A stretch of DNA of 48,424 nucleotides, from the NCBI GenBank assembly GCA_030426845.1, contig JAUHXR010000026.1, positions 1 through 48,424 on the forward strand, in the 5' to 3' direction. Source of the stretch: Polyangia bacterium (GTDB lineage: Bacteria; Myxococcota_A; Polyangia; Polyangiales; Sandaracinaceae). Within the stretch, counting starts at the first letter, position 1. Every line of letters begins with the position of its first letter. A program made the translations under genes and the position numbers. This document shows, piece after piece, positions 1 through 48,424 of this stretch. Below the pieces are notes generated by a model. It did not search any database. It saw only the letters and a list, made by a program, of their open reading frames with translations, and was not told the DNA's origin.

Positions 1-487
1 CGATGGGCTTCGGCGCGAGCGCTCGCTTTGCTCGCGGCGGCGTCGTCGGCTCCATCCAAATCCTCCGGCTCCGTGGACTGCGTCCACTTCGCTCGGATGA
101 TTTGCATGTCGTGCGACTCCCTCTCGGCCTCCATCGTTCGCGGCGCTCACGATGGGCTTCGGCGCGAGCGCTCGCTTTGCTCGCGGCGGCGTCGTCGGCT
201 CCATCCAAATCCTCCGGCTCCGTGGACTGCGTCCACTTCGCTCGGATGATTTGCATGTCGTGCGACTCCCTCTCCGCCTCCATCGTTCGCTGCGCTCACG
301 ATGGGCTTCGGCGCGAGCGCTCGCTTTGCTCGCGGCGTCGTCGTCGGCTCCATCCAAATCCTCCGGCTCCGTGGACTGCGTCCACGTCGCTCGGATGATT
401 TGCATGTCGTGCGACTCCCTCTCGGCCTCCATCGTTCGCTGCGCTCACGATGGGCTCGCGCCCTTCGGCGCGAGCGCTCGCTTTGTG
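1..487. repeat. 149-bp tandem repeat, three full copies plus a partial fourth
   Basis: Near-identical copies start at about 2, 151 and 300, and a shortened, altered copy starts at 449, so the period is exactly 149 bp. Each copy junction carries an inverted repeat, CCATCGT with an 11-nt loop and ACGATGG (131-155 in the first junction). The motif TTCGCTGCGCTCAC, part of that loop, recurs at 286-299, 435-448 and once outside the array at 1457-1470. Open frames on both strands simply follow the period and look like no known protein, so I read the block as non-coding. The array is cut by the left edge of the window, so more copies may exist. Confidence 0.9.
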
Positions 488-561
488 AGGCGACTCGCCG
501 AGCATCCGGATCCAGCGAAGCGACTCCTGGCTCATCTCCGAGGAGACGACCCGCTCGCTCA

Positions 562-580
562 GGCATCGTCGAGGAGCGGC
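562..580 (+). repeat. 19-bp dispersed repeat, left copy
   Basis: GGCATCGTCGAGGAGCGGC is present here on the plus strand and in opposite orientation at 3260-3278. Similarity continues for several more bases on both sides with scattered mismatches. The two copies bracket the three-gene segment at 641-3185. Confidence 0.6.
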
Positions 581-598
581 TGGCCGCGACGAACGGCT

Positions 599-612
599 GT
601 CACGCCCGTGAT
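599..612. promoter_or_regulatory. GTCAC-N4-GTGAT inverted repeat, copy 1
   Basis: A short inverted repeat with a 4-nt spacer, followed by TT and a GC-rich stretch. A second copy with the same half-sites and the same following TT lies at 2230-2243, in the divergent LysR promoter region. This copy is downstream of the tautomerase-RidA gene. An operator role is inference. Confidence 0.3.
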
Positions 613-640
613 TTGCGGCGGTTTCAAACCGATTGGCGCT

Positions 641-1396
641 CTAGCCACCAAGGTAGGCGTCCGCTTCGATCTCCACGAGCATCCAGTCGGAGATGAGGCG
701 CCGTACCTCGACCATGCTGGTGGCGGGGCGTGCTTCCCCGAACATCTCGGCGTGGGCGCGCCCGATCGCGCCCCAGTCCCGCTGGATGTCCGTCACGAAG
801 ATGCGCGTGCGCACCACGTCTCGCGGGCTCGCGCCGAGGTTGCCGAGCGCGGTCTCGATGACCTCGAGGCAGCGCTTGGACTGGGCGTAGGCATCACCCA
901 CCCCGACCGGCTGCCCTGCGTCGTCGACCGACACGCTGCCGGTCACCCACACGAGCTCTCCGACTCGGACCGCGCGCGCGTAGCCGACGATCGACTCCCA
1001 CTTCGCGCCGCTCTGGGCGCGATGCCGTGGCGGGCCTGGCGCGAGATCGCCGCCGAACGCCACGCGACCCGCGGCCGAAGGCTCGAAGAGCACGTGGACG
1101 TTCTCGGCGGGGCGACGGAGCGCCGACGCTACCCCGTCGGCGAGTCGGCGCGCGACCGCGGCCCTTGCTGGGACCGGCGGCAGGTCGGCGCGCAGAACGC
1201 GCAAGAAGACGGGCCTCGCGGCGGTCGGCCCGCCGTTCTCGGCGTAGTCCTTCGCATCGAGCTCGCGGACTTGCGCCCAGCAGCGGCCCGGGGCCGCGCG
1301 GAGCGCCTCCCCCGCCGCGTCGGCCACGCGCTGCGCCGCGTCGGCGCGGACCTCCGGGTCGAGCGCCCCCACGATCGTCACGTCCACGATGGGCAT
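641..1396 (-). CDS. Tandem tautomerase-RidA fusion protein
   Basis: 251 aa. Residues 1-57 and 61-116 are two related beta-alpha-beta units of the 4-oxalocrotonate tautomerase type. The first begins Met-Pro, the N-terminal proline being the usual catalytic base of that superfamily, which is why this start is chosen over one 33 codons upstream that would read through repeat-like DNA. Residues about 131-251 form a RidA (YjgF/UK114) domain with the conserved Arg in VRTRIF (R198) and an acidic residue near the C-terminus (E242). RidA proteins hydrolyse reactive enamine/imine intermediates; tautomerases act on keto-enol substrates. The fusion suggests consecutive steps on one substrate, but that substrate is unknown. 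The gene lies 95 bp downstream of the DUF4336 gene on the same strand and may share its transcript. Confidence 0.85.
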   Translation of the reverse strand: MPIVDVTIVGALDPEVRADAAQRVADAAGEALRAAPGRCWAQVRELDAKDYAENGGPTAARPVFLRVLRADLPPVPARAAVARRLADGVASALRRPAENVHVLFEPSAAGRVAFGGDLAPGPPRHRAQSGAKWESIVGYARAVRVGELVWVTGSVSVDDAGQPVGVGDAYAQSKRCLEVIETALGNLGASPRDVVRTRIFVTDIQRDWGAIGRAHAEMFGEARPATSMVEVRRLISDWMLVEIEADAYLGG

Positions 1397-1491
1397 GGCG
1401 AAAGCGTGCGCGAACGCGGTGGCCGCGCTCAACTCTTCTCCACTCCCCTGGGTTGGTTCGCTGCGCTCACCGCGCCTGGGGCGCGGCGCGC

Positions 1492-2199
1492 TCACGCACC
1501 CCGAGGCGCCTCAAGGACGTAGCGCCACGCGTCCGCGAGGTGCTCCTGGGGGCGCTCGTCGATGACGCCGAAGTGGGCGGTGGTGATCCGAGCGATGGGT
1601 AGGCTGAGCATCGCCTCGAGCGAGCGCGCGGCCTCGACGTTGGGGGGGGTCGCGCGACGCGCGTCCCACGGGACGGTCACCCGGTCGTAGATGCGCGTCA
1701 GTCGAGCGGGGATCCGCACGGTCCAGTGGTCTTCGCGGCTCGGGCGCGCAAGCAGATCCGTCGCGATCAACGTCCGCGACGCGACGTGGAAGAACACCGT
1801 CTCATCCCAGAACGGGACGCCGTCCAGGTGAACGACGTCGAGCTCCGGCACGGCCGCGGCGAAGGTCGGCGCGCGCAGCTCCATGTCGAGCGTCAACGTG
1901 GGGTTCCTCGAGAGCGCGGACGGAGGACCTACCACCACGGCGTCCGGGTAGGCCGCCGCGAACGAAGGCGCCTCGACCTGGTGCCAGAGGTTCGGGACCA
2001 CGATCCACCGGACCGGTCCGAGGGCGTCGAGCGCGCGGCGCAGCGCGGTGTCAGGCGGAGGGGGGCTATGGACGAAGAGCGTCCCGTCCTCGAGGCGGAC
2101 GACCGTCGAGCGAACGCGTAGCCGCATCCCCGAGAAGCTGTGGAGCCGCTCCGAGTACCAGATCTGGCCGTCGACGATGGGCTGGAGAACGCTGGACAT
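1492..2199 (-). CDS. DUF4336 family protein (metallo-beta-lactamase-like)
   Basis: 235 aa. The order of motifs fits DUF4336: an opening segment with IWYSE, then MRLRVRSTVVRLEDG, LFVHSPPPP, a segment LGPVRWIVVPNLWHQ and a later WDETVFFH. The family is thought to have a metallo-beta-lactamase-like fold, with no settled reaction. The Met at 2199 starts the recognisable domain; residues encoded upstream in this frame are low-complexity and overlap the divergent LysR gene. CATAGT at 2207-2212 lies 7 nt before this start, which fits leaderless transcription. The divergent LysR regulator is the obvious candidate controller of this gene. Confidence 0.75.
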   Translation of the reverse strand: MSSVLQPIVDGQIWYSERLHSFSGMRLRVRSTVVRLEDGTLFVHSPPPPDTALRRALDALGPVRWIVVPNLWHQVEAPSFAAAYPDAVVVGPPSALSRNPTLTLDMELRAPTFAAAVPELDVVHLDGVPFWDETVFFHVASRTLIATDLLARPSREDHWTVRIPARLTRIYDRVTVPWDARRATPPNVEAARSLEAMLSLPIARITTAHFGVIDERPQEHLADAWRYVLEAPRGA

Positions 2200-2206
2200 G
2201 TCCGCG

Positions 2207-2212
2207 ACTATG
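2207..2212 (-). promoter_or_regulatory. -10-like hexamer for DUF4336 gene (leaderless type)
   Basis: CATAGT on the minus strand, 7 nt upstream of the ATG at 2199. No Shine-Dalgarno sequence precedes the ATG. Confidence 0.4.
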
Positions 2213-2229
2213 TCGCCTGCGCGGCACCG

Positions 2230-2243
2230 GTCACCCCTGTGAT
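2230..2243. promoter_or_regulatory. GTCAC-N4-GTGAT inverted repeat, copy 2
   Basis: It matches copy 1 at 599-612 in both half-sites and in the TT that follows. It sits in the 86-bp gap between the divergent DUF4336 and LysR genes, where a LysR-type regulator would be expected to bind. Confidence 0.4.
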
Positions 2244-2272
2244 TTCGCATCCGGTCGTTGCACGAACGCCGC

Positions 2273-2278
2273 CATACT
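2273..2278 (+). promoter_or_regulatory. -10-like hexamer for LysR gene (leaderless type)
   Basis: CATACT, 7 nt before the ATG at 2286, with no Shine-Dalgarno sequence between. Confidence 0.4.
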
Positions 2279-2285
2279 GCGCTCG

Positions 2286-3185
2286 ATGCAGGGGCTGCGG
2301 CGGTGGGACGATCTGGCGCTGGTACTGGCGCTCCTCCGCGCCGGGAGCCTCGCCGGCGCCGCGCGCGAGCTCGGGTGCGACGCGTCCACGATCTCCCGAC
2401 GCCTGCGAGCCCTCGAGGAGGCGCTCGGAGGTCCGGTGTTCCACCGCACGCCGGATGGCCTGGTTGCCGCACCGCTCGCCGAACGACTCCGCCCCTACGC
2501 GGAGCGTGCCGAGGCGTCGATCCTCGCCGCTCAGGCCGAGGCGGCGAGCACCGACACGAGCCCCGCGGGGACGGTCCGCGTCGCGATGTCCAGCGAGCTC
2601 GCCGCCTATGTCGTCGCGCCGAGCGTCAGCGAGCTCCAGCGCCGCCACCCCAGGCTTCGCCTGGAGATCCTGGTGAGCAACGAGCTCGCTGACCTCACAC
2701 GCCGAGAAGCGGACGTCGCCCTGCGATCCGTGCGCCCTACGCGGGGGGACCTGGTCGCGCAGCGGCTCGGGGGGATCGGCCGGCTGGCCGCAGTCGCGCG
2801 CCGCGACTACATCGAGGGGCTCGCGCCTGGGGAGCGCGTGCGGTGGCTCGCGTTCGTCCCGGAGCTGGGCCACCTCCCCGACGCCCGCCTCTTCGACCGC
2901 CTCGTCGGCCAACCCCCGGACGTGGCGAGCAACGACATGGTGGCCCTGGTCGAGTGCCTGCGAGCGGGGGCCGGCGCGATGCTGCTGCCCGCGTCCACGC
3001 TCGCCCACCCCGAGCTCGCCGAGGTACCGGGGTACGAGGCGACCGAGATCGACTCCCCCGTGTGGCTGGTGTGCCATCGCGCCTTACGCGATGTACCCCG
3101 GGTTCGCGTGGTCTGGGAATGGATGCAGGAGCTGCTCCGAGGCGCGCTCGGCGCGGAGACGCCCGCCGTCGCGGGGCCGGACTGA
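2286..3185 (+). CDS. LysR-family transcriptional regulator
   Basis: 299 aa, the usual family length. An N-terminal winged helix-turn-helix at about residues 5-60 has the recognition segment around residues 21-42 (SLAGAARELG, then STISRRLRALEEAL), typical of LysR proteins. It is followed by a linker helix and a periplasmic-binding-like effector domain from about residue 90. It is divergent from the DUF4336/tautomerase-RidA pair, a classic arrangement for a LysR regulator and its target genes. The inducer cannot be told from sequence. Confidence 0.9.
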   Translation: MQGLRRWDDLALVLALLRAGSLAGAARELGCDASTISRRLRALEEALGGPVFHRTPDGLVAAPLAERLRPYAERAEASILAAQAEAASTDTSPAGTVRVAMSSELAAYVVAPSVSELQRRHPRLRLEILVSNELADLTRREADVALRSVRPTRGDLVAQRLGGIGRLAAVARRDYIEGLAPGERVRWLAFVPELGHLPDARLFDRLVGQPPDVASNDMVALVECLRAGAGAMLLPASTLAHPELAEVPGYEATEIDSPVWLVCHRALRDVPRVRVVWEWMQELLRGALGAETPAVAGPD

Positions 3186-3259
3186 AGCGCGGAGTTGGGA
3201 GCTTGATTCACCACCGTCGCGGGGCGCCTCCCGGGCGGCAAGCGTCCGCCTCGCCGCCG

Positions 3260-3278
3260 GCCGCTCCTCGACGATGCC
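3260..3278 (-). repeat. 19-bp dispersed repeat, right (inverted) copy
   Basis: This is the exact reverse complement of the element at 562-580. It lies in the gap between the LysR gene and the radical SAM gene, where no protein can be supported. Confidence 0.6.
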
Positions 3279-3452
3279 CGAGCATCGCCTCGTCACGTCC
3301 GACTCCGATCCGAACGCATGGCGCTCCGGGATCCCCATCGCGCGGTAGCGAATCAAGCGGGCCGAGGGCACCAGGGGACCCGCGCCCTCCCGCGTCGTGA
3401 TCCGGGCCGAGCGCGGGCCTCGAGGCGCTGTCCGGCGTAAGTTCCCCCACCC

Positions 3453-5369
<1,917 letters not shown>

Positions 5370-5501
5370 TCACTCGGAACAGCGATTCATGGCAAATCCC
5401 ACCGGCCTTCGCCGCGCGACTCGGCGTCAGCCCTCCTCGAGATGCCCTTGTAGATGACCGACCGCGATTCGAGGACATTGGGACGCGCGGGCTCTCGGGG
5501 G

Positions 5502-5507
5502 TATGGT
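5502..5507 (+). promoter_or_regulatory. -10-like hexamer for frameshifted lipoprotein gene
   Basis: TATGGT, 6 nt upstream of the GTG at 5514. A retained promoter at this spacing supports the GTG as the real start. Confidence 0.4.
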
Positions 5508-5513
5508 TGCGGG

Positions 5514-5844
5514 GTGAACCGCCAGCGCATCGCCAGGCTCGTTGCCGTTCTGGGCAGCGCGCTCGTGGGCTTCGCGCTCGTCGGCTTCGCGCTCGTCGGC
5601 TGCGCGCCGACGCCTGAGTGCTGAGTGCGTCGCGCCTACCCTCGACGGGCGGGACGAGACGCGGTGCCCGGACGACCTGGTGCCGGTGTGCGAGGTGGAG
5701 GGCACGTCGTGCGTTCGCCAAGGGAGCGAAGTCACGTGTGAGATCTCCGCCGGGCCCCCGTCGTGCAACGGGGACGCCGAGGTCGACTGTCTGCCGTTGG
5801 TCGTGCCCGGTGGACGACTCCGCGCGAACCCGATCTGCTTGTAG
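5514..5844 (+). pseudogene. Small Cys-rich lipoprotein gene broken by a 7-bp duplication
   Basis: From GTG at 5514 the frame encodes a lipoprotein signal with lipobox ALVGC (Cys30) and then stops at 5622 after 36 codons. Directly at the break lies a perfect 7-bp tandem duplication, CTGAGTG at 5614-5620 and 5621-5627. Removing one copy joins the signal peptide in frame to a Cys-rich domain with CVAPTLDG, RCPDD, CEVEG and DCLPL that ends at the TAG at 5842-5844. The signal region itself holds a 15-bp tandem repeat encoding GFALV twice. So the gene is either truncated, phase-variable by slippage, or carries a sequencing error. Function unknown. Confidence 0.75.
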
Positions 5845-5924
5845 CCCCGTGTCGGGGGGCAGGTTGGCGCGCCTCCCGGCCCTTCGTGGCCCGGCCTTGG
5901 GAGGTGTCGAGCGCCGCCGATCGG

Positions 5925-6230
5925 TCAGGCGGCGTGGCCCCACTCGGTCGGGCTGAAGCGCTCGGCCTCGTGGAGCAGGATCTCGCTCGCCTGGCGGAGG
6001 CCGAGGCGGACGAGGGCGCCGCGCACGGTGGTCACGCGGTGGACGCCGCGGCGACCCGCCGAGTTGGACGCGCTCACGAGGCGGCGGCCGAGCGAGGGGT
6101 CCCGGGTCGCCATGCGCTCGACGATGTCGAAGGCCTGGTCCGGGGCGCGGGAGGCCTCGAGGAGGCCGTCGAGGAGGTCCTGGGAGGTCGCGCTGTGGCG
6201 GCCGGTCACGCGTCGGGAAAGCGAAGTCAT
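5925..6230 (-). CDS. Short HDOD-like protein
   Basis: 101 aa. The segment RMATRDPSLGRRLVSASNSA, followed by RVTTVRGALVRLGL, resembles the first part of an HDOD domain (the DP.L...L..aNSA and A...LG motifs). HDOD domains are usually about 200 aa and occur in myxobacterial signalling proteins, so this is about half a domain with no partner domain. It may be a minimal or decayed copy. It is divergent from the lipoprotein gene at 6282, with 51 bp between start codons. Confidence 0.55.
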   Translation of the reverse strand: MTSLSRRVTGRHSATSQDLLDGLLEASRAPDQAFDIVERMATRDPSLGRRLVSASNSAGRRGVHRVTTVRGALVRLGLRQASEILLHEAERFSPTEWGHAA

Positions 6231-6269
6231 GCCCTTGATTCGGGCGACCGACGCGGCGGCTTGAGCGGC

Positions 6270-6275
6270 TATCAT
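6270..6275 (+). promoter_or_regulatory. -10-like hexamer for lipoprotein gene at 6282
   Basis: TATCAT, 6 nt upstream of the GTG start, with no ribosome binding site between. Confidence 0.45.
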
Positions 6276-6281
6276 GAACCG

Positions 6282-6671
6282 GTGATCCACCGCGCGCTGA
6301 GCCCCTTCCTGACGCTTTGCGTCCTCGGCCTCGCCGCCTGCGACGGCGGCGGCGACTGCACCGAGGCGCAGGTCCGTATCCTCGACCCGATGCCCATGCA
6401 GCGGATCACGGCGGCCGACGACGCCGACCCGTCCGACGCCACGATCCAGTACTCGTTCGTGCTCGAGGGGACCTGCCTCGCCGAGGACGAGCTGGTGGAG
6501 CTGTACCTGCTGTCGCCCGCGGAGTCGCTCTACGGTGGCGGGGCGGTGGACGCGATGGGGATTTACCGCAGCCCGCCCCTGCCGTTGATCCCCGGGGAGA
6601 GCCGATTCGTGGCGCGCTCGAGCGTCTCGGGAGCCGAGAGCGAGGAGCTGGTGATCTCGGTCGCCTTCTGA
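6282..6671 (+). CDS. Predicted lipoprotein, function unknown
   Basis: 129 aa from a GTG start. A hydrophobic signal ends in lipobox LGLAAC (Cys20), then a Gly/Asp linker and a compact beta-rich domain of about 100 residues. The GTG is favoured because the nearby ATG at 6274 is out of frame and stops after three codons, and because TATCAT lies 6 nt before the GTG. The PhnD-like gene follows 8 bp downstream, so the two are likely co-transcribed. I do not recognise the domain. Confidence 0.7.
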   Translation: MIHRALSPFLTLCVLGLAACDGGGDCTEAQVRILDPMPMQRITAADDADPSDATIQYSFVLEGTCLAEDELVELYLLSPAESLYGGGAVDAMGIYRSPPLPLIPGESRFVARSSVSGAESEELVISVAF

Positions 6672-6679
6672 CGAGGACC

Positions 6680-7495
6680 ATGGAACGCCCCCTCCAGTTC
6701 GGCCTGGTGCCGGTCCACGAGGACCCCGAGACCCACGCGGCGATCGACGTCGTGGTCCAGACCCTCGGCGAGACCCTCGGCCGCGACTGCGCCCCGGCGC
6801 GCTGCGCCTCGCCGCGCGAGCTGGCGGAGCGCTTCGAGGCCGGCGAGATCGACGTGGCCTGGTCCAGCCCGACGCTCGCGCTGACGGAGCTCCCGTCGGG
6901 GACGCCGCTCGCCGCGTCGGTCCGGCAGGGCGTGGCCTACTACCACGGCGTCCTGTTCGTGCGGCGCGACGCACCTCTCGCCGGGCCGACCGCGATGGCC
7001 GGTCGCTCGGTCGGCTGGGTGGCTCCGACCTCTGCGTCCGGGTACCTCTTCGCGCGGGTGGCGCTCGCGTCGCTCGGGGTCGACGTGCGCGGCTTCTTCG
7101 GCGAGGAGCGGTTCCTCGGCTCGCACGGCGCGGTGGTCGACGCGGTGGTCGCGGGCGAGACGGAGGTCGGCGCGACCTTCGCGGTCTTCGCGGACGGCGA
7201 CGCGTCGGGCGCGATGCTGACCTCGGGCTTCACCCAGGCCGGTCAGTCGGACGCGGTGCGGATCCTGTTCTGTACGCCGCCGATCCCGTCCGACCTGATC
7301 GTCGCGCGGCGTGAGGTCGACCTCGCGATGGGGCCCTCGCTGCGCGACGCCGTGCTCGCGCTCCCCACCCGCGCGCCCGAGGCGGTGACCCGGGTGACCG
7401 GCGCGGAGTGCTTCGAGGCGTGCCGGCCGCGCTTCCTCGACCCGCTCAAGGTGCAGCTCGCCGACGCGCGGACGCTCGGGCTGATCGACGGCTGA
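6680..7495 (+). CDS. PhnD-like substrate-binding protein without signal peptide
   Basis: 271 aa. The fold signature matches the PhnD family of phosphate/phosphonate-type binding proteins: IDVAWSSPTLALTELP, YYHGVLFVRRDA, SVGWVAPTSASGYLFARVAL and a later VGATFAVF. Such proteins normally bear an export signal and feed an ABC transporter. Here the protein starts MERPLQFGLVPV with no signal peptide, and no transporter genes are adjacent. It may be a cytoplasmic ligand-binding protein, or may be anchored through a partner such as the lipoprotein encoded 8 bp upstream. GAGG lies just before the ATG. The convergent membrane-protein gene begins 2 bp beyond the stop. Confidence 0.75.
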   Translation: MERPLQFGLVPVHEDPETHAAIDVVVQTLGETLGRDCAPARCASPRELAERFEAGEIDVAWSSPTLALTELPSGTPLAASVRQGVAYYHGVLFVRRDAPLAGPTAMAGRSVGWVAPTSASGYLFARVALASLGVDVRGFFGEERFLGSHGAVVDAVVAGETEVGATFAVFADGDASGAMLTSGFTQAGQSDAVRILFCTPPIPSDLIVARREVDLAMGPSLRDAVLALPTRAPEAVTRVTGAECFEACRPRFLDPLKVQLADARTLGLIDG

Positions 7496-7497
7496 GC

Positions 7498-8310
7498 TCA
7501 GGCCCGCAGCCACGCGAGCGCGCCGAGCACGCAGGCGATCGCGACCACCCCGACCGTAGCCTTCGCGCGGTCCTCGGGCGGGACCCGGCGCGCGCGCGGG
7601 TGCGCGAGGACCACCGCCGCGCCGAGGAAGGGCAGGGCGGGGACGCCGCGGCCGGTCGCGAGCACGACCGCGAGGGTGACCGCGAGGCTCACCGCGAGCG
7701 CGGCGGCGGTCCGCGGCAGGGACAGGCCGTGGCGGCGTGAGGCCACGCAGTAGAGCGCGGCGAAGGCGACGTCTCCGACGCCGAGGAGCGGCTCGATCCG
7801 GTCGGTGCCGAGGAGCGGGAAGGGCAGGAGCAGGACGTTCACCGCGGCCTCGATCTCGACGAGCTGCGCGGTCGGGCCCGCAGGATGTAGAACGCTGAAC
7901 GCGTCGACGAGGGCGGAGACGATCGCGACCACCAGGAGGTAGCCGGGCCTCTCGATCAGGCCGCCGACCACCGCGCCGACCAGGGTGCCGAGGCCGAGCA
8001 GGCCGGCGGTGACGAGCGCGGCGGCCGCGATCGGCGCGAGCGCGTCGCCGAGGACCGCGACGAGCGCGAGGAGCCCGACCGGGACGGGGAGGGCGGCGAG
8101 CCAGCGCGGCCCGAGCGCGGGGGTGAGCGCGCTGACGCCCACCACCTGCGCGCCGACCGCGCCGAACGCGAGGAGCGCGCCGACGATCCGCGCGGCCTCG
8201 GGCACCGGCACATGGGGCGCGATCAGCGCGGACAGCACGAGCGTCGCCGCGGCGGTCGCGATCGCCGCGAGCCAGCGACCGATCGCCACCCGAAGCGGCG
8301 GGGTCGGCAC
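7498..8310 (-). CDS. Presenilin/SPP-like intramembrane aspartyl protease candidate
   Basis: 270 aa, about eight or nine membrane spans. Three motifs occur in the order and rough spacing of presenilin/signal peptide peptidase proteases: a first intramembrane Asp in VDAFSVL (D136, compare the YD motif of archaeal homologues), GVGD at 177-180 (the GxGD motif, D180) and PALPFL from 224 (the PAL motif). In the family the two Asp residues are catalytic and PAL shapes the active site. The Tyr before the first Asp is Val here. A prepilin peptidase is less likely, because its first Asp and cytoplasmic Cys motifs are absent. The gene starts with GTG and lies 80 bp downstream of the Crp/Fnr gene on the same strand. 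Function is inferred from motifs only. Confidence 0.65.
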   Translation of the reverse strand: MPTPPLRVAIGRWLAAIATAAATLVLSALIAPHVPVPEAARIVGALLAFGAVGAQVVGVSALTPALGPRWLAALPVPVGLLALVAVLGDALAPIAAAALVTAGLLGLGTLVGAVVGGLIERPGYLLVVAIVSALVDAFSVLHPAGPTAQLVEIEAAVNVLLLPFPLLGTDRIEPLLGVGDVAFAALYCVASRRHGLSLPRTAAALAVSLAVTLAVVLATGRGVPALPFLGAAVVLAHPRARRVPPEDRAKATVGVVAIACVLGALAWLRA

Positions 8311-8390
8311 ATCGCCGGGTCGAGCGGCCGGCGTCTCGACCGGTGGCGCGCTCCGCGGATCACCCCCCGGGGACCCGGCGGGCGGCGCGG

Positions 8391-9113
8391 TCAGCTCCCG
8401 CCCCCGCCCTTCTTGCGGCCGAACGCGATCGCCTCGAGGCGCTGGACGTCCACCACCTCGATGAGGTCGGGCGTCACCTTGAGCGCGCCCTCGCGCTCGA
8501 GCAGGGCGAGGCCGCGCGAGATCTCCTCGCGCACCGTGCCGAGGCGGCCGGCGACCGTCTCGGTGGTCAGGTCGCGGACGAGGTTGCGCGCGTCCTCGCC
8601 CCGCGACTCGCGGGCCGCGACCAGCGTGCAGAGGAACGACGCGAGCCGCGACGGGACGGTTCGGAGCGACAAGTCGCTGACGAGCTTGAGCGTCTTGGCC
8701 TCGCGCTTGGCGAGCAGGTTGAGGAGCGAGCGGTAGATCTGGGGGCGCCGCTCGCCGAGCGTCGCGAGCAGCTCATTGCTCATCAAGACTGCGCTCGCGG
8801 CGCGCATCGCGATCGCGGTCGCGGGGTAGTTGCCGCCGTCGAACCGGATGCCCTCGACGATGGGTCGGCCGGGGCGGGCGAGGTAGATGATCTGCTCGCG
8901 TCCGTCGCGCCCGCTCTTGGTCAGCTTGACCTCGCCGGTGCGGACCACGAAGAAGCCCTCGGCGGTCTGTCCTTCGCTGAACAGCGGGGCGCCCTTGGCG
9001 GCCTTTCGGATCTCGGAGCCCTCGGCCAGCGCGTGGAGATCTTGCGCCGGAAGGTCTCTGATCACGGGCACATCACGTAGCAGCTCGTCGGCCGTTCGCG
9101 GGGCGATCGCCAT
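8391..9113 (-). CDS. Crp/Fnr family transcriptional regulator
   Basis: 240 aa from the ATG at 9113. A cyclic-nucleotide-binding-type beta-barrel occupies about residues 15-115 (GAPLFSEGQTAEGFFVVRTG), a long dimerisation helix follows, and a winged helix with recognition segment TTETVAGRLGTVREEISR is at about 183-202. The Cys cluster that binds iron-sulfur in FNR is absent, and the Arg-Ser pair that binds cAMP in CRP is not obvious, so the ligand is unknown. An upstream in-frame ATG at 9125 is possible, but TATGCT lies 7 nt before 9113, supporting the shorter form. It is divergent from the FHA/AAA+ regulator. Confidence 0.88.
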   Translation of the reverse strand: MAIAPRTADELLRDVPVIRDLPAQDLHALAEGSEIRKAAKGAPLFSEGQTAEGFFVVRTGEVKLTKSGRDGREQIIYLARPGRPIVEGIRFDGGNYPATAIAMRAASAVLMSNELLATLGERRPQIYRSLLNLLAKREAKTLKLVSDLSLRTVPSRLASFLCTLVAARESRGEDARNLVRDLTTETVAGRLGTVREEISRGLALLEREGALKVTPDLIEVVDVQRLEAIAFGRKKGGGGS

Positions 9114-9120
9114 CGGCGCG

Positions 9121-9126
9121 AGCATA
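9121..9126 (-). promoter_or_regulatory. -10-like hexamer for Crp/Fnr gene (leaderless type)
   Basis: TATGCT on the minus strand, 7 nt upstream of the ATG at 9113. Confidence 0.4.
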
Positions 9127-9190
9127 CCATGCAGGCAACGCACACGTGACGTTTCTCCTCCCCGTGGGCTCATGCATACTCGGCCCCGTC

Positions 9191-9208
9191 ATGGGCTCCG
9201 TGAAATGA
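9191..9208 (+). other. Possible five-codon leader ORF overlapping the next start
   Basis: ATG at 9191 opens a frame encoding Met-Gly-Ser-Val-Lys and stops at 9206-9208. The stop overlaps the ATG of the FHA regulator at 9205 (ATGA). CATACT at 9175-9180 lies 10 nt upstream. Translation of this mini-ORF could couple to the regulator. No experimental support is visible. Confidence 0.25.
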
Positions 9209-10836
9209 GCGTGTCCGGCGCAGAGCGCAGTCAGGCCTTCGTGGCGGTGCGGTTCGAGGACCGCTCGTGGGTGGTCGATCTCCCGCGCGGAGAAGCCGAG
9301 CTCATCGGGCCCGAGCCCTCCGCGGTGGTGCGCGTCGACGGGCTCGCGCGCGCGCAGGGTCGCCTGCGCTGGGACGGCGAGATGGTGACGCTCGAGCGCA
9401 CCGCCAAGACGCCGCCTATCTTCGTCAACGGCAAGCGTATGCCGGCCCGCGTGATCCTGCGGCCGGGCGACGAGCTGAGCGTGGGCGATGCGCGGATGGT
9501 GTTCGGGCTCGCGAGCCAGCCGCACGCGAGCGGCCGGCGCGCGCTGACCCATCAGGAGTTCCGCGAGCGGCTCGCCGAGGAGCTCGCCCGCGCGGCGCGT
9601 CGCGGCCGGCCGACCACGCTCGTGATGGTGCAGGCGAAGCCGGGCGAGGGCGGCAAGGTGCTCGAGGCGGGGCTCTCGAGCTTCCGCGCGGGCGACGTGG
9701 TGGCGACCTACGCGCACGACGAGCTCGAGCTGCTGCTCCCCGACACCTCGTTCGATCAGGCCTCCGCGGTGGTGACGCGGGTGCTCGAGGGGACGGGGCT
9801 CGCCGGCCTCCGCGCGGGGGTGGCGGTCGCGCCGCACCACGCGGACACGCCCGAGCGGCTGATCCACCGCGCGCGCCTCGCGCTCCGCGCCGCGGCCGAG
9901 CAGCGGGGCGCGCGGGTTACGGGGCCGCCCGAGTCGGTGGTCGCGGGGGCGCCGCTCACCGCGCGCGACCCCGCGTCGCTCGCGGTGGTCGCGCGGCTCG
10001 AGGAGCTCGCGGACGGCGACGCGACGGTGCTGCTGACGGGCGAGGCGAGCAGCGGCAAGGGCGTCTTCGCGCGGATCCTCCACGACCGGAGCGCCCGCGC
10101 CGACGGCCCGTATGTCGTCATCCGCTGCGCGACGCTCGTCGATCAGGATCGCATCACGGCCGCGCTCGGGCCGCGCGGCGGGCTCCCGGACGGCGCGAGC
10201 TGCGAGGCGCTCGCGGCGCGCGGTGGGACGCTGCTCCTCGACGAGGTGTGCGAGCTGCTCCCCGACCCGCAAGAGCGCTTGCTCGACGCGATCGACGCCC
10301 TCGACGGCGACGTGCGCCTCGTCGCTACCACCCACCTCGACCTCCGCGCGCTCGCCGAGCGCGGCGCGCTGTCGGAGGCGCTCGTGGAGCTGGTCGACGG
10401 CGTAGAGGTGAAGGTCCCCGCGCTGCGCGAGCGGCCCGAGGACATCGTCCCGCTCGCCGAGGTGTTCGCGGCCGCGAGCGCGCAGGGCGCCCCGCCCAAG
10501 CTGACCCCCGGTGCGCTCGCGCGGCTCCGCTCCCACGCGTGGCCGGGCAACGTGCTCGAGCTGCGCAACGCGATGGAGCGCGCGGTCCGGCTGGCGAACG
10601 GCGGCGAGCTCCTCGCCGAGCACCTCCCGAGCGACAGCCTGCCGTCGGGCGGCGGCGAGGGGCGCCTGCGCGAGCACGTCGACTCGATCGAGCGCGACGC
10701 GATCGTGAAGGCGCTCGCCGACAGCAACCACAACCAGACGCACGCGGCGCGGCGCCTCGGCATCAGCCGGCGCGCGCTGATCTACAAGATGGAGAAGTAC
10801 GGCCTCAAGCCGCCGCCCGGCAGCTCGCGCAAGTAG
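9205..10836 (+). CDS. FHA/GGDEF-like/AAA+ regulator lacking the GAFTGA loop
   Basis: 543 aa. Residues about 10-105 form a degenerate FHA-like domain (FVNGKRMPA, LRPGDELSVGDARMVFG). Residues about 112-235 resemble a GGDEF domain in which the active-site stretch reads YAHDELELLLP, so it should be inactive. Residues 250-470 resemble a sigma-54 activator AAA+ domain: altered Walker A GEASSGKG (279-286), Walker B GGTLLLDE (340-347) and HAWPGNVLELRN. The GAFTGA loop that contacts sigma-54 is missing, with a shortened segment in its place. A Fis-type helix-turn-helix ends the protein (508-532). It probably binds DNA but may not remodel sigma-54. The start at 9205 overlaps a possible leader ORF; an in-frame ATG at 9172 is the alternative. 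Confidence 0.85.
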   Translation: MSVSGAERSQAFVAVRFEDRSWVVDLPRGEAELIGPEPSAVVRVDGLARAQGRLRWDGEMVTLERTAKTPPIFVNGKRMPARVILRPGDELSVGDARMVFGLASQPHASGRRALTHQEFRERLAEELARAARRGRPTTLVMVQAKPGEGGKVLEAGLSSFRAGDVVATYAHDELELLLPDTSFDQASAVVTRVLEGTGLAGLRAGVAVAPHHADTPERLIHRARLALRAAAEQRGARVTGPPESVVAGAPLTARDPASLAVVARLEELADGDATVLLTGEASSGKGVFARILHDRSARADGPYVVIRCATLVDQDRITAALGPRGGLPDGASCEALAARGGTLLLDEVCELLPDPQERLLDAIDALDGDVRLVATTHLDLRALAERGALSEALVELVDGVEVKVPALRERPEDIVPLAEVFAAASAQGAPPKLTPGALARLRSHAWPGNVLELRNAMERAVRLANGGELLAEHLPSDSLPSGGGEGRLREHVDSIERDAIVKALADSNHNQTHAARRLGISRRALIYKMEKYGLKPPPGSSRK

Positions 10837-10843
10837 CGGGCGA

Positions 10844-10860
10844 CGGGTCGATGGGACCCG
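10844..10860. terminator. Hairpin between convergent genes
   Basis: CGGGTC, a 5-nt loop and GACCCG form a perfect 6-bp stem in the gap between the AAA+ regulator and the convergent sspB gene. No T-tract follows, so this is a hairpin-type end at best. Confidence 0.4.
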
Positions 10861-10877
10861 ACAGGCTACTTGACGAG

Positions 10878-11504
10878 CTACTTGACGAGGCGGAGGTGCG
10901 GGGCGCGGGTCCTCGGCGCGTCGTCCCCGTCGGGAGCGCTCGGGGCCGGCTCCTCGGGCTCGTCCGCATCGGCGCCCCGGTCGGCCGCCTCGCCGTCCTC
11001 GGACGCGACTCCGTCCTCGGACGCGACTCCGCCCGCGGTGGCCGCGCCGGCGCCCTTCGAGGGCTTCTCCTTCGCTTCGGCCGGCGTATCGTCGGTCTCA
11101 GCGTCGGTCTCGTCCGCCCGGCCTCCGTCGATCGAGCGGAGCGTCGGGCCGCTCCTGGTCGCGCGGCGGGCGGCGGCCGCGACCTCGGCCGCGATCTCCT
11201 CGGGCAGGTGCTCGTTCCACACGTAGCCCATCCCGTCGTCCCCCACGAGCCCGAACACCGCGTCCCACGGCACCGCGCAGGCGAACGGCGAACGGTTGAA
11301 CGAGAGCGTGCCGAACACCCCCTCGCCGTCGACGCGGAGGTCGGGGATCGGGATGGGCAGATCGAGGCCCACTTGGAGCACGAGCTGCGGCTGCTTGGCG
11401 AGCCACGGCGGCACGCGGACCGCCTCGTGCCGCGGATCGAGGTACACGAAGAGGCTGCCGCGGAGGAGCAGCGTGCGTGCGACGTCTTGCTTGGGCGGGC
11501 TCAC
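10878..11504 (-). CDS. sspB: SspB-like ClpXP adaptor
   Basis: 208 aa. Residues about 8-100 match the SspB substrate-binding fold (LFVYLDPRH, VGLDLPIPIPDLRV, VPWDAVFGLVGDDGMGYVW). An acidic, low-complexity Ala/Asp/Glu/Gly linker of about 90 residues follows, and the protein ends APHLRLVK, which closely matches the ClpX-binding C-terminal tail of SspB (LRVVK in E. coli). SspB tethers ssrA-tagged and other substrates to ClpXP. The folded domain, flexible linker and ClpX tail are all present, so I expect a working adaptor. It starts with GTG and has a weak AGG upstream. The last codons and the stop lie in a 12-bp direct repeat (about 10866-10889). Confidence 0.88.
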   Translation of the reverse strand: MSPPKQDVARTLLLRGSLFVYLDPRHEAVRVPPWLAKQPQLVLQVGLDLPIPIPDLRVDGEGVFGTLSFNRSPFACAVPWDAVFGLVGDDGMGYVWNEHLPEEIAAEVAAAARRATRSGPTLRSIDGGRADETDAETDDTPAEAKEKPSKGAGAATAGGVASEDGVASEDGEAADRGADADEPEEPAPSAPDGDDAPRTRAPHLRLVK

Positions 11505-11566
11505 CGTGCCTCAGGGCTAGACCCTCTCGGCAGAGTTCGCAACGATCTCTGCCCGAGGGCCGACCG

Positions 11567-13120
11567 TCACGTGCACATGCCGCTCGAGCAGGTGCCCGAG
11601 CAGCAGTCGTTGTTGCTGAGGCACGCGCGCCCCGAAGGCCGGCACATGCACGTGCCGCTCACGCAGTCCATGTAACCGCAGCAGTCGCCGCCCGCCGAGC
11701 AGCTCCCGCCGGCCTCGCGGCAGCAGCGCACGCCGAAGGTCACGCCGGCCCGGCACGACAGATCCATGCCCGAGCAGCAGTCGGCGTTGACCGAGCACAT
11801 CCCCATCACGTTGGAGCACGTGCAGGCGGCCGACGAGGTGTTCCAGTCCGCCGAGCAGCTCCCGGTGCTCGGGCCGATCGCGTTGCCCGTCATGCAGGTC
11901 GAGTTGCCGCCGCACCAGCCGCAGCCCGGGCGGCCGGTGCAGGTCGCGCAGCCGGTCGAGGTGTTGCACGGGTCGGACGTGGTGCAGCTCGAGCGGACCC
12001 AGTCCCAGTTCGAGCAGGTGCCGGTGCCCGGCCCGGCCGAGGTGCCGTAGCGGCAGGTCCCGGTCGACTCGCACCAGCCGCAGTTGGACACGCCGGTGCA
12101 GGCGTCGCAGTCGGCCTGGCCGGTGCACGTGGTGGAGCACTCCCCGACGGAGTTGTCCCACTCGCCGCTGCAGGTGCCGCTGGTCGGCCCGGCGAAGTTG
12201 CCGGGCATGCAGGTGTTGGTGCCGGTGCACCAGCCGCAGCCAGAGAGCGACGCGCAGCTCGCGCAGTCGGTCGCGCTCGAGCAGCCACCGACGGTGCACT
12301 CGCCCGTCCGCCACGCCCAGTCGCCGCAGCTCCCGGTGCTCGGGCCGCTCGAGGTGCCCTCCATGCACCCGCCGCCCGAGTTGCACCAGCCGCAGCCGAA
12401 CTCCGCCGTGCACTGGCCGCAGTCGGAGAAGCCGCACCGCGTGGTCACCGGCTCGCAGGTGCCCGCGTTGCAGGTCAGGCCGCTCCCGCACATGTCGCCC
12501 GCGCAGCACGGCTGGCCGTCGCCGCCGCAGGTCGGGTCGGGCGTCCGGCACGTGCCGTCCTGGCAGGTGTTGCCGCCCGAGCACTCGCTGGGCGGGTCGC
12601 AGCAGGTCTGCCCGAGCGCGCCGCACGCGCCGCACATCCCGCCGGTGCAGGTGAGGCCGCTGCGGCACATGTCACCCGCGCAGCACGGATCGCCGTCGCG
12701 GCCGCACTCGGTGTTGTCCTGCAGGCAGATGCCGTCGGCGCAGAGGAGGTCGGCGCAGCAGTCGGAGGCGCTCCGGCACGAGCCGTTCTGGGGCGCGCAG
12801 CAGGCGTTGCCCACGCAGTCGTTGCCGCCGCAGCAGTCGTCGGGCCCCGCGCAGGCCTCTCCGCCGGGGACGGCGCAGCACGCGTCGTCCTCGCAGCTCA
12901 GGCCGCGATCGCAGCGCGGGCCGGCGGTGCAGCACGAATCGCCCAGGGCGCCGCAGCCCCCTCCGGGGCCGGCGTCCGGGCGGCCGCCGCCCGCGTCGCG
13001 CTCGGGGTCGCCGGCGTCGAAGCCCGTCCGCGGCCCCGCGTCCTCGTCCATGCCGCCGTTCGCGCAGGCCGTCGCGCCGAGCGCGAGCGCCGTCACCCAA
13101 GCCAGAAGAGTCCTCTGCAT
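11567..13120 (-). CDS. Large Cys-rich lipoprotein with four PSI-like repeats
   Basis: 517 aa. A signal ends at lipobox GATAC (Cys19), then an Asp/Gly/Pro-rich linker (20-55). Residues 56-225 hold repeated CCAGDMC / CGSGLTC-type Cys knots. Four repeats at about 229-275, 280-328, 332-379 and 385-433 each contain GCGWC or NCGWC, then C, GP, TG.C and a Trp before a final Cys, which resembles the PSI (plexin-semaphorin-integrin) fold. More Cys knots end the protein. It should be surface-exposed and held by many disulfides. Its binding partner is unknown. TAGGGT lies 6 nt before the ATG. It is divergent from the REC-GGDEF gene. Confidence 0.85.
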   Translation of the reverse strand: MQRTLLAWVTALALGATACANGGMDEDAGPRTGFDAGDPERDAGGGRPDAGPGGGCGALGDSCCTAGPRCDRGLSCEDDACCAVPGGEACAGPDDCCGGNDCVGNACCAPQNGSCRSASDCCADLLCADGICLQDNTECGRDGDPCCAGDMCRSGLTCTGGMCGACGALGQTCCDPPSECSGGNTCQDGTCRTPDPTCGGDGQPCCAGDMCGSGLTCNAGTCEPVTTRCGFSDCGQCTAEFGCGWCNSGGGCMEGTSSGPSTGSCGDWAWRTGECTVGGCSSATDCASCASLSGCGWCTGTNTCMPGNFAGPTSGTCSGEWDNSVGECSTTCTGQADCDACTGVSNCGWCESTGTCRYGTSAGPGTGTCSNWDWVRSSCTTSDPCNTSTGCATCTGRPGCGWCGGNSTCMTGNAIGPSTGSCSADWNTSSAACTCSNVMGMCSVNADCCSGMDLSCRAGVTFGVRCCREAGGSCSAGGDCCGYMDCVSGTCMCRPSGRACLSNNDCCSGTCSSGMCT

Positions 13121-13126
13121 CCGCCA

Positions 13127-13132
13127 ACCCTA
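13127..13132 (-). promoter_or_regulatory. -10-like hexamer for PSI-repeat lipoprotein gene
   Basis: TAGGGT on the minus strand, 6 nt upstream of the ATG at 13120. The nearby GAGGGCCCTC (13141-13150) is a perfect 10-bp palindrome in the same divergent gap. Confidence 0.35.
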
Positions 13133-13186
13133 TCAGACCCGAGGGCCCTCAAGCATCCGGACGGCGGGCCGTTCCTCACCCCTCGG

Positions 13187-14119
13187 ATGCGTGTCCTGAT
13201 CGCGGACGACTCGGACGTCTCACGGAAGCTCCTCAGCCGGCTGCTCGAGCAGTGGGGCTACGAGCCGGTGGGCTGCGCCGACGGTGAAGAGGCCTGGCAG
13301 ATTCTCAGCGGGCCCGACGCGCCCAAGCTGGCGATCCTGGACTGGGTGATGCCGCGGATCGACGGGATCGAGGTCTGCCGCCGCCTCCGCGAGACCGAGG
13401 TCGGTCGGCAGGTCTTCGTCTACCTCCTGACCGCGCGCAGCAAGCCCGAGGACATCCTGGCGGGGCTCGAGGCGGGCGCCAACGACTACATCATCAAGCC
13501 GTTCAACCAGGCCGAGCTGCGGGTGCGGCTCCGCAACGGGCGCCAGCTCGTGGAGCTGCACGACGAGCTCATCAGCGCGCGCGAGGCGCTCCGCACCCAG
13601 GCGATGGTCGACCCGCTGACCGAGGTCTGGAACCGGCGCGCGTTCATGGATCTCGCCGCCAAGGCGCTCAGCCGCGCCGGCCGCATCGGGGCGCCCACCA
13701 GCGCGCTGATGATCGACATCGATCACTTCAAGCGCGTCAACGACGAGCACGGACACGCGGCCGGGGACGTCACGATCCGCGCGGTCGCCGACCGGGTGAA
13801 GGACGTGCTGCGGACCGGCGATCACCTCGCGCGCTACGGCGGCGAGGAGTTCGTGGTGCTCCTGCCCGACTGCCGCGCCCCGGGCGCCTACGCGGTGGCC
13901 GAGCGGGTGCGGCGCGCGGTGCAGCGGGCCCCCGTGACGTTCGACGGCGGCGCGCTCGAGGTGACCATCAGCGTCGGAGCCGCGACCGGGCCGGAGAGCC
14001 GCGAGTCGCTCGAGGAGCTGGTGAGCCGCGCGGACGGCGCGCTCTACGCGGCCAAGAACGCCGGCCGCAACCGCACCATGCTCGCGGCCCCGATCGAGCT
14101 CGCCGACACGGGCACCTGA
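13187..14119 (+). CDS. Response regulator diguanylate cyclase (REC-GGDEF)
   Basis: 310 aa. A receiver domain (1-120) has the acidic pair ADDSD, phosphoacceptor D52 in AILDWVMP, T82 and K104. A GGDEF domain (about 135-300) carries the active-site motif GGEEF (218-222), and the inhibitory I-site RTGD (209-212) lies the expected five residues upstream. It should therefore make cyclic di-GMP on phosphorylation and be feedback-inhibited by it. No partner kinase gene is next to it. The start is fixed by the REC opening MRVLIADDS. The histidine phosphatase gene follows 20 bp downstream but seems to have its own -10 element. Confidence 0.95.
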   Translation: MRVLIADDSDVSRKLLSRLLEQWGYEPVGCADGEEAWQILSGPDAPKLAILDWVMPRIDGIEVCRRLRETEVGRQVFVYLLTARSKPEDILAGLEAGANDYIIKPFNQAELRVRLRNGRQLVELHDELISAREALRTQAMVDPLTEVWNRRAFMDLAAKALSRAGRIGAPTSALMIDIDHFKRVNDEHGHAAGDVTIRAVADRVKDVLRTGDHLARYGGEEFVVLLPDCRAPGAYAVAERVRRAVQRAPVTFDGGALEVTISVGAATGPESRESLEELVSRADGALYAAKNAGRNRTMLAAPIELADTGT

Positions 14120-14127
14120 GGAGGCGC

Positions 14128-14133
14128 TATCTT
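14128..14133 (+). promoter_or_regulatory. -10-like hexamer for histidine phosphatase gene
   Basis: TATCTT, 6 nt upstream of the GTG at 14140, within the 20-bp gap after the diguanylate cyclase stop. Confidence 0.4.
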
Positions 14134-14139
14134 CGGCGC

Positions 14140-15138
14140 GTGCGGCTGACCCTCGTCCGGCACGCGGAGTCCACCTGGAACGCCACCGGCCAGTGGCAGG
14201 GGCAGTCCGACGTGCCCCTCAGCCCGCGCGGCCACCTCCAGGCGCGCGCGGTCGCGGCGCGGCTCTTCGATCGCGCGTGGGCGCGGCGCCTGTGCTCCGA
14301 CCTGTCGCGGGCCGCCACGACCTCGGACGCGATCGGCGAGGGCGCGGAGCGCGACCGGCGGCTGCGCGAGATCGACGTGGGGGCGTGGGCCGGCCTGACG
14401 CGCCGCGAGGCGGCGGAGCGGTTCCCCGACGAGGTGCGCGGGCTGATGGCGGGCGAGTCGGTGCGGATCGGCGGCGGCGAGTCGATCGAAGAGCTGGAGG
14501 CGCGCGTCGACGGCGTGCTCGAGGAGCTGAGGGAGCGTCATCCGGGCGAGGCGGTGCTCGCGGTGACCCACGGCGGGGTGATCCGCGCCGCCGTCGGGGG
14601 GGTCATCGGGTTCCGCGGCCGGACCAGCCCGCTCGTCGGGGTCGGCAACACGGCCCTCACTGTCCTGGTCGAGCGGGGCGACGGGGAGCTCGCGATCGAG
14701 GCCTACAACGACGGCCTGCACCTCGACCCCGCGGACCGCGACACCGGCGTCCCCGCGAGCCGAGGGGTCGTCAGCCGGCTCGCGCTCGTCGCGATCGACC
14801 CGGCCGCGCCGAGCGAGCGGCGCACGGCCGACGCGATCCTCGCCCACCTCGGCATCGCGCAGATCTACTCGGTCGGGCTCGCGCGGGTGGGCGAGCTGGC
14901 CCAGCAGCTCCTCGCCGATCCGCTCGACACCCTCGTCCTCGAGGACCTGCGCGCCGAGCACGGCGAGGCCGACTTCGCGCTCGTGCTCACCCCGGAGCGG
15001 GTCGCCGAGCTGACCGCCCGGCTGCTCGGGGTGGAGCGCGCGGGGGCGTTCGCGCCGCCGCCCCCGGCCTCGGTCGCGCAGCTCCGCCTCGGCGAAGAGC
15101 GCGCGGAGCTGTTCAGCTACGGCGTGCGTCCGGCGTAG
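14140..15138 (+). CDS. Histidine phosphatase family protein with extra C-terminal domain
   Basis: 332 aa from GTG. Residues 1-200 are a phosphoglycerate-mutase-like histidine phosphatase: LVRHAES with nucleophile H8, R57 in LSRAATTSD, E77 in REIDVGAW and the second His H144 in AVTHGGVIRA. The catalytic set is complete, so it should dephosphorylate a small molecule or protein. Residues about 210-332 form an additional alpha/beta segment (RGVVSRLALVAIDPA, ADAILAHLGIAQIYS, DTLVLEDL) that could be a degenerate second domain of the same fold without catalytic His. The GTG start gives the correct N-terminal strand directly. Confidence 0.87.
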   Translation: MRLTLVRHAESTWNATGQWQGQSDVPLSPRGHLQARAVAARLFDRAWARRLCSDLSRAATTSDAIGEGAERDRRLREIDVGAWAGLTRREAAERFPDEVRGLMAGESVRIGGGESIEELEARVDGVLEELRERHPGEAVLAVTHGGVIRAAVGGVIGFRGRTSPLVGVGNTALTVLVERGDGELAIEAYNDGLHLDPADRDTGVPASRGVVSRLALVAIDPAAPSERRTADAILAHLGIAQIYSVGLARVGELAQQLLADPLDTLVLEDLRAEHGEADFALVLTPERVAELTARLLGVERAGAFAPPPPASVAQLRLGEERAELFSYGVRPA

Positions 15139-15180
15139 GACGGGCTGCACTCCCGGGGGGCGTAGAGGCCCGTGTCCTCG

Positions 15181-15186
15181 TATACA
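15181..15186 (+). promoter_or_regulatory. -10-like hexamer for AgmX-type lipoprotein gene
   Basis: TATACA, 7 nt upstream of the ATG at 15194, with no Shine-Dalgarno sequence between. Confidence 0.45.
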
Positions 15187-15193
15187 CTGGTCG

Positions 15194-16681
15194 ATGTCTG
15201 CCCGGCTGACGCTCGCGCTCCTTCTCGTGGCCTGTGGCTCGGAGCCGCCCACCGGGGTCGTGTCCTACGACATCGTGTCCGACGACGACGCCGAGCTGCC
15301 GGTGCACGTGACCCTCTCGGGCGCGCCGAGCGGCCAGGCCTACGAGCTGCGGGTGGGGGTCGGGGAGCGCGCGGAGTGCGTCGCCGACGACTCTGGCCGC
15401 TGCGAGGCGCGCCTCCCCGACTGGCCGGGCGGCCTCACCGAGACGGTCTTCGTCTACGAAGCCGGCGAGGTCGAGTCGTCGCTCCGCCTGCCCGTCGAGC
15501 GCCCGCTCGCGTTTCGCTACGAGCACCAGGACATGGTCTCGAACATGGGAGGCTGCTTCCTCCGCGCCACCGGGCCGCGGCTCACGCTCGTGCAGTGCCA
15601 GGGGACCACCGCGCGCGTCGCGGAGCAGTCGGTTACCCCGCCGTCGGGGGACGCGGTGCTCGAGGTGCGCGAGGCGTTCCTGTCGCCCGAGCTGCGGATC
15701 GACGCCATCCTGAACGAGCCCCAGGTGACGCTCCCGTTCGAGGTGCAGGTAACCGTGGCGGGCTCGGACGCGACCTGGACCGGCGCGCCGATCGCGCCCT
15801 CGGAGCTCGCGCGGGACGGGCTGCTCCGAGCGCTGACGGAGGAGGCGATCGCGGGGCTCCGCCCGGCGCCGAGCGCGCGTGGGGTGCTCGCCGCTCGCTG
15901 GGATCCGCCGCTCGTACGCACCGACCCGCCGCGCCCGCGCGAGCTACGCGCGTTCGGTGATCCGGCCACCCTCGGGGCGGTCGGACGCGTCGTGCGCTTC
16001 GAGGTGCAGGGGCGCCCGCTCCCCCATTGCGGGCGCTATGTGTCGGACCAGGGCGAGGAGCTGATCGTAGGCCGCGAGGCCCGGGACATCGTGGCTTTCG
16101 TTCAGGAGGCGGGGGCGCCCGCCGCGGAGGAGGCGCGCCGGTTTCGGGGGGACACGCCGCGCTGCCCGACCGACGTTCAGGCGAACCTCCAGGCGGGTCG
16201 AACCATCCTCGGGTTCGCGTCGTGGGACGAGGCGTGGGCCTGGGCGGAGGGGCTGGCGGGGGAGGCGAGCTCACCCGAGCCCCGCGAGGCGCCGGCGCCC
16301 GACGCGCAGGTCGTCGCGCGGCCGGCGGGGCGAGCCGCTTCGCGCCGCGCCGAGACCCCGCTCCCCACCCAGCCGCCCGCGTCCAGCCCGCCGAGCGGCG
16401 AGCGGCCGTCCTCGATCGTCCAGCGGGTGGTCGCGCGGAGCGCCGGCGCGATCCGGGCCTGCTACGAGCGTGGGCTCGCGCAGCGCCCCGGCCTCGCTGG
16501 GCGGGTCACCGTGGGCTTCGAGATCCAGCGGAACGGGGCCGTCTCGGGGGCCCACGTCGAGTCGTCGACCCTCGGACACCCAGGGGTGGAGCGCTGTGTG
16601 GTCGGCGTCGTCGCGCGCCTCCGCTTCCCCGGCGGCAACGACACACAGCGCGTGCGGTACCCCTTCGAGCTGCGGCCCTGA
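15194..16681 (+). CDS. Lipoprotein with AgmX/PglI-type C-terminal domain
   Basis: 495 aa. A very short signal ends in LLLVAC (Cys14). A large N-terminal region of beta-rich character follows, then a Pro/Ala/Arg-rich linker (about 350-395). The last 100 residues (SIVQRVVARSAGAIRACYER, GRVTVGFEIQRNGAVSGAHV, CVVGVVARLRFP) match the AgmX/PglI C-terminal domain, a TonB-like module common in myxobacterial gliding and envelope proteins. The protein is expected to be anchored in the envelope. It stands between the histidine phosphatase and the ABC importer operon, and a functional link to either is not visible. Confidence 0.82.
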   Translation: MSARLTLALLLVACGSEPPTGVVSYDIVSDDDAELPVHVTLSGAPSGQAYELRVGVGERAECVADDSGRCEARLPDWPGGLTETVFVYEAGEVESSLRLPVERPLAFRYEHQDMVSNMGGCFLRATGPRLTLVQCQGTTARVAEQSVTPPSGDAVLEVREAFLSPELRIDAILNEPQVTLPFEVQVTVAGSDATWTGAPIAPSELARDGLLRALTEEAIAGLRPAPSARGVLAARWDPPLVRTDPPRPRELRAFGDPATLGAVGRVVRFEVQGRPLPHCGRYVSDQGEELIVGREARDIVAFVQEAGAPAAEEARRFRGDTPRCPTDVQANLQAGRTILGFASWDEAWAWAEGLAGEASSPEPREAPAPDAQVVARPAGRAASRRAETPLPTQPPASSPPSGERPSSIVQRVVARSAGAIRACYERGLAQRPGLAGRVTVGFEIQRNGAVSGAHVESSTLGHPGVERCVVGVVARLRFPGGNDTQRVRYPFELRP

Positions 16682-16759
16682 CGCCTCCCAGGCCCGAATT
16701 TCGGGGTCGCGGAGCGTACCTCTGGCGTGAGTGTCGCTTGTCGGTCATGCTGCGCCGCC

Positions 16760-17815
16760 GTGGCGTCGTTGACCCTCAGAGGCCTGCGCAAGCGGCTCGG
16801 CGAGAACGAGATCCTGCGCGGGATCGACCTCGACGTGGAGGACGGCGCCTTCGTCGTGCTCGTCGGTCCGAGCGGCTGCGGCAAGTCGACGCTCCTGCGC
16901 ACGATCGCGGGGCTCGAGACGCCGGACGCGGGCGAGGTGCGGATCGGGGACGTCGACGTGACCGAGCGGCCGCCGCGCGAGCGCGACGTCGCGATGGTGT
17001 TCCAGAGCTACGCGCTCTACCCCCACCTCAGCGTCGGGGAGAACCTCGCGTTCGGCCTGAAGCTTCGCAAGGAGCCGGCGAGCGTGATCGAGGCGCGGGT
17101 GGCGGAGGTCGCGGGGATGCTCGGCCTCGACGATCTCCTCGAGCGCTACCCGCGCCAGCTCAGCGGCGGGCAGCGGCAGCGGGTCGCGATGGGGCGCGCG
17201 ATCGCGCGCCGGCCGCGCCTCTTCCTGTTCGACGAGCCGCTCTCGAACCTCGACGCGGCGCTGCGTACCGAGGTGCGGGTCGAGATCAAGCGGCTCCACG
17301 CGCGGCTCGCGTCGACGATGGTCTACGTGACCCACGATCAGGTCGAGGCGATGACCCTCGCCGATCAGCTCGTCGTGCTCAACCGCGGCGAGGTCGAGCA
17401 GGCCGGGCCGCCCCTCGAGGTCTACCACCGGCCCGCGTCGCGCTTCGTCGCGGCGTTCATGGGCAGCCCGGCGATGAACTTCCTCGAGGTCGCCATCGAG
17501 GGCGGCGAGGTGGTGGCCGACGGCGTCCGGCTCGACGCGCCAGCGCTCGACGACGCGCCGGCGCGCGCGCTCCTCGGGGTGCGGCCCCACGACGTGGTGG
17601 AGGCCGAGGACGGCGGCCTCGAGATGACGGTCGACGTGGTCGAGGCGATGGGGTTCGAGGCCTACGCCCACGGGCGCGTCGGCGAGGCGCGCTTCGTGGC
17701 GCGCGTGCCCGGCGAGCGCGCGGCGGGGCTCGCGCGGGGCGACGTGCTCCGGCTGGCGGTGGACCGCGAGTCGCTCCACCTGTTCGACCTCGAGACGGAG
17801 CGCGCGATCCGTTGA
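16760..17815 (+). CDS. MalK/UgpC-type sugar ABC transporter ATPase
   Basis: 351 aa. Walker [10 protein letters not shown] (36-44), Q-loop [10 protein letters not shown], signature LSGGQRQR (134-141), Walker B LFLFDEP and H-loop THDQ (H192) are all intact, and a C-terminal OB-type regulatory domain carries GVRPHDV. This is the CUT1 carbohydrate-importer ATPase class. I choose the GTG at 16760 because it yields the standard opening [11 protein letters not shown]; a GTG at 16727 would add 11 residues rich in Cys. CATGCT at 16746-16751 lies 8 nt before it. The stop overlaps the next start (TTGA), so the three transporter genes form a tightly coupled operon. Confidence 0.93.
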
Positions 17816-19986
17816 GGCGCGGGGTCACGATCGGGCTCGCGCTGCTCGCGCTGCTCGTACCCGGGCTCGCCTCCAGTCTTGCATGTGCGCAAGACGAGCT
17901 GCGGGTGTGGCACGCGTATCGCGGCCGCGAGGAGGCGGCGCTGGTGGAGGCGGCGCGCGCGTTCGAGGCGAGCGCCCCCGGCGTCCACGTGGTGCTCGTC
18001 GCCCAGCCGTTCGGCGCCTATGCGAGCAAGCTCGGCTCGGCGATCCCGACCGGCAACGGGCCCGATCTCTTCATCGACACCCACGACCGGGTCGCCGCCT
18101 ACCAGCGCGCGGGGCTCGTCGCGAGCGTGGCCTCGGGCCCCCTCGAGGCGCGCATCGCGCCGGAGCACTGGGGGGCGTTCCGCGTGGCGGGGGAGGTCTA
18201 CGGGGTCCCGCTCTCGCTCAAGGGGGCCGCGCTCTACGTCAACCTGGACCGCGTCGCCGCGCCGCCCGAGACGCTCGAGGACATCGAGGCGCTCCGCCTG
18301 CCCGACGGGGTGTTCCCGCTCGCGATGGAGGCGGAGAGCGCGTACTGGACCGCGCCGCTCTTCGCCGCCTACGGCCGGGGCCTCCTCGACGACGAGGGCG
18401 GCTGGGGGCTCACCGGCGAGCCGGCGGAGCGCGCGCTCACCCACCTCGCGCGCCTCGTGGAGCGCGGCGTGGTGCCCGAGGAGAGCACCGGCGCGCTGGT
18501 CGGGCAGCTCTTCTCGGACGGGCGCGCGGCGACCGCGATCAGCGGGCCGTGGCTCGCGGCCGAGCTGCCCGAGGCGCTCCGCTGGCAGGTCGTGCCGCTC
18601 CCCCGCGTCGAGGGCGCGGGCGGCGCGCCGATGCGCCCCTACGTCACGGTGGAGGGCGCCTACGTCTCGGCGGAGGCCCGGGCCCCCGAGGCGGCGCTCC
18701 GCTTCGCGCGCTACCTCGCGACCGGCCCGGGGGCGCTCCTGCGCGCGCGCCGCGGGCGGCAGGTGGTGACCGACCGCGAGGCGTGGTCGTCGCTCGGCTC
18801 GGACGGCTTCCTCGCGCGGTTCCGCGAGGCGGCGGAGGGCGGCGTGATCACGCCGACCCACGAGAACATGAGCGTGGTCTACGTCCCGGCGGACCGCGCG
18901 ATCCGCAAGGTGATGCGCGGCACCGCGAGCCCCGCCGAGGCGCTGGCCGAGGGCGCCCACCGCTTCGAGGACCTCACGCGGCCGCTCCCCGACCCGGTGG
19001 ATCCGAGCTGGGGCGTCGCCGCGCTCGGGGCGCTCTCGCTGCTCCTCGTCGTCTGGATGACCGCGCGCCTGCGCGATCCGGAGATGCGCGTCGCGATCCG
19101 CCGCTCGATGCCCGCCTACCGCTACGTCGCGCACGCGGCCCTCGCGGTAGGGCTCCTCGTCATCCTGCCCCTCGCGGTCGGCGGCGCGACGAGCTTCTTC
19201 GCGGGCCGCGGCACCGACATGCACTTCGTCGGACTGGCGAACTACGTGGACATCCTCACCGCGCGCGGCGGTGACCTGCTCGGCCACGGGTCGTTCTGGC
19301 TGACGCTCCTCGTGACCGTCCTCTGGACCGTCCTGAACGTCGCGCTGCACGTGGTGATCGGGGTCTCGCTGGCGCTCGTGCTGCATCGCCCGTACCTCCG
19401 CCTCAAGGGCGTCTACCGCGTGCTGCTCATCCTGCCGTGGGCGGTCCCCAACTACGTCACCGCGCTCGCGTGGAAGGGGATGTTCCACCGCCAGTTCGGC
19501 GCGGTGAACGCGATCCTCGGCGGCTTCGGGATCGAGCCGGTGAGCTGGTTCTCCCACTGGGCCACCGCGTTCGGCGCCAACGTCGCGACCAACGTCTGGC
19601 TCGGATTCCCCTTCATGATGGTGGTGACGCTCGGCGCGCTCACCGCGATCCCGAAGGACCTCTACGAGGCCGCGGCGGTCGACGGCGCGACCGCGTGGCA
19701 GCGCTTCTGGAAGATCACCGCCCCGCTCCTCGCCCCGTCGCTCGCCCCCGCGGTGGCGATGGGCTCGGTGTGGACGTTCAACATGTTCAACGTGGTGTTC
19801 CTCGTGAGCGGCGGCGAGCCGGACGGGGGCACCGAGATCCTCGTCTCCGAGGCCTACCGCTGGGCCTTCACGCGCGGCAACCAGTACGGCTACGGCGCGG
19901 CCTACGCGGTCCTCATCTTCGTGATCCTCGCGATCACGACGCGGCTCACCGCGCGCCTCACCGGTCCGTCGGAGGCGCGTCGATGA
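17812..19986 (+). CDS. Fused sugar-binding protein and MalF-type permease
   Basis: 724 aa. A TTG start overlaps the ATPase stop and gives a clean signal sequence ending near LACAQDE. Residues about 27-390 are an extracellular solute-binding domain of the sugar class (ELRVWHAYRGREEAALVEAA, GNGPDLFIDTHD, GPWLAAELPEALRWQVVPLP). A membrane span (about 399-420), a short basic loop and then a MalF-type permease domain follow, with ILPWAVPNYV and the EAA loop EAAAVDGAT from residue 619 that docks on the ATPase. There is no stop or frameshift between the two parts, so binding protein and permease are one polypeptide. The substrate is probably a sugar or oligosaccharide, by family. Confidence 0.9.
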   Translation: MRRGVTIGLALLALLVPGLASSLACAQDELRVWHAYRGREEAALVEAARAFEASAPGVHVVLVAQPFGAYASKLGSAIPTGNGPDLFIDTHDRVAAYQRAGLVASVASGPLEARIAPEHWGAFRVAGEVYGVPLSLKGAALYVNLDRVAAPPETLEDIEALRLPDGVFPLAMEAESAYWTAPLFAAYGRGLLDDEGGWGLTGEPAERALTHLARLVERGVVPEESTGALVGQLFSDGRAATAISGPWLAAELPEALRWQVVPLPRVEGAGGAPMRPYVTVEGAYVSAEARAPEAALRFARYLATGPGALLRARRGRQVVTDREAWSSLGSDGFLARFREAAEGGVITPTHENMSVVYVPADRAIRKVMRGTASPAEALAEGAHRFEDLTRPLPDPVDPSWGVAALGALSLLLVVWMTARLRDPEMRVAIRRSMPAYRYVAHAALAVGLLVILPLAVGGATSFFAGRGTDMHFVGLANYVDILTARGGDLLGHGSFWLTLLVTVLWTVLNVALHVVIGVSLALVLHRPYLRLKGVYRVLLILPWAVPNYVTALAWKGMFHRQFGAVNAILGGFGIEPVSWFSHWATAFGANVATNVWLGFPFMMVVTLGALTAIPKDLYEAAAVDGATAWQRFWKITAPLLAPSLAPAVAMGSVWTFNMFNVVFLVSGGEPDGGTEILVSEAYRWAFTRGNQYGYGAAYAVLIFVILAITTRLTARLTGPSEARR

Positions 19987-20825
19987 GGCGGGGTGGGGCC
20001 GAGGCGCTCGCGCACGTCGCGCTCGTCGCGGCGGTGGCGTTCGCGCTCTACCCGGTGCTCTGGGTGGTGAGCCTCGCGCTCTCGCCGACCGACGCGCCGA
20101 GCCCGAGCGCGCTGCCGCTCCCGACCGATCCGTCGACCGTCCACTTCGCCGAGGTGCTCGGCACGCGCGACGCGGACGGCGCCTGGCTCTTCGGCCGCCA
20201 GCTCTTCAACTCGGTGATGATCGCGACGGCCACCTCGCTCGTGGCGATCGCGATCGCGACCCCGGCCGCCTACGCGCTCGCGCGCTTCCGCTTCGTCGGC
20301 GCCGAGGCGGGGACCAAGGCGCTCCTCGCGACCCAGATGTTCCCCGGCGTCGCGGCCGCGATCCCGCTCTACATCCTGCTCGACGCGCTGCACCTGCTCG
20401 ACAGCGCGACCGGGCTCGTGCTCGTGTACGCGACGACCGCCGTACCGTTCGCGATCTTCCAGCTCCGCGGCGCGTTCGAGGGCATCCCGCGCGAGCTCGA
20501 GGAGGCGGCGATGGTCGACGGCGCCACCCGGTTCGGGGCGTTCGTCCGCGTGGTGCTCCCCGCCGCGCGGCCGGCCCTCGCGATCACGGGGCTCTTCGCC
20601 TTCATGACCGCGTGGAACGAGTTCATCCTCGCCGCGACGTTCCTGAGCAGCGAGGAGAGCTACACCCTGCCGGTGGTGCTCCAGCGCTACGTGGGCGAGT
20701 ACGACGCCCAGTGGGGCGCGTTCGCGGCCGGCGCGATCCTCGTCTCGGTGCCCGTGATGGCCCTGTTCTACGCGCTCCAGCGAAACCTCGTCGGCGGGCT
20801 CACTGCGGGTGGGGTGAAGGGCTGA
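19983..20825 (+). CDS. MalG-type sugar ABC transporter permease
   Basis: 280 aa with about six membrane spans. The EAA loop reads EEAAMVDGATRFGAF (EAA from residue 174), and TAWNEFILA and LPVVLQRYVGEY are typical of MalG. It starts at an ATG overlapping the stop of the fusion gene (ATGA). With the ATPase and the binding-protein/MalF fusion this completes a CUT1 importer without a separate binding protein. Confidence 0.95.
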   Translation: MRRGGAEALAHVALVAAVAFALYPVLWVVSLALSPTDAPSPSALPLPTDPSTVHFAEVLGTRDADGAWLFGRQLFNSVMIATATSLVAIAIATPAAYALARFRFVGAEAGTKALLATQMFPGVAAAIPLYILLDALHLLDSATGLVLVYATTAVPFAIFQLRGAFEGIPRELEEAAMVDGATRFGAFVRVVLPAARPALAITGLFAFMTAWNEFILAATFLSSEESYTLPVVLQRYVGEYDAQWGAFAAGAILVSVPVMALFYALQRNLVGGLTAGGVKG

Positions 20826-20848
20826 TCTCCTGGTAGGCTCGGCCGGGT

Positions 20849-21610
20849 ATGAAGCACGGTCGCGCCCGCTCGTTGGGCCTCGTCATCCTCGCGCTCCTCC
20901 TCGCCAGCGGCTGCGGCCCGCGGGGCGGCGGCGCCAGCCAGCGAACCACCGTGGCCTCCGGCACCGCGCGGCCGGGAGGGGCCGTCGATCTGGTGCGGAT
21001 GGTCCCCACGGGGCCGTCGACGGTCCTGCACGCCGATCTCAACGCGGTGCGCCAGGACGCGGCGCGCTACGACCGCATCGCGAGCCAGCTCGCGACCGAG
21101 CTCGGGCTCGCGGCGGAGTCGGCCACGATCCGGGCGCTGCTCGATCGGACCGACTCGGCGGTCGGCGTCTTCGTGCCCGGCGGGGCGACTCAAGAAGGCT
21201 TGCTGATGTTCACCGGCCGCTACGCCGCCGAGGACTTCGACCAGGTCCTCGCGATCGCCACCGCGCGGCACGGCGCGCAGGTCGCGGCCCAGGCGACCGC
21301 GAGCGGCGGCCGGCTCTACGCGCTCGGTCAGGCGACCGTCGCGCAGCTCGACCAGTGGACGCTCGCGGTGGCGGTCGGCCCGCGGATGCGCCAGCACCTC
21401 ACGACGGTCGGCCTCGGGACGGGCGCGCGGTTCGGCCAGAACCTGATCGAGTTCGGCCCGCGCATCGGCTTGCCGAACGGGAGCGCGCAGGCCTGGGCGG
21501 ATCAGTCGCAGCCCGTCGGCACCGACATGTTCGGGCTCGTGATGGCGGGCGAGAACCCTCAGATGGTCCACAACTTCGTGGCCACCGTGCAGCGGCACCT
21601 GGGCCTGTAA
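20849..21610 (+). CDS. Predicted lipoprotein, function unknown
   Basis: 253 aa. The signal ends in LLASGC (Cys22). The mature part opens with a Gly/Ser/Thr-rich linker and then a segment VDLVRMVPTGPSTVLHADLN, followed by mixed alpha/beta sequence with LLMFTGRYAAEDFDQVLAIA. I do not recognise the family. It lies 23 bp after the MalG gene and may be read with it, but TAGGCT at 20834-20839 could give it its own start. Whether it serves the importer is unknown. Confidence 0.75.
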   Translation: MKHGRARSLGLVILALLLASGCGPRGGGASQRTTVASGTARPGGAVDLVRMVPTGPSTVLHADLNAVRQDAARYDRIASQLATELGLAAESATIRALLDRTDSAVGVFVPGGATQEGLLMFTGRYAAEDFDQVLAIATARHGAQVAAQATASGGRLYALGQATVAQLDQWTLAVAVGPRMRQHLTTVGLGTGARFGQNLIEFGPRIGLPNGSAQAWADQSQPVGTDMFGLVMAGENPQMVHNFVATVQRHLGL

Positions 21611-21625
21611 CCGGGCGCGGCCCGG
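21611..21625. terminator. Hairpin at convergent gene ends, part 1
   Basis: CCGGGC-GCG-GCCCGG is a perfect 6-bp stem directly after the lipoprotein stop. No T-tract follows. Confidence 0.4.
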
Positions 21626-21657
21626 CGTCGCGGCCTGCTCCCGCCCTTCGCCCTGCC

Positions 21658-21671
21658 CCCGCCCGGGCGGG
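21658..21671. terminator. Hairpin at convergent gene ends, part 2
   Basis: CCCGCCCGGGCGGG is a perfect 14-bp palindrome in the gap between two convergent genes. With the hairpin at 21611 it may act as a bidirectional transcript end. Confidence 0.35.
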
Positions 21672-21698
21672 CGAGAGACGCGTGTCGCCCGCGCGCGC

Positions 21699-22493
21699 TC
21701 AGCAGCGGCCGTCGTGCTGCGGCATCCGCTCGCAGGCCGACGGGCCGGACCGCGCGCACTGCTGGAACGCGTCGCGTCCCGGGCACTCGTAGTAGCGACC
21801 GTTCACGCAGCACGTGAAGCTCTGCTGGCTCGATCCGACCTGTGCGCCTCCCTGGAGCTGGACGGGCGCGACGTTCGGGGTCGGGATCATCCCCGGCGGG
21901 ATCGGGAGCTGCCCGTACGTGGGCGCCGCGTAGGCGGGCTCGGGCTCCGGCACGGGCTGACTCCGCAGGTACTGCGCCTGCGCGTCCGCCTCGGCCGCGC
22001 GGCGGCGCTGGTCGGCCAGCCGCAGCTCGTGATCGCGCTGCTGCTGGAGGGCGTCCCGGCGGCTCGCGTGGATCGCCTCGAGCTCCTGCTCGACGCTGCG
22101 CGAGAGGCCCACCATGAGCGAGGCGTAGGCACGCTCGATGCGCGGCGCTCCGGTCTCCGGGTCCTCGTCGCGGGCGAAGCCGCCGCTCGTCACGTGGGTG
22201 ATCTCGACCCGCTGCGCGTCGTACACGATCTGCACCTGGAGCGAGAGGCCGCGCCGATCCTCGCGCGACGCGGTCATCATCCCCGGGGCGTCGGAGAGCG
22301 GGGTGAACCGCCGCCGCTGGAGCGCGGCCACGATCGCGGCGCGGACGTCCTCGGGGGCGCTCGCCTGCGCGAGCAGGGTCTGCTGGGTGGGCTGGAACGC
22401 GACCATGCGCGGGCCGCGGGCGCAGCCGAGGGCCGAGGCGACGATCGCGGCCGCGATGACGACGATCGCGGTGCGGAGACGGACTGAGGACAC
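21699..22493 (-). CDS. Lipoprotein with coiled segment and Cys-rich tail
   Basis: 264 aa from GTG. The lipobox is ASALGC (Cys24). A compact domain (about 40-130) contains APEDVRAAIVAALQRRRF and LSLQVQIVYDAQRVEI. An Arg/Glu/Gln-rich helical stretch (about 135-175) is followed by a Pro/Gln-rich linker and a C-terminal segment with paired Cys (SFTCCVNGRYYECPG) and three further Cys. This is a secreted, disulfide-stabilised envelope lipoprotein; the family is unknown to me. A 14-bp palindrome lies 73 bp upstream. Confidence 0.72.
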   Translation of the reverse strand: MSSVRLRTAIVVIAAAIVASALGCARGPRMVAFQPTQQTLLAQASAPEDVRAAIVAALQRRRFTPLSDAPGMMTASREDRRGLSLQVQIVYDAQRVEITHVTSGGFARDEDPETGAPRIERAYASLMVGLSRSVEQELEAIHASRRDALQQQRDHELRLADQRRRAAEADAQAQYLRSQPVPEPEPAYAAPTYGQLPIPPGMIPTPNVAPVQLQGGAQVGSSQQSFTCCVNGRYYECPGRDAFQQCARSGPSACERMPQHDGRC

Positions 22494-22500
22494 GGGGCAG

Positions 22501-22540
22501 CCTTTCGTGCGAGGGGCGACGAGGTCGAGGCGACGAAAGG
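22501..22540. promoter_or_regulatory. CCTTTCGT-N24-ACGAAAGG inverted repeat
   Basis: Perfect 8-bp arms lie immediately upstream of the minus-strand lipoprotein gene. They could be an operator or a 5' leader hairpin. Confidence 0.3.
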
Positions 22541-22566
22541 GCTTGCCTCGAGGGGGGCTGCCGTGT

Positions 22567-22580
22567 GTGAGGCGCCTCAC
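22567..22580. promoter_or_regulatory. 14-bp perfect palindrome
   Basis: GTGAGGCGCCTCAC lies in the 149-bp gap between the STAS-like gene and the lipoprotein gene, both on the minus strand. It could be an operator for the downstream gene or a transcript-end hairpin for the upstream one. Confidence 0.35.
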
Positions 22581-22642
22581 GACGGGCGGCTCGCCCGCGC
22601 GCGACGCGGCCGAGGTCAGGCCCGCGGCGATTCCCGGGGCGC

Positions 22643-23008
22643 TCAGACCACGAGCGAGATGGCGTGGCGCATCGCCTCCTCGCGGCTCTCGAAGAGCGCG
22701 AGCTTGAGCCCGGCGCCGAAGCTCATCGAGCGGCCCAGCATCTGGTTGAGGTGGCTCGCTGCGGCCATGACCACGTGGCGGCCTCCCGCGTCCCGGTAGT
22801 GATCGAGGAGCCCGCCGAGGTGCTGACCGAGGCTCGGCGGTACGCTCGTCACCGCGAGGGTGTCGACGAGCTGGGCCCGTGGCGTCATCGCCTCGGTGAG
22901 GTCGTAGTACCGCTCGATCGCCGCGACGAGATCCGCCTCGGTCACGTCCCCGCGGTAGACGAACTCGATCAGCCCATCCCTCAGCCACTGCACTTCGACC
23001 GTGATCAT
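22643..23008 (-). CDS. STAS/SpoIIAA-like small protein
   Basis: 121 aa. It opens MITVEVQWLRDGLIEFVYRGDVTEADL, then PRAQLVDTLAVTSVPPS, GGRHVVMAAASHLNQM and FESREEAMRHAI near the end. This alternation of short strands and helices, with the strand-Asp turn at VDTLAV, resembles SpoIIAA-like STAS proteins found as stand-alone genes in myxobacteria. The phosphorylatable Ser/Thr of anti-sigma antagonists is not clearly present. It is divergent from the DUF1592-type gene with a 207-bp gap. Much longer open frames on this strand here are antisense artefacts. Confidence 0.65.
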   Translation of the reverse strand: MITVEVQWLRDGLIEFVYRGDVTEADLVAAIERYYDLTEAMTPRAQLVDTLAVTSVPPSLGQHLGGLLDHYRDAGGRHVVMAAASHLNQMLGRSMSFGAGLKLALFESREEAMRHAISLVV

Positions 23009-23108
23009 GCGCTGCTTTCGTCGAGAGGTCGCGACTCTGCCGGACAACCTCGAGCCGTGCTCCGTGACGAACGCACGAGTCGTTACGTAGCCTTTTGAGG
23101 ACGGCGGC

Positions 23109-23132
23109 GTCAACACGGGTCCATACGTTGAC
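23109..23132. promoter_or_regulatory. GTCAAC-N12-GTTGAC inverted repeat
   Basis: Perfect 6-bp arms with a 12-nt spacer, in the 207-bp divergent gap between the STAS-like gene and the DUF1592-type gene. Position and symmetry suggest an operator. The right arm also contains TTGACA (23128-23133), which could be a -35 element. Confidence 0.35.
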
Positions 23133-23215
23133 ACCACGGCCTGGCGCGCTCGTCCCGGTGACGCCTTGGCGACGTCGCGCTGACCCGATCGAGCCCACTG
23201 GGGGTACCCTTGGGC

Positions 23216-25879
23216 ATGCTCGTCCGTCTCGTGTGGCCCGCTGGGCTGGGGCTGCTCCTCATCGCCGCGGTCGGCTGCCAGGGCACGATCTTCCCCGGGG
23301 ATGACCCGGATGGCAGCGCCCGGGCCGACGCGGGGCCCGAGGGGACGCTGGCCGACTGCACGCCGCGGGAGGCCGAGCTGGAGGCGCAGGTGGGCGCGTT
23401 CCTCGAGTCGACGTGCAGCCACGCCGGCTGTCACGGCCCGGTCGGCGCCCAGGGCCCCTCGCTCGCCGCGGCGGACCTCCCCGAGCTGGTGGAGGCGGGG
23501 CTGTTCGTGCCCTTCAACCCGAGCGGCGGGCTGATGCAGCGGATCAACCCGACCGACCCGACCCTGATCATGCCGCCGACCCGGCACGAGAACCCGCCCG
23601 AGACGATCGCGATGCTCGAGGAGTGGATCGGCCTCGGCGCGCCCGTCCGGTGCAACCCCGCGCCGCCGCGGCCGACCCCGGCGCCCAACTCGCTCGACCA
23701 GGACGACCTCTTCACCTGTGGCGCGCCGGTTCCTTTCCCCCGGGAGCTCGCGCTCCTCACGCGCGACGAGTTCATCCACCGGGCGGGAGGGTTCCTCGGC
23801 GACGTTCAGCTGCAGAGCACCCCGTTCCCCGCGACGAGCCAGCCGTTCTCGACCGGGACGGTCGGCGCGGCGCTCGACCCGGCCCTGGTCGGCCTGCACC
23901 TCGACGTGCTCGAGGCTTCCCGCGGCATGCGGGCCAGCGACCGTGACAGCCGGCTCCGCCCGCGCGGCGACGGGCGCACCGGCGTCAACGCCCCCAACCG
24001 GCTGTGGCAGCGGAGCCTGTCCGATGCAGAGCGAGCCTCGATCACCTGCTTCACCGACGCGAGCCGCGCCGCGGCCGAGGTCGCGGCCGACGAGGCGTGC
24101 AAGCGGGCCTACGCGTCGCTGCTCCTCGAGCGGTACGCGTTCCAGCGGCGACCTTCGGACGGCGAGGTGGACGTGCTCGTCGGGTTCCTCGACGACGAGC
24201 TCGCGGCCGAGGCGGACGGCGCGCGGCGGACCACCGAGGATCATCTCACCGACGCGGCGATGATGATGTTCGGGACCTTGCACCGGCCGATGATGGGGGG
24301 CGCGGACGGCGCGCTGAGCCCCGACGAGTGGGGCCACGCCCTCGCGGCCACCCTGGGGACGGCGCCGATGAACCCCGCGCTGCCCCTCGACGTCGAGCGC
24401 CCCGAGCTCGGCTGGGTGGACGACTTCCGCGCCCGCCGCGACGCGGGCGAGCTCGACTCGGTGGACGCGGCCCGGGGCTTCATCGCCCAGGTGCTGGACC
24501 TCGACGCTGGCTACGTCGGCGGGCGCCACGCGGCGACCCTCGAGACCGCGCGGCCCGACCTCGTCTACGACGACCGGGTGCAGGCGATGCGTCGCCCCCG
24601 CCGCGGGCGCTACTGGCTGGCGCCGCGGATCGCCGGCTTCTTCCGCGAGTACTTCGGCTACGCCGACGTCTCGTCGATGGCCAAGGACGACCCGATCGTG
24701 ACGAGCCGCTGGGACGTGCCGTGGCTGCCGCGCTTCAACGACGCGTCCTTCTCGGGCGGCTACCAGCTCGAGCGCGACGGCGCGAACCCGAACCGGCCGC
24801 CGCATGGCGAGCCGCCCATGGTCGCGCAGCTCGACGACTTCATCGCGCGCTCCGTCCTCGAGGCCGAGCAGGGTGGGGGCGACGTGCTGGAGGCGCTGCT
24901 GACCGGGCGCACCTACCGGCTCCCCGCGTCGCTCACCAACCTCGAGGGCTTCGCCGGCCGCGGCGTGCGCTCGTCGGGGGCGTGCGACCCGCAGGCGTGC
25001 ACGGGGGACGGCGCATGCTGCCCGAGCGGGACCCACTGCGAGCTCACCGCGTTCGCGTCCGACGGCGCGCCGGTCGGCGAGTGCCTGCCGCTCTCGTTCC
25101 GGCAGTTCCACTTCATGGCCGCGGTCTACGGGCACGGGCCGATCGTCGAGAGCGACGCGGAGGTGCTCGCGGCGGGCGGCGACCCGGCGGTGGTGATGGA
25201 CCCCGCGCATGCGGCGCGCTGGGTCGAGATGCCGGCCGACGAGCGCTCCGGGGTCCTCACCCACCCGACGTGGCTGGCGATGTACGGCGGCAACGAGGAC
25301 ACGGGACCGAGCGCGGTCCTGCGCGGGCACTGGGTCCGCGAGCACATGTTCTGTGAGGACGTCGCGGGCCTCGACCTCGTGAGCCTCGACGCGCAGCTCG
25401 CGCCGCCGGCGGACGGGCAGCGCGCGCGCGACCGCATGGTGGCGACCTTCGGCGACCTCTCGGTGCCGTTCCGCGACCGCGTGGCCCCCGACGTGCGCTG
25501 CTCCAACGCGGCGTGTCACGGGCGGATGAACGAGCTCGGGATGACCTTCGAGGTGTTCAACCACGCGGGCTTCGCGCGCTACGACGACCACGGCCAGGCG
25601 CCGGACGGCCACGCGGTGATCTACGACTGGCCCGGCCGGCGCGGCCCGGTCGAGGTGGCCGACGCGCTCGAGCTCACGCGGCTCCTCGCCGAGGACCCGC
25701 ATGTGCGCCGGTGCTTCCTCCGGCACGTCTTCCGCTACTTCGCGGGGCGCTACGAGACGCCGGCCGACGCCTGCGTGCTCGCCGAGATGGAGTCGGCCTT
25801 CGCGGGGGGCTCGTTCCTCGCCGCGGTGGAGGCGCTGATGACCCATGACGCGTGGCTGACCCGGGAGGTGGCGCAGTGA
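23216..25879 (+). CDS. DUF1592/DUF1588/DUF1585-type lipoprotein with CX4CH sites
   Basis: 887 aa. The lipobox is AAVGC (Cys21). CSHAGCH (C67, C72, H73) and CSNAACH (C762, C767, H768) are CX4CH motifs, a variant of the CXXCH haem site. Between them the order fits the planctomycete/myxobacterial DUF1587-1595-1592-1588-1585 architecture: LTRDEFIHRAG, RYAFQRRPSDGEVDVL, WLAPRIAGFFREYFGY, GVLTHPTWLAMYGG with SAVLRGHWVREHMFC, and a final RRCFLRHVFRYFAGRYE. Function is unknown; these proteins usually pair with a DUF1552 protein, as here. The ATG at 23216 is preferred to a TTG six bases earlier; TACCCT lies 5 nt before it. The last codons overlap the next gene. Confidence 0.85.
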   Translation: MLVRLVWPAGLGLLLIAAVGCQGTIFPGDDPDGSARADAGPEGTLADCTPREAELEAQVGAFLESTCSHAGCHGPVGAQGPSLAAADLPELVEAGLFVPFNPSGGLMQRINPTDPTLIMPPTRHENPPETIAMLEEWIGLGAPVRCNPAPPRPTPAPNSLDQDDLFTCGAPVPFPRELALLTRDEFIHRAGGFLGDVQLQSTPFPATSQPFSTGTVGAALDPALVGLHLDVLEASRGMRASDRDSRLRPRGDGRTGVNAPNRLWQRSLSDAERASITCFTDASRAAAEVAADEACKRAYASLLLERYAFQRRPSDGEVDVLVGFLDDELAAEADGARRTTEDHLTDAAMMMFGTLHRPMMGGADGALSPDEWGHALAATLGTAPMNPALPLDVERPELGWVDDFRARRDAGELDSVDAARGFIAQVLDLDAGYVGGRHAATLETARPDLVYDDRVQAMRRPRRGRYWLAPRIAGFFREYFGYADVSSMAKDDPIVTSRWDVPWLPRFNDASFSGGYQLERDGANPNRPPHGEPPMVAQLDDFIARSVLEAEQGGGDVLEALLTGRTYRLPASLTNLEGFAGRGVRSSGACDPQACTGDGACCPSGTHCELTAFASDGAPVGECLPLSFRQFHFMAAVYGHGPIVESDAEVLAAGGDPAVVMDPAHAARWVEMPADERSGVLTHPTWLAMYGGNEDTGPSAVLRGHWVREHMFCEDVAGLDLVSLDAQLAPPADGQRARDRMVATFGDLSVPFRDRVAPDVRCSNAACHGRMNELGMTFEVFNHAGFARYDDHGQAPDGHAVIYDWPGRRGPVEVADALELTRLLAEDPHVRRCFLRHVFRYFAGRYETPADACVLAEMESAFAGGSFLAAVEALMTHDAWLTREVAQ

Positions 25880-27456
25880 GTGCTCGCGACGTGACTGGCC
25901 GCGACGTGACGGCCCCTGACCCGAGCGCGAGCACGCGGAGCCCGAGCAAGCTCGGACGACGGGTCTTCCTGGGCGGCCTCGGCGCCTCCGCGGCGCTCGC
26001 GGCGACCGCGCGCTTCGGCGGCGCGCGCGCCCAGGCGACGGACGTGCGGCGCTTCGTGTTCGTGCTCTCGGGCAACGGCTACGACGCCTCGATCACCATG
26101 TCGCCGATGGTCCGCGACTTCATCGGCTCCACGCGCGGCTACCCGGTGCGCGAGGAGTACTGGTGGGGTGAGGGCTACCGTGAGGGCTACTACGACCCTG
26201 CGCAGTCGGCGCCGGTCGAGCTCGGCGGCGCGCTGAGCGGGGCGCCCGGCCTGCGGGGGCTCGAGGCGGCGGGGCTCCTCGACAAGAGCGCGATGATCTA
26301 CGGGCTCTCGTCGCGGATCACCGGCGGCGGTCACTCGACGGGGCACGGCGTGTTGTCGTCGACGCGCACGCTCGGAGGCCGCCCGGCCGGCGAGACGATC
26401 GACCACGCGCTCGCGCGGCTCGACGCGGTCCGCGGCACGGGCGGCGCGCGCGCGCCGCTCTCGGCCATCCGGGTCGGCGCGACCGCGGGGGGCCAGGACC
26501 GCATCGGCTACGGCTGCTGCGCGGCGGGGCGCGGGTCGGCGGTGCCGGTGCTCTACTCGACCGAGGCGACCTACAACGCCTACGTGCGACCGTTCGTCGA
26601 TCCGGGCGCGGTCGAGGCCCTCGACTACCGCCAGCGGCTGCTCGAGCTCGGCCAGCGCGACGCGACGCGCGCGCGGGACGCGCTCGGGGCGGACGGAGCG
26701 CAGGCGACGGCGATGCTCGACGCGATGAGCGGCCAGCTCGCCGACCTCGCGATCTTCCGCGAGCGCGTCCAGGGGCGCGGCGGGCGGCTCACCCTCGCGC
26801 CGGTCGCGCCGACCGTGGGGATGGACCCGTTCCAGCTCAAGCAGTTCCAGGCGGACGTGATCGCCTCGGCGTTCGAGGCGGACCTCGCGCGCGTCGCGGT
26901 GCTCTCGCTCGGGGCGGGCAACGGCTCCTGGACGTTCCCGTACGAAGGCGTCGGGCGCATCAGCGACGCCGACTCCTCGCACGGCTCGCTCTATCACCCG
27001 TTCAGCGGGGTCGGGGCGGACAGCGACGAGATGGCCGACAAGGTTCAGCGCCGCAGCGAGATGCGCGAGATCTGGAGCCGCGAGCTCGACGTGGTCGCGT
27101 CCCTGGCGGCGAAGCTCGACGCGCTCCCCGAGCCGGACGGCAGCGGCTCGATGCTCGACCGCACGGTGATCGTCTACCTCGCGGACAACGGCGTCGGGCA
27201 CCACGCGTCGGCGCGGGACTACCCGACGCTGATCATCGGCGGCGGCGATCTCGGGCTGCGCACCGGTGGCCGCGCGGTCTTCTACCCGGACGTCAACAAC
27301 ACCGACTCCGACGGCCGGCGCGAGCTGGTCAACCTCTGGAGCACGCTCGCGGTCACGCTCGCGAGCGCCCCGGCCGATCGCGACGGGAGCCTCGAGGGCT
27401 TCGGCGACCGGGGCACGCGCCTCGCGGGTGGGGTGCTCCCGGAGCTGCTCGGCTGA
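25876..27456 (+). CDS. DUF1552 protein with Tat signal
   Basis: 526 aa from a GTG that overlaps the upstream stop (GTGA). Residues 30-60 form a twin-arginine signal (LGRRVFLGGLGASAALA), so the protein is exported folded. The body has the marks of DUF1552: FVLSGNGYDA, GLSSRITGGGHSTGHG, SSHGSLYHPF, DRTVIVYLADNGVGHHA and a TGGRAVFY-type segment near the end. The histidines in HSTGHG, SSHG and GHH suggest metal binding as in sulfatase/phosphatase-like folds, but no reaction is established. The close coupling with the CX4CH lipoprotein suggests a joint envelope complex. Confidence 0.85.
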   Translation: MSARDVTGRDVTAPDPSASTRSPSKLGRRVFLGGLGASAALAATARFGGARAQATDVRRFVFVLSGNGYDASITMSPMVRDFIGSTRGYPVREEYWWGEGYREGYYDPAQSAPVELGGALSGAPGLRGLEAAGLLDKSAMIYGLSSRITGGGHSTGHGVLSSTRTLGGRPAGETIDHALARLDAVRGTGGARAPLSAIRVGATAGGQDRIGYGCCAAGRGSAVPVLYSTEATYNAYVRPFVDPGAVEALDYRQRLLELGQRDATRARDALGADGAQATAMLDAMSGQLADLAIFRERVQGRGGRLTLAPVAPTVGMDPFQLKQFQADVIASAFEADLARVAVLSLGAGNGSWTFPYEGVGRISDADSSHGSLYHPFSGVGADSDEMADKVQRRSEMREIWSRELDVVASLAAKLDALPEPDGSGSMLDRTVIVYLADNGVGHHASARDYPTLIIGGGDLGLRTGGRAVFYPDVNNTDSDGRRELVNLWSTLAVTLASAPADRDGSLEGFGDRGTRLAGGVLPELLG

Positions 27457-27504
27457 GGGGCGGCCGGCGCGCCGTCGGACGGGCGGCGATTCGAGCCGGA
27501 GCCG

Positions 27505-28134
27505 TCAGAGGCCGAGGCAGCCGGTGAAGGTGAAGGTCGCGAGCTCGCTCGCGGACGTCGGCGAGGTGATGTCGCGGAGGTCGCGCGAGTCGCCGACCTC
27601 CTGCATCGTCTCGCAGCGCATCTCGCCGGTGAGGGTGGGCACGCCGTCCACGTCGTCGATGCGCACGCGCTGGATCTGACAGGGCCGCGCGGGGCTCGGC
27701 GGGTTGTTCGTGCAGGGGCCGATCGTGTCGACGTCGTCCGGCTCGAAGAAGCGCATCTCGCAGAAGGAGTCGACGATGCGGCCGCCCGTCACCGGCACGC
27801 GCGCGCCGGCGAGGCGGAAGCCGTAGCCGTCCGGGCTCATCGCCGAGAGGTTCATCCGCCGGTCGGTGCCCTCGATGGTGAGGTCGCACTCGACCGTGGC
27901 GCCGTCCATCAGGTGCTGCGCGTCGATGCCGCGCGCGGGCGGGTCCATCGCGGGGCAGTCGCCCGAGTTGCAGCGCATCCGCCACTCCACGAAGGCGCGG
28001 GGGCCGGTGAGGCCCGAGTCGCGGAACATCACCTGCGGGCCATCGGTCGCCGCGTCGCCGCCGCCGCCGCCGTCACCGCACCCCGCGAGCGCGAGCGCGA
28101 GGCAGCACCCCAAGCCAAAGCCGAGCCCCTTCAT
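27505..28134 (-). CDS. Predicted lipoprotein, function unknown
   Basis: 209 aa. The signal ends in LALAGC (Cys19), followed by a Gly/Asp linker. The mature domain has scattered Cys (RCNSGDCPAM, VECDLTIEG, SFCEMRFFE, MRCETM, FTGCLGL) and beta-rich character. The start at 28134 gives a standard lipoprotein signal and has CATGGT 7 nt upstream (28142-28147); in-frame codons further upstream would put non-signal sequence first. It is divergent from the SpoIID gene and convergent with the DUF1552 gene. Family unrecognised. Confidence 0.7.
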   Translation of the reverse strand: MKGLGFGLGCCLALALAGCGDGGGGGDAATDGPQVMFRDSGLTGPRAFVEWRMRCNSGDCPAMDPPARGIDAQHLMDGATVECDLTIEGTDRRMNLSAMSPDGYGFRLAGARVPVTGGRIVDSFCEMRFFEPDDVDTIGPCTNNPPSPARPCQIQRVRIDDVDGVPTLTGEMRCETMQEVGDSRDLRDITSPTSASELATFTFTGCLGL

Positions 28135-28185
28135 GGGCCTGACCATGCCCCAGCCGAGGGTGGATGTCACCGCTCGACAAACCGC

Positions 28186-28197
28186 GACCGATCGGTC
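28186..28197. promoter_or_regulatory. 12-bp palindrome in divergent promoter
   Basis: GACCGATCGGTC is a perfect palindrome 15 bp before the SpoIID gene and 52 bp before the divergent lipoprotein gene, well placed as a shared operator. Confidence 0.35.
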
Positions 28198-28211
28198 ACC
28201 TTGCCGCGGTC

Positions 28212-29762
28212 ATGCCTCGCCGCGTTCCCCTCCTCGCGCTCGTCGCGGTCTGCGCCTGCGCCCCGCCGAGCGGGCCGGCGATCGCGCCGCCGGTCGCGTC
28301 GCCGCTCGCCGGTCGCGTGGTCGACGCCCTGAGCGGCGCGCCGGTCGCCGGGGCGGAGGTGGAGCGGGGCGACGCGCGAGCGGTCACCGATCGCGACGGG
28401 CGCTTCGCCCTCGGGGGCGCGACCGGGCCGACGCGCGCGCGGGCCGCCGGCTACCTCGGGCTGACCCGCCTGCGGCTCGAGGGCGCGGCGCCCATCGAGC
28501 TCGCCCTCTGGCCGGCCGATCCCGACGACGCGGCGGTCGAGGCGCACCTCGCGCGGCTCGAGGTGGGCCGCGCGCTCCGGGACGATCCGGCGGATCCCGC
28601 GCTCCGGCCCGAGGCGCGCGCCTGGATCCTGGGCGAGGCGGTCGAGCCCGAGCCCGGCGCGGTCGGGCGCGCGACGGCGGCGCTCTCGGCCGCGCCGACC
28701 ACGATCCGGATCTGGCGGCGCAGCATCGACGGCGCGACCGCGAGCTGCTCGGGGCGCGTCGACGTGATGGACTTCGAGGACTACATCCGCGGCGTCCTCC
28801 CGCACGAGTGGATCGCGAGCTGGCACGACGAGTCGCTCCGCGCCGGCGCGCTGAGCATCCGCACCTACGCCTGGGGGTGGATCGCGCGCGGCGGCAAGTA
28901 CGATTGCGCAGACCTCGACGACACGGCGCGCTCGCAGGTCTACCGCGACGACCGCACCGCGCGGGCGACGATGGCGGTGGACGACACACGCGGGGAGGCG
29001 ATCACCCAGGACGGGGTGCTCGTGAGCGGCGAGTACAGCGCGGAGAACGGCGATCCGACGGCGGCCGGGGTGGCCGATCCGCTCTGCCGAGGCTTCGAGA
29101 TCCGGGGGCACCGCCGCGGGATGTGCCAGTGGGGCTCGCAGCGCTGGGCGCGCGACGAGGGGCGTGACCACGTCTGGATCGCGGAGCACTACTGGCCGGG
29201 CGGCGCGATCGAGCGCGCCGAGGAGCCGGGGACGGCCTACGACGCGGCCCTGGTGGCCGTCGAGGCGCCGGCCGAGGCGCGCCCCGGCGAGCTCGTCCCG
29301 GTCACGGTGGTGATGGAGAACCTCGGGACGCGCACCTGGATGGAGCAGGTGGCCTTGACCGCGCTGGACCCGGCGCTCCGGGCGCCCGGATGGATCGACG
29401 AGGCCACGGTCGTCCGCGGCGCGCCGATGGTGGTCGAGACGGGCGAGCTGGCGCGCTTCAGCTTCGAGGTGCTCGCGCCGGCGACGACCGGCGAGGTCTC
29501 GGCGCGGTTCCAGCTCGCGCCGGAGGGGGAGGCCGCGTTCGGGCCTGCGGTGGCGTTGAGCCTCTCGGTGACCGACGGGGCGGCGCTCGCCGACGCGGGC
29601 GGCGGAGCGGACGCGGGGCCGGAGCGAGGCGACGCGGGGGAGGCGAGCGGCGAGCTGCGCGGGGGCTGCGCGGTGCGGCCGACGCGCCACGCGGGAGCCT
29701 GGCTCGGGTGGCTCGGGCTCGCGGTCGTCGTGTTCGGCGCGCGGCGTCGGTTCGGCGGCTGA
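28212..29762 (+). CDS. SpoIID/LytB-domain protein with MYXO-CTERM-like tail
   Basis: 516 aa. The signal region reads LLALVAVCACAPP, possibly a lipobox. Residues about 30-85 form a carboxypeptidase-regulatory-like beta domain (LAGRVVDALSGAPVAGAEVE). A SpoIID domain follows (DVMDFEDYIRGVLPHEW, GALSIRTYAWGW, GHRRGMCQWGSQRWA); SpoIID enzymes are lytic transglycosylases acting on peptidoglycan. A CARDB-like beta domain comes next (about 350-450). The C-terminus has GGC (C486), a hydrophobic span and RRR, the layout of the MYXO-CTERM sorting signal. The ATG at 28212 is chosen because an upstream in-frame start adds a polar, non-signal leader. Confidence 0.83.
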   Translation: MPRRVPLLALVAVCACAPPSGPAIAPPVASPLAGRVVDALSGAPVAGAEVERGDARAVTDRDGRFALGGATGPTRARAAGYLGLTRLRLEGAAPIELALWPADPDDAAVEAHLARLEVGRALRDDPADPALRPEARAWILGEAVEPEPGAVGRATAALSAAPTTIRIWRRSIDGATASCSGRVDVMDFEDYIRGVLPHEWIASWHDESLRAGALSIRTYAWGWIARGGKYDCADLDDTARSQVYRDDRTARATMAVDDTRGEAITQDGVLVSGEYSAENGDPTAAGVADPLCRGFEIRGHRRGMCQWGSQRWARDEGRDHVWIAEHYWPGGAIERAEEPGTAYDAALVAVEAPAEARPGELVPVTVVMENLGTRTWMEQVALTALDPALRAPGWIDEATVVRGAPMVVETGELARFSFEVLAPATTGEVSARFQLAPEGEAAFGPAVALSLSVTDGAALADAGGGADAGPERGDAGEASGELRGGCAVRPTRHAGAWLGWLGLAVVVFGARRRFGG

Positions 29763-29874
29763 GGCGGGTCGGTCTCGCGCGGCGGGCCGTGCCGGGCGGT
29801 CCCGTTCGGGGCGGCCGGCTTCCCTCGTGGGCTCTTGGGCGGCGGGCGTGGGCGGGGCAGGGGACCTCGGGCGT

Positions 29875-31074
29875 CTACTGGCGCCCCTCGTAGGACCGCA
29901 AGATACGTTTTGCCACCGAGATCTTGTGCACCTCGTCCGGGCCGTCGTAGAGGCGCGCCGCGCGCTCTTCCCGGTACCAGAGGGCCAGGGGCGTGTCGTC
30001 CGTCATGCCGAGCGCGCCGTGGACCTGCAGGGCGCGGTCGAGGACGCGCTGGAGGACGCCGGCCCCGAAGAACTTGATGAGGCTGATCTCGGTCTTGGCC
30101 GCGCCCGCGCCGCCGGCGTCCATGCGCTCGGCGGCCTGCAGGACCATGAGGCGCGCGGCGTCGATCTCGGCGCGGCTCTCGGCGATCCACGCCTGCACGA
30201 TCTGGCGGGTGCCGAGCGGCTTCTCCGGCGCGATCTCGCGCTGCGCGGCCCGCGCGCACATCAGCTCGAACGCGCGCTCGCAGATGCCCATCCACCGCAT
30301 GCAGTGGTGGATCCGTCCGGGACCGAGGCGGGCCTGGGCGAGGAGGAAGCCGGCGCCCTCGGGGCCGAGGCGGTTCGTCTGCGGCACCCGCACGTCCTCG
30401 AAGGTGACCTCGCTGTGGGAGGCCCAGCCGCCGCCCGCGTGGCCCATCACGGAGATGTTCCGGACGTTCGTGTATCCGGGCGTGTCGAGCGGGACGAGGA
30501 TCTGCGAGGCGCGCGCGTGGGTCGACGCGTCGGGGTCGGTGACCGCCATCACGATGGTGAAGGCGGCGCCGTCGGCCGCGGTGGTGAACCACTTGCGGCC
30601 GTTGATCACGTAGTCATCGCCGTCCTTCACCGCGGTCGTGCTCATCCACACGGGGTTCGAGCCGGCGTGCATCGGCTCGGTCATCGCGAAGCAGCTGCGG
30701 GTCTCGCCGCGGACGAGCGGGTCGAGGTAGCGCGCCTTCTGCGCGTCGGTCCCCGCGTGGAGGAGGAGCTCCATGTTGCCGACGTCGGGCGCCTGGCAGT
30801 GGAAGGCGTAGTGGCCGATCGGGCTGCGGCCGAGGACCTCCGAGACGTAGGCGAAGTCCATCAGGGACATCCCCATGCCGCCGTGCTCCTGCGGCAGGAA
30901 CGGAGCCCACAGCCCGAGCTCCTTCACCTTCGCCCGCTTCTCCTCGAGCGCCGGGAGCGTGGCGAGGAAGCCCTCTTGCAACAGCGTGGGCTCGAGGGGG
31001 ATGAGCTCCTCGTCCACGAACTGGCGGATGCGCTTCAGCGTCCCTCGGATCTCTTCGCTCGGCTCGAACCCCAT
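29875..31074 (-). CDS. Acyl-CoA dehydrogenase family protein
   Basis: 399 aa, the usual length. The three domains are in order: an N-terminal helical part (about 1-125), a middle beta domain (FAMTEPMHAGSNP, NGRKWFTTAADGA, VTFEDVRVP) and a C-terminal helical domain with LQVHGALGMTDDTPLALWYREERAARLYDG, the FAD-binding and dimer signature. It is expected to oxidise an acyl-CoA thioester with FAD. GGAGGAG lies 4 nt before the ATG, one of the few clear Shine-Dalgarno sites in the window. It is divergent from the flavoprotein gene. Confidence 0.95.
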   Translation of the reverse strand: MGFEPSEEIRGTLKRIRQFVDEELIPLEPTLLQEGFLATLPALEEKRAKVKELGLWAPFLPQEHGGMGMSLMDFAYVSEVLGRSPIGHYAFHCQAPDVGNMELLLHAGTDAQKARYLDPLVRGETRSCFAMTEPMHAGSNPVWMSTTAVKDGDDYVINGRKWFTTAADGAAFTIVMAVTDPDASTHARASQILVPLDTPGYTNVRNISVMGHAGGGWASHSEVTFEDVRVPQTNRLGPEGAGFLLAQARLGPGRIHHCMRWMGICERAFELMCARAAQREIAPEKPLGTRQIVQAWIAESRAEIDAARLMVLQAAERMDAGGAGAAKTEISLIKFFGAGVLQRVLDRALQVHGALGMTDDTPLALWYREERAARLYDGPDEVHKISVAKRILRSYEGRQ

Positions 31075-31115
31075 GACTCCTCCGGGCCCCGCGGGCCGGG
31101 CGCAGGGTAGCAGCC

Positions 31116-31131
31116 CCCCGCTCAAGCGGGG
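31116..31131. promoter_or_regulatory. CCCCGCT-CA-AGCGGGG inverted repeat in divergent gap
   Basis: Perfect 7-bp arms lie about midway in the 121-bp gap between the divergent acyl-CoA dehydrogenase and flavoprotein genes, a position suited to a shared operator. Confidence 0.35.
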
Positions 31132-31195
31132 CGCCCCGGCGCCGTACGCCCCCAACGATCCCCCGCCGAGGCGAGCGGATCGCGTGGAGGTGGGA

Positions 31196-32593
31196 ATGGC
31201 TCGAGGGAAGCGGGCGGTCGTGGTCGGGGCGGGGGCGGTGGGCATCGCCGCCGCGAGGCTCCTCGCGCGCCAGGGCGCGGCGGTGACCCTGATCGATCCG
31301 GCGCGCGCGATCGGCGGCGCCTGGCGAGCCTTCGAGGCGGAGCCCGGGGCGGACGTCGAGGAGCAGGGCCTGCGGTTCGATCGCGGCTTCCGGGTCGGGG
31401 AGTCGACGGGCGACGCCCGCCTCGACCACGCGCTCTTCGGCAGCCTCGACCTGGAGTGGCGCCGGAGCCCCGGCTACGCCCGCGAGGGCCACGTGGTCGG
31501 CGGGCGCCTGTCGACCCATGCGCGCTGCCCCGACGCGCGGGCGTTCGGCGAGGCCGTCGCGGCCCGCGCGCTCATCGAGATCCACGGCGCGCGCCCCGAC
31601 GCCTTGGCGGTCGATCTCGCGGCCACGTTGCGCGCGCGGTTCGGCCCGACGCTCACCGAGACGCTGTACCGGCCCGCGTTCCACAAGCTGTTCGGGGTCG
31701 ACCTGGAGACGCTCGCGCCGGAGGCCGGCCGCGGGCGGATCCCGTCGCGGGTCACCCTCACCGATCACGGTCAGACCGAGCGGCACCTGCGCGAGTCGAG
31801 CGCGCTGCGCGCGCGCCTCGCCCACCCGTCGAGCCGCGGGCTCCGAGCCCCTGGCCAGGCCACGCTCGTGCCGGCGCGCGGCCCGGCCGAGGGCTGGATC
31901 CGGGCGGGCCTCGCCGACCTCGCGCGCGACCCCTCGGTCAGCGTACGACCCGGCGCGCGCCTCGCGTCGGTGCGGCGACGCGGCGCGAGCGTGGACGCGG
32001 TGATCCTCGACGGCGGCGAGCTCATCCCCACCTCGTGCCTCGTGTGGACCCGCTCGGCCGCGAGCCTCCTGCGGGCGACCCACCTCGCGACCGCGACGCC
32101 GCGCCTGCCCGCCCGCGACGTGGCGCTGGTGCACCTGGTCGCCGACGTCGAGCCCGCCACCGACGTGGTGCGAGCCCAGCTCTACGACGAGCCCGCGCAG
32201 ATCGCGAGCGCGGTGTTCTACCGCGAGCTGCGGCCCGCCGCGTCGGCGCTCGAGCGGCGCGCGGTGACCTGCGAGGTCCTCCTCGACCCCCACGCGCCCC
32301 TCGACGAGCGGGCGCTCAGCCAGGCGGCGCTCGCCGAGCTCTGCGAGGTCGGCCTCATGCCGGCGGGGGCGCGCCTCGAGCGGGCGTGGTTCGAGCGCTT
32401 CTCCGGGGCCCTGCCGATCCCGACCGTCGAGGTGGGACAGGCCGACCAGCGGGCGCGGCTCGCAGTCGGCGAGCTGACCAACGTGGCGCTCCTGCCGGGC
32501 GGCTCCGACGCGCCGCTCCGGTGCACCCTGCGCGCGGCCGACCGGGAGGTCTCGCGGCTGCTCGGGACCTCGCCGCTCTCGCGCGCGGCCTGA
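31196..32593 (+). CDS. FAD-dependent amine-oxidase/UGM-like flavoprotein
   Basis: 465 aa. It opens with a dinucleotide-binding Rossmann motif, VVVGAGAVGIAAARLL (GxGxxG at 11-16) and IGGAW near residue 40. The body resembles the NAD(P)-binding/amine-oxidase class that includes UDP-galactopyranose mutase and protoporphyrinogen-oxidase-like proteins: LYRPAFHKLFG and a C-terminal ALLPGGSDAPL. The substrate is not clear. GGAGGTGG precedes the ATG. The next plus-strand gene encodes a nucleotide-sugar isomerase homologue, so a sugar role is possible, but the 179-bp gap contains its own sigma-54-type promoter. Confidence 0.8.
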   Translation: MARGKRAVVVGAGAVGIAAARLLARQGAAVTLIDPARAIGGAWRAFEAEPGADVEEQGLRFDRGFRVGESTGDARLDHALFGSLDLEWRRSPGYAREGHVVGGRLSTHARCPDARAFGEAVAARALIEIHGARPDALAVDLAATLRARFGPTLTETLYRPAFHKLFGVDLETLAPEAGRGRIPSRVTLTDHGQTERHLRESSALRARLAHPSSRGLRAPGQATLVPARGPAEGWIRAGLADLARDPSVSVRPGARLASVRRRGASVDAVILDGGELIPTSCLVWTRSAASLLRATHLATATPRLPARDVALVHLVADVEPATDVVRAQLYDEPAQIASAVFYRELRPAASALERRAVTCEVLLDPHAPLDERALSQAALAELCEVGLMPAGARLERAWFERFSGALPIPTVEVGQADQRARLAVGELTNVALLPGGSDAPLRCTLRAADREVSRLLGTSPLSRAA

Positions 32594-32617
32594 GACCGTC
32601 GGCGGTCCCGCGAGGGA

Positions 32618-32635
32618 GCGTCAGGCGCGTGACGC
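32618..32635. promoter_or_regulatory. GCGTCA-N6-TGACGC inverted repeat (possible upstream activator site)
   Basis: Perfect 6-bp arms centred 51 bp upstream of the -24 GG of the sigma-54-like promoter at 32676. Its TGACG half-site is shared with the palindrome at 36713-36724, which stands before the other sigma-54-like promoter. Confidence 0.4.
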
Positions 32636-32675
32636 GCGGCCGGGCTCGGGCCGGCTCCTCCGCGGCGGGGTCGCT

Positions 32676-32691
32676 CGGCACGGAGGCTGCA
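32676..32691 (+). promoter_or_regulatory. Sigma-54-type (-24/-12) promoter
   Basis: CGGCACGGAGGCTGCA matches the consensus TGGCACG-N4-TTGCW except at the first base and the first T of the -12 box. The diagnostic GG (32677-32678) and GC (32689-32690) are exactly 10 nt apart. Transcription would begin near 32702, about 70 nt before the QdtA-like gene. Confidence 0.55.
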
Positions 32692-32772
32692 CTCAAGGCC
32701 TACGCGTCGACCGGGCTCAAGTCGGAGCCGCGAGCGTCCGATGGTTCTGGTCGAGCCCTCAGGAGAACCGCC

Positions 32773-33369
32773 ATGGCCGAGCCTGCCACCGTCTTGCCGC
32801 CCCCGCCCTCGTCGCCCGTCCGCCTGGTGACCGCGCGCCCGCGCGGGACGATCCCGCCGCCGTTCGGCGAGCCCACCGGGGTGCGTCGCGTCTCGTTCGT
32901 CGAGCTGCAGAAGATCGGCGACGCGCGGGGTGACCTGGTGGTCGCGGAGCTCGACAAGCACGTGCCCTTCCTCGTGGAGCGAATGTACGCGCTGGTGAAC
33001 GTCCCCTCGAACGCGGACCGCGGCGGCCACGCGCACAAGGAGCTCGAGCAGGTGCTCGTGGTGCTCAGCGGCGGGTTCGAGCTCGTCGTCGACGACGGCG
33101 CGCACCGGCAGAGCATCTTCCTCGACGAGCAGACGCGCGGCGTCTACCTCCGCCCCATGGTGTGGCGCGAGCTCCGGCGCTTCCGCCCCGGCACCGTCTG
33201 CGTCGTCCTCGCCTCCTCGGTCTACGAGGAGGGCGACTACCTGCGCGACTACGACAGCTTCAAGGCCGAGCTCCGGGCCCGCGGCCTCGACCGCCCCAGC
33301 CCCGCGTCGTCGGGCGTGCACCGGCTCTCGAGCGTCTACCCGGTCGACCCCGCGCGCCGGACGGGCTGA
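32773..33369 (+). CDS. QdtA/FdtA-like sugar 3,4-ketoisomerase (cupin)
   Basis: 198 aa. After a Pro-rich leader of about 35 residues, the body has RGGHAHKELEQVLVVLSGGFELVVDDG and LDEQTRGVYLRPMVWRELRRF, the conserved cupin motifs of dTDP-4-oxo-6-deoxyglucose 3,4-ketoisomerases (QdtA/FdtA, WxcM-like). These make dTDP-3-oxo sugars for amino-sugar synthesis. The other enzymes of such a pathway are not in the window, so the precise substrate is open. AGGAG lies 8 nt before the ATG. A sigma-54-type promoter lies upstream. The leader and a C-terminal extension make it longer than typical members. Confidence 0.85.
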   Translation: MAEPATVLPPPPSSPVRLVTARPRGTIPPPFGEPTGVRRVSFVELQKIGDARGDLVVAELDKHVPFLVERMYALVNVPSNADRGGHAHKELEQVLVVLSGGFELVVDDGAHRQSIFLDEQTRGVYLRPMVWRELRRFRPGTVCVVLASSVYEEGDYLRDYDSFKAELRARGLDRPSPASSGVHRLSSVYPVDPARRTG

Positions 33370-33372
33370 CGC

Positions 33373-34074
33373 TCACCCGGGAGGCGGGCACACCAGCGTC
33401 TCGCGCGCGTTCTGGCACCGGAAGCCGAAGGGGCAGCCGAAGTCCCTGCCGTCGACGCAGTTGACCTCGACGCAGCGCCCTTCGACACACAGCTTCGGAT
33501 AGGCCGGATCGTAGTTGCAGTCGCAGTCCGCGCCGCAGGTCCGCAGGCACTGGTAGACCCCGTCGAGCCGGGCGCAGCCCTGACCCTCCGGGCACTCGCT
33601 GGCGCAGGTCCGGGACACGCAGCGACCCCCCTGGCAGCCCTGATGCGGCTCACAGTCGCCGTCCTCGGCGCAGGTCACGGCCCGGCACGCGCTGCCCGGC
33701 TCGCAGACCTCGTCCGCGGCGCAGCCCGTGACCTCGCAAGGCAACGCGTCGCAGAGCCCGTCGCGGCACGCGCCAGCCACGCAGTCGTCGGAGCCTACAC
33801 ACCGCTGCCCCCGCGCGCAGACGCGGGTCCCGCTCGCGTCGTCATGGAGGACGCAGACGTGCCCGTCACGGCAGTCCGCGTCCTCGGCGCAGGTGTCGCC
33901 GACACAGGCGCCGTCCACGCACACGGCGTCGTTTGGGTCCCACAGGAGCAGGCAGTCCGCGCCGGACGCGCACGGCGCCGCCCGGACGCACTGAGGGAGC
34001 CCCGCCGTCTCGATCACCGTCGGCTCGCAGCCCGCGCCGATCAGGAGCAACGCGATGTACGCGCGACGTCGCAT
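33373..34074 (-). CDS. Cys-rich lipoprotein
   Basis: 233 aa. The signal ends in LIGAGC (Cys16). The rest is a run of short Cys knots (CVDGACVGDTCAEDADC, CVAGACRDGLCD, CQGGRCVSRTC, CDCNYDPAYPKLC), the Dickkopf-like pattern common in myxobacterial surface lipoproteins. It should be extracellular and disulfide-rich; a function is unknown. TATCGT lies 6 nt before the ATG at 34074, which decides this start against an in-frame one 15 nt upstream. It is convergent with the QdtA-like gene, 3 bp apart. Confidence 0.8.
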   Translation of the reverse strand: MRRRAYIALLLIGAGCEPTVIETAGLPQCVRAAPCASGADCLLLWDPNDAVCVDGACVGDTCAEDADCRDGHVCVLHDDASGTRVCARGQRCVGSDDCVAGACRDGLCDALPCEVTGCAADEVCEPGSACRAVTCAEDGDCEPHQGCQGGRCVSRTCASECPEGQGCARLDGVYQCLRTCGADCDCNYDPAYPKLCVEGRCVEVNCVDGRDFGCPFGFRCQNARETLVCPPPG

Positions 34075-34080
34075 CGGGTC

Positions 34081-34086
34081 ACGATA
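34081..34086 (-). promoter_or_regulatory. -10-like hexamer for Cys-rich lipoprotein gene
   Basis: TATCGT on the minus strand, 6 nt upstream of the ATG at 34074. Confidence 0.45.
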
Positions 34087-34112
34087 CACGTCGCAAGCTG
34101 GCTTGTGGAGGG

Positions 34113-34760
34113 CTACTCCGCGGCGCGTCCCCGCATCACGATGCTCGGATCGATGGCGCGGTAGCTCCGGTCCCGATCTGCGACGATGTCCTCGAGCCGG
34201 GCCTCGATCGCGGCGACCCCCTCACGCTCGACGGTCGCGAGGTTGAGCTCCGCGATGCGCTCGTGGAGCGGGCGGCGCTCGAGCTGGGCCGCGAGGGCGG
34301 CGAGGTCCACGGTGGCGAGGTCCACGTAGCCCGTCCCGGTCGGTGAGCCGCGGCGCACGCGCTCGAGCGCGTCGAGGCGGGTGAGCTGCAGCGTCGGGTC
34401 AGGGGTGCGCCGGACGAAGGGCGTGAGCCGCTCGGGGCTGGAGGTGTTGGCGGCGGCGTCGGGGTGGAAGCCCTCGATCGCGAGCACTGCCCGGCCGCGG
34501 GTGGCCGCGTGCCGCTTGCGCAGCACCTCCACCCAGCGCCCGAGCCCGGCGCGCGAGAGGGTGAGGCGCGGCAGGATGACCAGCCCGATCTCGACCTCGT
34601 CGTCGTCGGCGATCGCCTCCACCTCGGCCGCCACCGCGTCGTCCGTGGGCAGCGGCGCGAGGACGACCACCTCCCGGGTGTGCCCGTCCACGCGCGCGCG
34701 CTCGGCGTAGGGGCAGAACGAGAGGCCCTCCACGATCTCGACCGCGTAGCGGCGGTACAC
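34113..34760 (-). CDS. DUF1415 family protein
   Basis: 215 aa from the GTG at 34760. The family marks are GLSFCPYAERARVDG (compare the LNLCPFA motif), a central LPRLTLSRAGLGRW, AIEGFHPDAAANTSSPERLTPFVRRTPDP and LTRLDALERV. The function of DUF1415 is unknown. The true start may lie upstream, because residues that would extend the first helix are encoded up to the stop of the preceding gene, though no standard start codon is available there. It is co-directional with the small wHTH-like gene 32 bp upstream. Confidence 0.78.
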   Translation of the reverse strand: MYRRYAVEIVEGLSFCPYAERARVDGHTREVVVLAPLPTDDAVAAEVEAIADDDEVEIGLVILPRLTLSRAGLGRWVEVLRKRHAATRGRAVLAIEGFHPDAAANTSSPERLTPFVRRTPDPTLQLTRLDALERVRRGSPTGTGYVDLATVDLAALAAQLERRPLHERIAELNLATVEREGVAAIEARLEDIVADRDRSYRAIDPSIVMRGRAAE

Positions 34761-34792
34761 GCGGATCGCCTCGCGGGTCAGCGCGGCCTCGC

Positions 34793-35020
34793 TCAGAGCC
34801 CCCTCCCGGTGAGGCGCTGGAGCACCCGCTGGAGCTCGTCCACCGACAAGTCCACGTGCTCGACGACGCGGCCGTAGAGCATGGCCGTCGGCACGCCGCG
34901 GCCCGGACGCTCGCGCTGCGCCTCGTGGAGCTGCCAGAGGACGACGCGCTCGACGCGCGTGAGCCCGTCGCGCACGTCGGGGATCCGATCGAGGTCGAGC
35001 TCTCCGTCGTCGCGGCTCAC
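34793..35020 (-). CDS. Small winged-helix-like protein
   Basis: 75 aa from GTG. The pattern LTRVERVVLWQLHEAQRER, PTAMLYGRVVEHVDLSVDELQRVLQRLTGRGL has the helix spacing of a small winged helix-turn-helix, but no family is recognised. TATGAT lies 6 nt before the GTG, suggesting leaderless expression and fixing the start. It is likely co-transcribed with the DUF1415 gene. Confidence 0.6.
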   Translation of the reverse strand: MSRDDGELDLDRIPDVRDGLTRVERVVLWQLHEAQRERPGRGVPTAMLYGRVVEHVDLSVDELQRVLQRLTGRGL

Positions 35021-35026
35021 GCGGCG

Positions 35027-35032
35027 ATCATA
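35027..35032 (-). promoter_or_regulatory. -10-like hexamer for small wHTH-like gene
   Basis: TATGAT on the minus strand, one mismatch from TATAAT, 6 nt upstream of the GTG at 35020. Confidence 0.5.
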
Positions 35033-35123
35033 GCGCAGGCCATGCGTCGCGGGCCGCACGCGAGACCCGTGGACGCTCCGCGACCGGCGTCGGCCACGCG
35101 GCGGGCGAGCTCCCGCGGAGTGG

Positions 35124-36653
<1,530 letters not shown>

Positions 36654-36661
36654 GCCCGCCG

Positions 36662-36667
36662 AGTATA
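36662..36667 (-). promoter_or_regulatory. -10-like hexamer for PocR regulator gene
   Basis: TATACT on the minus strand, 8 nt upstream of the GTG at 36653. Confidence 0.45.
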
Positions 36668-36712
36668 CGCGGCGTCAACCGGCCGACGGATCCGGAGGCG
36701 GCCCGTCGCGCG

Positions 36713-36734
36713 GCTGACGTCAGCGGGCGCCCGC
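36713..36734. promoter_or_regulatory. Two abutting palindromes (possible activator site)
   Basis: GCTGACGTCAGC (36713-36724) and GCGGGCGCCCGC (36723-36734) are each perfect 12-bp palindromes overlapping by 2 bp. The first contains TGACGTCA. They lie just upstream of the sigma-54-type promoter at 36752 and next to the gene for a Fis-type DNA-binding activator. Confidence 0.5.
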
Positions 36735-36751
36735 GGGCCCGCAGTCCCCCG

Positions 36752-36767
36752 CGGCACGAGGCGTGCT
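36752..36767 (+). promoter_or_regulatory. Sigma-54-type (-24/-12) promoter
   Basis: CGGCACGAGGCGTGCT matches TGGCACG-N4-TTGCW except at the first base and the first T of the -12 box. GG (36753-36754) and GC (36765-36766) are 10 nt apart. Transcription would begin around 36778, right at the methyltransferase ATG (36780), so that mRNA would be nearly leaderless or the protein starts further in. Confidence 0.6.
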
Positions 36768-36779
36768 TCGTGACCTCTC

Positions 36780-37644
<865 letters not shown>

Positions 37645-37658
<14 letters not shown>

Positions 37659-38355
37659 GCAGGCCGCTGCGCATCAGGAAGTAGAGCAGCGTCAGCACCG
37701 AGCTGACCGCGGCCGCGACGTAGGTCCAGGCCGCGGCCCGCAGCACCGCGCGCGCGCCGTCGTGCTCCTGCGGCCCGAGGATCTGGCCCTGCTCGAGCGC
37801 GGCGAGGGCGCGGCGCGACGCGTCGAACTCCACCGGCAGGGTGACGAGCTGGAAGAGCACGACCATCGCGAACATCGCGAGCCCGACGATCGTCACGAGC
37901 TGGCCGATCGTGGGCCCGGTGACGCTGCTCAGGATGAAGCCGCCGACGATGATCGGAACCGCGAGGGGCGAGGTGAACTGCACCACCGGCACGAGCGCGG
38001 AGCGGAGCCCGAGGAAGCGGTAGGACTGCGCGTGCTGGATGGCGTGGCCGACCTCGTGGGCCGCGACCCCAGCCGCCGCGATCGTGCGCCCGTTGAACAC
38101 GTCGGGGCTGAGGCGGAGCGCCTTCTCGCCCGGTGAGTAGTGGTCCGAGAGGAAGCCTCGGCTGGGCTCGATCCGCACGTCCCGGATCCCGTGGACCTGC
38201 AGGATCGACTGGGCCACGTCGGCCCCCGTCATCCCGCGCGCGGTCCCCACCTGGGCGTAGCGCCGGAAGGTGCTCTTGACGCGCCACTGCGCCCAGAACC
38301 CGAGCAGCAGCCCGGGGATGGCGAAGGCGATGTACAAAGGATCGATCCCGAACAT
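37645..38355 (-). CDS. YugP-type membrane zinc metallopeptidase
   Basis: 236 aa. A first membrane span, a cytoplasmic segment with MTGADVAQSILQ, DHYSPGEKALRLSPDVFNG, and the zinc motif HEVGH (H100, E101, H104) followed by AIQHAQSY are the signature of the YugP family (Zn-peptidase 2). Two more spans flank a conserved LPVEFDAS, whose Glu is the likely third zinc ligand, and a final span ends the protein. The catalytic set is intact; its natural substrate is unknown. It overlaps the methyltransferase gene end to end by 14 bp. Confidence 0.92.
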
Positions 38356-38459
38356 GGTCCTATCTCCGTCCCTGGCGTCGTGAGGCCCGCGTGCGAGAGG
38401 ATCGTCCCCGCGCCGCGTTGACGCAAGGCGCGAGGCCCGCTGAGATCGACCCGTCCCCG

Positions 38460-39536
38460 ATGTCCTCCGCCGTCGAACCCGCCCTCGCCCCGCGCTCTGC
38501 CGCCGCCTCGGTCCGCGCGGTCGGTGGCGTGCCGGTGCGGATCGCCGATCGCGCGCGGTGGCTCTGGCTCAAGGCGCTCGGGCCGCTCGCCAAGCCGCTC
38601 GTGCGCCGGCGCGAGCTGCGGGTCGCGGTGGCCGGCTCGCTGCTCACGCTCGTCGCGCTCACGACCGCGGCCTTCCTGCCGCTCTGGGTCCTCGCGCTCG
38701 GGCCGATCGTCTGGGGCACCGCGCACATCGTCGGCGACGTCCGCTATCTCTGGGTGCGCCCGGGACGTCACCGGCGGATCGCGATGTGGCTCCTCGTCGG
38801 CGCGCCGCTCCTCGTCCTCAGCGTGACCGCGCACCCGGGGTGGGGCTTCGCGGCGGCGGGCGGCGCGGCGCTCGCGGCGCGCGGGCCGGTGTGGAAGCGG
38901 CTCGTCGGCCTCGCGCTCGCGGCGGCGCTCGTCGCGGCCGCGGTGCGCTGGGACTATCTGACCACCGTCGTCTTCGCCCACGCGCACAACTTCATCGGGG
39001 TCGCGCTCTGGTGGGCCTGGCGGCGCCGGCTCCGTCGGCTCCACTGGTGGGTGCTCGGGGCGTTCCTCCTCGGCTGCGCCCTGCTGCTGAGCGGCGCGCT
39101 GGACGGCCTCGTGGTGGACCTCGGGATCCTCGACCCCAGCGTCGGCGGGCTCGACATCTACTACCACCTCGGCTCGCTCGCCCCCGGCGTGCCCGGGATG
39201 ATGGCGGTGCGCCTCGTGATGCTCTTCGCGTTCGCGCAGTCGATGCACTACCTCGTCTGGGTGCGGCTCGTGCCCGAGGAGGACCGGCCCCGCGAGACGC
39301 CCCGCACCTTCGCCGCGAGCCTGCGCGCCCTCGAGGCCGACTTCGGGCGGCCGCTCCTCTGGCTCGCGATCGCGGTCTCGCTCGGGGTGGCGGTGTGGGC
39401 GGCGTTCGACGTCTTCGCCGCGCGCAACGGCTACCTCCGCGCGGTGCTGTTCCACGGCCACCTCGAGCTGGCCGCCGCCGCGATCCTCTTCGTCGAGGGG
39501 CGCCGGCCGCGCCGGAGCACCGAGGCCGCCGCCTGA
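38460..39536 (+). CDS. Polytopic membrane protein with intramembrane His motifs
   Basis: 358 aa with about eight to ten spans. Spans carry polar His motifs: GPIVWGTAHIVGDVRYLW, FAHAHNFIGVALWWAW, FAQSMHYLVWVRLVP and LFHGHLELAAA. Such repeated intramembrane His residues recall Brp/Blh-type carotene dioxygenases and other iron- or haem-binding membrane enzymes, but I cannot assign the family. The ATG at 38460 starts just before the first conserved stretch. The next gene follows after 3 bp and encodes another membrane protein, so the two probably work together. Confidence 0.75.
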   Translation: MSSAVEPALAPRSAAASVRAVGGVPVRIADRARWLWLKALGPLAKPLVRRRELRVAVAGSLLTLVALTTAAFLPLWVLALGPIVWGTAHIVGDVRYLWVRPGRHRRIAMWLLVGAPLLVLSVTAHPGWGFAAAGGAALAARGPVWKRLVGLALAAALVAAAVRWDYLTTVVFAHAHNFIGVALWWAWRRRLRRLHWWVLGAFLLGCALLLSGALDGLVVDLGILDPSVGGLDIYYHLGSLAPGVPGMMAVRLVMLFAFAQSMHYLVWVRLVPEEDRPRETPRTFAASLRALEADFGRPLLWLAIAVSLGVAVWAAFDVFAARNGYLRAVLFHGHLELAAAAILFVEGRRPRRSTEAAA

Positions 39537-39539
39537 GCG

Positions 39540-39932
39540 ATGAGCGACCCCTACGTCCTCGAGTGGCTCCGCGCCTTCGCGCTCACGCAGGTGATCGAGC
39601 TCGCGGTCTACGCGCTGATCCTGCCGGCCAGCCGGCCGCGCCGCGAGCGGCTCGCGATCGGCTTCGGGGCGAGCGCGATCACGCACCCGCTCGTGTGGTT
39701 CGTCATCCCGGCGCTCATGCAGCTCATCCGCCCCTGCGTCGCGCCCGACCTCGAGCCCCGGGTCTACTGGTGGGTGACGGTCGCCGTCAGCGAGGCCTTC
39801 GCGTTCGGGGCCGAGGCGGGGTGGATGCGCGCGTTCGGGCTGTCGTGGCCGCGGGCGGCGCTCGCGTCGGGCCTGGCCAACGGGGCCAGCTTCACGGTGG
39901 GCCTGGTCTGCTACAAGCTCCTCGGCTGGTAA
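39540..39932 (+). CDS. Small membrane protein, partner of the upstream gene
   Basis: 130 aa with about four spans. It contains TQVIELAVYALIL, a conserved-looking ITHPLVWFVIPALM, SEAFAFGAEAGWMRAFGL and a final LANGASFTVGLVCYKLLGW. The Thr-His-Pro and Glu residues within spans may be functional. It starts 3 bp after the upstream stop, so the two genes are one transcription unit. Family unrecognised. Confidence 0.7.
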   Translation: MSDPYVLEWLRAFALTQVIELAVYALILPASRPRRERLAIGFGASAITHPLVWFVIPALMQLIRPCVAPDLEPRVYWWVTVAVSEAFAFGAEAGWMRAFGLSWPRAALASGLANGASFTVGLVCYKLLGW

Positions 39933-39952
39933 CGCCGACCCACGGCGCGTGG

Positions 39953-39958
39953 TATTCC
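39953..39958 (+). promoter_or_regulatory. -10-like hexamer for FHA regulator gene
   Basis: TATTCC, 8 nt upstream of the GTG at 39967. It is one of the weaker matches in the series. Confidence 0.3.
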
Positions 39959-39966
39959 AGTCACTC

Positions 39967-41214
39967 GTGAGCGACAGCGGCACGCAGAAGCTGACGGTGG
40001 CGACCGGGGTGGTCGGCACGAGCCCGGGCGGCGACCTGGTGCTGCGGCGGGTGATCGTCCGCGTCGTCTCGGGCAAGGACCGTGGCCGCGAGGTGCGCCT
40101 CGAGGCGGGCACGCTCCTCGTAGGCAGCCACCCCGACGCGGACCTGGTCCTGCAGGACGGGACGGTCTCGCGCTACCACGCGGAGCTCGCGCTGCTGCCG
40201 GGCGGGGTGCGGGTGCGCGACCTGCGCTCGACGAACGGCACCTACGTCGGCGACTCGCGCATCGAGGCGGTGGTCGTGGCGCCGGGCACCGAGGTGCGGC
40301 TCGGGCGCACGCGGGTCGAGCTGCTCCCCGCGGACGTCCCGATCCCCGACGCGCCGCCCGAGCTGACGAGCTTCGGTCGCCTGGTCGGCTCGAGCCCCGC
40401 GATGCGCCGGCTCTACGGGGTGCTCGAGCGGGTGGCGGCCATGGACGCGCCGATCCTCGTCTGGGGCGAGCCGGGCGCCGGCAAGTCGGAGGCGGCGCGC
40501 GCGGTCCATGAGCGGAGCGCGCGGCGATCGGGGCCGCTCGTCGAGCTCGATCTGCGCGCGGGGATCGCGCCCGAGGCGGTGGGCTACGAGATGGAGCGGG
40601 CGGCCGGCGGCACGCTGGTGCTCGATCACGTCGACGAGGCGCCGGGGGCGATCCAGGACGCGCTCGCGGCCGCGCTCGACCGGCTCGATCGCGGGCAGTA
40701 CGCGGCCCGCCCGATCGCCACCGCGCGCAGCGACCTGCGCGACCGGGTCGAGGCGGGAACGCTGCGTCGCGACCTCTGGTTCTCGCTCGCGTCGGTCCGC
40801 GTGGAGGTGCCGCCGCTGCGCGAGCGGCGCGAGGACCTCCCCCGGCTGGTGCGCGAGCTGGTGCAGACGACGGGCTACCCCGACGTGGGCCTCACCACCG
40901 CGGAGCTCGGCGCGCTGCGATCCCACGACTTCCCCGGCAACGTCCGCGAGCTGCGCCGGATGATCGAGGAGACGCTGATGACGGGGAACCGGGCGAGCCA
41001 GCCGCCGCCGCCGACCCGCGCGATCCAGGTCACCGAGGACCTCGTGCAGCTCCCCTTCAAGGAGGCCAAGGAGCGCCTGCTCGACGCGTTCGAGCGCCGC
41101 TACCTGCAGAACCTCCTCTCGCGGCACGAGGGCAACGTGTCCCGGGCCGCGAGCGACGCTGGCGTCGACCGCAACCACCTCGCGCGCCTCGCCAAGAAGC
41201 ACGGGCTGCGCTGA
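39967..41214 (+). CDS. FHA-AAA+ regulator lacking the GAFTGA loop
   Basis: 415 aa from GTG. Residues about 20-115 form a canonical FHA domain ([32 protein letters not shown]), which should bind phosphothreonine. A sigma-54-activator-like AAA+ domain follows: [14 protein letters not shown], altered Walker [10 protein letters not shown], Walker B GGTLVLDH (the usual Glu is His) and [11 protein letters not shown]. The GAFTGA loop is missing; the segment between the Walker motifs is much shortened. A Fis-type helix-turn-helix ends the protein ([19 protein letters not shown]). It may be a phospho-dependent DNA-binding protein that no longer drives sigma-54. A 23-bp tandem repeat starts 1 bp after its stop. 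Confidence 0.85.
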
Positions 41215-41330
41215 GTCGTCCGGGCGAGCGACGCCAGGTCGTCCGGGCGAGCGACGCCAGGTCGTCCGGGCGAGCGACGCCAGGTCGTCCGGGGCGGGCG
41301 ACGCCAGGTCGTCCGGGCGGGCGACGCCAG
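41215..41330. repeat. 23-bp tandem repeat, five copies
   Basis: Units start at 41215, 41238, 41261, 41284 and 41308. The first three are identical, the fourth is 24 bp with an extra G, and the fourth and fifth share an A-to-G change. The unit begins GTCGTCCGGGCGAGC and ends GACGCCAG, with CGTC and GACG arms that could pair. It starts the base after the FHA regulator's stop codon. There are no unique spacers, so it is not a CRISPR array. Confidence 0.92.
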
Positions 41331-41362
41331 GTTCGATCTTGTCGCGGGCCGCCGTTGACCCC

Positions 41363-41368
41363 TACAAC
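41363..41368 (+). promoter_or_regulatory. -10-like hexamer for zinc-ribbon protein gene
   Basis: TACAAC, 7 nt upstream of the ATG at 41376. Confidence 0.35.
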
Positions 41369-41375
41369 GAAATCC

Positions 41376-41666
41376 ATGGGGGAGACCACCGAGCACCTGC
41401 ACTGCCCGCGCTGCGACGCGGAGCGCCGCGTCATCCAGCCGTGGCGCGGGTGGAAGCCCGCGTGGCTCGCCTGGAAGGTCGGCGTCGTGGGTGTCCTCGC
41501 GCTCACCCCGCTGCTCGCCAGCGACTTCTGCGTGATGCTCCCGAGCATGATGCTCTACCTCGCCTCCGGCGGGATCCTGCGCGGCCTCGCCCGGCAGCTG
41601 CCGGTGTGCTCGCGGTGCTCGCTCGAGATCGACGGCGCGCCTCGCCCGGCGCCGGCCGTCGCGTAG
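41376..41666 (+). CDS. Small zinc-ribbon membrane protein
   Basis: 96 aa. A first CPRC pair (HLHCPRCDAERRVIQ) and a later CSRC pair (LPVCSRCSLEIDG) flank a hydrophobic region with two spans (WLAWKVGVVGVLALTPLL and MLPSMMLYLASGG). The Cys pairs should bind one zinc on the cytoplasmic side. Family and function are unknown. TACAAC lies 7 nt upstream of the chosen ATG; a TTG 21 nt upstream is the alternative start. Confidence 0.68.
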   Translation: MGETTEHLHCPRCDAERRVIQPWRGWKPAWLAWKVGVVGVLALTPLLASDFCVMLPSMMLYLASGGILRGLARQLPVCSRCSLEIDGAPRPAPAVA

Positions 41667-41689
41667 CGTAGCGTCCGCGCGTCCGCGGC

Positions 41690-42916
41690 TCAGAAGCTGG
41701 GCGTGTAGGCCACGTCGAGCGCGCCCGCGAAGGTCTCGTCGAGCGCGCCGCCGGCCACGCGCGCGTCGCCCGGCTGCGGGTTGAACGAGAAGAACACCCG
41801 CCGGTAGGTCGCGCGGAGGCGGAACTCGAAGTCGTCGACGCGCTGCCCGAGCCCGAGGTAGCCGTCGACCATCCCGGCGTCGCCGCGGGAGAACCAGCCG
41901 TCGCTCAAGATCTCGCCGGCCGCGAGGACGATGCCGTAGCCGAGCCCGCCGTCGAAGAAGAAGCCGAAGCCCACGTCCCAGCGCACCCCGGCTCCGAGCC
42001 GGATCGCGTGGTACTCGACGTTCGCCACGTCGGGCCGGCGGGTGAGCTCGTCGGCGTCGGAGAGGGCGAAGGTCGCGGTCTGGTAGGAGACGTCGCCGAA
42101 GAGGCGCACCTCGTCGATCACCCCGCCGTAGCGCGCCCCGAGCCCGAGGCTCCAGGTGGTGGTGGGGAAGGTCGCCCCGTTCTCGTTGCGCGAGCTGACC
42201 CCGAGCGCGAAGTCCGCGTCGGCGTAGAAGCTCAACCCCCAGAGGGCGTCGAGCTCCGGCGTGTGGTGGCCGACGAAGTACTCGACGCCGAGGCGGATGT
42301 ACGGCCAGAGCGGCAGCTCGTAGGGGCGCAGCTCACCGAAGATGTCGTCGTGGTAGGAGAGGCGCCGGTTGGTCAGCGCGACGCCGAGCTGGAAGCGGAG
42401 CGGGTTGGGTGCGCGGCGCTCGCCGGCCGGCGCGTCGTCGACCCGCTCCCGCGGCGGTGGCGCGGACGGCGCGTCGGCGCGCGGCGGGGGGCGCTCGGCG
42501 GCCGGCGCGGGCTCCTCGGCGGGGGCGCGCGCCTGGATGGCGGGCACGAGGGACGTGCGGGCCCACGCGCCGGCCTGGCGGGCGAGGGCGGCGGGGCGGC
42601 GGGAGGCGAAGCGCTCGGTGGCGACGACGTCGCCGCGCGCGTCCGTCGCCGTGACCTCGGCCGCCCACCGCCCGGAGACGCGGCCCGCGCGCCCCTCGAC
42701 GCGGAAGTCGGCGTCGGCTTCGGTCACGGTGAGGCCCGCGTCGAGGAGCGCGTCGCGCACCCGCTGTTCGATCGTGCTCGCGGAGCGGCCCTCGAACGCG
42801 CGCACCTGCACGGTCTGCGCGCTGGCCGTGGCCGCGCAGACGGTCGCGCCGAGGAGCGTCGCGCCGAGGAGCGTCGCGCCGACAATCGCCGCGGCCGCCG
42901 ACAGGCCCGCCCTCAC
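41690..42916 (-). CDS. Secreted protein with C-terminal outer-membrane beta-barrel
   Basis: 408 aa. A signal with repeated ATLLGATLLGATVC ends at TASAQ. Residues about 35-115 form a small domain (VQVRAFEGRSASTIEQRVRDALLDAGLTV). An Ala/Pro/Arg/Glu-rich linker (about 125-165) leads to about 240 residues of alternating strands with aromatic ends (RFQLGVALTNRRLSYHDD, YIRLGVEYFVGHH, LSFYADADFALGVSS, FRLRATYRRVFFSF), ending VAYTPSF with the terminal Phe typical of outer-membrane barrels. The GTG start overlaps the stop of the upstream lipoprotein gene, so the two are translationally coupled. Confidence 0.8.
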   Translation of the reverse strand: MRAGLSAAAAIVGATLLGATLLGATVCAATASAQTVQVRAFEGRSASTIEQRVRDALLDAGLTVTEADADFRVEGRAGRVSGRWAAEVTATDARGDVVATERFASRRPAALARQAGAWARTSLVPAIQARAPAEEPAPAAERPPPRADAPSAPPPRERVDDAPAGERRAPNPLRFQLGVALTNRRLSYHDDIFGELRPYELPLWPYIRLGVEYFVGHHTPELDALWGLSFYADADFALGVSSRNENGATFPTTTWSLGLGARYGGVIDEVRLFGDVSYQTATFALSDADELTRRPDVANVEYHAIRLGAGVRWDVGFGFFFDGGLGYGIVLAAGEILSDGWFSRGDAGMVDGYLGLGQRVDDFEFRLRATYRRVFFSFNPQPGDARVAGGALDETFAGALDVAYTPSF

Positions 42917-43839
42917 GGCGTGAGCTCCACGCGGTCGATCCGCGCCCACGCGTCGGACTCGCTCATCCCCGCCAGCTCGATGGTGTCGCCGTTGGCGACC
43001 GTCACCGCGTAGGGCCCGAGGGTGCGTGGCTCGTTGGCGGCCGCCGTCAGGTTGTAGGTCTCGGTGGCCACGTCGGCGCCGGCGACTCGGACGGTCAGCG
43101 TGGGCTGGCCGTCCGGCTCCTCGATGATGAAGACGGACATCTGGTAGTTGCCCGACGCCCCGTCGAAGGTCGCGGTGGCGGTGCCGCTCGTGACCATGTC
43201 GGGGAGGCGGATGAGCGTCGCGTCGGCCGCGTCCACCTCGTAGCCGGTCAGGGTCATGCTCTCGGCCTGGATGACGACGGTCGTCGGGTCGCCCGCGTCC
43301 GCGCCTGGCCCGGCGTCGGGGCGCGGCCCGGCGTCCACCTCGGGGCCGGCGTCCATCCGCGGGCCTGCGTCCCTCGGCACGCCGCCGTCGCGCATCGGCG
43401 GCTCGACCCCGGCGAGCTCGGCCAGGTAGGCCTCGAGGCACGTGCGCTCGAGGCCGTTCAGCGGCGGCAGCCCGGACGGCATCGGGTCGCCGCACGCCGG
43501 GGACTCGCCGAGCTTCTCGAGGAAGTACGAGCCGAGGAGGTCGGACGTGTCGACCATGGGCCGGTTGTCACACTCGGCGCTCGTGTGGGCGAGGATGCGC
43601 TCGCCCGCGCCGTCGGCGGTGAGGTCGAGCCCGGCCGCCGCGATCGAGCCGCCGGTGTGGCAGCCGAGCGTGCCGCAGGTGGCCGCGAACAGATCCTGCT
43701 CGACGTCGTAGTCCGAGGGACACTGGCTCGCGCGCGCGACCCGGAACGCGAGGGGGTCGTCGATCTCGCCCGGGCAGCCGACCAGGGTCAGCGAGGCCGC
43801 CACGGCGAGGGGGACGATTCCGGGAGGGAGCGTGCGCAT
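42913..43839 (-). CDS. Lipoprotein with CX4CH motif and C-terminal beta domain
   Basis: 308 aa. The lipobox is LTLVGC (Cys22). CGTLGCH near residue 67 is a CX4CH motif like those in the DUF1592-type protein of this window, within a cytochrome-c-like segment (FAATC, GSIAAAGLDLT, PACGDPMPSG). A Pro/Asp/Ala/Gly linker with DAGP repeats follows, and residues about 190-308 form a beta domain resembling a carbohydrate-binding module (VIQAESMTLTGYEV, ATATFDGASGNYQM, YAVTVANGDTIELAGM). An in-frame ATG at 43875 is an alternative start, with TATGGT 8 nt before it. The gene is coupled to the beta-barrel gene downstream. Confidence 0.78.
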   Translation of the reverse strand: MRTLPPGIVPLAVAASLTLVGCPGEIDDPLAFRVARASQCPSDYDVEQDLFAATCGTLGCHTGGSIAAAGLDLTADGAGERILAHTSAECDNRPMVDTSDLLGSYFLEKLGESPACGDPMPSGLPPLNGLERTCLEAYLAELAGVEPPMRDGGVPRDAGPRMDAGPEVDAGPRPDAGPGADAGDPTTVVIQAESMTLTGYEVDAADATLIRLPDMVTSGTATATFDGASGNYQMSVFIIEEPDGQPTLTVRVAGADVATETYNLTAAANEPRTLGPYAVTVANGDTIELAGMSESDAWARIDRVELTP

Positions 43840-43854
43840 CGACGTCCAGCGGGC

Positions 43855-43870
43855 AACAAGGTCCGTGCCA
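43855..43870 (-). promoter_or_regulatory. Weak sigma-54-like promoter candidate
   Basis: On the minus strand TGGCACGGACCTTGTT matches TGGCACG-N4-TTGCW except that the diagnostic GC of the -12 box is GT. It ends 15 bp before the ATG at 43839. The GC-to-GT change makes activity doubtful. Confidence 0.25.
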
Positions 43871-43883
43871 CCCATCGGGACGA

Positions 43884-43889
43884 ACCATA
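43884..43889 (-). promoter_or_regulatory. -10-like hexamer for the alternative lipoprotein start
   Basis: TATGGT on the minus strand, 8 nt upstream of the ATG at 43875. Confidence 0.3.
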
Positions 43890-43933
43890 CCCCCGATCGC
43901 GCCGGAGTGGGGAGCGCTCCCCGCTCCGGGAGG

Positions 43934-45535
43934 TCAGGGCTCCGGCGGGCCCGCGTCGGCCGCGCCGGCCTCGGGGGCCGCGGGGCGGGCGCCGGTCGCC
44001 TTGCCGTGCGACTCGTCCTCGCCGCCGAGGAGGCCGATCGCGAGCGGGATCGACGCTCCGAGGGCGACGGCGCCCGCGATCGCCGCCACCCATGGCCACG
44101 GCGGCCGGCGCGGCCGAGAGTCGGCGGTGCGGGTCGGCAGCTCCGGCTGGCTCCACGGGAGCTCGGTGATGTCCTCCTCCGTGTAGGCGTCGGGGGAGGT
44201 CAGCGGCCGCGAGCCGTCGCCGATCGCGGTCTCGGAGGTCGGGTCGTCCCGCTCGGTCAGCGCGCCGCCCACGTCCGCCGGCACGGCGCCGACCATCGTA
44301 GGGTCCTCGTCCATGTCGCTCGGCCGCGGGAAGGCCGCCGCGGTCGCCGCCTCCTCGACCGCGGTGATCGACTCCTGCACCGCGGTGATCGCGTCGTCGC
44401 CCGGCGCCTCCGCGCCGACCGACGCTCCCACGACGTTCGTCACCTCGGGCGTGTCGTCGAGCTCGTCCTCCTCGAAGGCCGCGACGTCGGTGTGCACGGT
44501 CATCGAGTCCACCGCGCTCGGGTCGAGCGCCTCGTCCTCGATCGCACGGACCGCCTCGGCCCCGAGGACGCGCGAGACCTCGTCGGGCAGCTCGTGCCGC
44601 GACGCCTCGAGCTGCTCGCCGACCACGCTCGCCATCAGATCGGCGAGGTGCGCGCTGTCGAGCGCCATCGCCCGCGGGAGGGCGGCGGCGAGCATCCGGC
44701 GCAGGGCCTTCGCGGTCGGCGGCCGGCCCTCCGGCTCGCGCGCGAGGCAGGCCATGACGACGTCGTCGAGCTCCGGCGGGACGCCGGGCACGAAGGCGCC
44801 CGGCCGGCGGACCTGCGGGTCGCGCACGTTCATCAGCACCTCGAACTCGGTGGTGCCCGCGAACAGCCGCCGCATGGTCAGCATCTCCCAGAGCACGATG
44901 CCGAGCGAGTAGACGTCGCTGCGACGGTCGACCTCGCCGGTGGTCGCCTGCTCGGGCGCCATGTAGCGGACCTTGCCCTTGAGCATCGAGGCCTGCGTCT
45001 CCTGGCTGCGGAGCCGGGCCTTGGCCACGCCGAAGTCGATGAGCTTCACGTGGCCCCTGTGTGACAGCAAGATGTTCTGCGGGCTCACGTCCCGGTGGAC
45101 GAGCCCGACGAGCGCGCCGTCGTCGTCGGTCGTCTCATGCGCCGCGTGCAGGCCCTCGGCGACCCGCGCCGCGATCGCGACGGCGACGATCGGGCTGAGC
45201 CGGCGCTGGAGCTGCCCGAGCACCTTCATGAGCTGCGCGAGGCTGCAGCCGTGCACGTACTCCATCACGAGGAAGTAGGTGCCGCGCACCTCGCCCAGAT
45301 CCTCGACGTGGACGACGTTCGGGTGATGGACGCGCGCGGTGAGCAGCGCCTCGTCGAGGAACATGCGGGCGAGGCGCGGATCCTCGGCGAGGCGCGGGTG
45401 CACCACCTTGACCGCGACGAGCCGGCGGAACCCGGCCGCGCCCTGACGGTGCGCGAGGAACAGGTCGGCCATCCCTCCGGAGCGCAGGTGCGCGAGGATC
45501 GTGTAGCTCCCGAGGACGTCGCCGACCGCAAGCAC
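43934..45535 (-). CDS. Serine/threonine protein kinase with membrane span
   Basis: 533 aa from GTG. The kinase domain (about 8-275) is complete: a glycine loop near LRSGGMADLF, VAVKVV with Lys43, the catalytic loop HRDVSPQN (147-154), DFG (167-169) and APEQ (193-196). An Asp/Glu/Thr/Ala-rich linker of about 200 residues follows, rich in possible phosphorylation sites, then one membrane span near 480-500 and a short Pro/Ala tail. It is expected to be an active membrane-anchored Hanks-type kinase. It starts 40 bp after the stop of the TPR-GAF-sigma-54 regulator on the same strand, so the regulator is a plausible partner. Confidence 0.95.
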   Translation of the reverse strand: MLAVGDVLGSYTILAHLRSGGMADLFLAHRQGAAGFRRLVAVKVVHPRLAEDPRLARMFLDEALLTARVHHPNVVHVEDLGEVRGTYFLVMEYVHGCSLAQLMKVLGQLQRRLSPIVAVAIAARVAEGLHAAHETTDDDGALVGLVHRDVSPQNILLSHRGHVKLIDFGVAKARLRSQETQASMLKGKVRYMAPEQATTGEVDRRSDVYSLGIVLWEMLTMRRLFAGTTEFEVLMNVRDPQVRRPGAFVPGVPPELDDVVMACLAREPEGRPPTAKALRRMLAAALPRAMALDSAHLADLMASVVGEQLEASRHELPDEVSRVLGAEAVRAIEDEALDPSAVDSMTVHTDVAAFEEDELDDTPEVTNVVGASVGAEAPGDDAITAVQESITAVEEAATAAAFPRPSDMDEDPTMVGAVPADVGGALTERDDPTSETAIGDGSRPLTSPDAYTEEDITELPWSQPELPTRTADSRPRRPPWPWVAAIAGAVALGASIPLAIGLLGGEDESHGKATGARPAAPEAGAADAGPPEP

Positions 45536-45544
45536 GCGCGCCGC

Positions 45545-45550
45545 ACCCTA
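45545..45550 (-). promoter_or_regulatory. -10-like hexamer for kinase gene
   Basis: TAGGGT on the minus strand, 9 nt upstream of the GTG at 45535, inside the 40-bp gap between regulator and kinase. Confidence 0.3.
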
Positions 45551-45575
45551 CCCGGGGGCATCGCGCGGCGGCAAC

Positions 45576-48424
45576 TCACCCGGGTCGCGTCAGGCCGAGG
45601 GCGCGGAGGCGACGGTAGAGGGTCTGCCGCGGGATCTGGAGCTCGCGGCTCACCCGGCTCACGTTCCACCGGTGCGCGAGCAGCGCGCGGCGGATCCGCG
45701 CGGCCTCGTCCTCGGCGTAGCTCTCGCGGCTCGACGGGGCGACGGCGACGGGAGAGAGGCCGAGATCGTCGGGCTCGATGCGATCGCCGTCGGCGAAGGC
45801 GTGGGCGCGGGCGAGGACGTTGGAGAGCTCGCGCACGTTGCCTGGCCAGCCGTGCTCGCGGAGCCGGGCGAGGGCGGCCGCGCTGAGCCGCCGCGCGCCG
45901 TGCTGGGCGAGGAGGTGGTCGCAGAGCGCGGCGAGGTCCTCGGGGCGTGCGCGGAGCGGCGGGAGCTCCACCTCGACCACCGCGACTCGGTAGAAGAGGT
46001 CCTCGCGGAAGCGGCCGGCCGCGACCTCCGCGCGTAGGTCGCGGTTGGTCGCGCTCAGCACCCGCACGTCGAACGCGACCGCCGCGCTCGCGCCGACCGG
46101 CCGGACCTCGCGCTCCTGCAGCGCGCGCAGCAGCTTCGCTTGCATCGAGAGAGGCATCTCCCCGATCTCGTCGAGGAACACCGTGCCGCCCTCCGCCTCG
46201 ACGAAGAGGCCGCGCCGATCGCGGTCCGCGCCGGTGAACGCGCCGCGCACGTGGCCGAACAGCTCCGACTCGATCAGCGCCTCGGGGAGCGCCGCACAGT
46301 TGAGGCTCACCATCGGGCGCTCTCGCCGCGGGCCGTTGAAGTGGATCGCCTTGGCGACGAGCTCCTTGCCGGTGCCGCTCTCGCCGCGGATCAGCACCGG
46401 CAGCTCGACGTCGATCACGCGCTCGAGGGTGTCGAGGACCGCGCGCATGCCGGGCCCGCGCCCGATGATGCGGCCGTAGTCGTAGCGGTACTCGAGCGCG
46501 CGCTGGCGGGCCTCGACCTCGCTGCTGAGGCTCTCGATCGCGCGCGCCTGCCCCTCGACCCGCGCCTCGAGCGCGGCGCGCGCCTCGTCGAGCGCCTCGG
46601 TGCGCGCGGCGAGGGCGGCGTGGAGCTCCGCGTTCGTCAGCGCGATCGCGACCTGGTCCGCGAAGGCCTGCAGCAGCTCGAGGTCCGCCTCCGCGAAGCG
46701 ACCGCGCTGGAACCGGTTGTCGAGGTACAGCGCGCCGCGCGCGCCGCGGGGCGCCCGGAACGGGACACAGGCCACCGACTGGAGCTGCATCGCGTGGACG
46801 CTCCGCTCGCCGCCGAAGCGCGGGTCGTGTCGCGCGTCGACCGTCAGGACCGGCTCGCCGGTGGCGTTCACGCGCTCGGCGATGCTGCGGCTGAACTCGA
46901 GCTGCGGCCCCGCGAGGTCCTCGCGGTCGAGGTTGCGCGCGGTCGCGACCTCGAGCCCCGCCTCGGCCCGGTCGACCAGCACGAAGCCACGCTCGGCCCC
47001 CGAGAGCTCGATCGCGGCGTCCATCGCGCGGGCGAGGACGTCCTCGGGATCGAGGCTCGCGGTGAGCTGGCGGTTGATCTCGAGGAGGCGTCGGAGTCGG
47101 CGCTCGTCGGGCGACTCGGCGTGGGCCCCGCGGGCGGGCGCGGCGGGGGAGGGCGAGGCCGGCTCGAGGCCGGCGCGGCGGGGGTGCGCGCGGAACGCGT
47201 CCCGGCTCGGGCCCGGGAGCGTCGCCTCGATCCGTCGCCAGGCCCGCGCCGCGGCTGCGCGGTGCTCGGCTGCGAGCTCGGGGTCGTCCGCGTACCCGCG
47301 CGCGAGGGCGCGGTGCGCGTCGGCGGCGAGCAGGGTGTGGCCGTGCCGCGACGCGAGGCGGAGCGCGCGCTCGGCGTGCCGGATGGCCTCGGCCGACCGA
47401 CCCTGCGCGAGCGCGACCCGAGCGCGGAGCAGCCGGCCGCGCGCGGTGAGGTCCGGGCCGTCGTCCTCGGCCCGTGCGCGAGCCGCGGCGCGCGCCTCGT
47501 CGAGCCGGCCCGCGCGGAGCGCGATCTCGCCCTCCAGCAGCGCCAGCTCCCGCGCGTCCCGCGCGGCGCCGCGCTCGCCCGCCAGCTCGCGGGCGGCTCG
47601 CGCCCTCGCCGCGGCCCGCGCGAGGTCACCGCCGAGGAGCGCGAGCTCGGCGTCGAGGCGTGCGAGGGGGACGTCAAGGTGGGTGAGCCCGAGGGCGCGG
47701 ACCGACGCGCGCGCGCTCGCCGCGAGATCGCGCGCCCGCTCCGCCTGGCCGATCTCGAGCGCGAGGTTCGCGAGGTTGAACGCGAGCGTGGCCTCCGTCC
47801 CGCCCTGCGCGAGCACCACGGCGTAGCGCGCGCCGAGCTCGTAGGCCTCGAGCGCCCCGCCCCAGTCGCCGTCCTCCTGGCGGGCCGTGCCGAGGTTCAG
47901 CCAGCCCGCCGCGAGCGCGTCGTCGAGGGCGTGCTCACGGGCGATCGCGAGGGCGCGCTCGTAGCGCTCCGCCGCGCCGGCCCAGTCGCCCGCGAGGTGG
48001 GCGAGGATACCGCGGTAGCTCGCGACGCGGACCTGGCCGGCCGGATCGCCGAGCGCGGCGTGTGCACGGGCTACCTCGGCGAGCGCGTCGTCCGCGCCGT
48101 CCTCACCGAGGTAGCCGGCCGCGAGGGCGGCCGTCTCGCGCAGCCGCGCCGCGAGCCAGCGGGGGCTCTCCGCCGTGGCCGCGGTCTGCGCGAGCCGGCG
48201 CGCCTCCTCGTAGGCGCCGCGCGCGAGGGCGGCGCGCGCCCGCAGATCGTCGGCCTCGGGTCCGTCGAGACCTTCGAGGAGCGCCGCGACGTCGCGCGGC
48301 CGCGCGCGCTTGAGGGCTAGCTCGGCGCGCGCCAGCCGGCTCGGGGCGCTCTCGTCGGCGCGCTCGAGGGCGCGTTCGGCGCGCCGCAGATCCCCCGCCG
48401 CGACGCTCGCCCGGGCGAGGGCGA
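45576..48424 (-). CDS. TPR-GAF-sigma-54 activator (5' end beyond window)
   Basis: At least 949 codons; the frame is open to the right edge, so the N-terminus is outside. The visible part starts with many TPR-like helical repeats (about 47100-48424), for example [25 protein letters not shown] domain (about 46640-47100) contains [23 protein letters not shown] and [23 protein letters not shown] short coiled segment leads to the AAA+ domain with GESGTGKE (46361-46384), a canonical GAFTGA loop (near 46240) and [14 protein letters not shown] Fis-type helix-turn-helix ends it ([20 protein letters not shown]). It should activate sigma-54 promoters. In myxobacteria such proteins often carry an N-terminal kinase domain; here a kinase gene follows separately. 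Confidence 0.93.

Follow-up and report, generated by a model that had tools for sequence, protein, structure and literature searches.

Presenilin and signal peptide peptidase (SPP)-type enzymes, among them the Alzheimer's disease protease, cleave their protein substrates within the membrane and have been described in eukaryotes and archaea. The archaeal presenilin/SPP homologues (PSH) are proven proteases (PMC2947513), and presenilin homologues are also present in the Asgard archaea (PMC7997004). The GxGD proteases described from bacteria are the prepilin peptidases, which constitute a different family, and it is with these prokaryotic enzymes, as the other GxGD enzymes, that the PSH study contrasts PSH (PMC2947513). 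A report of a bacterial presenilin/SPP (A22) enzyme, including from the myxobacteria, was not found in the literature searched, though the phylogeny of Raut et al. 2021 was not covered and the absence of an earlier description remains unproven.

The gene described here is located in a window of 48,424 nucleotides (the whole stretch of DNA that was analyzed) and spans 7498..8310 on the minus strand, where an open reading frame (8310..7498 with stop) begins with a GTG start at 8310, has its coding part in 8310..7501 and its stop codon at 7498–7500, and encodes 270 amino acids. An earlier note, made from sequence alone, had placed a presenilin/SPP-type protease candidate of a myxobacterium at 7498–8310, with the motifs VDAFSVL (D136), GVGD (177–180), and PALPFL (from 224) and a Crp/Fnr gene upstream on the same strand. 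The coordinates held, the strand of the gene being minus (the plus-strand frame at 7498–8310 is not open), as did the motifs with exact residue numbering, the position of the Crp/Fnr gene (open reading frame list and Pfam), and the assignment to the myxobacteria, the genomes of the same family being Sandaracinaceae (Polyangiales, Myxococcota). The presenilin/SPP-type reading is supported by residue conservation, the PDB profile search, Pfam tendencies, and two AlphaFold models, while the shortened N-terminal half, the extra C-terminal helix, and loop charges favoring the SPP over the presenilin orientation had been missed. The protein is likely a bacterial member of the GxGD di-aspartyl intramembrane proteases, compact in build and homologous to presenilin, to SPP, and to archaeal PSH (MEROPS A22-like). 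Homology to these enzymes is shown by both sequence and fold, catalysis is inferred, and proteolysis, orientation, and substrates are untested.

The putative first catalytic Asp, D136 (7903–7905), lies in a model helix spanning residues 124–141 (7888..7941, minus strand), the second, D180 (7771–7773), closes the GxGD motif GVGD at residues 177–180 (7771..7782, minus strand), and the PAL motif PALP occupies residues 224–227 (7630..7641, minus strand). In an alignment of 41 Myxococcota homologues, D136 is present in all 40 members covering that position and S139 in 41/41, G177 and D180 are found in 41/41 and G179 in 36/41, and P224 and L226 are likewise universal (41/41) with A225 in 39/41. The motif residues coincide with the invariant alignment columns of the family, and conservation of both D136 and D180 among homologues, proposed beforehand as a check, held. 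Because the 41 homologues share 23–62% identity with the window protein, falling as low as 23%, the conservation of the motifs is selective. From the first Asp helix, a longer motif, D-x2-SV-x2-P-x-GP, extends to residue 146.

The arrangement of the motifs is equally constrained, with 44 residues from D180 to P224 in 41/41 members and 44–49 residues from D136 to D180 (44 in the window protein). The ordered pattern D-x(35-60)-Gx[GA]D-x(35-60)-PALP was detected in 35 of 2359 open reading frames from the examined loci, all 35 of them homologues, and a looser form of the pattern occurred in 144 of 200,000 shuffles of the window protein; the order of the Asp, GxGD, and PAL motifs is not a product of chance. 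Three features were taken as criteria for A22, and the model shows all of them: a first catalytic Asp within a transmembrane helix (D136 within helix 124–141), a GxGD whose Asp lies on the transmembrane helix that follows (GVGD at 177–180), and a PAL at the start of the helix two after GxGD (PALP at 224–227, ahead of helix 226–236). The Tyr that precedes the first Asp in the YD motif is absent, with A, V, F, or S in its place throughout the family. This relaxation of the classical YD signature weakens membership in classical A22A/A22B, but not homology. It should be noted that five members (L018, L021, L025, L071, and L077) carry GxAD or GxTD in place of GxGD, and that the corresponding replacement of Gly by Ala makes both PSH and presenilin slower (PMC2947513).

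The informative sequence search was that using the family profile and not single sequences. On its own, the window protein retrieved no A22 relative in Pfam, NCBIfam, PDB, or PHROGs, no Pfam or NCBIfam model recognizes it, and the curated A22 models (PF01080, PF04258, and PF06550) gave no match above cut-off. When 24 members were scanned singly, PF01080 was touched weakly by seven (best E 0.0027) and PF04258 by five (best 0.014), and these were the Pfam models most often matched. Searched against 177,635 PDB sequences with E-values up to 10, the family profile returned nine sequences, exclusively presenilin-2 (7.4e-5), presenilin-1 (1.1e-4 and weaker), and SPPL2a (0.0047), which meets the requirement of a significant sequence relationship to known A22 members. 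In the resulting alignments, D136 is paired with PSEN D257 ('YDLVAVLCPKGP' in PSEN versus 'aDlvSVlspsGP' in the family profile), and the stretch LGvGD...PALP of the family is aligned to PSEN1 380–441, with GVGD opposite the PSEN1 LGLGD and the second Asp corresponding to PSEN D385.

Alternatively, the protein could be a type IV prepilin peptidase (A24) that has diverged, A24 being the GxGD membrane protease family already known from bacteria. Such a reading would be consistent with its paired Asps and GxGD-type motif, its small size and multiple membrane spans, and the common occurrence of A24 enzymes in bacteria. Against it, Pfam scans produced no match to an A24 model, the PDB profile search gave no A24 structure, and the genome possesses three separate A24 prepilin peptidase loci (in addition to separate SppA-type genes). 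Further, the Asps of A24 enzymes are on the soluble side and several helices apart (PMC2947513), whereas here adjacent transmembrane helices carry them and PAL comes after. The structure search did not list FlaK/A24 structures, but this does not prove that they were absent. Combined, this leaves next to no room for the A24 alternative and the A22-like assignment is retained.

Of 57 genomes (the source genome and its relatives), 30 have a homologue, one per genome. In a phylum-wide sample of 379 genomes, a profile of 24 homologues detected members in 27, with two families beyond the order among these; these genome searches covered the Myxococcota, and other bacterial phyla were outside their scope. 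In a contig collection, the single protein as query had no match, and contigs matching a 7-sequence alignment originated from Sandaracinaceae and other Myxococcales/deltaproteobacterial MAGs. PF01080 and PF06550 produced only sub-threshold matches, with nothing above cut-off, in 189 Myxococcota genomes, and thus miss the family. Open frames of up to 1350 amino acids around some homologues were considered as fusions and rejected, as they were taken to be spurious GC-rich frames; in two loci with such long frames a von Willebrand-type protein is read on the opposite strand.

The predicted structure places the protein in the same group of enzymes. For an AlphaFold model of the window protein built from 11 sequences (pLDDT 88.5, pTM 0.85), VIA-align listed 23 chains with Z 8.1–13.9, all of which were SPPL2a, presenilin-1/-2, or PSH, and the next chain, heme A synthase, was at Z 5.0. 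SPPL2a was the best match (Z 13.9, rmsd 3.4, 190 residues), followed by presenilin-1 (Z 12.7) and PSH (Z 11.0). A Foldseek search, a further check put forward in the earlier note, returned top hits that were all A22 (presenilin and SPPL2a) with a probability near 1 and weak E-values (best ~0.01). Modelling of a homologue that is 37% identical (pLDDT 74) gave a second structure, which matched A22 chains at Z 9.9–14.6, with the next at 5.5. The fold predicted by both models is that of A22. The part aligned to A22 structures starts at residue 36–47 (mostly 40–47), corresponding to PSEN1 73–79 and PSH residue 7, and ends at about 246. Proximity of D136 and D180 is inferred from superposition on the A22 structures and from the alignment to PSEN D257/D385, with no direct distance available.

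The model contains nine long helices, with the Asps on the fifth and sixth, PAL on the eighth, and one helix after PAL, and so the nine-helix layout of A22 (Asps on TM6/TM7 and PAL on the last helix, TM9) is not met. The TM1 equivalent is separated from the first Asp helix by only two helices (68–87 and 93–118), compared with four in presenilin. Because the aligned range covers about 45–246, two helices fall outside the known fold: an extra N-terminal helix (model helix 6–33; 8212..8295, minus strand), which precedes the part aligned to presenilin TM1, and an extra C-terminal transmembrane helix (model helix 245–269; 7504..7578, minus strand), which follows the PAL helix. A hydrophobic C-terminal tail is present in 40/41 members. 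The homologue of genome G017 (L013/L038) ends directly after the PAL helix (...PAARGA) without a C-terminal helix, through either natural loss or a sequencing frameshift. A modelled strand pair (161–165/172–177) precedes GVGD. Presenilin forms strands with its substrate (reviewed in PMC12067869), and the predicted pair may sit near the substrate-binding strands of presenilin, which is suggestive only.

Presenilin and SPP/SPPL have reversed topologies and cut type I and type II substrates, respectively (PMC7768045). In presenilin the loop between the two Asps is cytosolic. With loops assigned from the model, K+R per 100 residues was 18.0, 13.1, 19.2, and 27.1 for loops 2, 4, 6, and 8 and 4.7, 7.7, 3.3, and 7.0 for loops 1, 3, 5, and 7, and application of the positive-inside rule to these charges assigns the Asp–Asp loop to the periplasm. 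The charge bias fits the SPP orientation in 37 of the 41 members, with three ties and one contrary. An SPP-like orientation, inverted relative to presenilin, is supported by charge statistics only, without direct topology data. Given this orientation, the enzyme would most likely act on type II (N-in) helices, signal peptides among them, an inference that is itself untested.

In the mechanism proposed here, D136 and D180, carried by two helices, would meet within the bilayer and activate a water molecule for cleavage of the substrate helix. The substrate, once unwound, would be held by the PAL motif, which opens the next helix but one, possibly with help from the strand pair. Both the Asp–Asp loop and the PAL entry would face the periplasm, an SPP-like placement that is the reverse of that in presenilin, and the substrates would be type II helices, for example leftover signal peptides, signal anchors, and N-in regulators. 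A caveat is that SppA and prepilin peptidases are already encoded in the genome, so that no signal-peptide task is obviously vacant. It could also be argued that the protein has the A22 fold and acts mainly as a non-proteolytic membrane protein, such as a cation leak or scaffold, as archaeal presenilin-like enzymes have been reported as dual protease and channel (Kuo et al. 2015, cited in PMC7997004). The catalytic residues, however, are the most conserved positions and their loss would be expected had proteolysis been lost, which makes this alternative very improbable and leaves proteolysis as the preferred function.

Directly upstream of the protease gene is a codirectional Crp/Fnr-type regulator (8391..9173, minus strand, read 9173..8391; Pfam cNMP_binding and HTH_Crp_2), which ends 80 bp before the protease start. 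The arrangement is found in all nine homologue-bearing genomes of the window's family and in one genome of another family, always on the same strand and with gaps of −127 to 84 bp between the end of the Crp/Fnr gene and the protease start. Judging from gene arrangement, the protease gene is probably co-transcribed with the Crp/Fnr gene as an operon partner in the Sandaracinaceae. Further upstream are a sigma-54 activator (8929..10833, plus strand) and an SspB-like gene (11504..10881, minus strand); across several families these two, the activator usually divergent, adjoin the protease gene even without Crp/Fnr, and the sigma-54 activator cluster is linked to it in 15 loci. The neighbors in other families differ and include fatty-acid enzymes, or MoxR-type, SMC-like, and other genes, and for this reason the enzyme probably works alone.

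Elsewhere in the window, a phosphonate-binding-type solute protein (6671–7492, plus strand) is convergent with the protease gene, its open reading frame ending at 7495, just before the stop at 7498. A Cys-rich, secreted-looking protein (11570–13120, minus strand) has repeated Cys motifs and a match to a Plexin/PSI repeat, and a radical SAM protein (3453–5369) is of the YgiQ type, with Radical_SAM_N at the N-terminus and DUF3362.

The regulator genes next to the protease gene bear on a further alternative, that the protein is the same type of protease in a presenilin-like orientation and cuts type I (N-out) stubs in regulated signaling, for example feeding the Crp/Fnr or the sigma-54 regulator. 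The D136 stretch does resemble presenilin (D-x2-xV-x2-P-x-GP), PF01080 is matched by more members than any other Pfam model, and the linkage to Crp/Fnr (9/9 family genomes) and to the sigma-54 activator cluster (15 loci) would suit such a role. However, the loop charges point the opposite way in 37/41 members, the Crp/Fnr protein carries no domain besides cNMP-binding and HTH and is no obvious substrate, and the regulator linkage is absent in other families. This alternative is considered unlikely, and the SPP-like orientation remains the favored reading.

What is new is a presenilin/SPP homologue, inferred to work alike, that lacks both the YD signature and a nine-helix layout with PAL on the last helix, and that existing models miss. 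A bolder reading, for which the case is no stronger than the case against, is that the Myxococcota hold an unrecognized, structurally reduced presenilin/SPP branch, a di-aspartyl intramembrane protease of bacteria whose orientation is that of SPP and whose first-Asp motif resembles that of presenilin, and which may stand near the ancestral core of both enzymes. If the function is as proposed, the family would represent a new class of intramembrane proteolysis in bacteria beside S2P, rhomboid, and Rce1-like enzymes. A bacterial family that keeps the catalytic signatures with a reduced set of N-terminal helices would reveal which helices are required for the active site and would bear on whether the presenilin/SPP superfamily is of archaeal origin, and compact bacterial enzymes could serve mechanistic and inhibitor studies of gamma-secretase and SPP.

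Among the known systems, the type IV prepilin peptidases and FlaK (A24) are, like the window protein, GxGD-type di-aspartyl membrane proteases of bacteria and archaea, but there is no sequence match and their Asps occur in soluble regions several helices apart (PMC2947513). A24 prepilin peptidases and FlaK are also not known to have a PAL motif. Archaeal PSH/MCMJR1 (PF06550; PDB 4hyg and 4y6k) is, alike, a prokaryotic single-subunit enzyme with D, GxGD, and PAL in the same order and a shared core fold (4y6k, Z 11.0, 161 residues, rmsd 4.0). Unlike PSH, the bacterial family is not recognized by PF06550, and the window protein has a shorter Asp–Asp spacing (44 versus 58, D162 to D220), ~89 rather than ~155 residues ahead of the first Asp, counted from the first helix of the alignment (two helices fewer), and extra N- and C-terminal helices. 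Presenilin-1/-2 (PF01080, A22A), the catalytic subunit of gamma-secretase, is the best sequence-profile match (E 7e-5), including the P-x-GP after the first Asp, and is similar in fold (Z 12.7), but its long autocleavage loop (128 residues between the Asps versus 44) is missing in the window protein, for which the predicted orientation is inverted. SPP/SPPL2a (PF04258, A22B; PDB 9k93) differs in that the window protein is without the SPPL N-terminal domain and a Pfam match above cut-off, has a helix after the PAL helix, and has a first Asp motif that is not YD. Nevertheless, SPPL2a is the top structural match of the window model (Z 13.9, with presenilin within ~1 Z), and the orientation that loop charges suggest for the bacterial protein is that of SPP/SPPL2a.

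Follow-up and report, generated by a model that had tools for sequence, protein, structure and literature searches.

A MalE–MalF fusion in a likely maltodextrin-type importer of Polyangia, and its unfused relatives in Myxococcota

Can one open frame in a Polyangia genome encode both the sugar receptor and a pore subunit of an ABC importer, and if so, is such a protein peculiar to this genome? The question arises from a 48,424-nucleotide stretch of contig JAUHXR010000026.1 (family Sandaracinaceae), hereafter the window. An initial annotation had read 17812-19986 as one continuous frame from a TTG start, encoding a signal peptide, a solute-binding domain, a linking membrane span and a MalF core, and our analysis bears out this reading. 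The same annotation considered receptor fusions unusual in maltose-type systems. That judgment finds no support: the fusion is common across Myxococcota, and a natural MalE–MalF fusion has reportedly been characterised already.

One frame for receptor and permease core

On the forward strand, 17812-19986 is a single open frame of 724 codons, running from a TTG start to a TGA stop, and its assignment as a malEF fusion gene draws on fused homologues and on Pfam and NCBIfam matches. The TTG is the sole ATG, GTG or TTG in frame between window position 17662 and the signal peptide. Its four-base overlap with the stop of malK reads TTGA, and that between the fusion's stop codon and the malG ATG reads ATGA; the receptor–permease chain sits, as originally described, in a malK-malEF-malG operon with overlapping neighbours. 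A mechanical list of open reading frames also holds a frame of 1319 codons, which was interpreted as GC-rich read-through from upstream, not as the gene.

Both halves of the protein are recognised independently. Pfam matches SBP_bac_8 at residues 47-305 (E 8.7e-25) and BPD_transp_1 at residues 514-714 (E 5.3e-18), each above its curated cut-off, and the solute-binding and permease families are both matched in 20/20 aligned homologues. The two top NCBIfam names on the fusion are MalF (residues 473-713; 183.7 bits against an equivalog cut-off of 392) and MalE (residues 8-385; 126.4 bits against 291). These scores fall below the equivalog cut-offs, as does that of MalG (179.8 bits against 261), so that strict membership of the maltose family is not established.

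The chain opens with a predicted signal peptide (residues 1-26; 17812-17889, +), read from the translation and likely cut between ACA and Q. Type I signal peptides are cleaved at an AxA-type site. Such sites stand at the matching place in many homologues of the alignment, and the signal peptide of the fusion is likely of type I. Retention of an uncleaved signal peptide as MalF span 1 was considered and set aside, since the AxA-type sites of the homologues argue for cleavage, although they do not prove it. Next comes a MalE-type solute-binding domain (residues 28-389; 17893-18978, +), identified by Pfam, NCBIfam, an AlphaFold model in which it lies mostly above pLDDT 90, and Foldseek, whose top match is the maltotriose-binding MalE of T. 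maritima (2gha; TM 0.88 by target length). A proline-rich linker of about 9-10 residues (390-398; 18979-19005, +) fills the gap between model helices 374-389 and 399-420, the second of which is the putative linking membrane span (19006-19071, +). The arginine-rich stretch behind this span, with 4 K/R in residues 421-436, should face the cytoplasm.

The MalF-type permease core (residues 430-715; 19099-19956, +) is defined by BPD_transp_1 and by alignment to E. coli MalF, whose residues 278-500 (2r6g_F) align with residues 496-708 of the fusion. Its EAA coupling loop (residues 619-638; 19666-19725, +), read from the translation, is indeed intact, as had been claimed, and occupies nearly invariant columns in 20 homologues. 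The membrane half of the model has pLDDT <50 over long stretches. Across 119 compact-fusion rows, repeated loci included, the distance from binding domain to permease core is 38-44 residues; the length of the tether is thus nearly constant.

The partners of the fusion complete the set expected for an importer of this kind. The MalK-type ATPase gene (16760-17815, +) matches ABC_tran, OB_MalK and TOBE_2 in Pfam, in keeping with a MalK-type ATPase that has a C-terminal regulatory domain, and UgpC/MalK in NCBIfam, where it passes the UgpC model (461.7 bits; cut-off 432) and does not pass the MalK cut-off. Its frame opens at GTG 16727, but GTG 16760 is the likelier start. The MalG-type permease gene (19983-20825, +), whose ATG overlaps the fusion stop, has MalG as its top NCBIfam name (E 8.6e-53, below the equivalog cut-off). 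Two distinct permease subunits, the fusion and MalG, therefore stand side by side, each with BPD_transp_1 and an EAA loop. Together with a MalK-type ATPase and a MalE-type (SBP_bac_1/8) receptor, such paired permeases are the features that define the CUT1 or MalFGK2 type, and all of them are found here.

In the whole 9.4 Mb genome (about 95% complete), the single SBP_bac_8 match is the fusion itself, so there is no rival free receptor of that family as far as the genome shows. A scan of three neighbouring frames found no sugar genes adjoining the operon. Farther upstream in the window lies a histidine phosphatase gene (14140-15138, +) next to a frame at 11477-14119 (+), the 3′ part of which looks by eye like a response regulator carrying a GGDEF-type output domain.

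Fused and unfused relatives across Myxococcota

The initial annotation called for a search for the same fusion in related genomes, and named a stop or frameshift between the binding and permease parts as the result that would refute it. A full-length fusion without stops, at 48-70% identity, occurs in 54/96 genomes of the same family or order, counting the genome's own and including one assembled as a single contig. This recurrence excludes, indirectly, a break between the two parts, and the fusion is therefore not a sequencing accident. Among the other genomes of the family, 8/9 carry the full-length fusion and the ninth gives a partial match. In a wider Myxococcota sample 205/282 genomes match, about 106/282 of them across both domains; this last figure, like 54/96, is a hand count of listed rows that span both domains. 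A public scan returned 537 relatives, the best 80 of which by score are all fused, a selection by score that is therefore not a frequency. These 80 include Nannocystis, Polyangium, Plesiocystis and Myxococcus along with a handful of records labelled as other phyla, and loci L101-L120 and part of L021-L100 repeat genomes from the 96-genome set. One record, Comamonas sp. KCTC 72670 (L100), carries a fusion that clusters in the tree, strongly supported, with that of Myxococcus xanthus, and is probably mislabelled.

A second receptor–permease fusion, about 29% identical, was seen at two loci (L137:2525-4795, −; L138:164-2650, +). Its permease scores best as UgpA, ahead of MalF, so that it looks like a separate fusion; the genome of L137, a single contig, also carries the main one.

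Other Myxococcota encode the permease core without the receptor. From the listed rows of two genome searches, 17 + 19 possible unfused or variant regions were picked, not at random. Wherever an unfused locus holds both frames, malE lies upstream of malF on the same strand (26/26), and in 25/26 the two are separated by <50 bases or overlap. The unfused MalF consists of a first span, an ectodomain of mostly 108-179 residues, further spans and the core; on a simple hydrophobicity scale the region before the core has four spans in 19/29 proteins, three in 7/29 and five in 3/29. The ectodomain between spans 1 and 2, seen at unfused loci including L126, L132, L136, L161 and L163, is unnamed in Pfam, which gave no named domain above cut-off for it in 9/9 proteins.

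A model of this ectodomain was built for one protein (L136) from a 29-row alignment, with a mean pLDDT of 78.5 and good confidence in the ectodomain. Foldseek found no match for it at E<=0.001 (best 0.0095). A second structure comparison of the L136 ectodomain returned WalK, CitA, TlpQ and DcuS at Z 10.6-12.9, with CitA and WalK domains at Z 11-13 and a top Z of 12.9, values to be read with caution, since Z scores in this middle range turn up often and a single domain within a long model may be poorly probed by such a comparison. We read the ectodomain of the unfused MalF as folding like a Cache or extracytoplasmic PAS sensor, at the level of the fold and from one model. It is possibly a sensor domain built into the pore protein of a sugar importer. 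A literature search covering a small share of the matching papers found no report of Cache domains in MalF.

How the two architectures are related was examined in a tree of 81 permease cores, which used 47 of 91 distinct compact-fusion rows and omitted five loci cut by contig ends (L130, L131, L152, L160, L171) and two with very long branches (L137, L138). A single branch splits 51 fused from 29 unfused rows (ultrafast bootstrap 81, SH-aLRT 98), which amounts to one state change. An earlier tree had shown four because the contig-cut L130 and L131 were scored as unfused; dropping them reduced the number to one. E. coli MalF forms a very long branch that falls on the fused side, so the root is unsure and the tree leaves fusion versus fission undecided. 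Within the fused group, four long-form fusions (L122, L123, L124, L170) make up a single clade. They are open frames of 811-880 codons, that of L122 lying at 757-3381 (+), with about three spans linking receptor to core where other fusions have one. A profile comparison between the three pre-core spans of L122-L124 and spans 2-4 of the unfused MalF gave a homology probability of 12.9%, while the layouts agree.

Topology offers a common thread. Four spans, a signal peptide plus three spans, and a signal peptide plus one span all keep the receptor outside and leave the orientation of the core equal. The simplest account would be that malE, already adjoining malF, took the place of the sensor-like ectodomain together with span 1, most lines losing two more spans besides. 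Given the unsafe root and the low homology probability of the extra spans, we infer both the direction and the steps of this exchange. We would go further only tentatively, to an idea we think rather unlikely to hold in full: that the periplasmic slot of Myxococcota MalF between spans 1 and 2 is an exchangeable input module, which accepts either a Cache-type sensor with a separate MalE or MalE itself, by way of one ancestral, topology-keeping exchange. If so, the site that the tethered receptor inherited would be one where the binding of an extracytoplasmic ligand had been linked to the pore beforehand, and the unfused branch would comprise sugar importers whose gating depends on a sensor of their own.

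Substrate, mechanism and competing readings

The ligand site was compared with the maltose-contact positions of E. coli MalE, which we take to be W62, D65, R66, E111, E153, Y155, W230 and W340, the letters having been checked against the E. coli MalE sequence. The window protein keeps D65, R66, Y155 and W230, and changes W62 to D, E111 to K, E153 to S and W340 to Y. The lysine at position 111 is present in all 31 rows compared, except for E. coli MalE and two distant fusions. With these contacts altered, the ligand may be something other than maltose itself; a maltodextrin-type sugar is likely, though this is not certain. The genomic context fits such a ligand to some extent. Within the window's genome, a LamB porin gene adjoins a GH13 amylase gene on a different contig (C405:32723-35326), and among the best 80 of the 537 public loci, many of them short, 20 have a GH13 cluster and 12 a LamB cluster.

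Taken together, these observations make it highly probable that the operon encodes an ABC importer of type I, of the MalFGK2 (CUT1) kind, with a tethered receptor, likely for maltodextrin-type sugars. Gene content suggests a complex in which two MalK subunits join a single MalEF and a single MalG. The signal peptide would export the MalEF chain, and the MalE-type domain would then fold in the periplasm and bind an oligosaccharide, most likely of the maltodextrin type. The loaded receptor would dock on its own MalF/MalG pair and stimulate MalK, and the sugar would be released into the pore, while the receptor never diffuses away.

Three other readings bear on this proposal at different points. 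The one that concerns the substrate deserves serious attention, even though we hold it to be somewhat improbable: the operon may encode just such a tethered-receptor importer, but for another sugar or oligosaccharide, such as trehalose or a plant- or prey-derived glycan. It would account for the replaced maltose contacts, with the E111 change so widespread in the compared rows, and for a MalK frame that satisfies the UgpC model instead of the MalK model. Set against this, the closest solved folds are those of maltotriose- and maltotetraose-binding MalE proteins, and some relatives have LamB and GH13 genes close to the fusion.

The reality and the role of the fusion can be questioned as well. 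An assembly artefact or frameshift that joined two genes is conceivable in a draft genome of 538 contigs from a phylum where unfused malE and malF occur as neighbours, but the stop-free frames of the 54 genomes, one of them a single contig, and of the best 80 of 537 public loci leave this explanation with practically no weight. It is also very unlikely, if less extremely so, that the fused receptor serves as a sensor, or regulates the pore allosterically, instead of delivering substrate, having replaced the Cache-type domain of the unfused MalF. The domain does occupy the equal topological slot and its sugar contacts are altered; however, a search of the genome found no other SBP_bac_8 receptor that could deliver the substrate, and MalE fused to MalF is described as transport-competent in the accessible part of a review (PMC7756565). 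A tethered receptor that delivers sugar to its own pore thus remains our preferred reading of the operon.

Relation to known importers

It is instructive to set the proposed MalEF-MalG-MalK2 importer beside its best-known counterpart. Like MalFGK2-MalE of E. coli, it combines MalK, MalG, a MalF core with its EAA loop and a MalE-type receptor, but in E. coli the receptor has its own gene, malE, whereas here it is tethered. E. coli MalF has a large periplasmic P2 domain, and this insertion is without counterpart in the fusion.

A closer precedent exists. Licht et al. 2019 (Res Microbiol 170:1-12) reportedly characterised a natural MalE–MalF fusion transporter, said to be from Bdellovibrio bacteriovorus. 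Judged by its title, which is cited in the accessible parts of PMC9045158 and PMC7756565, it follows the same overall plan as the importer described here, with a single receptor domain on MalF together with MalG and MalK. The structure 6ffl_A, named 'Maltose/maltodextrin transport permease homologue', is by that name probably the binding domain of the protein of Licht et al. Against the binding domains of L079 and of L069, the locus of the M. xanthus homologue, it scores 115 and 108 bits, below the 154 and 146 bits of T. maritima MalE, so the fusion of Licht et al. may be divergent or separate.

Covalent attachment of the receptor to the permease is also found in OpuA and GlnPQ, importers of betaine and amino acids that belong to other permease families. 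In OpuA the tether consists of 11 residues and an anchor span, according to the accessible part of PMC11065425. As far as the available portions of the sources go, OpuA has two receptors per complex and GlnPQ tandem receptors, whereas a single receptor per complex would be expected here. Nearer home, the unfused MalE and MalF of Myxococcota share the permease-core family and the gene order malE-malF with the fusion, and differ in a separate malE gene and in a MalF that carries a span and, on one model, a Cache-like ectodomain. The accessible part of a survey of M. xanthus transporters (PMC3924187) makes no mention of a MalE–MalF fusion.

Since the fusion is common in the phylum, has a precedent in Licht et al. 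2019 and belongs to a class reported as transport-competent, the gene adds a member to a known design. What is new is its context, namely two natural architectures within one family and an unfused MalF with a domain resembling a sensor. The family offers a maltose-type importer in fused and unfused form, a single branch apart, and with it a way to learn how a tether affects affinity, rate and receptor stoichiometry. Moreover, should the unfused MalF indeed carry a Cache-type domain, these relatives would be sugar importers with a sensor in the pore protein, whose regulation is directly testable.
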